From positions 1 through 39,208 of the IMG/VR virus record IMGVR_UViG_3300033388_002023: a DNA stretch of 39,208 nt; one strand, 5' to 3'. Both the position numbers and the translations under genes were made by a program. The notes below the pieces were generated by a model. It saw only the letters and a program-made list of their open reading frames with translations, had not been told where the DNA came from and did not search any database. Origin of the DNA: a virus. Below are positions 1 through 39,208 of this stretch, piece after piece; the stretch's first letter is position 1; the number at the start of each line of letters is the position of its first letter.

Positions 1-81
1 AGCTCCAGACTTTAGGCCAAGCGGATCCTTGATCAGTCCGAGTGACCCAACTTCAACAACATCGCTTATCAACTTACCCAT
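1..81 (-). CDS. gp7-like ejection protein, 5' fragment at the junction
   Basis: Only the first 27 codons are present here, running off the left edge. The same codons begin the complete gene at 39175 in the right copy of the terminal repeat. The ATG at 81-79 overlaps the stop of the upstream gp14-like gene by 8 bp, the same tight coupling seen through the rest of the structural operon. This is a map artefact, not a second gene. Confidence 0.95.
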   Translation of the reverse strand, partial: MGKLISDVVEVGSLGLIKDPLGLKSGA

Positions 82-114
82 TGCAAGGCCTCATATATAC
101 CGAATCTGAATCAT
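1..114. repeat. Direct terminal repeat, left copy
   Basis: These 114 bases are identical to positions 39095-39208. The repeat shows that the sequence closes into a circle of about 39,094 bp. It lies inside coding sequence, the start of the gp7-like gene plus the end of the gp14-like gene. P22-type phages package by headful and have permuted ends, so this is most likely the overlap of a circular assembly rather than a physical fixed end. Confidence 0.97.
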
Positions 115-418
115 TGCCGGCGAGCTCGGAGAAACCGCAGTCAAACAAGATTCTCTCAAACCTTGACCCTTCCGTCGCGACCATGATAACACGGCACCAA
201 TCGAACAGATAAAACACGAATTCTGCAAAATCATTGATCGCGCGACGAAGAAACCTCAAGCTGGCCTTGTCGCTCGCCAGATGGCAGCTTGCGGCGCGCC
301 CATGCCTGGCCACAGAGAACAGGACTCTACATCCATCCTCAAGCCACCGAAACACTAAATGGTTTTCATTGGTCGTTAAACCCATCAGGTCACCATGGTG
401 TGGAATGAATCGGATCAT
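74..418 (-). CDS. P22 gp14-position protein, GNAT-like
   Basis: This protein of 114 residues from ATG 418 lies between the tail genes and the gp7-like gene, exactly where P22 has gene 14. The C-terminal third alternates strand and helix and ends in a segment reading RILFDCGFSEL, then an acidic turn and a final strand. That resembles the end of GNAT acetyltransferase folds and the GNAT-like small virion proteins of podoviruses. I chose ATG 418 because it follows the preceding stop by one base; an in-frame GTG at 430 is the alternative. The fold assignment is inferred from pattern, and catalytic activity is doubtful. Likely role: assembly or delivery of the ejection proteins. Confidence 0.6.
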   Translation of the reverse strand: MIRFIPHHGDLMGLTTNENHLVFRWLEDGCRVLFSVARHGRAASCHLASDKASLRFLRRAINDFAEFVFYLFDWCRVIMVATEGSRFERILFDCGFSELAGNDSDSVYMRPCNG

Positions 419-419
419 A

Positions 420-608
420 TTAAGTGCCACCCATCAATTCTGTTAATCGCTCAACCTCACTTTCAGCAGAGGCGGCATCTGGGAAATCCTTCAGCGCATC
501 CCGCCCGCTGGCCATCCAGAAAACAATGCGCTTAAACCTCTCATTGAGCTCCATCCTCTCAACATGGGCCAGATTGATCTGTTGCGTTTCGTTTATGCTA
601 TACATCAT
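420..608 (-). CDS. Small helical structural-operon protein
   Basis: A 62-residue, mostly helical, charged protein of unknown function. Its ATG at 608 overlaps the stop of the upstream 286-residue gene by one base (TAATG), and a second ATG follows at once. It ends one base before the start of the gp14-like gene, so it is part of the translationally coupled tail-gene string. P22 has no obvious counterpart at this point. Confidence 0.75.
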   Translation of the reverse strand: MMYSINETQQINLAHVERMELNERFKRIVFWMASGRDALKDFPDAASAESEVERLTELMGGT

Positions 609-1468
609 TAGTCTTGTATCTCCGAGCCCTGAGCCGTCCAGTGCATCCTATCCAACCCGGTTAGATCGTCTTGAATAACAAACTCAAGAGACTCATCTAA
701 TGACCCATCAAGGCGGATCACAACGCCGTGCTTTGATTGCCCGCCCCACGTCAGTCTAGCAGTGAATCCGCGAATATTGCCGCCGTTATTCAGGAAAAAA
801 TCATGGTCAAAACATTGTTCAATAATGTCGCCGTTTGATTTGAAGTTGTACAGATTCCGGTACGTGCCATCACCGTTATTGACCCGAATCACGCAGCCAT
901 TAGTTAGTTCAGCCAGGCCGCCGAATGTCTCAAAGTCCATTGGTGAGTTATCGCGCATCTCTACGATAAGCCTCACCATGTCACCTTTTTGCAGACTAAA
1001 AGGCAGCACAGAATAAACCACAGGGGTAACTGCCCCGTTTACATTCATATCGATTTCTGACACTGCAATAATCGATTGTGTTGTCGTGTATATCCTATTG
1101 ATCGGGCAATCCAAAGTTACGGTATTCACAACGACAGACACAATCTCGCATTGCATAAAGAACGAACCATTCACACTGTTTGCCAACTCGATTACATCGC
1201 CCGCATTAGCTAATGTGGTTAGGCCGTGCCCTGCTGTTAGAGTGATATCCCTGTTCACTCCATCGGCGATGGTATCGGCCCCCAGCGTTATAGTGTCATC
1301 GATCAGGCTAAGAAACGGCACATCCAGAACCCCTGTGGTCTGATCCTGAACAAATACAGCAACACCTGTGCCGCCTCTAGCGGAGGTCTCTACAGGTATA
1401 TAAGCGCGTAATTCAGCATCTGTAAGCCCTACTGTATCAGTTACCTCAACCTCACGAATCAAGCTCAT
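608..1468 (-). CDS. Tail-associated protein of unknown function
   Basis: This protein of 286 residues is rich in beta-strand-forming residues and glycine turns, with no signal peptide or membrane segment. The N-terminal half has short hydrophobic repeats suggesting a beta sandwich. The C-terminal half has the pattern of a jelly-roll and ends in a charged tail. It sits after the gp10-like plug gene and the short needle-position gene, so it probably belongs to the tail hub or to a host-binding appendage. Its ATG overlaps the upstream stop (TGATG). I do not recognise a named family. Confidence 0.75.
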   Translation of the reverse strand: MSLIREVEVTDTVGLTDAELRAYIPVETSARGGTGVAVFVQDQTTGVLDVPFLSLIDDTITLGADTIADGVNRDITLTAGHGLTTLANAGDVIELANSVNGSFFMQCEIVSVVVNTVTLDCPINRIYTTTQSIIAVSEIDMNVNGAVTPVVYSVLPFSLQKGDMVRLIVEMRDNSPMDFETFGGLAELTNGCVIRVNNGDGTYRNLYNFKSNGDIIEQCFDHDFFLNNGGNIRGFTARLTWGGQSKHGVVIRLDGSLDESLEFVIQDDLTGLDRMHWTAQGSEIQD

Positions 1469-1911
1469 CAGTACCAGCCCCCAGACTCTTCGTCGAATGT
1501 TATCAATAGCTTCTCCTGCATGGCTATGAACTCGGACGCGGCGACGCCGAATAGTTTCTCTGCTCCAAAGGGATTAATCGTCACCCGGTGGCCCCCTGTA
1601 ACGCCCGTGTTGATCAGCCGGTAGTTGGTTCCGTCTATGCCTTCCGGCAGATTGGTAATCATTGGTCCGCCGAACGTATCGGTATCAAAAAACACATCCT
1701 CATCATCCACTTTGAGCTCGTATGGTGTCGTTGTCACATGGGTGGTGTTTTTGATGATGTCGTTTTTGACATCGACCTCGTCGGCCAGGATCGATATATT
1801 GTCGATCAGATTTAGCCAATCCTCAATAACCGGATCGGGCCAATCGGTAAGCTCGACCAGCTCAGCCGCCGAAAGGATTAGACTATTGAGCCTTGCGAGT
1901 GTGTCAGCCAT
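1468..1911 (-). CDS. Needle-position (gp26 locus) tail protein
   Basis: A 147-residue protein with a helical N-terminal part of about 60 residues and a beta-rich C-terminal part ending in GGWY. It follows the gp10-like gene, where P22 has its tail needle gp26. It is much shorter than gp26 (233 residues) and has no long heptad repeat, so homology to the needle is not supported by sequence; only the position matches. I chose ATG 1911 because it overlaps the gp10 stop by 8 bp; the frame stays open to 1959, but that extension lies inside gp10. Confidence 0.65.
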   Translation of the reverse strand: MADTLARLNSLILSAAELVELTDWPDPVIEDWLNLIDNISILADEVDVKNDIIKNTTHVTTTPYELKVDDEDVFFDTDTFGGPMITNLPEGIDGTNYRLINTGVTGGHRVTINPFGAEKLFGVAASEFIAMQEKLLITFDEESGGWY

Positions 1912-3310
1912 AAAGCATCTTAGCCCGGCTAAAGGCCATCCTCGACCGAGAGGCGCCACGGAACCTGGCGCCGAACCAGCTGGGTACGTCGCCGAGCCTT
2001 CGGATTATAAAGCGCGTTCCATATTTGCCAGGCTCTCCATACGACTCGAACCACTCCTTACCATGGGTTACCCCGTCATAGGTGAGCGATATGGCCACAG
2101 TTGCGTCATCATCAACCGAGTGCCCTGGGATTGTCTCGATATCAAGCTCATCGATCGACATGCCCTCCAGATTTGTGAAAGGGGTATTCAAAATCCATTC
2201 GACCAGCTCGCCGTAATGAGTCGATACCCCCTCATCCAAGATGCCTAATTTGTCTCCGAGCTTATCCCCGTATACCCAAACGCCCTTTCGTGGCTCGAAT
2301 AACCCGTGTTTGGCGCGCCAAGGCGAATCACCGTTGACATCGGTTTTCATTATCGTCCAAGCCTGATCGATACCGGCGGCCTTGGCCACGGTCTCGTTGT
2401 ATTGCAGCACATGATTTGGCAGATGGACGATCAGGAAGTTATACCCATCCTCACCCCTCGCCTCAACGACTGCAGTGGCCAGCTGGGTCTCGGTGTAGGT
2501 GCCGATTACCTTATCCACTTCCCGTGACGCTACTTTCTTCGCAGACCCGACGCTTAGCCGGTGCACAGATACCGCCTCCTCCTTACGTCCACCCAATAGA
2601 TACCAAGTGTCGCTCATCTCGGCCTTGGCGTGCGTGCCGACAATACCGACCTTAACCGCGCGCGTCTCGACCCGTGAGTACGCGAAATTCGGATTTGCCC
2701 GGTCCACGAAAAATTCAACGGAGTACCGGTTGAAGGCGATCGCCTTATTGTCTTGGGTCTTGCCTATGCCAAGGGTTGGATCTGGCGAGAATTCAGAGGT
2801 GGCGAACTTCAGAGGGTCAATACTTGACTCGTCGGTAATGTCGGTATGAAACAGGAACTCCCCGTCAGTCATGAAATAGACGCCGTTGATCCACACACCA
2901 TCTATCGGGTCGCCGAGATCAGGATCGGTTACCTCATTGAATCCGCTGGAGGGGGAATATAGCCAGAATCTGCCATCGGCGATGATGCCCTGGGTATTGA
3001 ATGAATATGGGAGAGACGCCGTGCCGGTCCCGCTGATGGCTCCCAGGTCCGTTACAGCGCCACCAGTGGTTACCGAGACAAAAGATCCACCAGATACCCG
3101 GTAATGATCCTGTTGGCGCTCATTCCATAGGCCGCCGCGGTCAATACCGACACCGGTACCGTATTGGGTAAGGCCGGGAATCTGAAGCATATAGCCAACG
3201 GCGCCAAGGATAGGCTTCATGATGGCCACCATGTTAACCGGTAGCTGATCCCGATAGTCGGTATTGGATGAGACCCTATCACCCTTGATTAGATTAAGCG
3301 TTGTTTCCAT
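1904..3310 (-). CDS. P22 gp10-like packaged-DNA stabilisation protein
   Basis: This protein of 468 residues nearly matches P22 gp10 (472). The gp10 family forms the hexameric tail hub that closes the portal channel after packaging. It starts with the family's typical opening segment, a dozen residues on Asn-Thr-Asp-Tyr-Arg-Asp and Leu-Pro-Val-Asn-Met, followed by a beta-propeller-like run of strands. It lies between gp4-like and needle-position genes as in P22, overlapping the gp4-like gene by 17 bp. Identification rests on length, N-terminal pattern and order. Confidence 0.9.
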   Translation of the reverse strand: METTLNLIKGDRVSSNTDYRDQLPVNMVAIMKPILGAVGYMLQIPGLTQYGTGVGIDRGGLWNERQQDHYRVSGGSFVSVTTGGAVTDLGAISGTGTASLPYSFNTQGIIADGRFWLYSPSSGFNEVTDPDLGDPIDGVWINGVYFMTDGEFLFHTDITDESSIDPLKFATSEFSPDPTLGIGKTQDNKAIAFNRYSVEFFVDRANPNFAYSRVETRAVKVGIVGTHAKAEMSDTWYLLGGRKEEAVSVHRLSVGSAKKVASREVDKVIGTYTETQLATAVVEARGEDGYNFLIVHLPNHVLQYNETVAKAAGIDQAWTIMKTDVNGDSPWRAKHGLFEPRKGVWVYGDKLGDKLGILDEGVSTHYGELVEWILNTPFTNLEGMSIDELDIETIPGHSVDDDATVAISLTYDGVTHGKEWFESYGEPGKYGTRFIIRRLGDVPSWFGARFRGASRSRMAFSRAKMLYG

Positions 3311-4031
3311 TGTCCGGGTCCACTATTTGAAAGTTGATAACCCGAGTCTGAACGCGACCGGCTGACGTGGTGGCTATGATCTTCACTTGAAGGAATTGGT
3401 TGACGCCTGTCGTGGCCCCGTCTGCCCTGACTCGATATAGAACGTCCGGGGTAGCTAGGGATTCGCTAACGATGAAAAGCCCGCTATCAGCTTCCAGCGT
3501 GTACGAATCCACTGTCTCGCCGTCGTCTAGATATGCGTCGAAATGCTCAACGTAATCGTTGATATCACCCTTCAGCATAATATTGCTTTCGCAGTCTGGC
3601 GGGACCTGCTCGCCGGTACGGTAGAAGCGCTGGTAGAAGTTGTATCGGTTGTTACCGCTGCCAATGGGCATTCTGCGAGATGGTAGGACTTCGCGCACGA
3701 TGGCCGTATCAGCCACAAGGCTGGCCATGTATTTACCGGCATCCAGCACCAGCGTTGGGTGCGGCGTCTTGCCAAAGGAGGCCAGGAGCTGCATGGCTAA
3801 ACCGGTTTCAATCGCCCGCTTATGCTTTCGCTCAACTCCAGACTCAGAGTTGGGATCAGGATCATCTTCGAACTTGTACCCGAAGCACACGTTACGCGAG
3901 AGTAGTTCGGCCGCCATGTCCTCAAGGCGATCGATAGCCAGGGATACGTCCTCCGAGCTTGGCTGCTTAGTCAGCCCGGAGATGCGCATCTCTACATAGG
4001 CATTGTTGACATGCTCGACCTTAAGAGTCAT
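3294..4031 (-). CDS. P22 gp4-like tail accessory factor with C-terminal extension
   Basis: Family role: gp4 binds the portal and begins tail assembly. The first 150 residues match gp4, including the segment SRRMPIGSGN and, shortly after, an aromatic stretch ending in TGEQ. The protein is 245 residues against 166 in P22. The extra 85 or so residues form a beta-rich Ig-like module with GETVDSYTLEAD at its start and a TSAGR strand near the end, a module found on many phage head-tail proteins. The ATG lies 11 bp inside the upstream gene. Confidence 0.85.
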   Translation of the reverse strand: MTLKVEHVNNAYVEMRISGLTKQPSSEDVSLAIDRLEDMAAELLSRNVCFGYKFEDDPDPNSESGVERKHKRAIETGLAMQLLASFGKTPHPTLVLDAGKYMASLVADTAIVREVLPSRRMPIGSGNNRYNFYQRFYRTGEQVPPDCESNIMLKGDINDYVEHFDAYLDDGETVDSYTLEADSGLFIVSESLATPDVLYRVRADGATTGVNQFLQVKIIATTSAGRVQTRVINFQIVDPDNGNNA

Positions 4032-4305
4032 AGCCTAACTCGGTCTTGAGGGCAGTTATTCGCTTGGTATCGAATCCCTCAATGTTTGCCTTCTCAGCGG
4101 CTGCTCGAATTTCCTTATTGGATAGCCTTCCGGTGTTGTTGGTGTCTGCCTCGGATTTGCTCGGGGCGGCATTCAATTCTTTGGGGTCAACAACACAGCC
4201 GTTGGCTAGATGAGCATGCAGCCGTGACGCTTCCACCATGATCTGATCGCACTTGATGCCATCGACCACATGGGAACCGCCTTCACGGTAGATAATTACT
4301 GACAT
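4021..4305 (-). CDS. Small head-region protein with SAP-like helical end
   Basis: A 94-residue protein between the capsid-associated genes and gp4. The C-terminal 30 residues form two short helices (SNKEIRAAAEKA, then a turn, then ITALKTELGY) resembling the helix-turn-helix of SAP-like or Rho-N-like modules. The N-terminal half has short strands and looks like a small connector domain. The ribosome site CTGGAGAA precedes the ATG by 4 bases. Its role is unknown; position suggests a capsid or head-tail accessory protein. Confidence 0.75.
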   Translation of the reverse strand: MSVIIYREGGSHVVDGIKCDQIMVEASRLHAHLANGCVVDPKELNAAPSKSEADTNNTGRLSNKEIRAAAEKANIEGFDTKRITALKTELGYDS

Positions 4306-4334
4306 TTGGTTCTCCAGTTATCGTATGACGAGCC

Positions 4335-4877
4335 TTATGAAACGGCGTCACCAATGGCCTCTAGGTTGGTCTCGCCATCGGCATAGGCCACGGTGGTGTT
4401 TGCAGCATCCAGATCGGTGGTGCCGAACGTAAATGCTCCATCCGACTTGGTGGCTGTAACTGTGCCCATCCGAGCGTGCCCGGATGCGGCCGCTGGGATG
4501 CCGGCAATGGCAAGGGCTGCAGAAGCGTACCCGGTGGCATTGTCAGCCGCCTCGATAGCATCAATGGTCCCATCAACGCCGATGTCGAGCGCTACGGCGC
4601 CGAACGTGGATTGTGGCACCACATCGTTACCCGGAGCGGTCCCGGCAGTAACAGCGGCTTTGGAAAACCGAACCCCGCCAACGGTGAAGTCAAACGCAAC
4701 ATTCACGACATTCGCAGGGGTCGATCCGATAGCCAGCGCTGGGAGTGATACCGGATAATTCCCTTTTAGCTTGGCTCGGATGTCGTTGACCAGTACGGTA
4801 TTTGCGGCAACCGTTGCCTTGGTTGCTGCCCCGTCATCTGTATCAGCGAGGTTTCTGACAGTTGTACATTTTGGCAT
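4335..4877 (-). CDS. Capsid-associated structural protein
   Basis: This protein of 180 residues is very rich in Ala, Thr, Gly and Asp, with almost no long helix, and looks like a small beta-structured head protein or fibre. It follows the intrinsic terminator downstream of the decoration-type gene and has a strong ribosome site (AGGAG) before its ATG. P22 itself has nothing here. The exact role cannot be read from sequence; head decoration or head fibre is likely from location and composition. Confidence 0.7.
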   Translation of the reverse strand: MPKCTTVRNLADTDDGAATKATVAANTVLVNDIRAKLKGNYPVSLPALAIGSTPANVVNVAFDFTVGGVRFSKAAVTAGTAPGNDVVPQSTFGAVALDIGVDGTIDAIEAADNATGYASAALAIAGIPAAASGHARMGTVTATKSDGAFTFGTTDLDAANTTVAYADGETNLEAIGDAVS

Positions 4878-4888
4878 GACCTTCTCCT

Positions 4889-4911
4889 AAAAAGGGGGGC
4901 CGAAGCCCCCC
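4889..4911 (-). terminator. Intrinsic terminator after the coat/decoration pair
   Basis: Read on the minus strand, a GC-only 7-bp stem (GGGGGGC/GCCCCCC) with a TTCG tetraloop is followed directly by TTTTT. It lies in the 46-bp gap between the 122- and 180-residue structural genes. It should cut transcription after the most heavily needed capsid genes and lower expression of the tail genes. Confidence 0.88.
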
Positions 4912-4923
4912 CCGCTAAATTGT

Positions 4924-5292
4924 TTAAGTGGTTACTGGAGGAGCGGACGCACCCTTGGCACCCATGATAATCCACCCGATAGTGTCATCAACATAGAGTA
5001 GCGTGGCTTGGTCGAGCGCGTCAGCAAAGACGATGGTTGCCCATCCGGTAGCCGTCGCCGGAGTCAATGTACCGTCGCCACCGCCATCAGTAGTCAGGTT
5101 AACAATCAGGATTTGACCAGGATAGCCGTCTGCCAAGGTCAGTGCCTCAGCATCAGCACCAGTGGTCTTGGCAACATAACCATGAGTCACCGGGATAGCC
5201 AACGAGTCTGCGGCGGAGGTGGTGGTCCGGTCCTCGGTGGCATCAGCGTCACGCCGATGGAACAGTTCTCCGATTTGGAAAATTTGTGACAT
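4924..5292 (-). CDS. Head decoration-like protein
   Basis: A 122-residue, beta-rich protein directly downstream of the coat gene. Its middle reads YPGQILIVNLTTDGGGDG and it ends in a proline-threonine tail. Small beta-rich proteins of this size directly after the coat gene are commonly capsid decoration or stabilisation proteins. It has a good ribosome site (AAAGGAG). The downstream terminator places it in the same high-expression unit as the coat protein, which supports a high-copy virion role. No named family is certain. Confidence 0.7.
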   Translation of the reverse strand: MSQIFQIGELFHRRDADATEDRTTTSAADSLAIPVTHGYVAKTTGADAEALTLADGYPGQILIVNLTTDGGGDGTLTPATATGWATIVFADALDQATLLYVDDTIGWIIMGAKGASAPPVTT

Positions 5293-5310
5293 TTTGATTC
5301 TCCTTTACAC

Positions 5311-5330
5311 GGAGGGGCCGAAGCCCCTCC
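5311..5330 (-). other. Perfect UUCG hairpin between coat and decoration genes
   Basis: GGAGGGGC and GCCCCTCC pair perfectly over 8 bp around a TTCG loop, in the 44-bp gap after the coat stop codon. There is no T-tract on either strand, so this is not an ordinary terminator. It may protect the coat mRNA 3' end or serve as a processing site. Confidence 0.7.
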
Positions 5331-5336
5331 TATAGG

Positions 5337-6620
5337 TTAGGCGGTGAATGTTACGGCGACGCCAGCGTTTTGCGGGTTGGCCATGGTGATGCCGTACCAG
5401 GTGAACAGGCGATAACGAAAGGTCATGGTGGCGATGTTGCCATCGTAAACCATATACATCGTCTGGCCATTCTCCATTGTCTTGGTCAGCACCTTCATCC
5501 CGTCGAACTCAGCAAAGAGCTCTGCGGGAATGGTTCCGCCCAGAACTTCAACAGCGCCTTTATCCCAAAAGAGATTGGTTTTGGCGCTTGCATCGGTGTT
5601 CAGACGGTTGACGACGGCCGCGTTGAGGATGGTGGTGTCAACGTTGGCATAGGCCTTCTCCAGATCGGACAAGGCAGCGTCGTCGGCTGCGATTGGCTTG
5701 GGGAACACCTCAATGGTAGTGCCGTCTGGCTTACCCACAACAGTAAAGGTCATGGCTTGACCGGTGTCGGTCTTATCGGCCAGGCCCAGCGCTTTAACGG
5801 TAGTGCCGCCATTGGTCATATTCACCTTATCGCCAAGGTTGTAGTCCGAAGAATCAGAGACCACAATCGATGCGATACGGCAATCCACGTTAGTCACCAC
5901 GCCAGTGCTAGACACAGAGCCCGCCTCGGGTGCAAAGCTGTGATTGCCAGTTACGGTAGCGACAGGATCAGCACCGCCCACCAAGTTGGGCAGGAACGAA
6001 CCGGTATAAACGTCGAACTCTGCAACGTTGGCGCCGATTTGACCAGTTGCCCATGTATCATTAGGGCGCCCCTGGAGGGTCTGTCGTGCGGCTAGGTCGC
6101 TGCCGAACTTCAGAGTGTCGCGATCATTCAGGACAAAGCAGCGCCCCGAATTCTCCTGCTGCCGCTCGTTCAGGATCGCTTGACCCTCGGCGATGAAGTC
6201 ATAACCAGAGGCTACACTAGACCGAATGAACTGCGAGCCCTGCAGCGCAACAACGTTTGCAATGCCCTTGTTTAGCTCGGTAGCCTGACGCAATCCAGAT
6301 TGCTTGCCTCGACGCTCCCAGAACTGCTGGGTGCGCATGTCGTCGGCTCGCTGACTTACCCAATCATTCTTGGGGGTGCCAAGCTGCGCGGGGAAGGTCT
6401 CTTCAATAACGCCGGTTTCCTTACCGGAGAGATCCCACCCCTCAATTACCGGGGCGTGCTGCTGCACAGGGCGCCAGATAATGTTGTTAGCGTTCTGCAT
6501 TGTCCCGGCGTCGGGTTGTTCGTAGGACGTAAGGCTCAGCATCTGCATCTGATGCTCATACGTCTCCATCATGTTCTCAAAAAGAACCTCGGCAATCTTG
6601 CCGGTAGTTAAAGCACCCAT
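5337..6620 (-). CDS. P22 gp5-like major coat protein
   Basis: The main shell protein with the HK97 fold. Its 427 residues almost equal P22 coat (430), and it lies directly after the scaffold gene. The N-terminus shows the typical segment on the pattern TTGKIAEVLFENMMETY. A beta-rich insertion occupies roughly residues 220-300, the region of the P22 telokin-like insertion domain. The last 40 residues (FRYRLFTWYGITMANPQNAG) follow the coat-family C-terminus. The ribosome site TAGGAG precedes the ATG. Confidence 0.93.
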   Translation of the reverse strand: MGALTTGKIAEVLFENMMETYEHQMQMLSLTSYEQPDAGTMQNANNIIWRPVQQHAPVIEGWDLSGKETGVIEETFPAQLGTPKNDWVSQRADDMRTQQFWERRGKQSGLRQATELNKGIANVVALQGSQFIRSSVASGYDFIAEGQAILNERQQENSGRCFVLNDRDTLKFGSDLAARQTLQGRPNDTWATGQIGANVAEFDVYTGSFLPNLVGGADPVATVTGNHSFAPEAGSVSSTGVVTNVDCRIASIVVSDSSDYNLGDKVNMTNGGTTVKALGLADKTDTGQAMTFTVVGKPDGTTIEVFPKPIAADDAALSDLEKAYANVDTTILNAAVVNRLNTDASAKTNLFWDKGAVEVLGGTIPAELFAEFDGMKVLTKTMENGQTMYMVYDGNIATMTFRYRLFTWYGITMANPQNAGVAVTFTA

Positions 6621-6638
6621 TTCAATTACTCCTAATCG

Positions 6639-7652
6639 TTACCATTTGGAAACGTCGTGCCCTGCCTTCTTCGCTTGCTGCTTGAGGTCATAAGCTGCCT
6701 GACCATTCTTCGCCTTATGTGCCTCGTCATACTTGCGCTGTAGTGCTAATGCATTAGAGCTTGTAGACGCGTCACCTTGCGCGTTAGCAGCCGGCTTAGG
6801 GGCTCGGCTCGACCTCTGTTTGGGTGCGGATAGCTCGGCGGCTTTCTTGGAAATAAAGGCTATCGCCCGCATTCCAGATGGATCTGCCACCAGTGACGCC
6901 TGCAATTGCTCGGATGCTTGCTTGTTCCGGCCAATCCAGAACATAGCCTTTTCAGAGCCTTCGCCAACAGTCGCAATAAGCTGATCAGCAATGAGGTCAC
7001 CCTCACCAGGTCTAATCGATTCAATTACCGATCGCACCGCCCGATCCGCCTGCTGATAAACCTCATCAGTAATGCCACTGTCTTTCGTCAGCTTTTCCGC
7101 ACGCTCATAGTGCTGGTCAACTGCTTGATTGAGATTCTCGCGCTGCGTTGCCGCCTGACCTTTTCGCTCGCTGACCTGCTGGCCCTGTGCCAGTTTCAGA
7201 TCCATTCGCTTATCTTGCCACGCGTCTATCGCTGCATCGTATTTGTCATCATCGAAATCAAAGTCCTCGCGTTTAGGTCGAGGGGGTAATTGTTCCGCTG
7301 ATGCCGGCGTTTGAGTTTGGCCGCTTTTCAGGGCCTCATTCTCCTGCTTTAATCTCTCAATCTCTTCATCTCGTTCGCCGATCTTGCCTTTCAGCTTTGA
7401 TCGGGTCTTAGCCAGTACGGCCACCGAGACCTGCTGACCTTCCGACGCCTGTTCGTCGGTCTGCATCCACTGATCTACTTCGGGCTCTCCACCTTCTGCC
7501 AGCTCTCCCTCCGCAGGGATTACTGGTTCTTGCGGTTCACCTTCCGCCAATGCGGCTTCTTGCTCTGCCTTGAGTTTTGCGGCTTCCTCTTCGGCATTAC
7601 CATTTTCCGCGTCGTTTTCTAGCTTCAGCTCATCCAGAGTTTGTACTTCCAA
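6639..7652 (-). CDS. P22 gp8-like scaffolding protein
   Basis: This is a 337-residue, acidic, highly helical protein upstream of the coat gene; P22 scaffold has 303 residues. Long charged coiled-coil stretches run through residues 85-120 and 165-215. The C-terminal 35 residues are basic and helical (LQRKYDEAHKAKNG), matching the helix-turn-helix that binds coat in P22. It starts with TTG at 7652, supported by a GAGGAAA ribosome site 8 bases upstream; no ATG lies nearby. It is expected to direct procapsid assembly and then leave the shell. Confidence 0.9.
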   Translation of the reverse strand: MEVQTLDELKLENDAENGNAEEEAAKLKAEQEAALAEGEPQEPVIPAEGELAEGGEPEVDQWMQTDEQASEGQQVSVAVLAKTRSKLKGKIGERDEEIERLKQENEALKSGQTQTPASAEQLPPRPKREDFDFDDDKYDAAIDAWQDKRMDLKLAQGQQVSERKGQAATQRENLNQAVDQHYERAEKLTKDSGITDEVYQQADRAVRSVIESIRPGEGDLIADQLIATVGEGSEKAMFWIGRNKQASEQLQASLVADPSGMRAIAFISKKAAELSAPKQRSSRAPKPAANAQGDASTSSNALALQRKYDEAHKAKNGQAAYDLKQQAKKAGHDVSKW

Positions 7653-7738
7653 CTTGTGTTTCCTCGCAGTTGTAACGATTAGCCCGGTGATAACTCGCCG
7701 GTAAGATATGCGTTTAGCCTGTTCGCCTCAGTGCCCAC

Positions 7739-7768
7739 AGTATAGACCCTTACCATGTAGGTTTACAA
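7739..7768 (-). promoter_or_regulatory. Candidate leftward promoter for scaffold and coat
   Basis: On the minus strand TTGTAA is followed after 18 bases by TATACT (5/6 to TATAAT). The start would be about 75 bases upstream of the scaffold TTG. It lies back to back with the rightward moron promoter at 7788-7816. The weak -35 box keeps this tentative. Confidence 0.5.
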
Positions 7769-7787
7769 ATTGGAAACTTAGTTGCCA

Positions 7788-7816
7788 TTGACGGATCTCT
7801 GGGGTGGTGCTTTAAT
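7788..7816 (+). promoter_or_regulatory. Rightward sigma-70-type promoter of the moron
   Basis: TTGACG, 17-base spacer, TTTAAT: one mismatch in each box and ideal spacing. It is placed 30 bp before the first of three rightward genes that sit inside the leftward late operon. An independent host-type promoter lets the cassette be expressed apart from phage late control. Confidence 0.8.
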
Positions 7817-7846
7817 CTGGATTGAGACTTAACGGAGGGTTAGCAG

Positions 7847-8041
7847 GTGCTAAAGAATAGTTTATTGTCTTTTTTAAATCACTCACATACCTGGAGCTAC
7901 AGAGAGAACGGGGTTTTTCCAGAGCCAAAGCTGTGGAGGTCGTGCAGATGCGGCACTGAGCAGTGTTTTTTGAGAGAGCCAATAACAGGCATCCGTGGCT
8001 GGTTTAATAGCAAGCAAATACTGCAAAGTAATAAGGGATAA
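7847..8041 (+). CDS. Moron gene 1, 64-residue protein with Cys pairs
   Basis: This gene starts with GTG, supported by a strong GGAGGG site 7 bases upstream and by the promoter just before it. The product contains a CRCG motif followed by a Cys six residues later, so it may bind metal, but with too few ligands for a classical finger. No membrane segment and no recognised family. It runs against the flanking portal and scaffold genes. Confidence 0.65.
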   Translation: MLKNSLLSFLNHSHTWSYRENGVFPEPKLWRSCRCGTEQCFLREPITGIRGWFNSKQILQSNKG

Positions 8042-8045
8042 GGCA

Positions 8046-8225
8046 ATGAAGCAATTCACACCAAAAGACCTGCACCACTCGCCCCTCAAGGTATACCGGG
8101 AGGCGGAGAGGGATGGCGCGGTCGAGATTAAGCACGGGCATTACCCTGATGGGCATTTTGTCCTGACATACAAAAGCAAATGGGAAGATGATGAAAACGT
8201 TAATGATTCTGATAGCAGCAATTAG
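8046..8225 (+). CDS. Moron gene 2, 59-residue protein
   Basis: ATG 8046 follows the stop of gene 1 after 4 bases with AGGC just upstream. The product is basic then acidic, with a HGHYPDGHFVLTYKS core that suggests a small beta hairpin. Unknown function. Its last 12 codons overlap the start of the lipoprotein gene in another frame, indicating a compact three-gene cassette. Confidence 0.65.
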   Translation: MKQFTPKDLHHSPLKVYREAERDGAVEIKHGHYPDGHFVLTYKSKWEDDENVNDSDSSN

Positions 8226-8421
8226 CCTACAGGCCTGCTCTGGCATGACCTCAAGGGCTCAGCCACTCGAGGCGGCCGAGAAGCTGCTAGACGCCCACGC
8301 CGTCAAAACAACCATTAGCCGGACGTTCTGCGAGGGCGATGGGTTCGCCTTCTACAGCGAGAACAGCCGGTTCTACTCGTTTCGGTGCAAGGGTGGCGGG
8401 TATTTCTCGCTGCCTAAGTGA
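8191..8421 (+). CDS. Small lipoprotein, possible superinfection exclusion
   Basis: A 76-residue protein with a lipoprotein signal peptide: Met-Lys, a hydrophobic run, and a lipobox LQAC with Cys 16 as the lipidated residue. Position +2 is Ser, favouring outer-membrane sorting. The mature part has two more cysteines, in FCEG and FRCKG, which could form a disulfide. Small periplasm-facing lipoproteins carried as morons include T5 Llp and phi80/N15 Cor, which block the phage receptor. That analogy rests on size, location and lipidation only. A second ATG at 8188 is possible. The gene ends 7 bp before the convergent portal stop. Confidence 0.75.
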   Translation: MKTLMILIAAISLQACSGMTSRAQPLEAAEKLLDAHAVKTTISRTFCEGDGFAFYSENSRFYSFRCKGGGYFSLPK

Positions 8422-8428
8422 TAATCGA

Positions 8429-10534
8429 TTAGGCGCGACCAGCCATGGACGGCTGGGAAATCCTACCCATAAACCTCTCGCGCCTTGCCTGCTGCTCGCT
8501 GATCTGCTTGCCGAATACCTCGATCCGCTTCAGTTCGATCTCTGCCCCAGCCTTCTCGGCGCTAACCTGGGTATCCATGCGTTTGGTTTGCGAGTCGAAT
8601 GCATCGATCTGTGTGCCAGCCTGGTCGTTTTGGATATCGGCCTGCGCCTTCATCATCTGGCGCTCTTCGCTCATTAGCGCGGCTTGACCCTTCTTATCCT
8701 CAGCCATAGCGGCAACCATCATAGGATCAGGCTGTTGACTCTGCTGGGCATTGGCAACCATTTCCTTTTCTTCGTCGGTCTCGGGCTCTTTAACGCCCAT
8801 CATGATCAATTCACGGTTTGCGTATTCGCGCACGTCCTCGAGGTCAACGCCATCGGATAGCTTCAGGAGCTTGAGCAAGATCATTCGGCGGGCCGGGTCA
8901 GATGGGTCCATGGACTGGTATATCTGGGTCAGACGCTCGATTGTCTGCTCCCGCATTGACGCATAGGACGGGCCGATATCGGCATAGACATCGAACTCGG
9001 CGCCGGTCAGGTCATTGAGGGTTACCGCGTCGCCGGTTTCCCGATCGATAACGGTCTCCATTATCTGGACTTGTTTCTTCTGGCCGTCTGGCAGCGTTGT
9101 CATCATCTTGCGGGGGGAGTCGATCACCTCGCTAGCCATGGACGCGTAGACCACCCCGTCATGTCGGTGGGCGTGCTTAAGATTCTGCTGATAGACGATT
9201 GACTGCTGATCGAATCGCATCTGCAGGGCGTTAACGGCCTTGCCCGATAGGTCGGGGTCCGCTATGTCCTGGGGAATGCCTGGGTTTGCCACATCCTCAA
9301 CCGCTTGGCGGGACAGCTCGAGCGATGCCACCAAAGCTGTTGGGACGGTCTGCTCTGGCATAACTGCTACCGGACCGATCGGCAGCGCGGCCCCATTGGC
9401 GTCCTTACTTTCCTGCAACAGGTACGGGTAATTGTTATCGGCGCCGTTCTCTTCGTACATATGGGCAAACCGGCCAATCTGATCTTGGGTAAATATCGGC
9501 TTAGGACGAGGCGACCGGGAAACAATGTCAGCCAGGTAGGACATTTGGAAATTGCGCAGCCGCTGGGGATCTTTGGCTAGGCGAGTAACGCCCTCCCAAT
9601 GCTCTTCGCCCTCAATAAATGCCCGCTCGCCGTATGTCGGAATTACGGGGATATGCTCGCCAGGGATGATATCGGTGGATAGGATCTCGACACCGGACGC
9701 GGTGTATTTCGTGACCTGCCAGCGCTCTATGGTCTTCTCGCTGACAATCTCATAACCGGCGTCGAGCAGCTCGTCCTCCACTTCCTCAAGCCCGGTCTCG
9801 CGCACCATCAGCTCGGAACCAAAGGGATCTGCCAGGGTCAAGATTTTCTCTTTCACCTTCTCCTTGTGATAGAACGAAACGACGTAAATCTTGTTGCTTT
9901 CGGCGTACCACGGGAACGCATAGGACTGCTCTGGCCATTTGAAAGACTCGCCGTAATCCTCATCGCGCCCGGTTAGGTCTTTGACCAGCTTTGAATAGCC
10001 GTCCTCAGAGTAGGCGGTTAGGACTGACCAGTAGAGCCCATCGGACTTATCGGCAAGCTTTGCGTTGGGGTCTGGATAGGCGTTGTTGTTGGCTTCGTAG
10101 ATGGGCCGGCGCCGAATAACCTGCTTCTCATCGCCGATCCGGTTGGATTCGTATTCGGTGTATAGCTCCCAGGCGCCATACCCACACACCACAGCCTCGC
10201 CGGCCGCGTTGTCGAAGGCCTCGATTGACGTGTTTTCTCTGGATGTTGACCGGTATATCCCGTCAAGCAGATCGGCCCCGTCCTGCTCAGTCTCTCCCTT
10301 TGGGTCAAAATCAACCTGGACCGGATTGCCTCGAAGGTCCCCAAGGATCTGCCGGCCAGCCTTCCGAATTATGTTGAACTCCCCGCGGTACCCAAGGGAT
10401 GATTCGCCTAGTAGATTATCGTCCCACTGCGTCACCCAGTAGAACAGCTGATCGTCGGCCGCCTTCTGTCGGGTAACCTGATTGTGGGTATAGGCCTTGT
10501 CGTGCAGGTCTTGGAGGTCTTTTAGCTCTAGCAT
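8429..10534 (-). CDS. P22 gp1-like portal protein
   Basis: This protein of 701 residues (P22 portal 725) forms the 12-fold ring through which DNA enters and leaves the head. Family landmarks include an early segment on FYWVTQWDDNLL, then YRGEF, the strand IPGEHIPVIPTYGE, and near residue 590 the stretch MGVKEPETDEE. The last 90 residues are a Gln/Lys/Glu-rich helical barrel region. The start ATG shares a base with the large terminase stop. Order (terminase, portal, scaffold) is exactly that of P22. Confidence 0.95.
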   Translation of the reverse strand: MLELKDLQDLHDKAYTHNQVTRQKAADDQLFYWVTQWDDNLLGESSLGYRGEFNIIRKAGRQILGDLRGNPVQVDFDPKGETEQDGADLLDGIYRSTSRENTSIEAFDNAAGEAVVCGYGAWELYTEYESNRIGDEKQVIRRRPIYEANNNAYPDPNAKLADKSDGLYWSVLTAYSEDGYSKLVKDLTGRDEDYGESFKWPEQSYAFPWYAESNKIYVVSFYHKEKVKEKILTLADPFGSELMVRETGLEEVEDELLDAGYEIVSEKTIERWQVTKYTASGVEILSTDIIPGEHIPVIPTYGERAFIEGEEHWEGVTRLAKDPQRLRNFQMSYLADIVSRSPRPKPIFTQDQIGRFAHMYEENGADNNYPYLLQESKDANGAALPIGPVAVMPEQTVPTALVASLELSRQAVEDVANPGIPQDIADPDLSGKAVNALQMRFDQQSIVYQQNLKHAHRHDGVVYASMASEVIDSPRKMMTTLPDGQKKQVQIMETVIDRETGDAVTLNDLTGAEFDVYADIGPSYASMREQTIERLTQIYQSMDPSDPARRMILLKLLKLSDGVDLEDVREYANRELIMMGVKEPETDEEKEMVANAQQSQQPDPMMVAAMAEDKKGQAALMSEERQMMKAQADIQNDQAGTQIDAFDSQTKRMDTQVSAEKAGAEIELKRIEVFGKQISEQQARRERFMGRISQPSMAGRA

Positions 10535-11988
10535 TATCGCCTACCCATTGGGGTGATTGGTCGCGGCATAACTACAGGACGGGGCTTGTTTATGTCGCCT
10601 TTGCGCACACCGAAGCGGCGCATCATGTATGCACATCTTATAGCATCAAGCAAGTCGTCGCGAATCTTGACTATATTGCCCTTTTCGTCCCGGTGGTACT
10701 GCCTAATCTCATCCATCACATCAATCAGCCCGCGAAACACTTTGAATTGGCCGGCCCGCATCAGCTTCAAGATGCTGTATATTCCGTTTTCTACGGATAG
10801 CCCGCCCTCTGGCCACGTCGCATGCTCGGCCAGCATCTTGAACCCTGCATCATGATAGTGAGCCCTTTGCTGAACGGCGTTATCGCGCCCCTTCTCGTTC
10901 TGCAGCCCATCGTGCGGCCACGCCGTAGGGATCCCATTAGACCACTTTTTGGTGGCGCCCCAAGCGTCATTGGCTGATGCTTTGCTGGCCTTGTATGCCC
11001 GCGTTATGTAGATCGACCCGCTGTCCATATCCTCTACCATCTGGATATGGGCTTGAGGGTGGTCCCAACCAAAATCCATCCCATCAATCACATTCCAATG
11101 ATCTGGAATGTCGAATGGATCGCACAATATGAACTCGTCGCCGATGCCATAGATCCGACCGTGCCCCAGCATTGGATCGCCCTTGGTGCGCATATCGCGC
11201 TGATGCTCCGGGTACTGGGCCAGCATCCTCTTGGCCTTCTCTGGGGTGATGTGCGGCGCATCATCCCACCCTTTTTGCATAAAGAACTGAGCATCCGATG
11301 GAGTATCCATGAACTGAATTACCAAGTCGGTTCTACCGTTCTCTGGGGTGAAGGTGTAGATACCGCGACCGCCACGGCCTTTGTCGCCATTGATGGTCCT
11401 GGTTAAGACTTGAGGGCGTATCTTCTGGTCCTTGGGCTCTTCGTCGACATGAAACCAATCAACAACGTCACCCATGATGGCGTGGTGCCCCTGGGAGTAG
11501 CTCCAAAACTGAATGGCCGCTACCCCGCCCACATGCTTGACTCTTACCGTTCGCATGGCGTTGGGTGTGCCTGTCGCGCTTTCCCAGTTGATTATTTTGT
11601 CTTTTGGAACTAGCCCGCCTTCGAACTCGCCACCGGTGAACGCTCCGAATAGGGCGGTCTGTAGAAGATCGCGGGTCTTCTCCATCGAGAAGCCAAGGCC
11701 CCAGCACAGTGGGGGGAATTCGAATTTATGCCCCTCCCAATTGTCTGGGTAGTCACCAAGGAGATGAATGGCGTCGATATCCGTGCCGGTGTAAGTCTTA
11801 CCGATCTGGTTGGCAGCACATAGGCAGCATTCGTAATAGGATGCCGTGGCGGCGGCAAACTCACGCTGCCAGGGGTAAAACGAATCAAAGACGGTCTTGT
11901 AAAGGACCGCCTTCTTTTTCTCCTCTTTGGCCTCGAGGAGCTGTAGGAGCTCTACCTTCTCGTCACGATCAAGGCTAGCCAGATCCAT
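10534..11988 (-). CDS. terL: Terminase large subunit
   Basis: This is the ATP-driven DNA packaging motor and nuclease, 484 residues. The ATPase domain has a Walker A at residues 59-65 (ANQIGKT) and a Walker B with acidic pair at 182-183 (FHVDEEP). The RNase H-like nuclease domain shows an Asp in MDFG at about 305 and a second acidic cluster in RDDLLDAIR near 444. The start overlaps the small terminase stop by 14 bp. Length and motifs are those of headful P22-type terminases. Confidence 0.95.
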   Translation of the reverse strand: MDLASLDRDEKVELLQLLEAKEEKKKAVLYKTVFDSFYPWQREFAAATASYYECCLCAANQIGKTYTGTDIDAIHLLGDYPDNWEGHKFEFPPLCWGLGFSMEKTRDLLQTALFGAFTGGEFEGGLVPKDKIINWESATGTPNAMRTVRVKHVGGVAAIQFWSYSQGHHAIMGDVVDWFHVDEEPKDQKIRPQVLTRTINGDKGRGGRGIYTFTPENGRTDLVIQFMDTPSDAQFFMQKGWDDAPHITPEKAKRMLAQYPEHQRDMRTKGDPMLGHGRIYGIGDEFILCDPFDIPDHWNVIDGMDFGWDHPQAHIQMVEDMDSGSIYITRAYKASKASANDAWGATKKWSNGIPTAWPHDGLQNEKGRDNAVQQRAHYHDAGFKMLAEHATWPEGGLSVENGIYSILKLMRAGQFKVFRGLIDVMDEIRQYHRDEKGNIVKIRDDLLDAIRCAYMMRRFGVRKGDINKPRPVVMPRPITPMGRR

Positions 11989-12553
11989 TAGTGATGGCCT
12001 TTATCCTGCGGTCAATCTCATCCTCTGACACATCGGTATAATCAACCTTCCCGCTATGTTCGAATTTCTTAGCAGCTTCCCAGCCCTGCATGGTGGATAT
12101 CTGTTTGATTGCTCCATTGGCGTCGTAGAGCTCTATCTTGGGGCCTTTGCTTGTCATGGTGACTGACTTGATACAGGCCGCCACCTCGGGCTTGATGTCC
12201 TTGCTATCCTTGATTGTCCAGACGGTCTGCATCTTCTTCTCGCCGTCAGCGGTGGCGATCTCGACCAGCTCGAAATTACACACATCGGTGATCTTGATCC
12301 TTGCCGACAGCGTGAGGCGTTCCAATGCCTCCTCTCTACTCATGATCGCGTCGCTTGTGTCTTTTTCGGCGGCTTTCTTGATGGGTAGCGCGATCCTAGC
12401 ATCCTTCTCAAGCTTGTTTGCGGCCAACCCTCTAGCTTTGGCGCTACCCTTCCAGCCTGGGTACGCCCCCCTATGAGCGTCAATAGGGCCAAGCCCCTTA
12501 ATTCTGAGGTTCTTGTACTTCTCCTGCTTAGGGGTGAGCTTTCTGGCTTTCAT
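11975..12553 (-). CDS. terS: Terminase small subunit
   Basis: This protein of 192 residues probably recognises the pac site and recruits the large subunit. The N-terminus (LTPKQEKY then an alanine-rich helix pair) fits the Terminase_2-type helix-turn-helix DNA-binding start. A central helical oligomerisation segment follows, then a charged C-terminal tail for contact with the large subunit. ATG 12553 overlaps the preceding stop (ATGA). In P22 pac lies inside this gene, so the packaging start is probably within this interval. Confidence 0.88.
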   Translation of the reverse strand: MKARKLTPKQEKYKNLRIKGLGPIDAHRGAYPGWKGSAKARGLAANKLEKDARIALPIKKAAEKDTSDAIMSREEALERLTLSARIKITDVCNFELVEIATADGEKKMQTVWTIKDSKDIKPEVAACIKSVTMTSKGPKIELYDANGAIKQISTMQGWEAAKKFEHSGKVDYTDVSEDEIDRRIKAITNGSG

Positions 12554-12789
12554 TCGTCAATTAAACCCATGATTGTCGGGGCCATAAGAAACGTCTTGCC
12601 CCATTCCATATTCCATAAAGCATCAGACGCCGCCGCTCTATCGTTGTCGCTACCGAGCTGATACAGGTTTCCGCCAGTGATAACCGTACAGTTATCCGGC
12701 TGAATTTCCCCCGATTCGATTTGATCGGCTATGTGACGCAGGGTCGCGGGCACATCCATGCTGCCAGCCATTGGGACCACCTCGCCCAT
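12550..12789 (-). CDS. Small conserved-looking protein before terminase
   Basis: A 79-residue soluble protein of unknown function. The middle (TLRHIADQIESGEI) is a helix followed by strands; no metal or membrane motif. I chose ATG 12789, which overlaps the upstream stop as TGATG; a GTG one codon earlier is possible. Its own stop overlaps the small terminase start, so translation of the two is coupled. Confidence 0.7.
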   Translation of the reverse strand: MGEVVPMAGSMDVPATLRHIADQIESGEIQPDNCTVITGGNLYQLGSDNDRAAASDALWNMEWGKTFLMAPTIMGLIDE

Positions 12790-12986
12790 CACTGCACCAT
12801 AAGGACTTTGAACCCGTCCCCCTTTAGCGCCTTAATCAGCTTTGCCCTGGCTCTGCTCGCCGATTGCTGATCTTCGGCCTCGTATCCCTTGGACTTCAGA
12901 CCATGCTCCAGCGACTTGATGGACGCCATAAACCCCCACTTTCCAGCGGAGACCGAGCCGACCACTTTGGATACCGTGGCGATCAT
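12789..12986 (-). CDS. Small basic protein downstream of the lysis genes
   Basis: A 65-residue protein, Lys and Ala rich, with a helical middle and a possible nucleic-acid-binding character. It is joined to both neighbours by start/stop overlaps (the upstream gene's stop covers its ATG). No family recognised. Confidence 0.65.
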   Translation of the reverse strand: MIATVSKVVGSVSAGKWGFMASIKSLEHGLKSKGYEAEDQQSASRARAKLIKALKGDGFKVLMVQ

Positions 12987-13249
12987 GGCGCATCCTCTTT
13001 TCGCCTGTCCTCATTGGCCAGCCTGACCTTTGTTAATTGCATATCCAGATAGGCCTTGTAGAACAGGAAAATCATATACAGCAGGGCCACGACACTTGTG
13101 ATCGTCGGGATCGCTCCAGCAAAGGCTGCGAAAAAGCCGACCCCCCAGTTAATTATGTGCTTTAGCTTATCGGTCGCCACTGATTCAACGATGACGTTGG
13201 TCACTTCGCCCATTGTTATTGTTTCCCGGTTATCGGCTATTGTGGCCAT
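12983..13249 (-). CDS. Membrane protein, possible holin or antiholin
   Basis: An 88-residue protein with about 35 soluble N-terminal residues, a hydrophobic block at roughly 36-70 that can form one long or two close membrane helices, and a highly charged C-terminal tail (KVRLANEDRRKED). Charged tail plus location right after the spanins fit a holin-class protein. ATG 13249 has an AGGTGA ribosome site; GTG at 13261 is the alternative. A second membrane protein precedes the spanins, so which one is the holin is unresolved. Confidence 0.65.
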   Translation of the reverse strand: MATIADNRETITMGEVTNVIVESVATDKLKHIINWGVGFFAAFAGAIPTITSVVALLYMIFLFYKAYLDMQLTKVRLANEDRRKEDAP

Positions 13250-13261
13250 GATATCACTCAC

Positions 13262-13768
13262 CTATAGATTTCCAATGTCAGACGCAGGTTTGGCGCCAAC
13301 CCGGGTGAAATATTCTATGAGGGATTCTATTTTGGCGTCGCAGGCTCTGAAAGCTGTGATTCCTTCGACTGCGTATTTCCCAACATCGGTCCAGAGTATT
13401 TGAGGGCCGGTTCCTTCACCCTTGTCAAAAGCTCCATCGGGGGCAGGATGTGAATATATTTGATTTCCTTCGGACATATTAACGAGCAACCAAGCAAGCC
13501 TTGGGTCATTGATAGCAGTACGAGCGCACCGATCAAGGTTGTCTTTTTCATAAATTCCCCACGCCATGTTTAGTGTTTTGAGCTGGTCGACCAGATACTT
13601 GTTGGCCCGCTTGTGTGATGCCATAGTTATCGATTCAGCCGTCACTGATGTGGACAGGGCCTCGATTGCCGCGTCTTTGGCTGCCACGTCGTAATGGCGC
13701 ATGCCGGCGTAATATCCCATGCACGCGACCACGATTAGAGCAAAGATTATACCGGCTGCGGCCCTCAT
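13262..13768 (-). CDS. Rz: Rz-like inner-membrane spanin
   Basis: A 168-residue protein with an N-terminal signal anchor (about residues 3-24) and a periplasmic helical domain. Spanins fuse inner and outer membrane in the last step of lysis of Gram-negative hosts. Identification comes from the anchor, its place after endolysin and holin, and above all a complete lipoprotein gene nested in another frame (13327-13551), the classic Rz/Rz1 layout. The start overlaps the upstream holin stop (ATGA). The C-terminal part is less regular than in lambda Rz. Confidence 0.75.
   Translation of the reverse strand: MRAAAGIIFALIVVACMGYYAGMRHYDVAAKDAAIEALSTSVTAESITMASHKRANKYLVDQLKTLNMAWGIYEKDNLDRCARTAINDPRLAWLLVNMSEGNQIYSHPAPDGAFDKGEGTGPQILWTDVGKYAVEGITAFRACDAKIESLIEYFTRVGAKPASDIGNL
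13327..13551 (-). CDS. Rz1: Rz1-like outer-membrane spanin nested in Rz
   Basis: A 74-residue lipoprotein wholly inside the Rz gene in another frame. The signal peptide has two lysines, a hydrophobic stretch, and lipobox LLGC with Cys 22. The mature part is short and contains several prolines, milder than the proline-rich lambda Rz1. ATG 13551 has a GGGGAA site 5 bases upstream. A full lipoprotein signal in the alternative frame of a signal-anchor lysis gene is hard to explain by chance. Confidence 0.82.
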   Translation of the reverse strand: MKKTTLIGALVLLSMTQGLLGCSLICPKEIKYIHILPPMELLTRVKEPALKYSGPMLGNTQSKESQLSEPATPK

Positions 13769-13962
13769 TCCGGCTTGCCGCTATCAACGTAGAACTTGAA
13801 ATAGCCCCCAGATGTCGCCAATACCCCCGTTGCAAAGCCTGATTGCCCGTTTGTTGGAACAGGCAGGCCGATGTACCACATGTACACCTCTATGCACATC
13901 CAGATGTACAGGAAGGCGAACAGGCGGGGGAATATCCGGTTATCGTCAATCCACTGTTTCAC
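13765..13962 (-). CDS. Holin-like membrane protein
   Basis: A 65-residue protein starting with GTG 13962, which overlaps the endolysin stop as GTGA and has GGAAGG just upstream. The N-terminus is MKQWIDDNRIFPR, then a strongly hydrophobic helix over roughly residues 14-34 rich in aromatic residues, and a weaker hydrophobic stretch at 44-58. Size, topology and direct coupling to the endolysin gene indicate the holin that times lysis. Confidence 0.75.
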   Translation of the reverse strand: MKQWIDDNRIFPRLFAFLYIWMCIEVYMWYIGLPVPTNGQSGFATGVLATSGGYFKFYVDSGKPE

Positions 13963-14378
13963 AGCATACCTTCCACAAGCGCCGGGATATTGATGCACGG
14001 GCAGTCTTTCTTGCTCACCTCATTGTGCCCCATCACGTTCCTGGCTGGCACGTCATAGGCTGCCATCATTGACGTGAGAATGTTTTTCAGCGCCTCGTAT
14101 TGCTTGAACGTGAAATTGGCCTCTGGCTCGCCTGACTCGCTCATGCCGCCAACAAGGGCAATCCCTATGCTATTGGCGTTGTGGCCCTTGGCGTGCGCTC
14201 CTGCGTCGGCCAGTGGCCTGCCTCCGTCCATTTCGCCATCACGACGAATGATGACGTGATAGCCGATATCATCCCACCCGTTTTCATCCACATGCCACTT
14301 GCGGACCTCTGCGGCGCCGATGTCCATGTCTGACTTGGTATATGTGCAATGAATGATGATGCTGTTGATTTCGCGCAT
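13959..14378 (-). CDS. Endolysin, T7-lysozyme-like Zn amidase
   Basis: N-acetylmuramoyl-L-alanine amidase (Amidase_2) that cuts the bond between sugar and peptide in peptidoglycan; 139 residues. By alignment to T7 lysozyme the zinc ligands are His 10, His 118 and Cys 126; Tyr 40 and Lys 124 match the T7 active-site residues. The block IGYHVIIRRDG and the stretch GAHAKGHNANSIG are typical of the family. ATG 14378 is chosen because AGGAGG lies 5 bases upstream. No signal peptide, so it needs the holin to reach the wall. Confidence 0.95.
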   Translation of the reverse strand: MREINSIIIHCTYTKSDMDIGAAEVRKWHVDENGWDDIGYHVIIRRDGEMDGGRPLADAGAHAKGHNANSIGIALVGGMSESGEPEANFTFKQYEALKNILTSMMAAYDVPARNVMGHNEVSKKDCPCINIPALVEGML

Positions 14379-14415
14379 GAATTCCTCCTGCCCCAATTTT
14401 ACGCCATACCCCAGC

Positions 14416-14430
14416 CCCGCACAATGCGGG
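14416..14430. repeat. Copy 1 of a 15-base perfect hairpin
   Basis: CCCGCACAATGCGGG, 6-bp stem and 3-base loop, occurs here just after the stop of the first deoxyribosyltransferase-like gene and again at 15191-15205. This copy has no T-tract on either strand, so it is not a clear terminator. Confidence 0.8.
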
Positions 14431-14431
14431 A

Positions 14432-14833
14432 TTATGGCTTGAATGCGTAATTGATAACTCTGCTCGTCCTGTGCAGGTCATCATCGATATATGCAATCCC
14501 ACCGTGTTTTCCCACCATGTTAACCACGGCCTGAAGCGATTTCACCTGTGCATCGCTGAAGCCTTCAGGCATAACATGAAAAATGACCTGTTTCCCTGCA
14601 GTCATTGCGGATTCAATCGCCTCGGCAATGCTGAATGTACCGGTCATGGCGCTGGTGATCACATAGAGGTGGATATTGCAGACATCGGACTTTTGCCGCT
14701 CCTCTTCAGCCTGGCATTCTGGCGTCCAGTCATCAACTACCGGGTTGAAATACTCAACTTGAAGCACCAACACAAGGCTGTCTCGCCATGTTGATTCGTT
14801 ACAGGTGCCGCCTAAAAATACTTTATTACTCAC
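14432..14833 (-). CDS. Nucleoside 2-deoxyribosyltransferase-like protein, copy A
   Basis: A 133-residue Rossmann-like protein. It begins with a strand and glycine turn (KVFLGGTCNESTWR), then FNPVVDDW, and a helix starting TGTFSIAEAIESA whose Glu 71 sits where deoxyribosyltransferases place their catalytic glutamate. This fits the small Nuc_deoxyrib_tr2-type family, which acts on N-glycosidic bonds of deoxynucleosides; the real substrate is unknown. GTG 14833 is chosen on a GGAGAGAG site upstream. A close paralog lies at 18570-18977. Confidence 0.78.
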   Translation of the reverse strand: MSNKVFLGGTCNESTWRDSLVLVLQVEYFNPVVDDWTPECQAEEERQKSDVCNIHLYVITSAMTGTFSIAEAIESAMTAGKQVIFHVMPEGFSDAQVKSLQAVVNMVGKHGGIAYIDDDLHRTSRVINYAFKP

Positions 14834-15176
14834 AATCTCTCTCCTCAGTACGGTTGATCCTGTCAAGTTCGGCTGCAATCAATGCACCAGCGATAACCAG
14901 CCGGCGCTTTTCGTCGTGGATTCTGCGATTATCCCAGGCGTTGAGCTTGATAGGCACCATGTCGTCCACTATGGTTTTCCACGGCCAAGGGTCTGTATGA
15001 ATTTCAACACCCTCCCAATTCTTTGTTCTTTCGTACAGGTTCACCGGTGCCGCATATAGGGCAGCCACCATTGCCATCGATGCGTCCGTGTGGGCGTCGT
15101 CATGCTCTGGCGTCCAGCCTTCTTCATTTACCTGCCGATGCCGCTCGTCGGCTATCAGTTCAATTCCGGTTTTCAT
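14826..15176 (-). CDS. Conserved phage protein with WTPEHDD motif
   Basis: A 116-residue protein of a widespread phage family of unknown function. Hallmarks are ELIADERHRQ at the start, WTPEHDD with a following His near residue 30, a WPW motif near 66 and a C-terminal helix (LVIAGALIAAELDR). The His/Asp cluster suggests a metal or nucleotide site, but no activity is established to my knowledge. It overlaps the deoxyribosyltransferase start by 8 bp, so the two are translated together. Confidence 0.8.
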   Translation of the reverse strand: MKTGIELIADERHRQVNEEGWTPEHDDAHTDASMAMVAALYAAPVNLYERTKNWEGVEIHTDPWPWKTIVDDMVPIKLNAWDNRRIHDEKRRLVIAGALIAAELDRINRTEERDCE

Positions 15177-15190
15177 AATTCATCTCCCGG

Positions 15191-15215
15191 CCCGCACAAT
15201 GCGGGGCTTTTTATT
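15191..15215 (+). terminator. Rightward-pointing terminator (copy 2 of the 15-base hairpin)
   Basis: The hairpin CCCGCACAATGCGGG is followed here by GCTTTTTATT on the plus strand, giving an intrinsic terminator opposite to the surrounding leftward genes. On the minus strand there is no T-tract after the stem. Confidence 0.7.
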
Positions 15216-15222
15216 GGATATT

Positions 15223-15251
15223 CGAACTATTAGGGATTTCCTAATGGTTCG
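15223..15251. promoter_or_regulatory. Inverted repeat, possible operator or hairpin
   Basis: CGAACTATTAGG and CCTAATGGTTCG match in 11 of 12 positions around a 5-base centre, in the gap between two leftward genes. It is AT-rich and symmetrical like a protein-binding site; an mRNA hairpin is the alternative. Confidence 0.55.
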
Positions 15252-15262
15252 CTTTGCAAAGG

Positions 15263-15475
15263 CTAGGCGTCATTGATTAGATCCGCCAATATGTCGTAGT
15301 TGTCGCCGTTTTCTAAAGCCCCTTCCATTGCCAGACCGATCCCGATCACCAACCGATCGCGATCTTTTGCAGCATCAACCAGCGTTTTAACGGCCTGTAC
15401 ATATTCCGCGTCATCGCCTAGGTCGCTGTTTAGCGCAACCTGCATTAATTTATTACCCGCCTGCTGAATAGACAA
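15263..15475 (-). CDS. Small helical protein
   Basis: A 70-residue helical protein, acidic at the end, without recognised motif. I chose TTG 15475 because GAGGAG lies 7 bases upstream; the frame is open to a GTG at 15499 but that start has no ribosome site. It belongs to the run of small leftward early-type genes. Confidence 0.6.
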   Translation of the reverse strand: MSIQQAGNKLMQVALNSDLGDDAEYVQAVKTLVDAAKDRDRLVIGIGLAMEGALENGDNYDILADLINDA

Positions 15476-15501
15476 AATCCAACTCCTCAATAAGTACACG
15501 T

Positions 15502-15792
15502 CTAACTAAAAATTCTTGGTGGGTTATTGACGCATATATCCTTACGGTCTTTGCATTCACGGAAGAACCTGCAATTATCAAATACACGCCCTGCATGCTC
15601 CGCCCTATCAAAGCAGGACGGAACCTCATCGACTACATTCACATGCCGGCTGTCGTGCTCAATCTTGCACTCGTCACTATGCCCAACGCCACACACGGCA
15701 CGACAATTCTCGCCTTTGCAGCGTGCAAACTTATCGGCAGCCCTGCTAAACTGTGCAACTATATTATCCATTTCATCAAATATTGTGTGCAT
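15502..15792 (-). CDS. Cysteine-rich small protein
   Basis: A 96-residue protein with eight cysteines (at CKGENC, VCGVGHSDEC, then SC, NC, EC and IC) and several histidines, arranged in loose pairs that could bind zinc or iron-sulphur. AAGGAA precedes the ATG. No known family; function unknown. Confidence 0.65.
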   Translation of the reverse strand: MHTIFDEMDNIVAQFSRAADKFARCKGENCRAVCGVGHSDECKIEHDSRHVNVVDEVPSCFDRAEHAGRVFDNCRFFRECKDRKDICVNNPPRIFS

Positions 15793-15803
15793 GCGTTTTT
15801 CCT

Positions 15804-15944
15804 TCAGCTTTTTGCCTGCGTCCGATACCAGAGCACGTAATTTATAGCGCTCAGGTCTATATGGGTATCTTCGGTATCCAGCCCCAATTCAATAAGGAGC
15901 AATAACCGCGATCTTTCCTTGTGCAATTCTGCCGTTCTGGTCAC
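15804..15944 (-). CDS. 46-residue protein
   Basis: A complete small frame from GTG 15944 with a GGGGGAAA ribosome site. The product is basic at the start, then a leucine run (RSRLLLLIELGLD) and a short amphipathic end. It fills what would otherwise be a 165-bp gap and ends just before the next gene's ribosome site. Function unknown. Confidence 0.6.
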   Translation of the reverse strand: MTRTAELHKERSRLLLLIELGLDTEDTHIDLSAINYVLWYRTQAKS

Positions 15945-15959
15945 TGCGTTTCCCCCTGG

Positions 15960-16172
15960 TTAAAATCTCTTCAATTGACACAAAGCACCGACGGCGCTAT
16001 CGACCCTTATGCGCTGGACGTTAGGCGCCACCAGCTCACAGCGATTGATGGCGAATATAGCCTCATTGATCACGTCGTTTCGACTAATGATGTGCTGTCT
16101 CATCTGGGTAAATACCTGCGATGCGCTCAGTTCATTGCATGCGATCTTGTGCTCGATCTCGTCTAATTCCAT
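15960..16172 (-). CDS. Small protein, unknown
   Basis: 70 residues from ATG 16172 (GTG 16199 also open). The product is helical, with a repeated acidic/hydrophobic pattern that may be a short coiled coil. The stop of the upstream zinc-ribbon gene lies just before it. No family recognised. Confidence 0.6.
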   Translation of the reverse strand: MELDEIEHKIACNELSASQVFTQMRQHIISRNDVINEAIFAINRCELVAPNVQRIRVDSAVGALCQLKRF

Positions 16173-16186
16173 GGTCCCGTTTTCCC

Positions 16187-16396
16187 TTATGAATCCCACT
16201 CAGTTTTTAACCCGTCAACCTGGTTGGTGACATCCTTATGGCACTGCAGGCAATACTGCTTAGTCCCACCTCTTACGTGGGAGTACTCCCCCGCGCCATC
16301 GGGCTCGCCATGCTGGTCGAATGATATGGTCACAGCCTGAATATGCCTTTCGCAGTAGTATTCGCAGCCGCACTTGCATATAAATACATGATCCAT
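16187..16396 (-). CDS. Zinc-ribbon protein
   Basis: A 69-residue protein with two knuckles: CKCGCEYYC near the start and CLQCH near residue 52. The spacing fits a single treble-clef or rubredoxin-type zinc site. Its ATG has AGGA 7 bases upstream. It sits just downstream of the UVR-motif gene and may act with it (see findings). Substrate unknown. Confidence 0.7.
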   Translation of the reverse strand: MDHVFICKCGCEYYCERHIQAVTISFDQHGEPDGAGEYSHVRGGTKQYCLQCHKDVTNQVDGLKTEWDS

Positions 16397-16414
16397 CACG
16401 TTTTCCTATGGTAG

Positions 16415-17284
16415 TTATGCCGCATCGCGGAGTATTATCGCCCGCTCAAAATCTTGGCTTTTGACCGCGCTCTCAAGCAGCGCGCCCACAGTTCTCTGCT
16501 TGCGGTCTTCGTTTCGCTTAACTCGGAAATCCTCCGGGCACTTCACCATAAGCTGCCAGCTTGGAAGAACTCTGAAATCATACTTACCGGTAACAACGTG
16601 CCACATCATGTTGAGGTCATAGAAGGCAGTGCCAGTGGCTATCCTCCCGTGACTATCAAAGAACCACACCCGCTCGCCGTGCTTGACGATAGATCCGTCA
16701 GCGCTCTTGTTGTTGCCACACCGATCATCACCACCGCAACGGCCCAGAGCCTCATCGAAGTGCCCAGAATTGCGCATGCGATAATCGACAATATCAAGCG
16801 CCGTAGAGGAGCCTCGCTCTGGAGACTGGGGCTTAACCGCATACCCTGTGAACACGTTGCAAAGGTAGCTTGATATGCGATTTTGCATACGGCGAATTTC
16901 GAGCCCCATCATATATGGGATCACTTTGTGATTGTTATGGTCATACCTACCCCAGTGATCATCACGACTATCAACAACCACATTCTGATAAAACTCAATC
17001 TCAATACATCTACCGCACAAGCTAAGATCTGCGCGAAGAAAACCCTTTTGGAAATACCGGTGCCCGGTGGCAAAGCTCATTCCGTACTGCTTAATGTCCT
17101 CTGGAGGTATGCAGCTTGCCCACCCGCATCGGCCCATGGTTTGGATTATCCGTTTGAAAATATCTTTCTTAAACTGACGCTCCCACACCTTACGGGCATC
17201 CCAATCTCTCGGTATACCTTCTTCCAAGACTGAAAGTCTGTGATTTCCAATCGCTACCCGCCCCTCTCTATCAATCCTGGACAT
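16415..17284 (-). CDS. Unknown protein with C-terminal UVR-like motif
   Basis: This protein of 289 residues is the largest one of unknown function in the leftward early block. ATG 17284 has AAGGAGG 5 bases upstream. The central part has many Cys and His residues (CGWASC, LCGRC, RCGGDDRC) and the stretch ADLSLCGRCIEIEFYQ, reminiscent of strand-acid-strand cores of nucleases, though no complete catalytic set is clear. The last 20 residues (LLESAVKSQDFERAIILRD) match the UVR motif seen in UvrB, UvrC and McsA, a helical hairpin for protein contact. Function unknown; a DNA-repair or stress-like adaptor is possible. Confidence 0.7.
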   Translation of the reverse strand: MSRIDREGRVAIGNHRLSVLEEGIPRDWDARKVWERQFKKDIFKRIIQTMGRCGWASCIPPEDIKQYGMSFATGHRYFQKGFLRADLSLCGRCIEIEFYQNVVVDSRDDHWGRYDHNNHKVIPYMMGLEIRRMQNRISSYLCNVFTGYAVKPQSPERGSSTALDIVDYRMRNSGHFDEALGRCGGDDRCGNNKSADGSIVKHGERVWFFDSHGRIATGTAFYDLNMMWHVVTGKYDFRVLPSWQLMVKCPEDFRVKRNEDRKQRTVGALLESAVKSQDFERAIILRDAA

Positions 17285-17430
17285 CTGAGCCTCCTTAAAA
17301 TTCACCATAAACGTTAGTGTGAATAACCCGCATCCTAGCCGGGTCCGTATTGATGTAGCTACTTATACGATTCCGTAATCAGCTGCTTAATAGCCAGCTC
17401 AGTGCGCAACTCGATACCCGCCTGACCGCG

Positions 17431-18189
17431 CTATGTGAAACATCCCGCACCTGAGTCGCAAAATAGATCCCCGTTATTCCCTGAGAATCTCGCTTCCCCC
17501 AGCCTCTTGTTGGACCTGTGAAGGTACACGTCATCCCCGGCATCTACCGCGCCACTCTCCTGAATAAATCGTTCTAAATCCTCTGCTTTTTGGAAATCTA
17601 CTGGATTTTTGTTCTTCATATGCTCCCATTCATAATCCGACCTGTTTGGGCAGCACCAGCAGGACGATCTGGGGGGAGATGGCAGCCCATGCTTCTCTAC
17701 CAAAGAAATGCAGTCGAACCTTGATAGGCGGAGATCTATAAGGGGGTACCAGTTTTGCCACTTCCCTTCTGTGACCTTTAGTCGTCGAATCTCATCAACT
17801 GAATATCCTATCCACTGGGTAAATTTTGATTTTGGGAATACCTCGTTCAAATACTTCCTGGCTGGATCCCTCTTCCATGAGCCGGAACAGAACCCCCTAA
17901 GCCTGCCATCTGGTGCAGTGAACATCGGCAACGGAACCTCGACAGTTGGGTCTAGGTATCGCGCCCCATAATCCGCGCAGTTTATCCGATGAATCTCTAC
18001 CCCATGTTTAGCCATCATTGGCGCCAGGTGATTGTCCATGTAGTCCCAGGTATCCGAACTCTCTCTAGTGGTATCCACGATCAAAGCATGGTCAGGCTTT
18101 GGCAAAACGCCCTGCACGATGAGCACCCCGGTGGCGATTGACTGGGTACCACCGCCACAACTCCACACCTCAACTCGTTTCTTGCTCAT
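17431..18189 (-). CDS. PAPS reductase-like (PP-loop) protein
   Basis: This protein of 252 residues belongs to the PP-loop ATP-pyrophosphatase group that includes PAPS reductase and DndC. The nucleotide-binding loop is SCGGGTQS at residues 10-17. Cysteines at 101, 177, 179, 180, 244 and 250 could hold an iron-sulphur cluster or zinc, as in DndC-like members. Phages often carry such genes; proposed roles are sulphur transfer, nucleotide modification or sulphate metabolism, none proven here. No DndD/E, sulphurtransferase or desulphurase lies nearby. The start overlaps the stop of a small membrane-protein gene. Confidence 0.8.
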   Translation of the reverse strand: MSKKRVEVWSCGGGTQSIATGVLIVQGVLPKPDHALIVDTTRESSDTWDYMDNHLAPMMAKHGVEIHRINCADYGARYLDPTVEVPLPMFTAPDGRLRGFCSGSWKRDPARKYLNEVFPKSKFTQWIGYSVDEIRRLKVTEGKWQNWYPLIDLRLSRFDCISLVEKHGLPSPPRSSCWCCPNRSDYEWEHMKNKNPVDFQKAEDLERFIQESGAVDAGDDVYLHRSNKRLGEARFSGNNGDLFCDSGAGCFT

Positions 18190-18329
18190 AACATCCCATT
18201 CCCATCTGGACCATCGTATTTATTGCCGTGATATACAGCCAGGACAGCGCCAGCAACGGTCATCATAATCAGTGCGCCCAGCAACGTAATCGCTGCCAGC
18301 TCAACCCATTCGAAATTGAAACACGTCAT
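18186..18329 (-). CDS. 47-residue single-span membrane peptide
   Basis: The product has one hydrophobic helix at about residues 10-32 (AAITLLGALIMMTVAG core), then a short polar tail. It is locked between two genes: its ATG overlaps the repressor stop and its stop overlaps the PP-loop gene start. This clean overlap string makes it a real gene despite its size. Function unknown; membrane anchoring of a neighbour or a host-exclusion role is possible. Confidence 0.75.
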   Translation of the reverse strand: MTCFNFEWVELAAITLLGALIMMTVAGAVLAVYHGNKYDGPDGNGML

Positions 18330-18466
18330 TTTTGCATCTCCCGCCACTTCTCCAGAGCCATCCTGATCCCCTTGCTGGCGTTACCGTCGCCTATCCGCTT
18401 GGCCTTCTCTCGCAGCCCATCGGGTAGGGTGATAACAACAACCGGTGTTTTTCGTTTCTTAGTCAT
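18326..18466 (-). CDS. Ribbon-helix-helix (Arc-like) repressor
   Basis: A 46-residue protein with the RHH layout: basic start, a strand TPVVVITLPD, a helix (LREKAKRIG), a turn with Asn-Ala-Ser, and a second helix (KGIRMALEKWREM). This is the MetJ/Arc/CopG fold, used as a dimer whose strand pair reads the DNA major groove. A 39-bp inverted repeat lies directly upstream of the gene, so autorepression is likely. P22's small Arc repressor is a functional parallel, not an evident homolog. Confidence 0.78.
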   Translation of the reverse strand: MTKKRKTPVVVITLPDGLREKAKRIGDGNASKGIRMALEKWREMQK

Positions 18467-18471
18467 GGGTT

Positions 18472-18510
18472 AAAGTGTATATACAAATTAGGATAATGTA
18501 AATACACTTT
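18472..18510 (-). promoter_or_regulatory. Palindromic operator before the RHH gene
   Basis: AAAGTGTATATACA and TGTAAATACACTTT match in 13 of 14 positions as an inverted repeat with an 11-base centre, 5 bp before the repressor ATG on the leftward strand. On that strand the site contains TTTACA with AT-rich -10-like bases about 15-17 later, so a promoter probably overlaps it, though the boxes are ambiguous. Confidence 0.75.
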
Positions 18511-18566
18511 GTAACAAATTAAGCCCGAGAAAGCCCATAATCAACCGACACCCAGCACCCCACCAA

Positions 18567-18583
18567 CACTCATGGCAAAAATT
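18567..18583. repeat. 17-bp direct repeat, copy 1
   Basis: CACTCATGGCAAAAATT is repeated exactly at 19006-19022. The two copies bracket the second deoxyribosyltransferase-like gene; this copy contains its stop codon. The layout suggests that the gene arrived or was duplicated by recombination between short repeats. Confidence 0.9.
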
Positions 18584-18977
18584 TTGAGTAACAGTTATTC
18601 AGTACCCGCGCCGTTCTGCGCAGATCATCGTCAATGTACGCAACGCCGCCGTGCTTGATCACCATGGCCGCAACCGCCTGAAGGGATTTGATTTGCGACT
18701 TGCCGAAACCGTCTGGGATCACATGCAATATGGAGTGCTTGCCCGGTGTCATGGCTGACTCTATGGCCTCGGCAATGCTGAAGGTGCCTGTCATATCGCT
18801 GGTGATCACGTATAAATGCACATCGCAGCAATTAGCCTTCTGCCTTTCCTCTTCTTCCTGGCAGTCTGGCGTCCAGTCATCCACTACAGGGTTGAAATAA
18901 TCCACCTGCAATACTGGCATAAGCTCATCACGCCATGTTGATTCATTACAGGTGCCGCCTAAGAATACTTTGCTCAT
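18570..18977 (-). CDS. Nucleoside 2-deoxyribosyltransferase-like protein, copy B
   Basis: A 135-residue paralog of the protein at 14432-14833, very similar throughout: same FLGGTCNESTWRD start, FNPVVDDWTP block, and TGTFSIAEAIESAM helix with putative catalytic Glu 70. The C-terminus differs most. ATG 18977 is chosen because GGAG lies 6 bases upstream; an ATG two codons earlier is too close to that site. The gene is bracketed by 17-bp direct repeats. Two divergent copies kept in one small genome imply distinct partners or substrates. Confidence 0.78.
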   Translation of the reverse strand: MSKVFLGGTCNESTWRDELMPVLQVDYFNPVVDDWTPDCQEEEERQKANCCDVHLYVITSDMTGTFSIAEAIESAMTPGKHSILHVIPDGFGKSQIKSLQAVAAMVIKHGGVAYIDDDLRRTARVLNNCYSKFLP

Positions 18978-19005
18978 TTCCATCTCCAATTCGTTGTTGT
19001 GTAGC

Positions 19006-19022
19006 CACTCATGGCAAAAATT
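19006..19022. repeat. 17-bp direct repeat, copy 2
   Basis: The exact partner of 18567-18583. It ends at the last base of the 51-residue gene's stop codon region, in the gap before the deoxyribosyltransferase gene. Confidence 0.9.
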
Positions 19023-19177
19023 CACCCCCACCAGCACCGATACCGCATCCGATACTCGATGCCCACGATTGGCGCGCCACGTTTCCATAGCTCCAGCCTA
19101 GCCCTGCTGATGGTCGATGGGCTGCCGTATGGTGTAGGGGCTGTGAGATATCCCCACGGGGGAGGTGGCAGGGCCAT
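19022..19177 (-). CDS. 51-residue protein, proline then aromatic
   Basis: The ATG shares one base with the ASCH gene stop (TGATG), which makes coupled translation likely. The product starts MALPPPPWGY and ends in a short basic, Tyr/Trp-rich strand region. Function unknown. Confidence 0.6.
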   Translation of the reverse strand: MALPPPPWGYLTAPTPYGSPSTISRARLELWKRGAPIVGIEYRMRYRCWWG

Positions 19178-19521
19178 CAGAGCTTGACCCAGATAACCGC
19201 GCCTTTCGGGTGATTGTATGGAACCGGTGACGGGTAACGATTTGGGTTCGCCAGCAACCACGGCCATTTCCATTTCTTTAGCAAATCCAGATTATCGACC
19301 TGGTGCTTGTCGCAGTTGAGCGCCGCATCGACCTTGCTCTGTATAGGGTAGCCCGTTCCGTCAAGATCGACTTCACCCATTATCAAGCCGCTACCCGACT
19401 CTATGAGACCTATCCGCTCGGTGATATGGGTCATACCTGAGCGCATCTCCCATATCTTGCCGGAATCGAATATCTTATCTAGGTGTTCTTTTTTGATTAT
19501 TAGTGCTCGCTTGATCACCAT
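19177..19521 (-). CDS. ASCH domain protein
   Basis: A 114-residue protein consisting of an ASCH (ASC-1 homology, PUA-like) domain. Landmarks are ALIIKKEHLDKIF, the turn SGKIWEMRS, and ERIGLIESGSGLIMGEVDL. The fold binds nucleic acids or modified nucleosides; some members hydrolyse acetylated cytidine. The helix-turn around GKIWEMRS corresponds to the conserved K-E-R segment of the family. Activity is not predictable. It lies two genes upstream of deoxyribosyltransferase copy B, in the same string. ATG 19521 follows AAGGGG. Confidence 0.8.
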   Translation of the reverse strand: MVIKRALIIKKEHLDKIFDSGKIWEMRSGMTHITERIGLIESGSGLIMGEVDLDGTGYPIQSKVDAALNCDKHQVDNLDLLKKWKWPWLLANPNRYPSPVPYNHPKGAVIWVKL

Positions 19522-19558
19522 ATCTCTATCCCCTTATCAGTAATTGCTAATAGACAGC

Positions 19559-19786
19559 CTATCCCGTGCCAACCGCGCCAGCAGGGGCATAGACAGCGCC
19601 CCGAAATACATGCGTCATCTCTTGCCGTTGCTCATCGGTGATGGCTGAGTATTGTTGCCGCTCCATATCAAAGCCCATGAATGCCATTTCTTTAGGCGGT
19701 GGCCAATCAACGCCAAGCTGTTTACAGAAGATTCTCTTAGTGCCACCTTCAAATTCAAATTGGATCATGTCATCATCAAAAGTCAT
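19559..19786 (-). CDS. Small acidic protein
   Basis: 75 residues from ATG 19786, chosen on a GAGGGG site 6 bases upstream. The product has an acidic N-terminus with strands (MIQFEFEGGTKRIF) and a DEQRQEM helix near the end. It resembles phage proteins of unknown function. The upstream sequence GGGGATAGAG recurs before the ASCH gene. Confidence 0.65.
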   Translation of the reverse strand: MTFDDDMIQFEFEGGTKRIFCKQLGVDWPPPKEMAFMGFDMERQQYSAITDEQRQEMTHVFRGAVYAPAGAVGTG

Positions 19787-19803
19787 CTCTATCCCCTCAG
19801 TAA

Positions 19804-20085
19804 TTAACCAGCCCACGCCATATGCGCCCATTCGCCAACAGGATTTACAACAACATCCTGGCGCGGTCTGGTGCTCTTTTTGCCGTTGTTCCGGCGCCCG
19901 TCTACCTTCGCTGGCGGCTTAGGCCACTTGATCGAGTGCCCTGCCTCTATACGCTTTGCCCGATAGGCCGGATCGTCGCAAAGCCTGCAGCCTGTTTCGG
20001 TCATATGTTCCGGGTTTCTGTACAGCCCACAGCCTGTGCAGTGAACCCGCTTCTTGTCGTATCTTTGTTGCGATGCCAATGTCAC
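19804..20085 (-). CDS. Zinc-finger-like basic protein
   Basis: A 93-residue, basic protein with CTGCGLYRN and, 17 residues on, CRLCDD: a four-cysteine ribbon likely to bind zinc. The rest is Lys/Arg-rich, so it may bind nucleic acid. It starts with GTG, preceded by GAGGG. Unknown target. Confidence 0.65.
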   Translation of the reverse strand: MTLASQQRYDKKRVHCTGCGLYRNPEHMTETGCRLCDDPAYRAKRIEAGHSIKWPKPPAKVDGRRNNGKKSTRPRQDVVVNPVGEWAHMAWAG

Positions 20086-20087
20086 GA

Positions 20088-20273
20088 TTAACCCTCGCTG
20101 TATTTCTGATAACTGAGCCCGCCGCAGAAATCTGCAAATCGCCTATTCGTTACCGGGTCAGCGTAATATTCATCACCCAGCAGGTCGTTACTCTCTACGG
20201 TCAAATCGGTATCGGGCCAATCTTGGAGCACGAATTGCTCGAATAGTGGCTTGTCTGTGTCCCAGCTAGTCAC
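20088..20273 (-). CDS. Small acidic protein
   Basis: 61 residues, acidic, with many aromatic residues and no clear motif. The GTG start has a weak ribosome site but overlaps the stop of the upstream gene as GTGACTAG, so translation is probably coupled. Confidence 0.55.
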   Translation of the reverse strand: MTSWDTDKPLFEQFVLQDWPDTDLTVESNDLLGDEYYADPVTNRRFADFCGGLSYQKYSEG

Positions 20274-20436
20274 GGTCGATATACTCGATTAAATGACCGG
20301 CCATTGCATGCATAGATCTTGAGCTTGCCCTTGATTGAGAATTTAAGAACGCCCGATTCATCCGCTCTGAATGGTACGACTCAAGCTCTTGAATATATTT
20401 ACGAAGTTCTTTCAGTCTCTTCTTAGCGTCTGCCAT
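20266..20436 (-). CDS. 56-residue helical protein
   Basis: The frame from ATG 20436 has a strong AGGAG site. The product begins with a basic coiled-coil-like helix (KKRLKELRKYIQELES), then a Ser/Met-rich stretch and a short final helix. It fills the gap between the zinc-ribbon gene at 20465 and the acidic gene below. Unknown function. Confidence 0.7.
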   Translation of the reverse strand: MADAKKRLKELRKYIQELESYHSERMNRAFLNSQSRASSRSMHAMAGHLIEYIDRD

Positions 20437-20464
20437 ATCAATCTCCTGTAGCCCTATAGGGTGG

Positions 20465-20656
20465 TTAGGCAGTGGTTACCTGCCTGGCTATTGACTCAGC
20501 ACACTCCCGGCAAACATGCTTGTCTTCAAAGTCCCTATCTACGTGTCTGTTTTCAATCATAAGCTTGGCCCATCCTTTCGGATCTGATCCGATGGTATTT
20601 GCTTCACCATGACCGCACAAATCACATTTGAACTGGTATTCAAGATGCTTTGCCAT
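20465..20656 (-). CDS. Zinc-ribbon protein
   Basis: 63 residues with CDLCGHGE near the start and CRECAE near the end, a typical four-cysteine zinc ribbon. GGAGAATG precedes the ATG. One of several small cysteine-pair proteins in this phage; role unknown. Confidence 0.68.
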   Translation of the reverse strand: MAKHLEYQFKCDLCGHGEANTIGSDPKGWAKLMIENRHVDRDFEDKHVCRECAESIARQVTTA

Positions 20657-20687
20657 CTCTCATTCTCCAATCAATTAGACATAGTTA

Positions 20688-20882
20688 TCAGGCGTCGATG
20701 GGCTCATGACATGATTGCTCAGCTAGCACTTTATCAACGACATCGTCAGCCGATTCGAATCCGTTGACTGTGGCGAACACGACAAAAACACCCTCGATAT
20801 GAGGCCATGCCGTTGGCTTGGTGGCCTTGAGTAGCATCTTTCTAAACCCCTCAGCTCCTTCTATAAAATCTTCACTAACCAT
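20688..20882 (-). CDS. Small protein after the long leader
   Basis: 64 residues, helix-strand-helix, acidic end. GGGAGAATG precedes the ATG. It is the first gene after the 510-bp non-coding stretch, so if the candidate promoter at 21343-21371 is real, its mRNA has a leader of about 450 nt. Function unknown. Confidence 0.65.
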   Translation of the reverse strand: MVSEDFIEGAEGFRKMLLKATKPTAWPHIEGVFVVFATVNGFESADDVVDKVLAEQSCHEPIDA

Positions 20883-21342
20883 TTCATTCTCCCATAGGAA
20901 TCATTTTAGACCTGCTTGGAACAGGTGTTTATGTTGCTGTACCCTTTAGCTGTTCCGTAGGCCTATAGCCAGTAGAAAGCGATGGTTAACCTTGCATGAA
21001 ACTATCGGGCAATCACATGCTGAACCTTGGTATGTCCAGTTAGAGGCCGTGATCGATGCCCCCAGCGCTAAGCGCTACCGCTCCATAAGAACCCGTTTTA
21101 ACTTTCGTACCCCCGTCCAGACGCAATGCTAGGGGCCATGCAAAGTTTTGTTTCTGGCTCTTCAGTAGGGGGGGGGAAGCTCAAGCCCCGTGCGATTACC
21201 GTCCCATGCGGGCGGCGTCGGTGAGTCAATCAAGATATTGTGGGTCGGGTTCTGTTTTGCTACTATTGGCAGGTGGCCAAGTGAATCCGATTCTATTCAA
21301 TCTGATTGACATAGGTGTTTCAGCACCGATGCCACGAAATCT

Positions 21343-21371
21343 ATACTATAGCCCGGCCTGATTCACGTCAA
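21343..21371 (-). promoter_or_regulatory. Candidate leftward promoter inside the early block
   Basis: On the minus strand, TTGACG is followed after 17 bases by TAGTAT (4/6). The start would be near 21336, upstream of the 510-bp leader. It shares its DNA with the rightward terminator hairpin. Confidence 0.45.
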
Positions 21372-21389
21372 GCCGGGCTTGTTTGTTTG
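21350..21389 (+). terminator. Rightward intrinsic terminator
   Basis: AGCCCGGC and GCCGGGCT form an 8-bp perfect stem, followed on the plus strand by TTGTTTGTTTG. It points against the surrounding leftward genes and could end a rightward RNA from the 510-bp stretch. Confidence 0.75.
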
Positions 21390-21393
21390 CACC

Positions 21394-21579
21394 CTATTCG
21401 TCACGCACAAATAGCGCACGCAGGATGTAGAGAAAAGCTGTCACGGGCCAGAGCGTGGCCGCAAGGAACAAAACCTTCGGCTCATGTTTTACCGGATCTC
21501 TCTCTATGATTAGATTTTCGCCCAGCCGAAACTGCATGAATACCCCAAGGACATACAAGACCAATGCGACATATTCCAT
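21394..21579 (-). CDS. Small two-span membrane protein
   Basis: 61 residues from ATG 21579, chosen on AGGGGCGGG upstream. Two hydrophobic helices lie at about residues 2-17 and 38-58, separated by a charged loop. The topology suggests a hairpin in the inner membrane. Possible roles include superinfection exclusion or host membrane takeover; nothing specific recognised. Confidence 0.65.
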   Translation of the reverse strand: MEYVALVLYVLGVFMQFRLGENLIIERDPVKHEPKVLFLAATLWPVTAFLYILRALFVRDE

Positions 21580-21590
21580 CACCCGCCCCT

Positions 21591-21785
21591 TTATTTGTTG
21601 TGTTGAGACCAATACAGGTCAATTATCCCGGAAATATCCGAGTCTGTTTTTTTGCAATTATTCAGCATTATTGAATGCGTATAGACATCAACCATGCCGA
21701 CACTCTCGGCATGCGCCAAGCTCTTTAGCTCCGCTGAGTTCTCCTGCCAGAGAGAGTAAATCTTCTCCATAAATACCCTATTCAT
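21591..21785 (-). CDS. Small helical protein
   Basis: 64 residues from ATG 21785 (GTG 21791 also open), with GAGG 5 bases upstream. Mostly helical, no motif. The start follows directly on the 53-residue gene's stop (TGA then ATG within a few bases). Confidence 0.6.
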   Translation of the reverse strand: MNRVFMEKIYSLWQENSAELKSLAHAESVGMVDVYTHSIMLNNCKKTDSDISGIIDLYWSQHNK

Positions 21786-21787
21786 AC

Positions 21788-21949
21788 TCACCTCGCCAAC
21801 GCTTCAAGCTGTTTCATTCGACACTTCATTGACTCGAAGTGGTGAAGATCAATCTGAATATACAGATTGTCTGGGTGTTTCTTTTGGCTCTTTTTCAGCC
21901 TGCGGATGGAATGCTCGATCCACTTGCTATCTACCTCGAAAGGCTGCAT
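21788..21949 (-). CDS. 53-residue helical protein
   Basis: A frame from ATG 21949 with AGAGGAG upstream. Basic middle (RRLKKSQKKHP) and a helical end with a Met/Leu heptad. The C-terminal stop overlaps the next gene's start region. Function unknown; possibly DNA-interacting because of the basic cluster. Confidence 0.68.
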   Translation of the reverse strand: MQPFEVDSKWIEHSIRRLKKSQKKHPDNLYIQIDLHHFESMKCRMKQLEALAR

Positions 21950-22056
21950 GATTACTCCTCTGTCTTAGCCCTCAATCCGGTAAACGCCGATAGTATGATT
22001 TCGGAGCTTACACGGCACTCCGGCTTCCCAGGGGCCTTAGAATACTGGGAAGTAAT

Positions 22057-22248
22057 TCAATCTTCTGTGCTGATTTCTATCGTAATGGTTATATTCCGGG
22101 ATATTTCAACAGCGTCTGCATCGCCGTCATCATCTCCGAGAAAGCACCACCACTCCTCCCTCACCCCCAGACCGGAAACAGCATAAATTTCATCAAGCTG
22201 GCACACGTCACCCTTGCAGAATATGTGCGTTTCTTTTCTTGTTGCCAT
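22057..22248 (-). CDS. Small acidic protein
   Basis: 63 residues with a four-Asp acidic loop (GDDDGDAD) and beta strands at both ends. AGGAG precedes the ATG. Two cysteines near the start. The 107-bp gap below it (21950-22056) holds no clear gene, only a weak CCCAG/CTGGG hairpin. Confidence 0.65.
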   Translation of the reverse strand: MATRKETHIFCKGDVCQLDEIYAVSGLGVREEWWCFLGDDDGDADAVEISRNITITIEISTED

Positions 22249-22260
22249 AATCCAGCTCCT

Positions 22261-22476
22261 CTATAGCTTATGGTTGGCCTGATTAGCGTTATCGTCCATC
22301 CGGCTATCGGCCAGCATTCGAACAGTGTGGCCGATAAAGGTCTCCCGAGGCGCTCCGCAATGCCTGGCCCATGTTTCGAAGAACGAAGGCAAAGATTCGA
22401 TATTCTGCTCTGCCCACTGACACGCAGCCTGGAAATCTGTGTTGGCGAGTTGCCTTAAATAACTGAGCTTATCCAT
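22261..22476 (-). CDS. Small helical protein
   Basis: 71 residues, helical, with a Trp-rich middle and acid-rich end. AGGAG lies upstream of ATG 22476. Unknown function; part of the leftward early string. Confidence 0.65.
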   Translation of the reverse strand: MDKLSYLRQLANTDFQAACQWAEQNIESLPSFFETWARHCGAPRETFIGHTVRMLADSRMDDNANQANHKL

Positions 22477-22490
22477 CTATCTCACTCCTG

Positions 22491-22697
22491 TTAGGTTGGT
22501 TTGGCGAGCGACTCAATCGCCAATGCAATTCTGGATAGGGCGTACATCAACCCACAAAAGACAATCCAGAACGATCCCGCCACGGTGAACCCGTTGATTA
22601 TCTCGCTGATAAATACACCGATCATCAAGACTGTCCAGATAAAAGGCTGCCCCAGAGTTTCCCAGATAATGCCGATCACACACTTAAATGCTTCCAT
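22491..22697 (-). CDS. Small membrane protein
   Basis: 68 residues from ATG 22697 with AGGGGAT upstream. Strong hydrophobic segments span about residues 18-32 and 38-56. An upstream ATG at 22745 overlapping the preceding stop would add 16 residues but places the coding start over a terminator hairpin. Position near the switch suggests an early host-interaction role. Confidence 0.6.
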   Translation of the reverse strand: MEAFKCVIGIIWETLGQPFIWTVLMIGVFISEIINGFTVAGSFWIVFCGLMYALSRIALAIESLAKPT

Positions 22698-22718
22698 CCT
22701 ATCCCCTGCTCTTGGTTG

Positions 22719-22737
22719 ACCCCCTCCGGGGTTTTTT
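22719..22737 (+). terminator. Rightward intrinsic terminator near the switch
   Basis: ACCCC, loop CTCC, GGGGT, then TTTTTT on the plus strand. Read leftward there is no T-tract. It would block rightward transcripts from entering the repressor and switch region. Confidence 0.7.
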
Positions 22738-22860
22738 CTATTCATGCTCCAGCACCCACCTATCGCAATAGCGAATGAACGCCCGCAACCCGTACTCCCG
22801 CATCACCTCAAGGGCTCGGCGGCGCTTATGAATCGGAATCGTGTTTAATAGACCTTGCAT
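22738..22860 (-). CDS. 40-residue basic protein
   Basis: The frame starts inside the last codons of the HTH gene (ATG 22860, AAAGG upstream) and ends overlapping a possible start of the next gene. Basic and helical (HKRRRALEVMREYG). Too short for family assignment; real-gene status is uncertain but the overlaps favour it. Confidence 0.45.
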   Translation of the reverse strand: MQGLLNTIPIHKRRRALEVMREYGLRAFIRYCDRWVLEHE

Positions 22861-23104
22861 CGTCTTTGCCTTTATCAAAAATCAAATCCTTCCCCACCAG
22901 ACCTTCAGTGAGAAATTCAACCACCCCCAGTTCGAAGAAATAGGCCACCTTTATAAGGCTGGCCATAGAGCCGACAGAGGAGTTTCTGCGCATCAGGCTT
23001 ATCGTTGCCCGACTGAGGCCTGTTCCCTTGCATATGTCGGCCATCTTGACCCCTGCCTTGGCTTTCATGATGTCTATCGAGCGACCTATATTGATGGCTT
23101 TCAT
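22826..23104 (-). CDS. Cro/CI-type HTH regulator
   Basis: A 92-residue DNA-binding protein, first gene of the leftward unit. The helix-turn-helix is at about residues 12-34 (KAGVKMADICKGTGLSRATISLM), XRE type, followed by a second helical layer. The charged C-terminus is too short for a lambda CI dimerisation and cleavage domain, so it is Cro-sized rather than a full prophage repressor. Its ribosome site (AGGAA) and promoter lie directly upstream. It probably binds the operator between the divergent promoters and regulates itself and the rightward unit. Confidence 0.82.
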   Translation of the reverse strand: MKAINIGRSIDIMKAKAGVKMADICKGTGLSRATISLMRRNSSVGSMASLIKVAYFFELGVVEFLTEGLVGKDLIFDKGKDDARSIKHDSDS

Positions 23105-23135
23105 TTTTATTCCTGTTGCTGGTTAATTTAGGGAC

Positions 23136-23164
23136 ATCCTATTCGAATAAATGCGCCCTGTCAA
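23136..23164 (-). promoter_or_regulatory. Leftward promoter of the switch
   Basis: On the minus strand a perfect TTGACA (23159-23164) is 17 bases from TAGGAT (23136-23141). The start would be near 23129, 25 bases before the HTH gene. Confidence 0.78.
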
Positions 23165-23200
23165 TTATTTAATACATTTTGCATTATTTGAGTTGACAGG
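23157..23200. promoter_or_regulatory. Operator between divergent promoters
   Basis: The outer arms CCTGTCAA (23157-23164) and TTGACAGG (23193-23200) are a perfect inverted repeat that contains both -35 boxes. At the exact centre is a second, imperfect palindrome, TAATACATTTTGCATTA (23170-23186, 13 of 17 symmetric). A dimeric HTH protein bound at the centre could reach both -35 boxes. Confidence 0.72.
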
Positions 23201-23221
23201 ATTCTAGCGAAGGATTAATCT
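23193..23221 (+). promoter_or_regulatory. Rightward promoter of the switch
   Basis: Perfect TTGACA (23193-23198), 17-base spacer, TAATCT (23216-23221). The start would be near 23228, before the first rightward gene. It mirrors the leftward promoter around the operator. Confidence 0.75.
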
Positions 23222-23251
23222 TGTCAGCACTAGTTAACGAGAGGGGTGGGG

Positions 23252-23518
23252 ATGATGGACATTGTTGATTTTAGAGCTGCTGAGCCAATCGTGCAGAAGC
23301 TGAGGGATGTCGAGACTGCTTTATTAGAGGCTAGGGATGTGGCTGATGAAGCGTCTACAGACGCTGGCTGCCTCTGCATTTCTAAGCATGATGATGGTTC
23401 AGGCTGGAACGTAAACCTGAGCGGAGTGATGGATGCAGGCGTATTTATGGCTCACATTATCGAGTGCCTAGAAGATAAGCGCGCTGAAACATTGCAGGAA
23501 CTGACCAGCATCAATTAA
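23252..23518 (+). CDS. First gene of the rightward unit
   Basis: 88 residues from ATG 23252 (a second ATG follows; GTG 23246 also open) with AGAGGGG upstream. Acidic, alternating helix and short strand, with a CLC motif in the middle. Being first after the early promoter it may act on host or regulation; no family recognised. Confidence 0.65.
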   Translation: MMDIVDFRAAEPIVQKLRDVETALLEARDVADEASTDAGCLCISKHDDGSGWNVNLSGVMDAGVFMAHIIECLEDKRAETLQELTSIN

Positions 23519-23569
23519 CCCGAACCGAGGCGCCAGGCTCCCTACAGCGATATAGCCTACAGCCAGATT

Positions 23570-23597
23570 TTGGCACTGTTCCCCGGCGGTGGATAAT
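23570..23597 (+). promoter_or_regulatory. Candidate internal rightward promoter
   Basis: TTGGCA, 16-base spacer, GATAAT: one mismatch in each box. It lies in the 102-bp gap between the first two rightward genes, which otherwise holds no frame. Confidence 0.6.
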
Positions 23598-23620
23598 ATA
23601 CCGGGCTAAAGGGGGTAGGG

Positions 23621-23815
23621 ATGGGCGAAATAGCAGACGAACATCAGGCGATGTACATAGCGCGACTGGGCGAAGGGCCGAGTTATGAGGAGCTATTTGA
23701 TGATTCATACCGATTTGGACCAGTCGCAAAAGTGGACAGGTGCCAGCGGTGCGGAAGGCCTGGAAAGACCATATGCGGCGATTGCACTAGAGATTCAAGT
23801 CTATTAAGGGGGTAG
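23621..23815 (+). CDS. Zinc-ribbon protein
   Basis: 64 residues. The C-terminal half carries CQRCGRPGKTICGDC, a compact CxxC...CxxC zinc ribbon. The N-terminal half is helical and acidic. AAGGGGGTAGGG precedes the ATG, and the same unusual site precedes the next gene. Confidence 0.65.
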   Translation: MGEIADEHQAMYIARLGEGPSYEELFDDSYRFGPVAKVDRCQRCGRPGKTICGDCTRDSSLLRG

Positions 23816-23817
23816 GG

Positions 23818-24180
23818 ATGAGCAACAAAACAGAATTCATTCGCAGCGTTGAGGAGTCGGTCGATTCCGGCATTGGATATGGCGAGATGACGCCAGATCA
23901 ACGGCGCGACATCACTGGTCGATTTGTTCTTGACCACGTACAACGCGACTGGCAGGCCGATCTAAACACGATCCCGGCGATTACAGAGGCCATGAAACTG
24001 GTGGCGTTCAGGGCTGTTAATGGCATCGGCGGCGAGCAGATGATATGCGACACCATTATCGATGGTATGACGATGGAGCTGGAAGAGACCATCAAGCAAT
24101 ATTTCTATGAGGCCGGCATCGATTCCGAAGATCGGAAAGCAGAGCGGGCGCGTGACTTGGCTAGCGGTAACGAACTATAA
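23818..24180 (+). CDS. Protein upstream of RecT, unknown
   Basis: 120 residues, helical, without Cys pairs or membrane span. It directly precedes the RecT-like gene, a slot where other phages carry single-strand-binding or exonuclease-related proteins, but I see no motif for either. Helices with DxxxD and acidic faces dominate the C-terminal half. Confidence 0.65.
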   Translation: MSNKTEFIRSVEESVDSGIGYGEMTPDQRRDITGRFVLDHVQRDWQADLNTIPAITEAMKLVAFRAVNGIGGEQMICDTIIDGMTMELEETIKQYFYEAGIDSEDRKAERARDLASGNEL

Positions 24181-24195
24181 ACGAGGGGGTGAAGA

Positions 24196-25023
24196 ATGAG
24201 TAACGAAAATTCAATAGCAGTAACTGGCGGGGCGTTTAGTCTCACACCGAAGAACCTTGATGAGGCAAAGGAGATAGCAACCCTCATTGCAGAGTCAGGC
24301 ATGGTGCCGAAGGATTACATTAACAGGCCGGGATCTGTGCTTGTGGCTGTCCAGATGGGCCAAGAGGTTGGCTTGCAACCAATGCAGGCCTTGCAGAATA
24401 TCGCGGTGATCAATGGCCGGCCTTCGATCTGGGGTGACGCGGCGTTGGCGCTGGTAATGAATCACCCGAAGTTTGTGGATATCTCAGAGGTGATATCTGA
24501 CAACGGCACGGCGGCCCAATGCACGATCAAGCGAGAGGGGCGAAGCGATACGGTACGGACCTTCTCCGTAGATGATGCGATTGCTGCCGGCCTATGGAAT
24601 CCACCTAAAGGCGGCCCATGGAAGACGCACCCGAAGCGCATGCTTCAGATGCGGGCCAGGGGCTTCGCTATTCGTGATTCGTTTCCTGATGCAATGAAAG
24701 GCCTTTCAGTAGCCGAGGAATCGCAGGATATCGTATTGGAGCAGGCCCCAGATGGTGCCTATCAGGCCAAAGAGCCCACTGGCGTCGATGAGTACCGCCA
24801 GTGGGTAAAGGATGCACGCGGAACCTATGCGGGCGCCATGAACTTCGCCAGCCTCAAGGCCCTGCACAATCAGCACAGCACCGAGGCCGGAACAAAGGGC
24901 AAAGCGCTTGGCATGGATGACGCCACGATCAAGGTGGCAATCGAAACTCTGGCCGCTGGATATGCCAAGGCTGCCGAAAAATACAAACCAATCGACGTAG
25001 AAACCGAGGAGACCGACCAGTGA
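24196..25023 (+). CDS. recT: RecT-family single-strand annealing protein
   Basis: 275 residues. The segment at about 40-75 (PGSVLVAVQMGQEVGLQPMQALQNIAVINGRPSIWGD) carries the family's signature of a catalytic-looking loop and a strand INGRPSIWGD. RecT proteins coat and pair complementary single strands during recombination and probably promote phage genome concatemer formation. Start ATG has GAGGGGGTG upstream; the stop overlaps the GTG of the next gene. No exonuclease partner is recognisable nearby. Confidence 0.88.
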   Translation: MSNENSIAVTGGAFSLTPKNLDEAKEIATLIAESGMVPKDYINRPGSVLVAVQMGQEVGLQPMQALQNIAVINGRPSIWGDAALALVMNHPKFVDISEVISDNGTAAQCTIKREGRSDTVRTFSVDDAIAAGLWNPPKGGPWKTHPKRMLQMRARGFAIRDSFPDAMKGLSVAEESQDIVLEQAPDGAYQAKEPTGVDEYRQWVKDARGTYAGAMNFASLKALHNQHSTEAGTKGKALGMDDATIKVAIETLAAGYAKAAEKYKPIDVETEETDQ

Positions 25024-26114
25024 GCGACGATAAGCAAGAGGGAATCGAAGGCGAGTATATTGCCGCCGATATCAACAAAGAAACTGCCATGCAGGCGATG
25101 GACTACACGCAGGATCGGCTGGATAAGCTGGCCGCGCTTTATGCGGACGTTCCCGATGCAGGCACGAAGGATGGCTACGATATCATAAAAACCGGGCTGT
25201 CCGCGATGACCAAGTTTCGGACAGCGGTAACAGCGCGCCATGCGGAATTGAAGAAGCCGACCCTTGACCGGGGCCGGGCGCTGGACGGCGGCAAGAACCA
25301 CATCATCGATAGTATCAAGGCCATCGAGGCGCCCATGCGCACAGCCAAGGCGGTGATCGATGACGCCAAGGCAAAGGCGGACGCGGAGCACAAAGAGCGC
25401 TTACAGGCACGCATGGACGTATTGCGTAATATGCCTATGGCATTGATCAACGCAGGCTCGGTTGAGATCGGCGAAGCCCTGGAGAAGGTGGAAGCATTCG
25501 AGCATACGGACTTCTATTGGTTCCAAGATGATGCCGCCACACTCAAGGGCGAAACCCGATCGAAGCTGGGCGAATTGCTGAGCGGTGCAATTATGCGCGA
25601 GCAGCGAGAAGAAGAGCAGCGTGTGCGCCAGGCTGAGCTGGATAAGCAGCAGGCAGAACTCGACAAGGCCAAGGCTGAGCAGGACGAGAAAGACCGGTTG
25701 GCGCAGATCGAGCGTGACAAAGAGAATCAAGAGCGGGCCGCTGAGCGCGAAGAGCTGGACAAGCTGCGCGCTGAAGATGACGCACGAAAGCAGGCTATTA
25801 TCGATGCGGAAAATGCCAAGGCCGAGGCGGCGCAGGCCGAAGCCAGGGAGAAAGAGCGCCAGGAGCAAGAGGCCAAGCGCATCGAGCAGGCCAAGGCAGG
25901 CGCCATCGAGCAGGAAAAGCAGCGCCAGTATGATGAGCGGATCGCAGAAGAGGCCGAAGCGGCTAAGCGTGAGGCCAATAAGAAGCACAAGGCATCCATC
26001 AATAATGCAGCCCTAAAATGCCTAACAGATGGCGGCGTTGATCCGGCAGCGGCTAAGCTGGCTGTTGAGCTCATCGCCAAGCGCAAGGTAACCAACGTTA
26101 CAATCAATTACTAA
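25020..26114 (+). CDS. Long coiled-coil partner of RecT
   Basis: This protein of 364 residues starts with GTG overlapping the RecT stop. It is a helical domain to about residue 180, then a very long charged coiled coil (Glu/Lys/Arg/Gln-rich) to about 330. The last 35 residues form a compact end (AALKCLTDGGVDPAAAKLAVELIA, then KVTNVTINY) that recurs in RecT-associated phage proteins. It resembles the coiled-coil accessory proteins encoded beside RecT/Erf genes (DUF1351-like). It probably helps presynaptic assembly; this is inference from context. Confidence 0.72.
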   Translation: MSDDKQEGIEGEYIAADINKETAMQAMDYTQDRLDKLAALYADVPDAGTKDGYDIIKTGLSAMTKFRTAVTARHAELKKPTLDRGRALDGGKNHIIDSIKAIEAPMRTAKAVIDDAKAKADAEHKERLQARMDVLRNMPMALINAGSVEIGEALEKVEAFEHTDFYWFQDDAATLKGETRSKLGELLSGAIMREQREEEQRVRQAELDKQQAELDKAKAEQDEKDRLAQIERDKENQERAAEREELDKLRAEDDARKQAIIDAENAKAEAAQAEAREKERQEQEAKRIEQAKAGAIEQEKQRQYDERIAEEAEAAKREANKKHKASINNAALKCLTDGGVDPAAAKLAVELIAKRKVTNVTINY

Positions 26115-26120
26115 CCACCA

Positions 26121-26153
26121 GGCTCAACGACTATCTGAATATGTCGTTGAGCC
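26121..26153. other. 11-bp perfect inverted repeat
   Basis: GGCTCAACGAC and GTCGTTGAGCC pair perfectly across an 11-base loop, in the 66-bp gap after the coiled-coil gene. No T-tract follows closely, so it may be an mRNA-stabilising hairpin, a factor-dependent terminator or a binding site. Confidence 0.7.
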
Positions 26154-26180
26154 GCTTAATAGTCAATAGCAGGGGGATGT

Positions 26181-26462
26181 ATGGCACAGATATCTCAGAG
26201 CAACGCTCAGGCCATTATCGATATCGCGAAGGGCATGCAGAGTGAAATAGACTGCCTGAAGCGTGAGCTTGGCTCAGTAAAAGAATGCATGAAGCTGATG
26301 AAATCCGATATCGAAGACAGCGCCGGCATTATGGAATCCTTGGTCCGAGACGGCGTGCTGTCACAGATCATGCATCGAGTTTGCGAAGGTCAGGCAGCGG
26401 CCAACAGGGTTTGGGGTGAGCTTGATATTCGCACACCACCCCCAGCAATAGAAGGAGAGTAG
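26181..26462 (+). CDS. Helical protein, unknown
   Basis: 93 residues, helical with heptad-like Leu/Met/Ile spacing over residues 20-60, likely a dimer. AGGGGGAT before the ATG. It lies after the recombination pair. Unknown function. Confidence 0.65.
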   Translation: MAQISQSNAQAIIDIAKGMQSEIDCLKRELGSVKECMKLMKSDIEDSAGIMESLVRDGVLSQIMHRVCEGQAAANRVWGELDIRTPPPAIEGE

Positions 26463-26464
26463 GC

Positions 26465-26746
26465 GTGGAATTGAAATACAGCATTCGCGGCCAAAAATAC
26501 TACCATGATCTGCCACCCCCTACCGGGATGGATGAGGCGGACGCGGACGAATTCACCAAAGAGTTCATTACAGACATCTGCGAGGAGGCTGCCGACCACT
26601 TCCATGACCACCACGATGGATGGGAAAGCCAGTGGCCGATCGTATTCGAGATATTTCTGGATGGTGTGTCGATGGGCAAATGTGAAGTTGAGCGAGAATA
26701 TGAACCTACGTTCTCAGCCAGCCAGCTGCCCAATAAAGGGGAATAG
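26465..26746 (+). CDS. Small acidic His-rich protein
   Basis: 93 residues from GTG 26465 with GGAGAG upstream. A cluster HFHDHHD near residue 45, with Asp/Glu around it, could bind metal. Strands flank the cluster. No known family. Confidence 0.65.
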   Translation: MELKYSIRGQKYYHDLPPPTGMDEADADEFTKEFITDICEEAADHFHDHHDGWESQWPIVFEIFLDGVSMGKCEVEREYEPTFSASQLPNKGE

Positions 26747-27202
26747 TCGTTCAAATAATCTGAACAAGTGCATCAAAAAGTATGAACAAAGCCCGCTGGA
26801 CAATGGTCACAGCGGGCTGTAGGATTGGTGGTGCGACAGGCTTGCAGGCCCTAGCGGAATATCTAGATCGGTCCAGAAGGAAACGAATACCCCGCCTTTT
26901 GCATCACGGTTGAATTCTAAATATTACTGCTTAACTTTGCAACCCCTAGCCCCCATTGGTGGGTGATTGTGGGTCAGAAGATGCCCGAATCCAACTGAAA
27001 GTCTTGCAGCGCAGCCCCGCTTCGACCGGCGGGTAAGGAAAAAACGTTTTATTGCGGATATCTTAGATCAGTCCTTGAGCCATGGTTGGCAATGGATTAC
27101 GACAACAAGCTGTGTTGTAGATGTAGAGCGTACTAGGCCTAGCTCACGGGTAGGAATCCGCAAAGGTCATGTGATAACTATGGATAAACGAAAGGTATTG
27201 AT
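26747..27202 (+). ncRNA. Non-coding stretch with branched RNA fold (candidate)
   Basis: No credible gene in 456 bp. At the left are an inverted repeat (GTTCA..TGAAC, near 26755) and a perfect 9-bp stem AGCCCGCTG/CAGCGGGCT (26790-26818) without T-tract. At the right TTGCGGAT (27052-27059) and ATCCGCAA (27156-27163) form an 8-bp closing stem over 112 bases. Inside it are small hairpins at 27079-27090, 27102-27118 and the palindrome CTAGGCCTAG at 27133. This looks like a multi-branched RNA domain 40 bp before the next gene, for instance a leader element. A frame 26967-27218 exists but has GTG start, no ribosome site and an unnatural product. Confidence 0.5.
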
Positions 27203-27457
27203 ATGGACTTTTTGGTAAAACTTATTGAAGTGAAAGAAACCAAACGTCAAGACGCTAGGACCGATCTGAATGCAAACTGCACCCACGTAGCGCATGACTT
27301 CTGGTTGTTCGAGGGGGACGTAGAGGCCTTGCACGAAGGGATTGATATAGAGGTCATTGGTGAAGAGGCGATAGAGGGCTACGGCGACATGTCCGGCATG
27401 GATCTTAAACGTATGCTTATAGATGTGTATAACGTCGATAAGTGCTTTGTGTACTGA
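27203..27457 (+). CDS. Small acidic protein after the folded leader
   Basis: 84 residues; AAAGG lies 8 bases upstream of the ATG. Many Asp and Glu residues, few positive charges, a strand-helix pattern. Acidic small phage proteins can mimic DNA (anti-restriction), but no such family is recognised. Its mRNA leader carries the branched fold described above. Confidence 0.65.
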   Translation: MDFLVKLIEVKETKRQDARTDLNANCTHVAHDFWLFEGDVEALHEGIDIEVIGEEAIEGYGDMSGMDLKRMLIDVYNVDKCFVY

Positions 27458-27466
27458 GGCACACCC

Positions 27467-27495
27467 GGCCCGCCAGTACGTGGGGCCTTTATTTT
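27467..27495 (+). terminator. Rightward terminator
   Basis: GGCCC and GGGCC pair around an 11-base loop, followed by TTTATTTT, 9 bp after the stop of the acidic-protein gene. Stem is short but the T-rich tail is good. Confidence 0.6.
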
Positions 27496-27598
27496 GGCGT
27501 GGGCCTTGGTGAGACATCCCTTTAACTTTTCTAGTTGCAATGGGATCGCCTCGAGTGGCCAGGGTCTACGACCAAAATTAATTGATAGGAGATGCATC

Positions 27599-27796
27599 TT
27601 GAATAAGACCATTCTAATAATGCTTGACCAGCGCGCCAGAACCTACGATGAAGAGGCTAGGCTGGCATCTGACAAATTCAACAAGGGATTCTTCGAGGGT
27701 AAGGCGGAGCAGGCCAGGCAGGCTATAGTTGCCATCCAATGTCTTGCCAATAATGATACTGAAGGCGCCGTGGATGCGCTTAACGGCAATATCTAA
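27599..27796 (+). CDS. Small helical protein
   Basis: 65 residues from TTG 27599, supported by GGAG 7 bases upstream. Helical with basic and acidic faces (ARLASDKFNKGFFEGKAEQARQ cannot be assigned). The upstream 100 bases hold no other start. Function unknown. Confidence 0.6.
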   Translation: MNKTILIMLDQRARTYDEEARLASDKFNKGFFEGKAEQARQAIVAIQCLANNDTEGAVDALNGNI

Positions 27797-27830
27797 CCGC
27801 CCACAGGGCACAACTAAGAGGTAAAGCATA

Positions 27831-28223
27831 ATGGCTAAGATGACCCAGCAAAAGATCACCCAGGCCATTAAGGACGGCTATACCGCCCGGCCAAGCATCG
27901 CCTTTCGACTCGGTGTCACGCTGAAATCGCTAGAGAAGTTTGGTCGCGTCAACGATCTGTCTTGGCTGATTCCGGCGAGGCTGTGTGATATCCATTTGGT
28001 TCGGTCGATAATGCGATTCAACGATGTCAAAACGGCCACTCAGGTCTCAAAGCTTGGGTGCGTTCCTAAATCCAGGGTAATCGCCTGCATGCTCGAGAAT
28101 GACCTAGACCCTGATGGGCATGAGCCAGATGTGGCTTTCTGGCCTGCCAGGACATTGCACGGGTGGAAGGAGTTTCCCCGCGTGACTAATGATATCAAGC
28201 TGGCCCGCGCTGTAGCGGCCTAA
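27831..28223 (+). CDS. Putative DNA-binding protein with two HTH-like parts
   Basis: 130 residues. The stretch ARPSIAFRLGVTLKSLEKFG (about residues 18-37) and a second, TQVSKLGCVPKSRVIACML (about 66-85), each have the helix-turn-helix rhythm. The protein is basic with a charged C-terminus. In a phage lacking a recognisable replication initiator this is a candidate for origin binding or for a regulator, but this is speculation. GAGGTAAAG precedes the ATG. Confidence 0.6.
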   Translation: MAKMTQQKITQAIKDGYTARPSIAFRLGVTLKSLEKFGRVNDLSWLIPARLCDIHLVRSIMRFNDVKTATQVSKLGCVPKSRVIACMLENDLDPDGHEPDVAFWPARTLHGWKEFPRVTNDIKLARAVAA

Positions 28224-28235
28224 CAGGAGCTAATC

Positions 28236-28442
28236 ATGGCCAAGCGATCAGAATGCCTAATCTGCGGTAGGGGAGAATCAGAGCACAGCCGTACCGAATG
28301 GATACGCCATGAGACCAGGGCGAGCACTAGGCGAGACGTGAAGCTGGGGGCAAAGTTGAAACGCGTAGCTGCCGATGAGTGGGTTGAGGCGATGCCGCCG
28401 ATGACGACTGAATTGGTTGGTGAAATTGAGAGGAGTGAGTGA
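28236..28442 (+). CDS. Small basic protein with CxxC
   Basis: 68 residues with CLICGRGESEH near the start, possibly a Cys2-His zinc site, and a basic helix. AGGAG precedes the ATG. The stop overlaps the start of the coiled-coil gene as TGATG. Confidence 0.63.
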   Translation: MAKRSECLICGRGESEHSRTEWIRHETRASTRRDVKLGAKLKRVAADEWVEAMPPMTTELVGEIERSE

Positions 28443-28903
28443 TGCCTGAATATCCAGGTGAGCAGCATTGGACTACTGAATTAGCCGCAAGCTTTGATAA
28501 GTTGAACGCGAAAGTGAAATCGCTAGAGATGGACCTTGGCCTTACTCAGATAGCGCTAGAGGGCAAGGTAACGCTGTTGCAATCATGCGAGACGGCATTG
28601 GCTGAGCGTGACGACCGGCTATCAGAGGCGCAAGAGGCTCTCGAGGAACAGCGCAGGGTCATCGAGTCGCTTTGTGCTGGCACAGATTGCAGTACGCCGG
28701 CAGTTGTTACGATTGCGCGGCTTGAGATGGTTATCGAGGACCGGGATGCGGCTATTAAGGAACTGCGAGACCTCGTAAAGGAGGCGTATGCAGAGGGATT
28801 CGAAGACGGCTCCAAGGGTAGCGCGTTTATCGAAACGGTAGAGAATAATTGGCCTGAATCATTGACGCTCGGACAGCTTAACAAATCCAACGGGGAGGGG
28901 TAG
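28442..28903 (+). CDS. Coiled-coil protein
   Basis: 153 residues, helical with long coiled coil over about residues 15-75 and 95-120 and acidic ends. Middle region has two Cys (CAGTDC). ATG overlaps the preceding stop. Function unknown. Confidence 0.68.
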   Translation: MPEYPGEQHWTTELAASFDKLNAKVKSLEMDLGLTQIALEGKVTLLQSCETALAERDDRLSEAQEALEEQRRVIESLCAGTDCSTPAVVTIARLEMVIEDRDAAIKELRDLVKEAYAEGFEDGSKGSAFIETVENNWPESLTLGQLNKSNGEG

Positions 28904-28906
28904 GGG

Positions 28907-29260
28907 ATGAATAACGACCAACTAAAGCGGCTGGCTGAATTGTTAGGGGCAGAGTTTTTTCCTGAATGGGTGGGTCATGGTGGATTCAATGGTCCGTGTC
29001 TACTCTGGGGGAAGCCTTGGCGCGAGCCATTCACCAACGCTGACCTCCACATGCGCTGGTGCGTAGATTACGAAATCGAGTGGGAGAAGCTGGGGCCCAG
29101 CGCATACCAAGGGTGCGCTACTGCGGTCAATGGCGACTACTGGAACCACATCTATGCGCCATCAGCAGAAGATGACATATTCGCGTGCACGACCATCTAC
29201 GAGGCTATTCGCGCTGTGCTTTTAGCCAAACTGGAGGCCGCAACCGATGAGCAAGCGTAA
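28907..29260 (+). CDS. Aromatic-rich protein, unknown
   Basis: 117 residues with many Trp and Phe, including WVGHGGFNGPCLLWGK near the start and WEKLGPSAYQG in the middle. Ends in a helical tail. GGGGTAGGGG precedes the ATG. Phages carry similar short aromatic proteins of unknown role. Confidence 0.68.
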   Translation: MNNDQLKRLAELLGAEFFPEWVGHGGFNGPCLLWGKPWREPFTNADLHMRWCVDYEIEWEKLGPSAYQGCATAVNGDYWNHIYAPSAEDDIFACTTIYEAIRAVLLAKLEAATDEQA

Positions 29261-29423
29261 CGACTGCATCGCAGGATTCCTAGTTGGCGCGTTCCTTTGC
29301 GCTTGCCTATTCGTTGCTGCGATCTATTTCCTGCGAGAGGACGCCAAGCAATACTATGGCGGGATGGATATTCCACACTCTGGGCCGGATCACAGGCCTG
29401 CGATTGAGCGGGTGAAGGAGTGA
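29247..29423 (+). CDS. 58-residue membrane protein
   Basis: Starts inside the last codons of the previous gene with GGAGG 10 bases upstream. A single hydrophobic helix at residues 8-29 (CIAGFLVGAFLCACLFVAAIY core), then a hydrophilic C-terminus with Tyr/Pro. Function unknown. Confidence 0.65.
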   Translation: MSKRNDCIAGFLVGAFLCACLFVAAIYFLREDAKQYYGGMDIPHSGPDHRPAIERVKE

Positions 29424-29470
29424 TTGATAGAAACCTATCAATTCCTATCAGTTTTCCGAAAATTGATAGG
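29424..29470. promoter_or_regulatory. Two nested palindromes upstream of the NinB-like gene
   Basis: TTGATAG..CTATCAA (29424-29441) and CCTATCA..TGATAGG (29444-29470, with an extended stem matching 12 of 13) share the same word, so it occurs four times in 47 bases. It can fold as alternative hairpins in RNA or form a multiple protein-binding site. Confidence 0.7.
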
Positions 29471-29478
29471 CTGGGCCG

Positions 29479-29946
29479 ATGAGCACCCCCAAAGCCGTCT
29501 ACCGCCTGGATATGGAGCGCTGGCCGTTTATCCAGAGTCAGCTAGTCCAAACGCCAATGGACGGCACCCATCAGGTAATCATCGAACCGATACCCAAAAG
29601 CGACGACGCACGCGCCACAGCAGCCCAGAGGCGGACTATCTGGGCATGGCACACCCAATTAGGCAAAGAGCGCGGAGATAGCAAGGAGAGGCGGCACGAC
29701 CTATTCAAGTACCGCCACGTCTGCCCGATTCTGTTGCGGGATGAGGTGGTTGAATCATTTCAGGATCTGTACGAAATGGCAGGGCAGAATCCAAAGATGC
29801 TCAAGGCCCTGACTTCGGTCATATCCCATACCCTGCTGAGCGTTAAGCAGATGCGGGAAGCGATGGACGAGTATGACCAGATTTGGGCTAGGCGTGGCAT
29901 CGTGTTTGAGTATCGGCGGGATTATGACGACGCGATGGGTAAATGA
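29479..29946 (+). CDS. ninB: NinB/Orf-like recombination protein
   Basis: 155 residues. The N-terminal strand region and AQRRTIWAWHTQLGKERG stretch (about 52-70) follow the NinB/Orf pattern of a helix with Gln-Arg and Trp; a C-terminal helix (MREAMDEYDQIWARRGIVF) also fits. These proteins load RecA-like or SSB-like factors in place of RecFOR. Sequence is divergent from lambda, so the call rests on the pattern and on the location in a nin-like region that ends with NinG. The next gene overlaps by ATGA. Confidence 0.55.
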   Translation: MSTPKAVYRLDMERWPFIQSQLVQTPMDGTHQVIIEPIPKSDDARATAAQRRTIWAWHTQLGKERGDSKERRHDLFKYRHVCPILLRDEVVESFQDLYEMAGQNPKMLKALTSVISHTLLSVKQMREAMDEYDQIWARRGIVFEYRRDYDDAMGK

Positions 29947-30140
29947 TACTTGGCGCGATCACATACGACACGGATTTTTATTGGAAGGGTGACCGGTATA
30001 AGCAGGTCATCCGGCCAAAGGGGCTCAGTGGTCGCGGGTTCAATGTGATTTGCCGCAAAAAGAAGTTGCCATTCTGCGCCTGGGTGAATATGCCATCCGG
30101 TCGAATTGTGAAGCCAGTGATGAGGGTGGAAAATAATTGA
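29943..30140 (+). CDS. Small basic protein
   Basis: 65 residues, basic, with strands and CRKKKLPFCAWVN in the middle. It overlaps the NinB-like stop (ATGA), so the two are translated together. No recognised family. Confidence 0.65.
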   Translation: MILGAITYDTDFYWKGDRYKQVIRPKGLSGRGFNVICRKKKLPFCAWVNMPSGRIVKPVMRVENN

Positions 30141-30149
30141 ATAAAGTGG

Positions 30150-30178
30150 TTGACTAAATGAAAACCAGTTGATAATAT
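30150..30178 (+). promoter_or_regulatory. Internal rightward promoter
   Basis: TTGACT followed after 17 bases by TAATAT (or after 15 by GATAAT) in an AT-rich gap. It precedes the 53-residue, RHH and later genes by about 40 bp. The -10 region TGATAATATA resembles that of the promoter at 23570-23597. Confidence 0.6.
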
Positions 30179-30214
30179 AGACCCATACCAACTAACACGC
30201 AGGGGGAAGCGGAA

Positions 30215-30376
30215 ATGAGCTACGAAGCCTTCAAGACTGAATACATTGCTCTTTTCAAGCGCATGATGTCCTACTCCTGCGATCAGGCTGGTTCTGTTAT
30301 CTGTGCCGGGGAAATGGCCGACATGGCCGACGCTCATCCAATATGGGCAGAAAAGGTTGAATCTGAAAATGGGTAG
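30215..30376 (+). CDS. 53-residue acidic protein
   Basis: Starts at ATG 30215, with AGGGGGAAG upstream. Helical, acidic, with a Met-Ala-Asp repeat in the C-terminal half. Its end overlaps the start of the RHH gene. Unknown function. Confidence 0.65.
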   Translation: MSYEAFKTEYIALFKRMMSYSCDQAGSVICAGEMADMADAHPIWAEKVESENG

Positions 30377-30524
30377 GAAAAAACTCCCACATCAGGACAA
30401 GGGCATATCCAAATCGATATGCCTGAAGCCTGCCGAGTGGAAGCTGTTAAAGCGTGGCAGCAAGTCGTTTGCTGCTGGAATCAGGAAGTTAATCGAAACT
30501 ATCGAAGGGAAAAGCAATGCGTAA
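30369..30524 (+). CDS. RHH-like DNA-binding protein
   Basis: 51 residues of the ribbon-helix-helix pattern: basic start, strand (ISKSICLKPAEWKLL) then helix (SKSFAAGIRKLIETIE). Small RHH regulators are common in phages. It overlaps its neighbours on both sides (30369 and 30517). Probably a local regulator; target unknown. Distinct from the leftward RHH repressor at 18326-18466. Confidence 0.65.
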   Translation: MGRKKLPHQDKGISKSICLKPAEWKLLKRGSKSFAAGIRKLIETIEGKSNA

Positions 30525-30774
30525 ATCTGCACTTATTGGGGCCTTGATGGCCGCCGCTCAAGCCGGCGTTGGTATGCCTGGAATTGCCATGCGGGCCGGT
30601 GGGAATGCGTTTCGTGGGTTCGCCCCTCGAAAGTCTACCGCATCGATCGCGTCAACGGGTCGCGGCTGGAATCGGTTTTTTGGTAAAAATCACCAGACCA
30701 ACGAGTCCGCCCGGCGCCGTCTCCAGATCGAGCGTGGGCAACTGACCGCCAGCAATGGGCTGGTGACTGGCTAA
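30517..30774 (+). CDS. Small Ala/Gly-rich basic protein
   Basis: 85 residues, basic, with hydrophobic Ala-rich N-terminal part (ALIGALMAAAQAGVGMPG) that could touch the membrane. The rest is Arg/Asn-rich. Starts by overlap with the RHH stop. Unknown. Confidence 0.63.
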   Translation: MRKSALIGALMAAAQAGVGMPGIAMRAGGNAFRGFAPRKSTASIASTGRGWNRFFGKNHQTNESARRRLQIERGQLTASNGLVTG

Positions 30775-30833
30775 TCAAATTCAATCTGTCCGCGACTATG
30801 CGGGCGATAAACTAAAGCAAAGGGGATTGTGAT

Positions 30834-31223
30834 ATGGCTGGCCTGCAAATGAAATATTTTGTCCTCAAGCCTCGCGGCGATGATTTGTACGCCAAGGCAA
30901 GCAGGCGGGCCATGAGGTCTTACGCTTCAGTAATGCAACATGATAACCCGGTACTATGCAACCAATTACGCGAGTGGGCAGATTCTGAAACGCCCTCTCT
31001 TATTGAAGATGAAGAGGAGACGCAAATGTCAGAAGTGAAAAATTATCGAAAGAAGACGATTCAGCCAATGCGCCCATATGTTCCTGGGGAGGATCTGGAA
31101 GGGGTTTCTGTTAGCGTTGAAGATACGCCGGAACTTGGCGGCATGATCGCTATCGGAGCAGATAATGACGCCCGGTGGTATGTCTCGAAGGGGTTCTTCG
31201 AGGGCAATTACGAGCTGGTATAA
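30834..31223 (+). CDS. Two-part conserved phage protein
   Basis: 129 residues that look like two modules. The first 45 residues (MKYFVLKPRGDDLYAKASRR type) resemble a short phage protein that often stands alone. After a linker at about 50-70, the second (VPGEDLEGVSVSVEDTPELGGMIAIG, ending ARWYVSKGFF) resembles another. The joint may be a natural fusion. AAGGGGATT precedes the ATG. Function unknown. Confidence 0.65.
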   Translation: MAGLQMKYFVLKPRGDDLYAKASRRAMRSYASVMQHDNPVLCNQLREWADSETPSLIEDEEETQMSEVKNYRKKTIQPMRPYVPGEDLEGVSVSVEDTPELGGMIAIGADNDARWYVSKGFFEGNYELV

Positions 31224-31769
31224 CAGGCGGTAACGGCAAGCAATAGGGCTTGTTCATCCGCATATTGACGTACCCTGTGATATCCAGGGCATGCCGGAAC
31301 CGAGCCGGTAGTGGTGAATGCGTAGCGCTGATACGCGAGCCTTTGGCGACGAGCACACCAGCAGGGTGAAGTGTGCGGGCTGGCAAATTGGAAAAGGCTA
31401 AATGTGGGCGTGCCTTGATCTGCAAAGGCTGGAAACCACACGATTGACGGGGCCACATGATCCTCGCAAGATTGCCAAGCCGGAGATCAACACCGGCCAC
31501 CACAGCCCGAGCCCACCGGGTAACTGATGTGCGGCCCCCGTGGGTATGGGGGTCGCTGTAGGGCTTAAATGGAAGCGCAGATATTGGCCGTGGCAACCAA
31601 TTAAAAAACTGTCCTGGGTGAACCATTCACCTTCAGCGGGGACCGGAACAGAGGTGTTACCACCAATGCAACCCGTCAACTCCGAAGCTGTAAACACCTG
31701 GGAACCTGCGTTTCACATTTAAACCTTACCACTCCACCAATAGCCGCCTAGACTGGCGCACCAGTACCG
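31224..31769 (+). ncRNA. Large structured non-coding RNA (candidate)
   Basis: A 546-bp stretch with no credible gene, followed by a terminator. On the plus strand it holds a chain of hairpins: CCCTG/CAGGG (31273-31289), GCGTA/TACGC (31320-31336), GCACAC/GTGTGC (31353-31376), TGTGG/CCACA enclosing GCCTT/AAGGC (31403-31440), GCGGCCCCC/GGGGGTCGC (31531-31556, 9 bp with one wobble), GGTGAA/TTCACC (31617-31631) and AGGTGTT/AACACCT (31652-31699). Leftward frames are open here but their products have no protein-like pattern. Strand is inferred from the surrounding operon and terminator. It does not match a large phage RNA family I can name with confidence. Confidence 0.55.
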
Positions 31770-31788
31770 AAGCCCCTTCGGGGGCTTT
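31770..31788 (+). terminator. UUCG-loop terminator after the candidate RNA
   Basis: AAGCCCC, TTCG, GGGGCTT: 7-bp stem with tetraloop followed by TCTGG; the T-tract is short, so read-through to NinG is likely. Confidence 0.65.
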
Positions 31789-31806
31789 CTGGCAACAGGA
31801 GGTAGC

Positions 31807-31947
31807 ATGCAAATAACAAAGAAACAGCGCGAGAAGCTCAGGGCCGAACGATTCCATGACATGCGGCCCCACATATTCGATAAGCTGATATTGATGCTCC
31901 CCGGCGTTCTGGCTGGGATTGTGGTTCCGCCGCACTATGGCAAATAG
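31807..31947 (+). CDS. 46-residue protein before NinG
   Basis: Starts with AGGAGG 4 bases upstream. Basic, helical start and hydrophobic C-terminal half (LILMLPGVLAGIVV). Overlaps NinG start by 11 bp. Small nin-region proteins of unknown role are typical here. Confidence 0.68.
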   Translation: MQITKKQREKLRAERFHDMRPHIFDKLILMLPGVLAGIVVPPHYGK

Positions 31948-32500
31948 CCGCAAGTGTTGCAAAAAATGCAAGGGTTGGTTCGAGGCCTCCAGCATGATCA
32001 AGGTTCCCGCCGGTACGTTTTGCGGGCATGCGTGCATCAAGGCCTACATCGATGACGTGTACGCGAAGAAGTCACAAGCAAAAGCCAAAGACGACCGGCG
32101 AGACTTGAAGAAGCGAAAGGATGCACTCAAAACCAAAGGAGACTGGCTCAGCGAGGCCCAGACGGCGTTTAACCGGTGGATACGCCTAAGAGACAAGGAT
32201 AGGCCCTGCATAAGCTGTGGACGCCATCACAGCGGCCAGTATCACGCAGGCCATTATAGGACAGTCGGGTCATGCCCTGAGTTGAGATTCGAACCCCTGC
32301 AGGTCCACAAGCAATGCAGCCCTTGCAACCTGCATCTATCCGGCAACATACTCGAGTACAGAAAAAACCTGATCGGCGTTGTCGGTCAGGATATGGTTGA
32401 CTGGATTGAGGGGCCCCACGAAATGCCACACCGGACAATCGATGATATCAAGGCGATAAAGATCAAGTATCTAGCCAAGTGCAGGGAGCTAACGGAATGA
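31937..32500 (+). CDS. ninG: NinG/Rap-like recombination nuclease
   Basis: 187 residues. Lambda NinG (Rap) cuts Holliday junctions and D-loops and boosts recombination. The family pattern is clear: an N-terminal CCKKC (7-11) with C29 and C33, a basic coil (40-66), then CISC (91-94), HAGHY, and HKQCSPCN (C127, C130) with LSGN. The Cys/His set forms an HNH-like zinc site. It closes the rightward unit; the 75-residue gene follows with an ATGA overlap. Confidence 0.92.
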   Translation: MANSRKCCKKCKGWFEASSMIKVPAGTFCGHACIKAYIDDVYAKKSQAKAKDDRRDLKKRKDALKTKGDWLSEAQTAFNRWIRLRDKDRPCISCGRHHSGQYHAGHYRTVGSCPELRFEPLQVHKQCSPCNLHLSGNILEYRKNLIGVVGQDMVDWIEGPHEMPHRTIDDIKAIKIKYLAKCRELTE

Positions 32501-32724
32501 GCGACCAATGCGAAACTTGCCAACTTAAAGACCGTAGCTGCCCAATCTATCCGGGCAGTACGGGGGTTTGTGTTGAGTATAGGGCCAGCCCATGCCGCGT
32601 GTTCCATTTGTCCTATTTGAAATACGACAGGGAGAACCCAAGATCGGTAACCCCTGAATTAACAGCGGATACTAGCACTTCGCTATCAACACCGCCCGAC
32701 ACAATGTCTTTCAACACTAAGTAA
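32497..32724 (+). CDS. Cys-rich small protein overlapping the tailspike 3' end
   Basis: 75 residues; starts by ATGA overlap with NinG. The N-terminal part has CETCQLKDRSCPIYPGSTGVC, a four-Cys pattern likely to bind zinc, and the C-terminal 35 residues are Ser/Thr-rich. Its last 112 bp run antisense to the tailspike gene's end, so part of its tail may be constrained by the other frame. Function unknown. Confidence 0.62.
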   Translation: MSDQCETCQLKDRSCPIYPGSTGVCVEYRASPCRVFHLSYLKYDRENPRSVTPELTADTSTSLSTPPDTMSFNTK

Positions 32725-35000
32725 TCCCGGCCCTCGAGGATTGCAACAAGTACGTATCCAGCAAAGGTTAAATTATCCGAGAACAATGGCACGTAAGCAC
32801 TGAAAGTGCTCCTGTTCCTAAAAGGCAATCCCTGAATGTAAAGGGTGTTTACCGCTGTCATTCCGCTCGTGTCTATATTGTTAATTCTCGCATGAACGGT
32901 GACTTGCTCATCCTGGACTTCAACCTTGGCTCTAGCCACGGTGATAGATGCCGGGTTTCCACCAGAAGGTTCGTCGGATATTACCGGCGTCCAATTTGCA
33001 TTGTATGAGACTGGCTTATAGCTTTCCATCGAGGAGAAAAAAGGAATCGTCCCATCTCCAAATTTGCCCTCTGTTGTATCCGCGCCCCTCTGATATACAA
33101 AACAGTTCTCAAAAAACGCCTGGGCGACATTGGTATCTGCTGTGATGTTGATTGTACAGCCAGTCCCGGTACCCCCCGAAGTTGCCGCGCCGTTAGTCGT
33201 GATGTAATCAGTTCCCTCGGTGGTTATTTTAATACCTGTGACTATACCCGAGTTAACCTCTACCACTGTGAGCGTTGCTCCAGAACCGCCACCACCCGTA
33301 ATAGTTAGAACGTCGCCGACAGTATACCCAGTCCCGCCTGCGCCAACCTCCGCGATTTCTACAAACCCGGAGACCGACCCATCTGTCGAGACCTCTAGGC
33401 CATTACCGCCGTTAAACAGATCGCCTTCCATAACAAGCTCATCGTTTAACTCGCCAAAACTTATGTGCCAATAATCAATTCCTAAATTACTAAGATTGAC
33501 TGTAGGTTGAGCCATATAGTTGCCGTTGAACTTATAAACGAATCCACCGCCTCTAGATTTTTCTTTCACCCCTGCATTGATATCTTCAACGCGGATATGC
33601 GTTAGCGGTTTGGTGGTGCCAGAATCGTCATACCTATTTGCTTCGAGATAATTATCCTCAATCGACAGGTGGTAGGAGGGGGAGAACCAGTTACAGAATG
33701 CCTGGCTGGAGCTGCTCCACCCGTTGCCTTGGATTGTGTTCTCTCTGATGTTTAGCTTGAAATTGGCATAGGCGTTCGCATTCCTGCTCTTGATCGCCCT
33801 ATTTCCTCGCTCGATCCTATTTCGGATGATATTTACGGATAGGGAATTCTCCGCATCATAAAACCATTCCTGATGGTGGGTTGATTCGCAATTAAGAATA
33901 TCCATCTGTTGGACAAACCGACCCTTTACGGTATATGTCGCATTGTCTTGGAAAAAAGGTTTAATGAATTCGAACGTCAGTCGTTCAAATCGACACCGAC
34001 GCATTCCAGCCACTGTTCCGTCGTCAGCCGATACATTAAAACCTACGGCAAAGCTTGACATCGTAGTGAGAGGAGCATCATAAGTTACCTTATCGGCGTC
34101 CTTTGTCTCCATGCTGAAATCAAAGAAATTCCAATCAGTAGAAGTGCCGCTTTGAGTACCCGAAATCATTGGAATCCCATCTGCCACATGGAATTTAGTT
34201 ATCTCACCCTCGCCAGTGAAATATTTGCTTTCAGGGTCGGCTTGATAATCGGCAGTATCAGCAGCCAGGAAAAGCTCTGTAGATATCCAATAATCACCAC
34301 CAGGGGTATAGATATTAGTGAAATTATCCAATAGAAACTGGAATAGCTCATCTTCGTTCTGAGATAGATCGCCTTTGGCGCCTCCCCATTTGACATTTGT
34401 TTTAGTTTCAATGGTTATGCGTACCCACACACCATTACCACTATTAACCGCCGTGTTCCATCCTGTGTCACCAGGAGTTATCCCAATATCTGGATCTATG
34501 AAATAAACACCATCATGGGTGGTTTTTGATGTACCAGATTCCCAAATAAACCCACCGCCACCACCTGAACGAGTAGAATAAAAATCAGCCATGCGGGCCA
34601 TGTTGGTATCTAGATGGCCGGTTATAGCGATCAACCCAATCATGTCAATGACTGCGGTTATTCCCGAGTCCGCAGTTAGTGGGTTACCTTTCGTAACATT
34701 GGCCGCATAATATTCTTGCCCTCCATTTTTATTATCTACGCGGATTGAATATGCACCATCAACCACCAGTTGAACAGGCGAGCCGTTAAGCAAAGGCACG
34801 CCTCCCGCACCTGTGTTAATAGGCTGGCTTGTTGGCACCTCTGTTCCGTCCTCCTGGCGAAGGGTGACGGTTTTTTGATTGCCCGGTATCTTTGGATCAA
34901 GATCAATGATGCCAACATAGATATCAGCGCTAGCCAATGGCCGGCCTTTCCCTGGGTCGGGGAAATAACCGTATGGTAAAGCGACGATGTTCTTAGCCAT
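32613..35000 (-). CDS. P22-like tailspike
   Basis: 795 residues, receptor-binding enzyme of the virion. Residues 1 to about 105 form the P22 tailspike head-binding domain (LPYGYFPDPGKGRPLASADIY start, then VTLRQEDGT, and VDGAYSIRV). After a linker comes a pectate-lyase-like parallel beta-helix, which opens with VKWGGAKGD near 205. A glycine-rich repeat (GGTGYTVGDVLTITGGGG) sits around 545-580, and a beta-rich end follows. The enzyme probably binds and cuts surface polysaccharide. Start overlaps the gp16-like stop. Terminal overlap with a convergent gene is noted. Confidence 0.93.
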   Translation of the reverse strand: MAKNIVALPYGYFPDPGKGRPLASADIYVGIIDLDPKIPGNQKTVTLRQEDGTEVPTSQPINTGAGGVPLLNGSPVQLVVDGAYSIRVDNKNGGQEYYAANVTKGNPLTADSGITAVIDMIGLIAITGHLDTNMARMADFYSTRSGGGGGFIWESGTSKTTHDGVYFIDPDIGITPGDTGWNTAVNSGNGVWVRITIETKTNVKWGGAKGDLSQNEDELFQFLLDNFTNIYTPGGDYWISTELFLAADTADYQADPESKYFTGEGEITKFHVADGIPMISGTQSGTSTDWNFFDFSMETKDADKVTYDAPLTTMSSFAVGFNVSADDGTVAGMRRCRFERLTFEFIKPFFQDNATYTVKGRFVQQMDILNCESTHHQEWFYDAENSLSVNIIRNRIERGNRAIKSRNANAYANFKLNIRENTIQGNGWSSSSQAFCNWFSPSYHLSIEDNYLEANRYDDSGTTKPLTHIRVEDINAGVKEKSRGGGFVYKFNGNYMAQPTVNLSNLGIDYWHISFGELNDELVMEGDLFNGGNGLEVSTDGSVSGFVEIAEVGAGGTGYTVGDVLTITGGGGSGATLTVVEVNSGIVTGIKITTEGTDYITTNGAATSGGTGTGCTINITADTNVAQAFFENCFVYQRGADTTEGKFGDGTIPFFSSMESYKPVSYNANWTPVISDEPSGGNPASITVARAKVEVQDEQVTVHARINNIDTSGMTAVNTLYIQGLPFRNRSTFSAYVPLFSDNLTFAGYVLVAILEGRDYLVLKDIVSGGVDSEVLVSAVNSGVTDLGFSLSYFK

Positions 35001-37183
35001 TATTCTGATTCCTGTTCAGTTGATATTCCGGCAATGCCAAGAGCTGCGGCGATCCCTGGGAAGTCGTCATCGAGCATGCTTGCCAATCTCTTGACCTCCG
35101 GCTTGGCGTTCAGGGCCTGCTCGACCTGTTTTCTGGTTTTGGCACCTTCCGCAATGCTGCGCACGCCCTCTATCAACAGGCCTCCGCCAGGCACCTTGGA
35201 TGATATGCTGATCAGGCCAAGCTTATTGGCTAGGTCCATAATAACGCTCGCGGACCCTTTCGGCATAGCCCCAGACGGCGGCACTAGGTCGGCGGCGATC
35301 TTGTCGATATTCCTGATCTTATTCAGTGCCGCCTTATTGGTTCCGAATATGGATTTGAGCTTATCATCACCAATGGCCTTGACCCTGTTTCTAAATGCTA
35401 TCGGGTTGAATGTGCGTATGCCGTCGATTTTACGCGATTCAGTGCCGAAGCCTGATTCAATCAAGTCAAGCATGGTGGATGTCTGGATGTCGGCGATTGC
35501 CTGCCTGCCCTTGTCACCGGATTTCATCAGGCTATCTATTGTCCGGCGCACATTCTCCACCGGCTGTGATTTTGCGGCCAGCTTGGAATAGACTTGGCTC
35601 GCTTCCATGATCGGGGTTACCCCGTCGCGCTTCACGTCGATCATCCGGCCGGTGATGGCTTGGGGGCTGAATTCAATTTTCAATTGGCGCACAGTTTTCC
35701 GGGCCTCTTTCAATGGCTCGATTATGCTCGGAGGCAAGCCTTTTGCTTCAAGCGTCGTAGCAAGCTCGGCTACCTCCTCATCCAAGGCTTTCCTGATTGG
35801 GGCTATAGCCACAGTGGTTGCGCCGGTAATATCCCCCCGCTCTATAGCGTTAAGCGATTTTCGGAACCTCTCCATTGAATCAATCGTTAGCATGGCTGGC
35901 GCAGGTATTTCTGTAATGGTCTGCTCTATTTTTGGCCGCCCCATGCCAAGATCCCCAGGGCTGCGTGGTATTTCAACCTGTTCCTTCAGAATTGTTGGAG
36001 CTAGTGGCTCGGTTATTCCATACCGCGCCATTAATTTATTCAAGGAGATCATCGAGGCCGGCGCGGTAATGGCAAGGTCTTCCAGCGTGTCAGCGTCCGG
36101 CACAGCCCCAGCAATATTATCGACGAAGATTGGTATCCCACCAACACTCTTGGCATTATCGGCTGCCTGCCGGTAAAGATCATTCTTCTGGGTCCGGAGC
36201 ATCTTCTTGCGACTGACGAGGGCCTCTTGAATTCGCTGGCCGGTCTCTTCTGGAAGTTTGGCCATATCGAGATTATCAGACATAGACCGTTTGATAGCCT
36301 CGCTCTGTTTGAGTTTGAACTGCCGGAAGGGCTCGGCCAGCTTATCGGATGCGGACTCAAGCAGGCGCGCCTCAGTGGCCTGCTGTGGGAATTCTTTGGT
36401 TAGTTCGCCCTTGGTTATCGGCACGCCCTCTTCGGCGAACCTCGCAGCCGTGGCGACTTGCTCTGGCGCGGCTCCCGGCTTCTGCCTTTGGATTACCTCT
36501 TGAGCATCGGCGGCTAGGTCGTCAAACGTCATACCAGCCTCATCAAGCGCGCCCTGTAGCTCTGGCGTAGGATTACCGGCAGCGTCCAGCATGGCCCCTT
36601 CTGGAACCGAGCCCCTTATCCGCTCGAATATCTTACGGCCAATGCGACCAATAACAGGGAAAAGAATCTCAGCCCCAGCTCCAATAGAAACGCCCATGCC
36701 CGCAGCTGGAACCACGTCCTGACCCGTACCCTTAGCGATTGTTGCTGCTTCAACTCCACCAAGAGTGCCTCCTGCGGCCACTCGGCCAGCCATTGAACCA
36801 ATCCGAGCAATCCCAGCGCCTGGGATCATAAATGGGGCCGCTTCTCCTATGATCTCACCGGCCCCCGTAGTGTATGGCCGATCCTCTTTTAGAGCCCTAA
36901 TGCCTTTCGTAACTATCTCGGGCTCTGGGTCCATTATGCCAACCCCTCGGGCCAGAGTTGAAAACCCGCGCCCCATGCCGATCGCCAGGGCCTCGATGGG
37001 TCCTATCTCTTCGGCTAATTCGTCAAGGTACTGGCCTCGCTCATCGGTTGGCGCAGCCCGCTCAGCGGGGAAATCGGACTCAATAGCAAGTCCGGCAGAG
37101 ATCGCCTTTGCCATAATTGCCTGCTTAGGAGTTCCATCAGGAACGCCACGGATAACCTTTCCGTTTGGCAAGGTGACATCCAT
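35000..37183 (-). CDS. P22 gp16-like ejection protein
   Basis: 727 residues (P22 gp16 609), last of three ejection proteins. The N-terminus begins MDVTLPNGKVIRGVPDGTP, a small beta domain. A Gly/Ala-rich, hydrophobic stretch at about 110-175 could insert in membrane or form amphipathic helices. The rest is helical with charged coiled segments. gp16 enters the host and helps DNA cross the membrane. Identified by location, length and composition. The start overlaps the previous stop (TAATG). Confidence 0.78.
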   Translation of the reverse strand: MDVTLPNGKVIRGVPDGTPKQAIMAKAISAGLAIESDFPAERAAPTDERGQYLDELAEEIGPIEALAIGMGRGFSTLARGVGIMDPEPEIVTKGIRALKEDRPYTTGAGEIIGEAAPFMIPGAGIARIGSMAGRVAAGGTLGGVEAATIAKGTGQDVVPAAGMGVSIGAGAEILFPVIGRIGRKIFERIRGSVPEGAMLDAAGNPTPELQGALDEAGMTFDDLAADAQEVIQRQKPGAAPEQVATAARFAEEGVPITKGELTKEFPQQATEARLLESASDKLAEPFRQFKLKQSEAIKRSMSDNLDMAKLPEETGQRIQEALVSRKKMLRTQKNDLYRQAADNAKSVGGIPIFVDNIAGAVPDADTLEDLAITAPASMISLNKLMARYGITEPLAPTILKEQVEIPRSPGDLGMGRPKIEQTITEIPAPAMLTIDSMERFRKSLNAIERGDITGATTVAIAPIRKALDEEVAELATTLEAKGLPPSIIEPLKEARKTVRQLKIEFSPQAITGRMIDVKRDGVTPIMEASQVYSKLAAKSQPVENVRRTIDSLMKSGDKGRQAIADIQTSTMLDLIESGFGTESRKIDGIRTFNPIAFRNRVKAIGDDKLKSIFGTNKAALNKIRNIDKIAADLVPPSGAMPKGSASVIMDLANKLGLISISSKVPGGGLLIEGVRSIAEGAKTRKQVEQALNAKPEVKRLASMLDDDFPGIAAALGIAGISTEQESE

Positions 37184-38376
37184 TACAGATCACCCCAATT
37201 GACTGGCCCGGCTGCCGGCACTTCGGAGGCAGCCTCGTCTGTCGCATCACCAAGAGACAGGCCGGCGTCCGCAAGCTTCTTGCGCTTGGCCGCTGACTTG
37301 CTCATCAGGAGCGTCCTGATCTTGTTTAACCTGGCTCGCATGGCCTTCTCTGACATGCCAGCCTTTAGCCCGCTGCCAGCGCTGGCCAGAATCTTGATAT
37401 CCGTCTCGGATAGCACACCCGTCATTTTGTCTAGGTTCTCCAGCGTCAGGCTATCCTTTAGCTGCTCAAAAGCAACCATGGCGTCATACCCCGTGCCGCC
37501 TGGGACAGCGTATGGAGTGGCGCCCCTGATGCCGGTTATGGCACTGATGTATTCGGCGTTGCCAAGCAGGCTACCTACCATTCCAATGGTGTCATCGGAT
37601 GTTTGCACGTCGATCTTGTCTTGATCCAACTGATCGGCCCGCTTTCTGGCCTCCGCTGCTGAGGACTTTGGATCGATTCCGATCATCTTGCCAAACGCTA
37701 TGCGCTCTGGCCCTGGTGTCATGGCTTCCCACTTCTCATAGTTCTGCATGGCTGTTGTGGGCTTTAGGTCGGTAGGCTTGTCAGCGCTAATGCCGACCTG
37801 GTTGGCGAACTGCTTAGCCTGTGCTGGATCGGTCTTCAGTAGCTCTCGGTAATGATTCCAGTCTGTGATGTTCGCCGTGCCCTTCCCTTTCGCGGGGCCG
37901 GCCGTTGCCTTCCGGTATTCCTCGGCAATGCCAGGATTAAGCAGCTGAGCCACTCCCTTGACCTGCTCCAGGGTCTCGGTGCCCTCTCTGAGCCCCTTGG
38001 CGGCCAGAGCAAGATTCATCGGCTGCCCGCCCGACTCAGACACTTTGCCAAGATACGAGTCGATTAGGTCGGCCGCAGATGTCGGATCGTTCTCGTACAT
38101 CAGTTTAGCGGTAAGCTCGTTGGTCAGGCCCTGAGTCACCTCATTCGAGACGCCATAAGCAGCCTTGGTTGATTGCGACAGGTCTGGAAACTTAATCATC
38201 ATTTGCTGAATCAGCGTAGGGTCACCGGACGCGATCGCCTGTGAAACCTCATCTTTGGCCGCTGTATCCTCGTCACGCTGCCGCTTCTGGCCCATGACGG
38301 CGCCCAGGCCAGCAAGCCCCTTGCCTACGCCCTCGGCAATGGTTGGCCGGATGTAAAATGGATTCTGATTAGCCAT
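37183..38376 (-). CDS. P22 gp20-like ejection protein
   Basis: 397 residues from ATG 38376, which overlaps the gp7-like stop (ATGGCTAA); a TTG at 38382 would add two residues. Helical, Gln/Ala/Lys-rich with no membrane span. It lies second in the gp7-gp20-gp16 order. P22 gp20 (471 residues) is injected with the DNA. Sequence similarity is not something I can verify, so the call is by position and character. Confidence 0.72.
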   Translation of the reverse strand: MANQNPFYIRPTIAEGVGKGLAGLGAVMGQKRQRDEDTAAKDEVSQAIASGDPTLIQQMMIKFPDLSQSTKAAYGVSNEVTQGLTNELTAKLMYENDPTSAADLIDSYLGKVSESGGQPMNLALAAKGLREGTETLEQVKGVAQLLNPGIAEEYRKATAGPAKGKGTANITDWNHYRELLKTDPAQAKQFANQVGISADKPTDLKPTTAMQNYEKWEAMTPGPERIAFGKMIGIDPKSSAAEARKRADQLDQDKIDVQTSDDTIGMVGSLLGNAEYISAITGIRGATPYAVPGGTGYDAMVAFEQLKDSLTLENLDKMTGVLSETDIKILASAGSGLKAGMSEKAMRARLNKIRTLLMSKSAAKRKKLADAGLSLGDATDEAASEVPAAGPVNWGDL

Positions 38377-39175
38377 GCGCAACCCCTATCAAACTGTAAT
38401 CGACTGTCATGTATCCGTCACATTCTCCGATAGCATCTGGGTGAGCCTGCTTCACCTCGTCCGCCATGACGCCAAACCCATCACCGAACAGGCCGACCTC
38501 CTCGGCTGCCTTGTTCCACACCCATCGGTAAATATTGTGCCCGCCAGATTCTCCGATGCAGGTAACGCCATCCTTGAGTCTTGGGTCTGAGAAGGCCGCC
38601 GTGGCGCCTGCTCCAATGCCTTGCATAATACTGCCGGTAATGTCCTGCTGCATCTGCTCTGGCGCCATGATCCCCTGCGCTCTAGTGGCTCCGATACCGC
38701 CCATCTGCTGCGCGATGACGTTGGCGTTTGATGGCATTGCTGCGAAGCCCTGCAGCCCCTGCATCTGCTGGTTGTACATGTTCATCATTACGTCGCGACT
38801 GGTGCCGGCCAGGCCTGCCTTAACGTTGCCAGACCGCCCCATGCCGGTCATGTTGGCATGACGCATCACGGATTCTTCACCGGTGGCTATCTGTTCCTGG
38901 TACATCGGCGAGGCTTGGATTTGTTCCACCATTCGCCGCTGAGCGCCTGGGTCATCGCCAAGACCATATAGGCCGGCCATCTCGGTCAGCGCCTCATCAC
39001 GGAATTGCATGGGCAGGGCTTCACGCTCACGCAAATAGGCAAGCGCCTCCTCTTGGGATGCTACCTGGGTAGCCGATGCCTTGCGTGAGGCTTCAGCTCC
39101 AGACTTTAGGCCAAGCGGATCCTTGATCAGTCCGAGTGACCCAACTTCAACAACATCGCTTATCAACTTACCCAT
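38369..39175 (-). CDS. P22 gp7-position ejection protein with S74-like end
   Basis: 268 residues (P22 gp7 229). The N-terminal 190 residues are helical and Gln/Met-rich, as expected of an ejection protein. From about 192 a different module begins: FSDPRLKD, then YRWVW, GFGVMADEV, HPDAI and GYMTVDYSLI. This follows the intramolecular-chaperone (Peptidase_S74) pattern of tailspike and fibre ends, with Ser 196 and Lys 201 at the spacing of the cleavage dyad. It may self-cleave. The gene is split by the map junction and complete only on this side. Confidence 0.78.
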   Translation of the reverse strand: MGKLISDVVEVGSLGLIKDPLGLKSGAEASRKASATQVASQEEALAYLREREALPMQFRDEALTEMAGLYGLGDDPGAQRRMVEQIQASPMYQEQIATGEESVMRHANMTGMGRSGNVKAGLAGTSRDVMMNMYNQQMQGLQGFAAMPSNANVIAQQMGGIGATRAQGIMAPEQMQQDITGSIMQGIGAGATAAFSDPRLKDGVTCIGESGGHNIYRWVWNKAAEEVGLFGDGFGVMADEVKQAHPDAIGECDGYMTVDYSLIGVAHG

Positions 39176-39208
39176 TGCAAGGCCTCATATATACCGAATC
39201 TGAATCAT
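39095..39208. repeat. Direct terminal repeat, right copy
   Basis: Exact copy of positions 1-114. Joining the two copies restores gp14-like and gp7-like genes with their normal 8-bp overlap, which supports a correct circular closure. Confidence 0.97.
39168..39208 (-). CDS. gp14-like gene, 3' fragment at the junction
   Basis: The last 13 or so codons and the stop of the gp14-like gene, present here only because of the terminal repeat. The full gene is at 74-418. Confidence 0.95.
   Translation of the reverse strand, partial: DSDSVYMRPCNG

Follow-up and report, generated by a model that had tools for sequence, protein, structure and literature searches.

A tRNA-like RNA element in the nin-like region

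Positions 31305-31511 of the window, i.e., the complete stretch of 39,208 nucleotides of viral DNA analysed here (record IMGVR_UViG_3300033388_002023), contain one representative of a phage RNA family, apparently uncatalogued and without an Rfam name. For this element homology and covariation, unlike folding energy, exceed chance. At the level of sequence comparison, covariation and homology demonstrate a common frame, a kissing loop-loop contact within it, a wide spread among phages and a resemblance to STnc100. The element is probably a phage small RNA in which a tRNA-like kissing frame surrounds a phage-specific insert and which would act in trans in the manner of STnc100 or PasD. Among the phage records searched, some 250, P1 included, have an unannotated relative, and relatives also occur in about one in ten of the Pseudomonas genomes sampled. 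No paper naming the family was found in a search of the open-access literature, with most subscription papers outside its reach. The features of the gap that contains the element are as follows.

31305-31511, plus strand: tRNA-like RNA element, whole match of the family model R1 (cmsearch), with a blastn motif common to phage records
31311-31316, plus strand: 5' strand of the acceptor-like stem, GUGGUG; the helix covaries across the family
31317-31319, plus strand: AAU spacer, nearly invariant across the family
31320-31336, plus strand: D-like hairpin GCGU-AGCGCUGAU-ACGC; the D-stem pairs covary
31337-31478, plus strand: variable insert of 142 nt, forming its own cluster among 98 insert clusters
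31479-31497, plus strand: T-like hairpin GCCGG-AGAUCAACA-CCGGC; the loop is complementary to the D-loop in five of six pairs
31498-31503, plus strand: 3' strand of the acceptor-like stem, CACCAC, pairing with 31311-31316 and followed by AGCC
31542-31745, plus strand: second structured piece with a long imperfect stem, status uncertain
about 31771-31786, plus strand: UUCG hairpin GCCCC-UUCG-GGGGC with a short U-run, possibly a weak terminator

The gap extends over 583 nt (31224-31806), from the stop of a 129-aa ORF (31223) to a 46-aa ORF starting at 31807. A protein search of the window against PHROG/Pfam-type profiles placed NinB upstream (29479-29946) and ninG (31919-32500, PF05766) beyond the 46-aa ORF, and the region is therefore regarded as nin-like; the same 39.2-kb record also encodes a tailspike with a P22-type head-binding domain. 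Protein coding within the gap was rejected, as homologs numbered zero for every frame tested against PHROGs, Pfam and phage genomes (tblastn), including the longest one, a minus-strand frame of 158 aa that spans the gap. Thus, the gap shows no coding signal, in line with an earlier, sequence-only reading of this DNA, which had taken the products of its open frames to be unnatural.

The same reading had likened the length of the gap and its density of structure to the large ornate RNAs of other phages. The predicted fold of the gap (-220 kcal/mol) lies close to that of shuffled sequences (-209±6.7 kcal/mol; z -1.6, with 7 of 100 shuffles as good), so that hairpin density alone is weak evidence, and folding energy was dropped as an argument for the gap as well as for the element alone (z -0.27). 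A single 546-nt RNA of the GOLLD, ROOL or HEARO kind would account for the long non-coding gap and for the additional long-stem piece, but homology is limited to 31305-31511 and no GOLLD, ROOL, HEARO or other large Rfam model matched. Since the conserved part comprises only some 200 nt with a tRNA-like layout, we consider such an ornate RNA very improbable. More generally, the gap fits no Rfam family: apart from a trivial generic UUCG hairpin, nothing was obtained at the gathering cut-offs or at E≤10.

The second piece consists of arms at 31542-31571 and 31716-31745, which are 70% complementary and enclose a further inner stem and hairpins (z -1.9; 5 of 200 shuffles as good). It was tried as a second tRNA-like element and rejected: the long stem is suggestive, but no homologs of 31542-31745 were found and a 4-bp loop match is within chance. 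With regard to the UUCG hairpin at 31771-31786, which had been read as a terminator, the hairpin itself is present, but its U-run comprises only three residues and the terminator scan of the window did not call it.

Recognition of the family

Searching the gap by blastn at E≤1e-5 returned nothing, whereas relaxing the threshold to E≤10, against NinG relatives and phage genomes, exposed the T-arm motif. This short motif, GCCGGAGATCARCRCCGGCCAC, is shared by up to 203 phage records, in which most of the listed places are unannotated. A second constant motif, TGAATGCGCAGGCTGATGCGC, lies 80-200 nt upstream of it, and complementary sequences occur just outside both. A pattern scan of viral contigs yielded 91 stretches, and a second one allowing longer inserts at least 120. 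An exact-pattern search for the 3' part of the gap returned nothing, and the element was not found in the homologous gaps beside relatives of the gene just upstream.

The family was represented by a covariance model, R1, and its anatomy was derived from an alignment of 53 elements. In the 39-kb window R1 matched 31305-31511 with 37.5 bits (E=1.3e-8); the two weakest matches listed from other phage loci (548 kb) reached 16.4 and 14.1 bits and were not member-like. A descriptor scan likewise identified in the window an acceptor of at least 6 bp, the AAU spacer, the D-arm and a T-arm stacked on the acceptor.

A constant frame with kissing loops

The alignment of 53 elements shows one order: an acceptor-like stem, AAU, a D-like hairpin, the insert and a T-like hairpin, directly after which the acceptor 3' strand follows. 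The acceptor-like stem, which closes the element, comprises 6-9 bp in the family, and the D-like hairpin has 4 bp and the loop AGGCUGAU. The T-like hairpin, GCCGG-AGAUCAGCR-CCGGC, is stacked on the acceptor, and the relatives are 80-230 nt in length. The acceptor of the window element has only 6 bp.

The acceptor helix is paired in 90.6% of the cells of the 53-element alignment, while at most one or two acceptor bases had been part of the search pattern. Across the whole structure, 120 cells with changes on both sides were counted against 37.3±4.3 in shuffled alignments (none of 500 as high), and nearly all of these fall in the acceptor. Sliding the partner strand by one to three columns lowered overall pairing from 96% to 28-50%. 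In a wider set (n=31), 14 pairs, two kissing pairs among them, were changed on both sides compared to 8.2 after shuffling. The claim that the gap holds a structured non-coding RNA is supported for 31305-31511 by relatives and by compensating base changes. In addition, RCC after the acceptor is enriched, occurring in 47% of the family compared to 16%.

The family D-loop GCUGAU is the reverse complement of the T-loop AUCAGC, and this complementarity is retained where the loops differ: co-varied pairs are ACUGA/UCAGU in P7, GCGA/UCGC in L034 and L068, GCCA/UGGC in L052, and GUCGAU/AUCGAC in L143, a variant that Shigella phage DS8 shares except for the outer pair. The window loops form five of six pairs, four of them contiguous, with a single C x A mismatch. 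Since the T-loop of the window is AUCAAC, elements with this loop were predicted to tend to carry GUUGAU as their D-loop. Scanning for the T-arm only provided five distinct complete elements (L372, which has no clear D-arm, was not counted), and in four of them GUUGA(U) indeed accompanied AUCAAC, compensating the mismatch. The fifth (L367/L380/L393) keeps GCUGAU and the same C x A mismatch as the window. With these compensatory loops, a non-canonical tRNA elbow can readily be tested.

Several side observations concern L034 (3374-3756) and L143 (5540-5925, minus strand), both of which harbour clusters of several tRNA-like elements. One element there combines a 14-bp acceptor, with CCA after it, and an insert in which a tRNA-like T-arm is nested, and others possess canonical T-arms.

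The insert varies within the constant frame

While the frame is constant, 124 distinct inserts fall into 98 sequence clusters. P1 and contig L131 carry an identical 46-nt insert within different acceptors, and in the L158 version of this insert CGCAA/UUGCG is replaced by the compensatory CGUGA/UCACG. As modules recur and a compensatory change occurs within an insert, the inserts are not free-floating noise. Strong folding was dropped as a hallmark of the insert, since the excess over flanking DNA is weak (z -0.57 compared to -0.31). A recurring module, CUAGG-hairpin-GGCUGCUAUGAAAA, in which the hairpin sequence varies, was observed in the inserts of L227, L276, L316, L327 and L337.

In the mechanism that we favour, the window RNA would be made within the rightward nin-region transcript, and the frame, with its acceptor/T-arm stack and RCC tail, would be matured and protected like tRNA ends, possibly through RNase P-like recognition. 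The tRNA-like frame would in turn protect and present the phage-specific insert. The insert may then act in trans on RNA or protein of the host or of a rival phage as putative targets, most likely by base pairing with RNA, as is thought for STnc100 and PasD. The R1 family would thereby supply a common frame for STnc100/PasD-like RNAs, and the claim that function resides in the insert, which could be exchanged between frames, is open to test. We propose more tentatively that tailed phages, among them P1, D3 and HK620, might use the constant kissing frame as a general display platform for hypervariable cargo directed against hosts or rival phages, of which STnc100 would be one branch. A precedent for such a display is the engineered tRNA scaffold, in which a foreign RNA replaces the anticodon arm of a tRNA frame; the R1 elements differ in being natural and phage-borne and in having non-canonical D- and T-loops.

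Distribution among phages and genomic neighbourhoods

A consensus query matched 248 phage records. Carriers include P1, P7, D3, PAJU2, HK620, N4-like phages (ZC03 and IME11), Ackermannviridae phages and Burkholderia phage CSP3. The R1 model identified the element in 10 of 99 Pseudomonas genomes; a pattern scan of the genome collection gave only three Pseudomonas matches, because the pattern is strict. In RefSeq E. coli the element is without annotation.

The relatives occupy different sites: some lie between Q and lysis genes, some within tRNA clusters, and some alone on the strand opposite to their neighbours. The elements of P1 and P7 lie in the ban/tRNA region, that of D3 within a tRNA cluster and one in a Klebsiella prophage directly after four tRNAs. 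Position in the nin region is therefore no family trait, and the role in recombination, packaging or late control that the sequence-only reading had derived from it is unsupported. The window element sits inside an operon, and the promoter scan of the window found no promoter-like site for it. Across the family, promoter-like sites upstream (16% compared to 5%) and terminators downstream (22% compared to 5%) are enriched, and in Shigella phage DS8 and in BUCT610 the element is located on the strand opposite to the flanking genes, which together suggests that many phages carry it as an independent RNA gene.

These positions also bear on the possibility that the element is a signal in cis, whose tRNA-like structure directs an RNase P cut of a polycistronic phage mRNA. 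The stacking of the T-arm on the acceptor would suit such a signal, as would the RCC tails and the location of the window copy within an operon and of the HK620 copy between pR' and tQ. However, the opposed orientation in DS8 and BUCT610 is at odds with it, and a pure cut site leaves unexplained why P1 and L131 share the same 46-nt insert within different acceptors and why a compensatory change arose inside the insert between L131 and L158. We regard a cis-acting processing signal as rather improbable.

A tRNA occurs within 500 bp of 13% of the elements but of only 3.5% of random positions, and in 17 of 18 cases it is on the same strand. This proximity is consistent with a counter-defence decoy, in which the insert would sequester or inhibit a putative nuclease or defence protein of the host and would be diversified by arms races. 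That a single constant frame carries 98 clusters of inserts agrees with this explanation, and so does the fact that both temperate and strictly virulent phages possess the element. However, none of the inserts is similar to a known anticodon arm, and the nearest studied relatives are regarded as mRNA-pairing RNAs, which makes the decoy an unlikely, if reasonable, alternative to an RNA that pairs in trans.

Two annotated ORFs overlie an element and partly a tRNA, namely plp of P1 (L192 1455-1832, minus strand) and orf86 of D3 (L194 1405-1719, plus strand), and both look doubtful. In Aeromonas phage 2_D05 (L342) the consensus query matches two places, and the block from ninG onward is annotated twice in tandem.

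Relation to known RNAs

STnc100 (Rfam RF02076), which shares the layout, is the closest known family; it and its structural relative PasD are small RNAs of enterobacterial prophages. STnc100 is encoded by Stx2 phages (PMC12370729) and has been verified by Northern blot in EHEC (PMC5331693). PasD, reported to share ancestry with STnc100, adjoins Q and lysis genes (PMC13192938), and it depends on Hfq and has numerous targets in RIL-seq (PMC8550237). Like PasD, many R1-family elements are found near Q and lysis genes. In the Rfam alignment, STnc100 displays the same succession of a closing stem with GGUG/CACC at its end, AAU, a D-like arm, a variable part and a T-like arm on the stem, and the 5' flank GTGCTCTTTCCG is common to both groups (25% and 11%, compared to 0.9% at random). 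R1 matches the STnc100-class copies of P1 (E=3e-5) and P7 (E=7e-5). Sub-threshold STnc100 matches (33-45 bits at a cut-off of 47) adjoin the elements of P1, P7 and Magnus.

However, the STnc100 model misses the R1 elements checked and gives no match up to E=10 in the window. The D-arm of STnc100 is longer than that of R1 elements, and its T-arm reads CCGGG-AGGCA-CCCGG as opposed to the R1-family T-loop AGAUCAGCR; the window T-arm and D-arm sequences accordingly differ from those of STnc100, the layout being common. A clear six-pair kissing contact was looked for in STnc100 and was not evident. Because of the absent model match, the differing loops and the lack of an evident kissing contact, the window RNA is not filed under STnc100. 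By analogy it may nevertheless work like STnc100, and the two may be kin.

The family shares with tRNA and tmRNA the order of acceptor, D-arm and T-arm, a loop-loop elbow and an RCC-rich 3' tail. It differs in that the D/T contact comprises 5-6 Watson-Crick pairs, the T-loop usually has 9 nt, an insert replaces the anticodon arm and a strict CCA is missing. A tRNA that is degenerate or interrupted by an intron, or a gene of the tmRNA type, would fit the layout, the tRNA clusters nearby and the sub-threshold tmRNA matches that lie elsewhere within some gaps. Yet neither ARAGORN nor Rfam (RF00005 and the tmRNA models) identified a tRNA or a tmRNA in the window, the Rfam tRNA and tmRNA models miss the elements, and strict CCA and anticodon arm are both absent. 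As the covariation is purifying, a decayed tRNA is ruled out, and this explanation as a whole appears scarcely credible.

The T4 species 1 and 2 RNAs (rnaC and rnaD) resemble the R1 elements as stable misc_RNAs beside a phage tRNA cluster, and rnaC additionally has a T-arm-like hairpin with the canonical T-arm CCGGGUUCGAAUCCCGG (L191 909-1172, minus strand). They differ in having no matching D-loop/T-loop pair, and as R1 finds nothing in the T4 region (L191) at E≤10 they were rejected as members. They may be distant analogues although R1 misses them. Finally, sub-threshold matches of permuted and alpha tmRNA models were observed in unannotated phage gaps (L186 943-1144, L193 1190-1392 and L345 1482-1590), and these may represent further tRNA-like RNAs.
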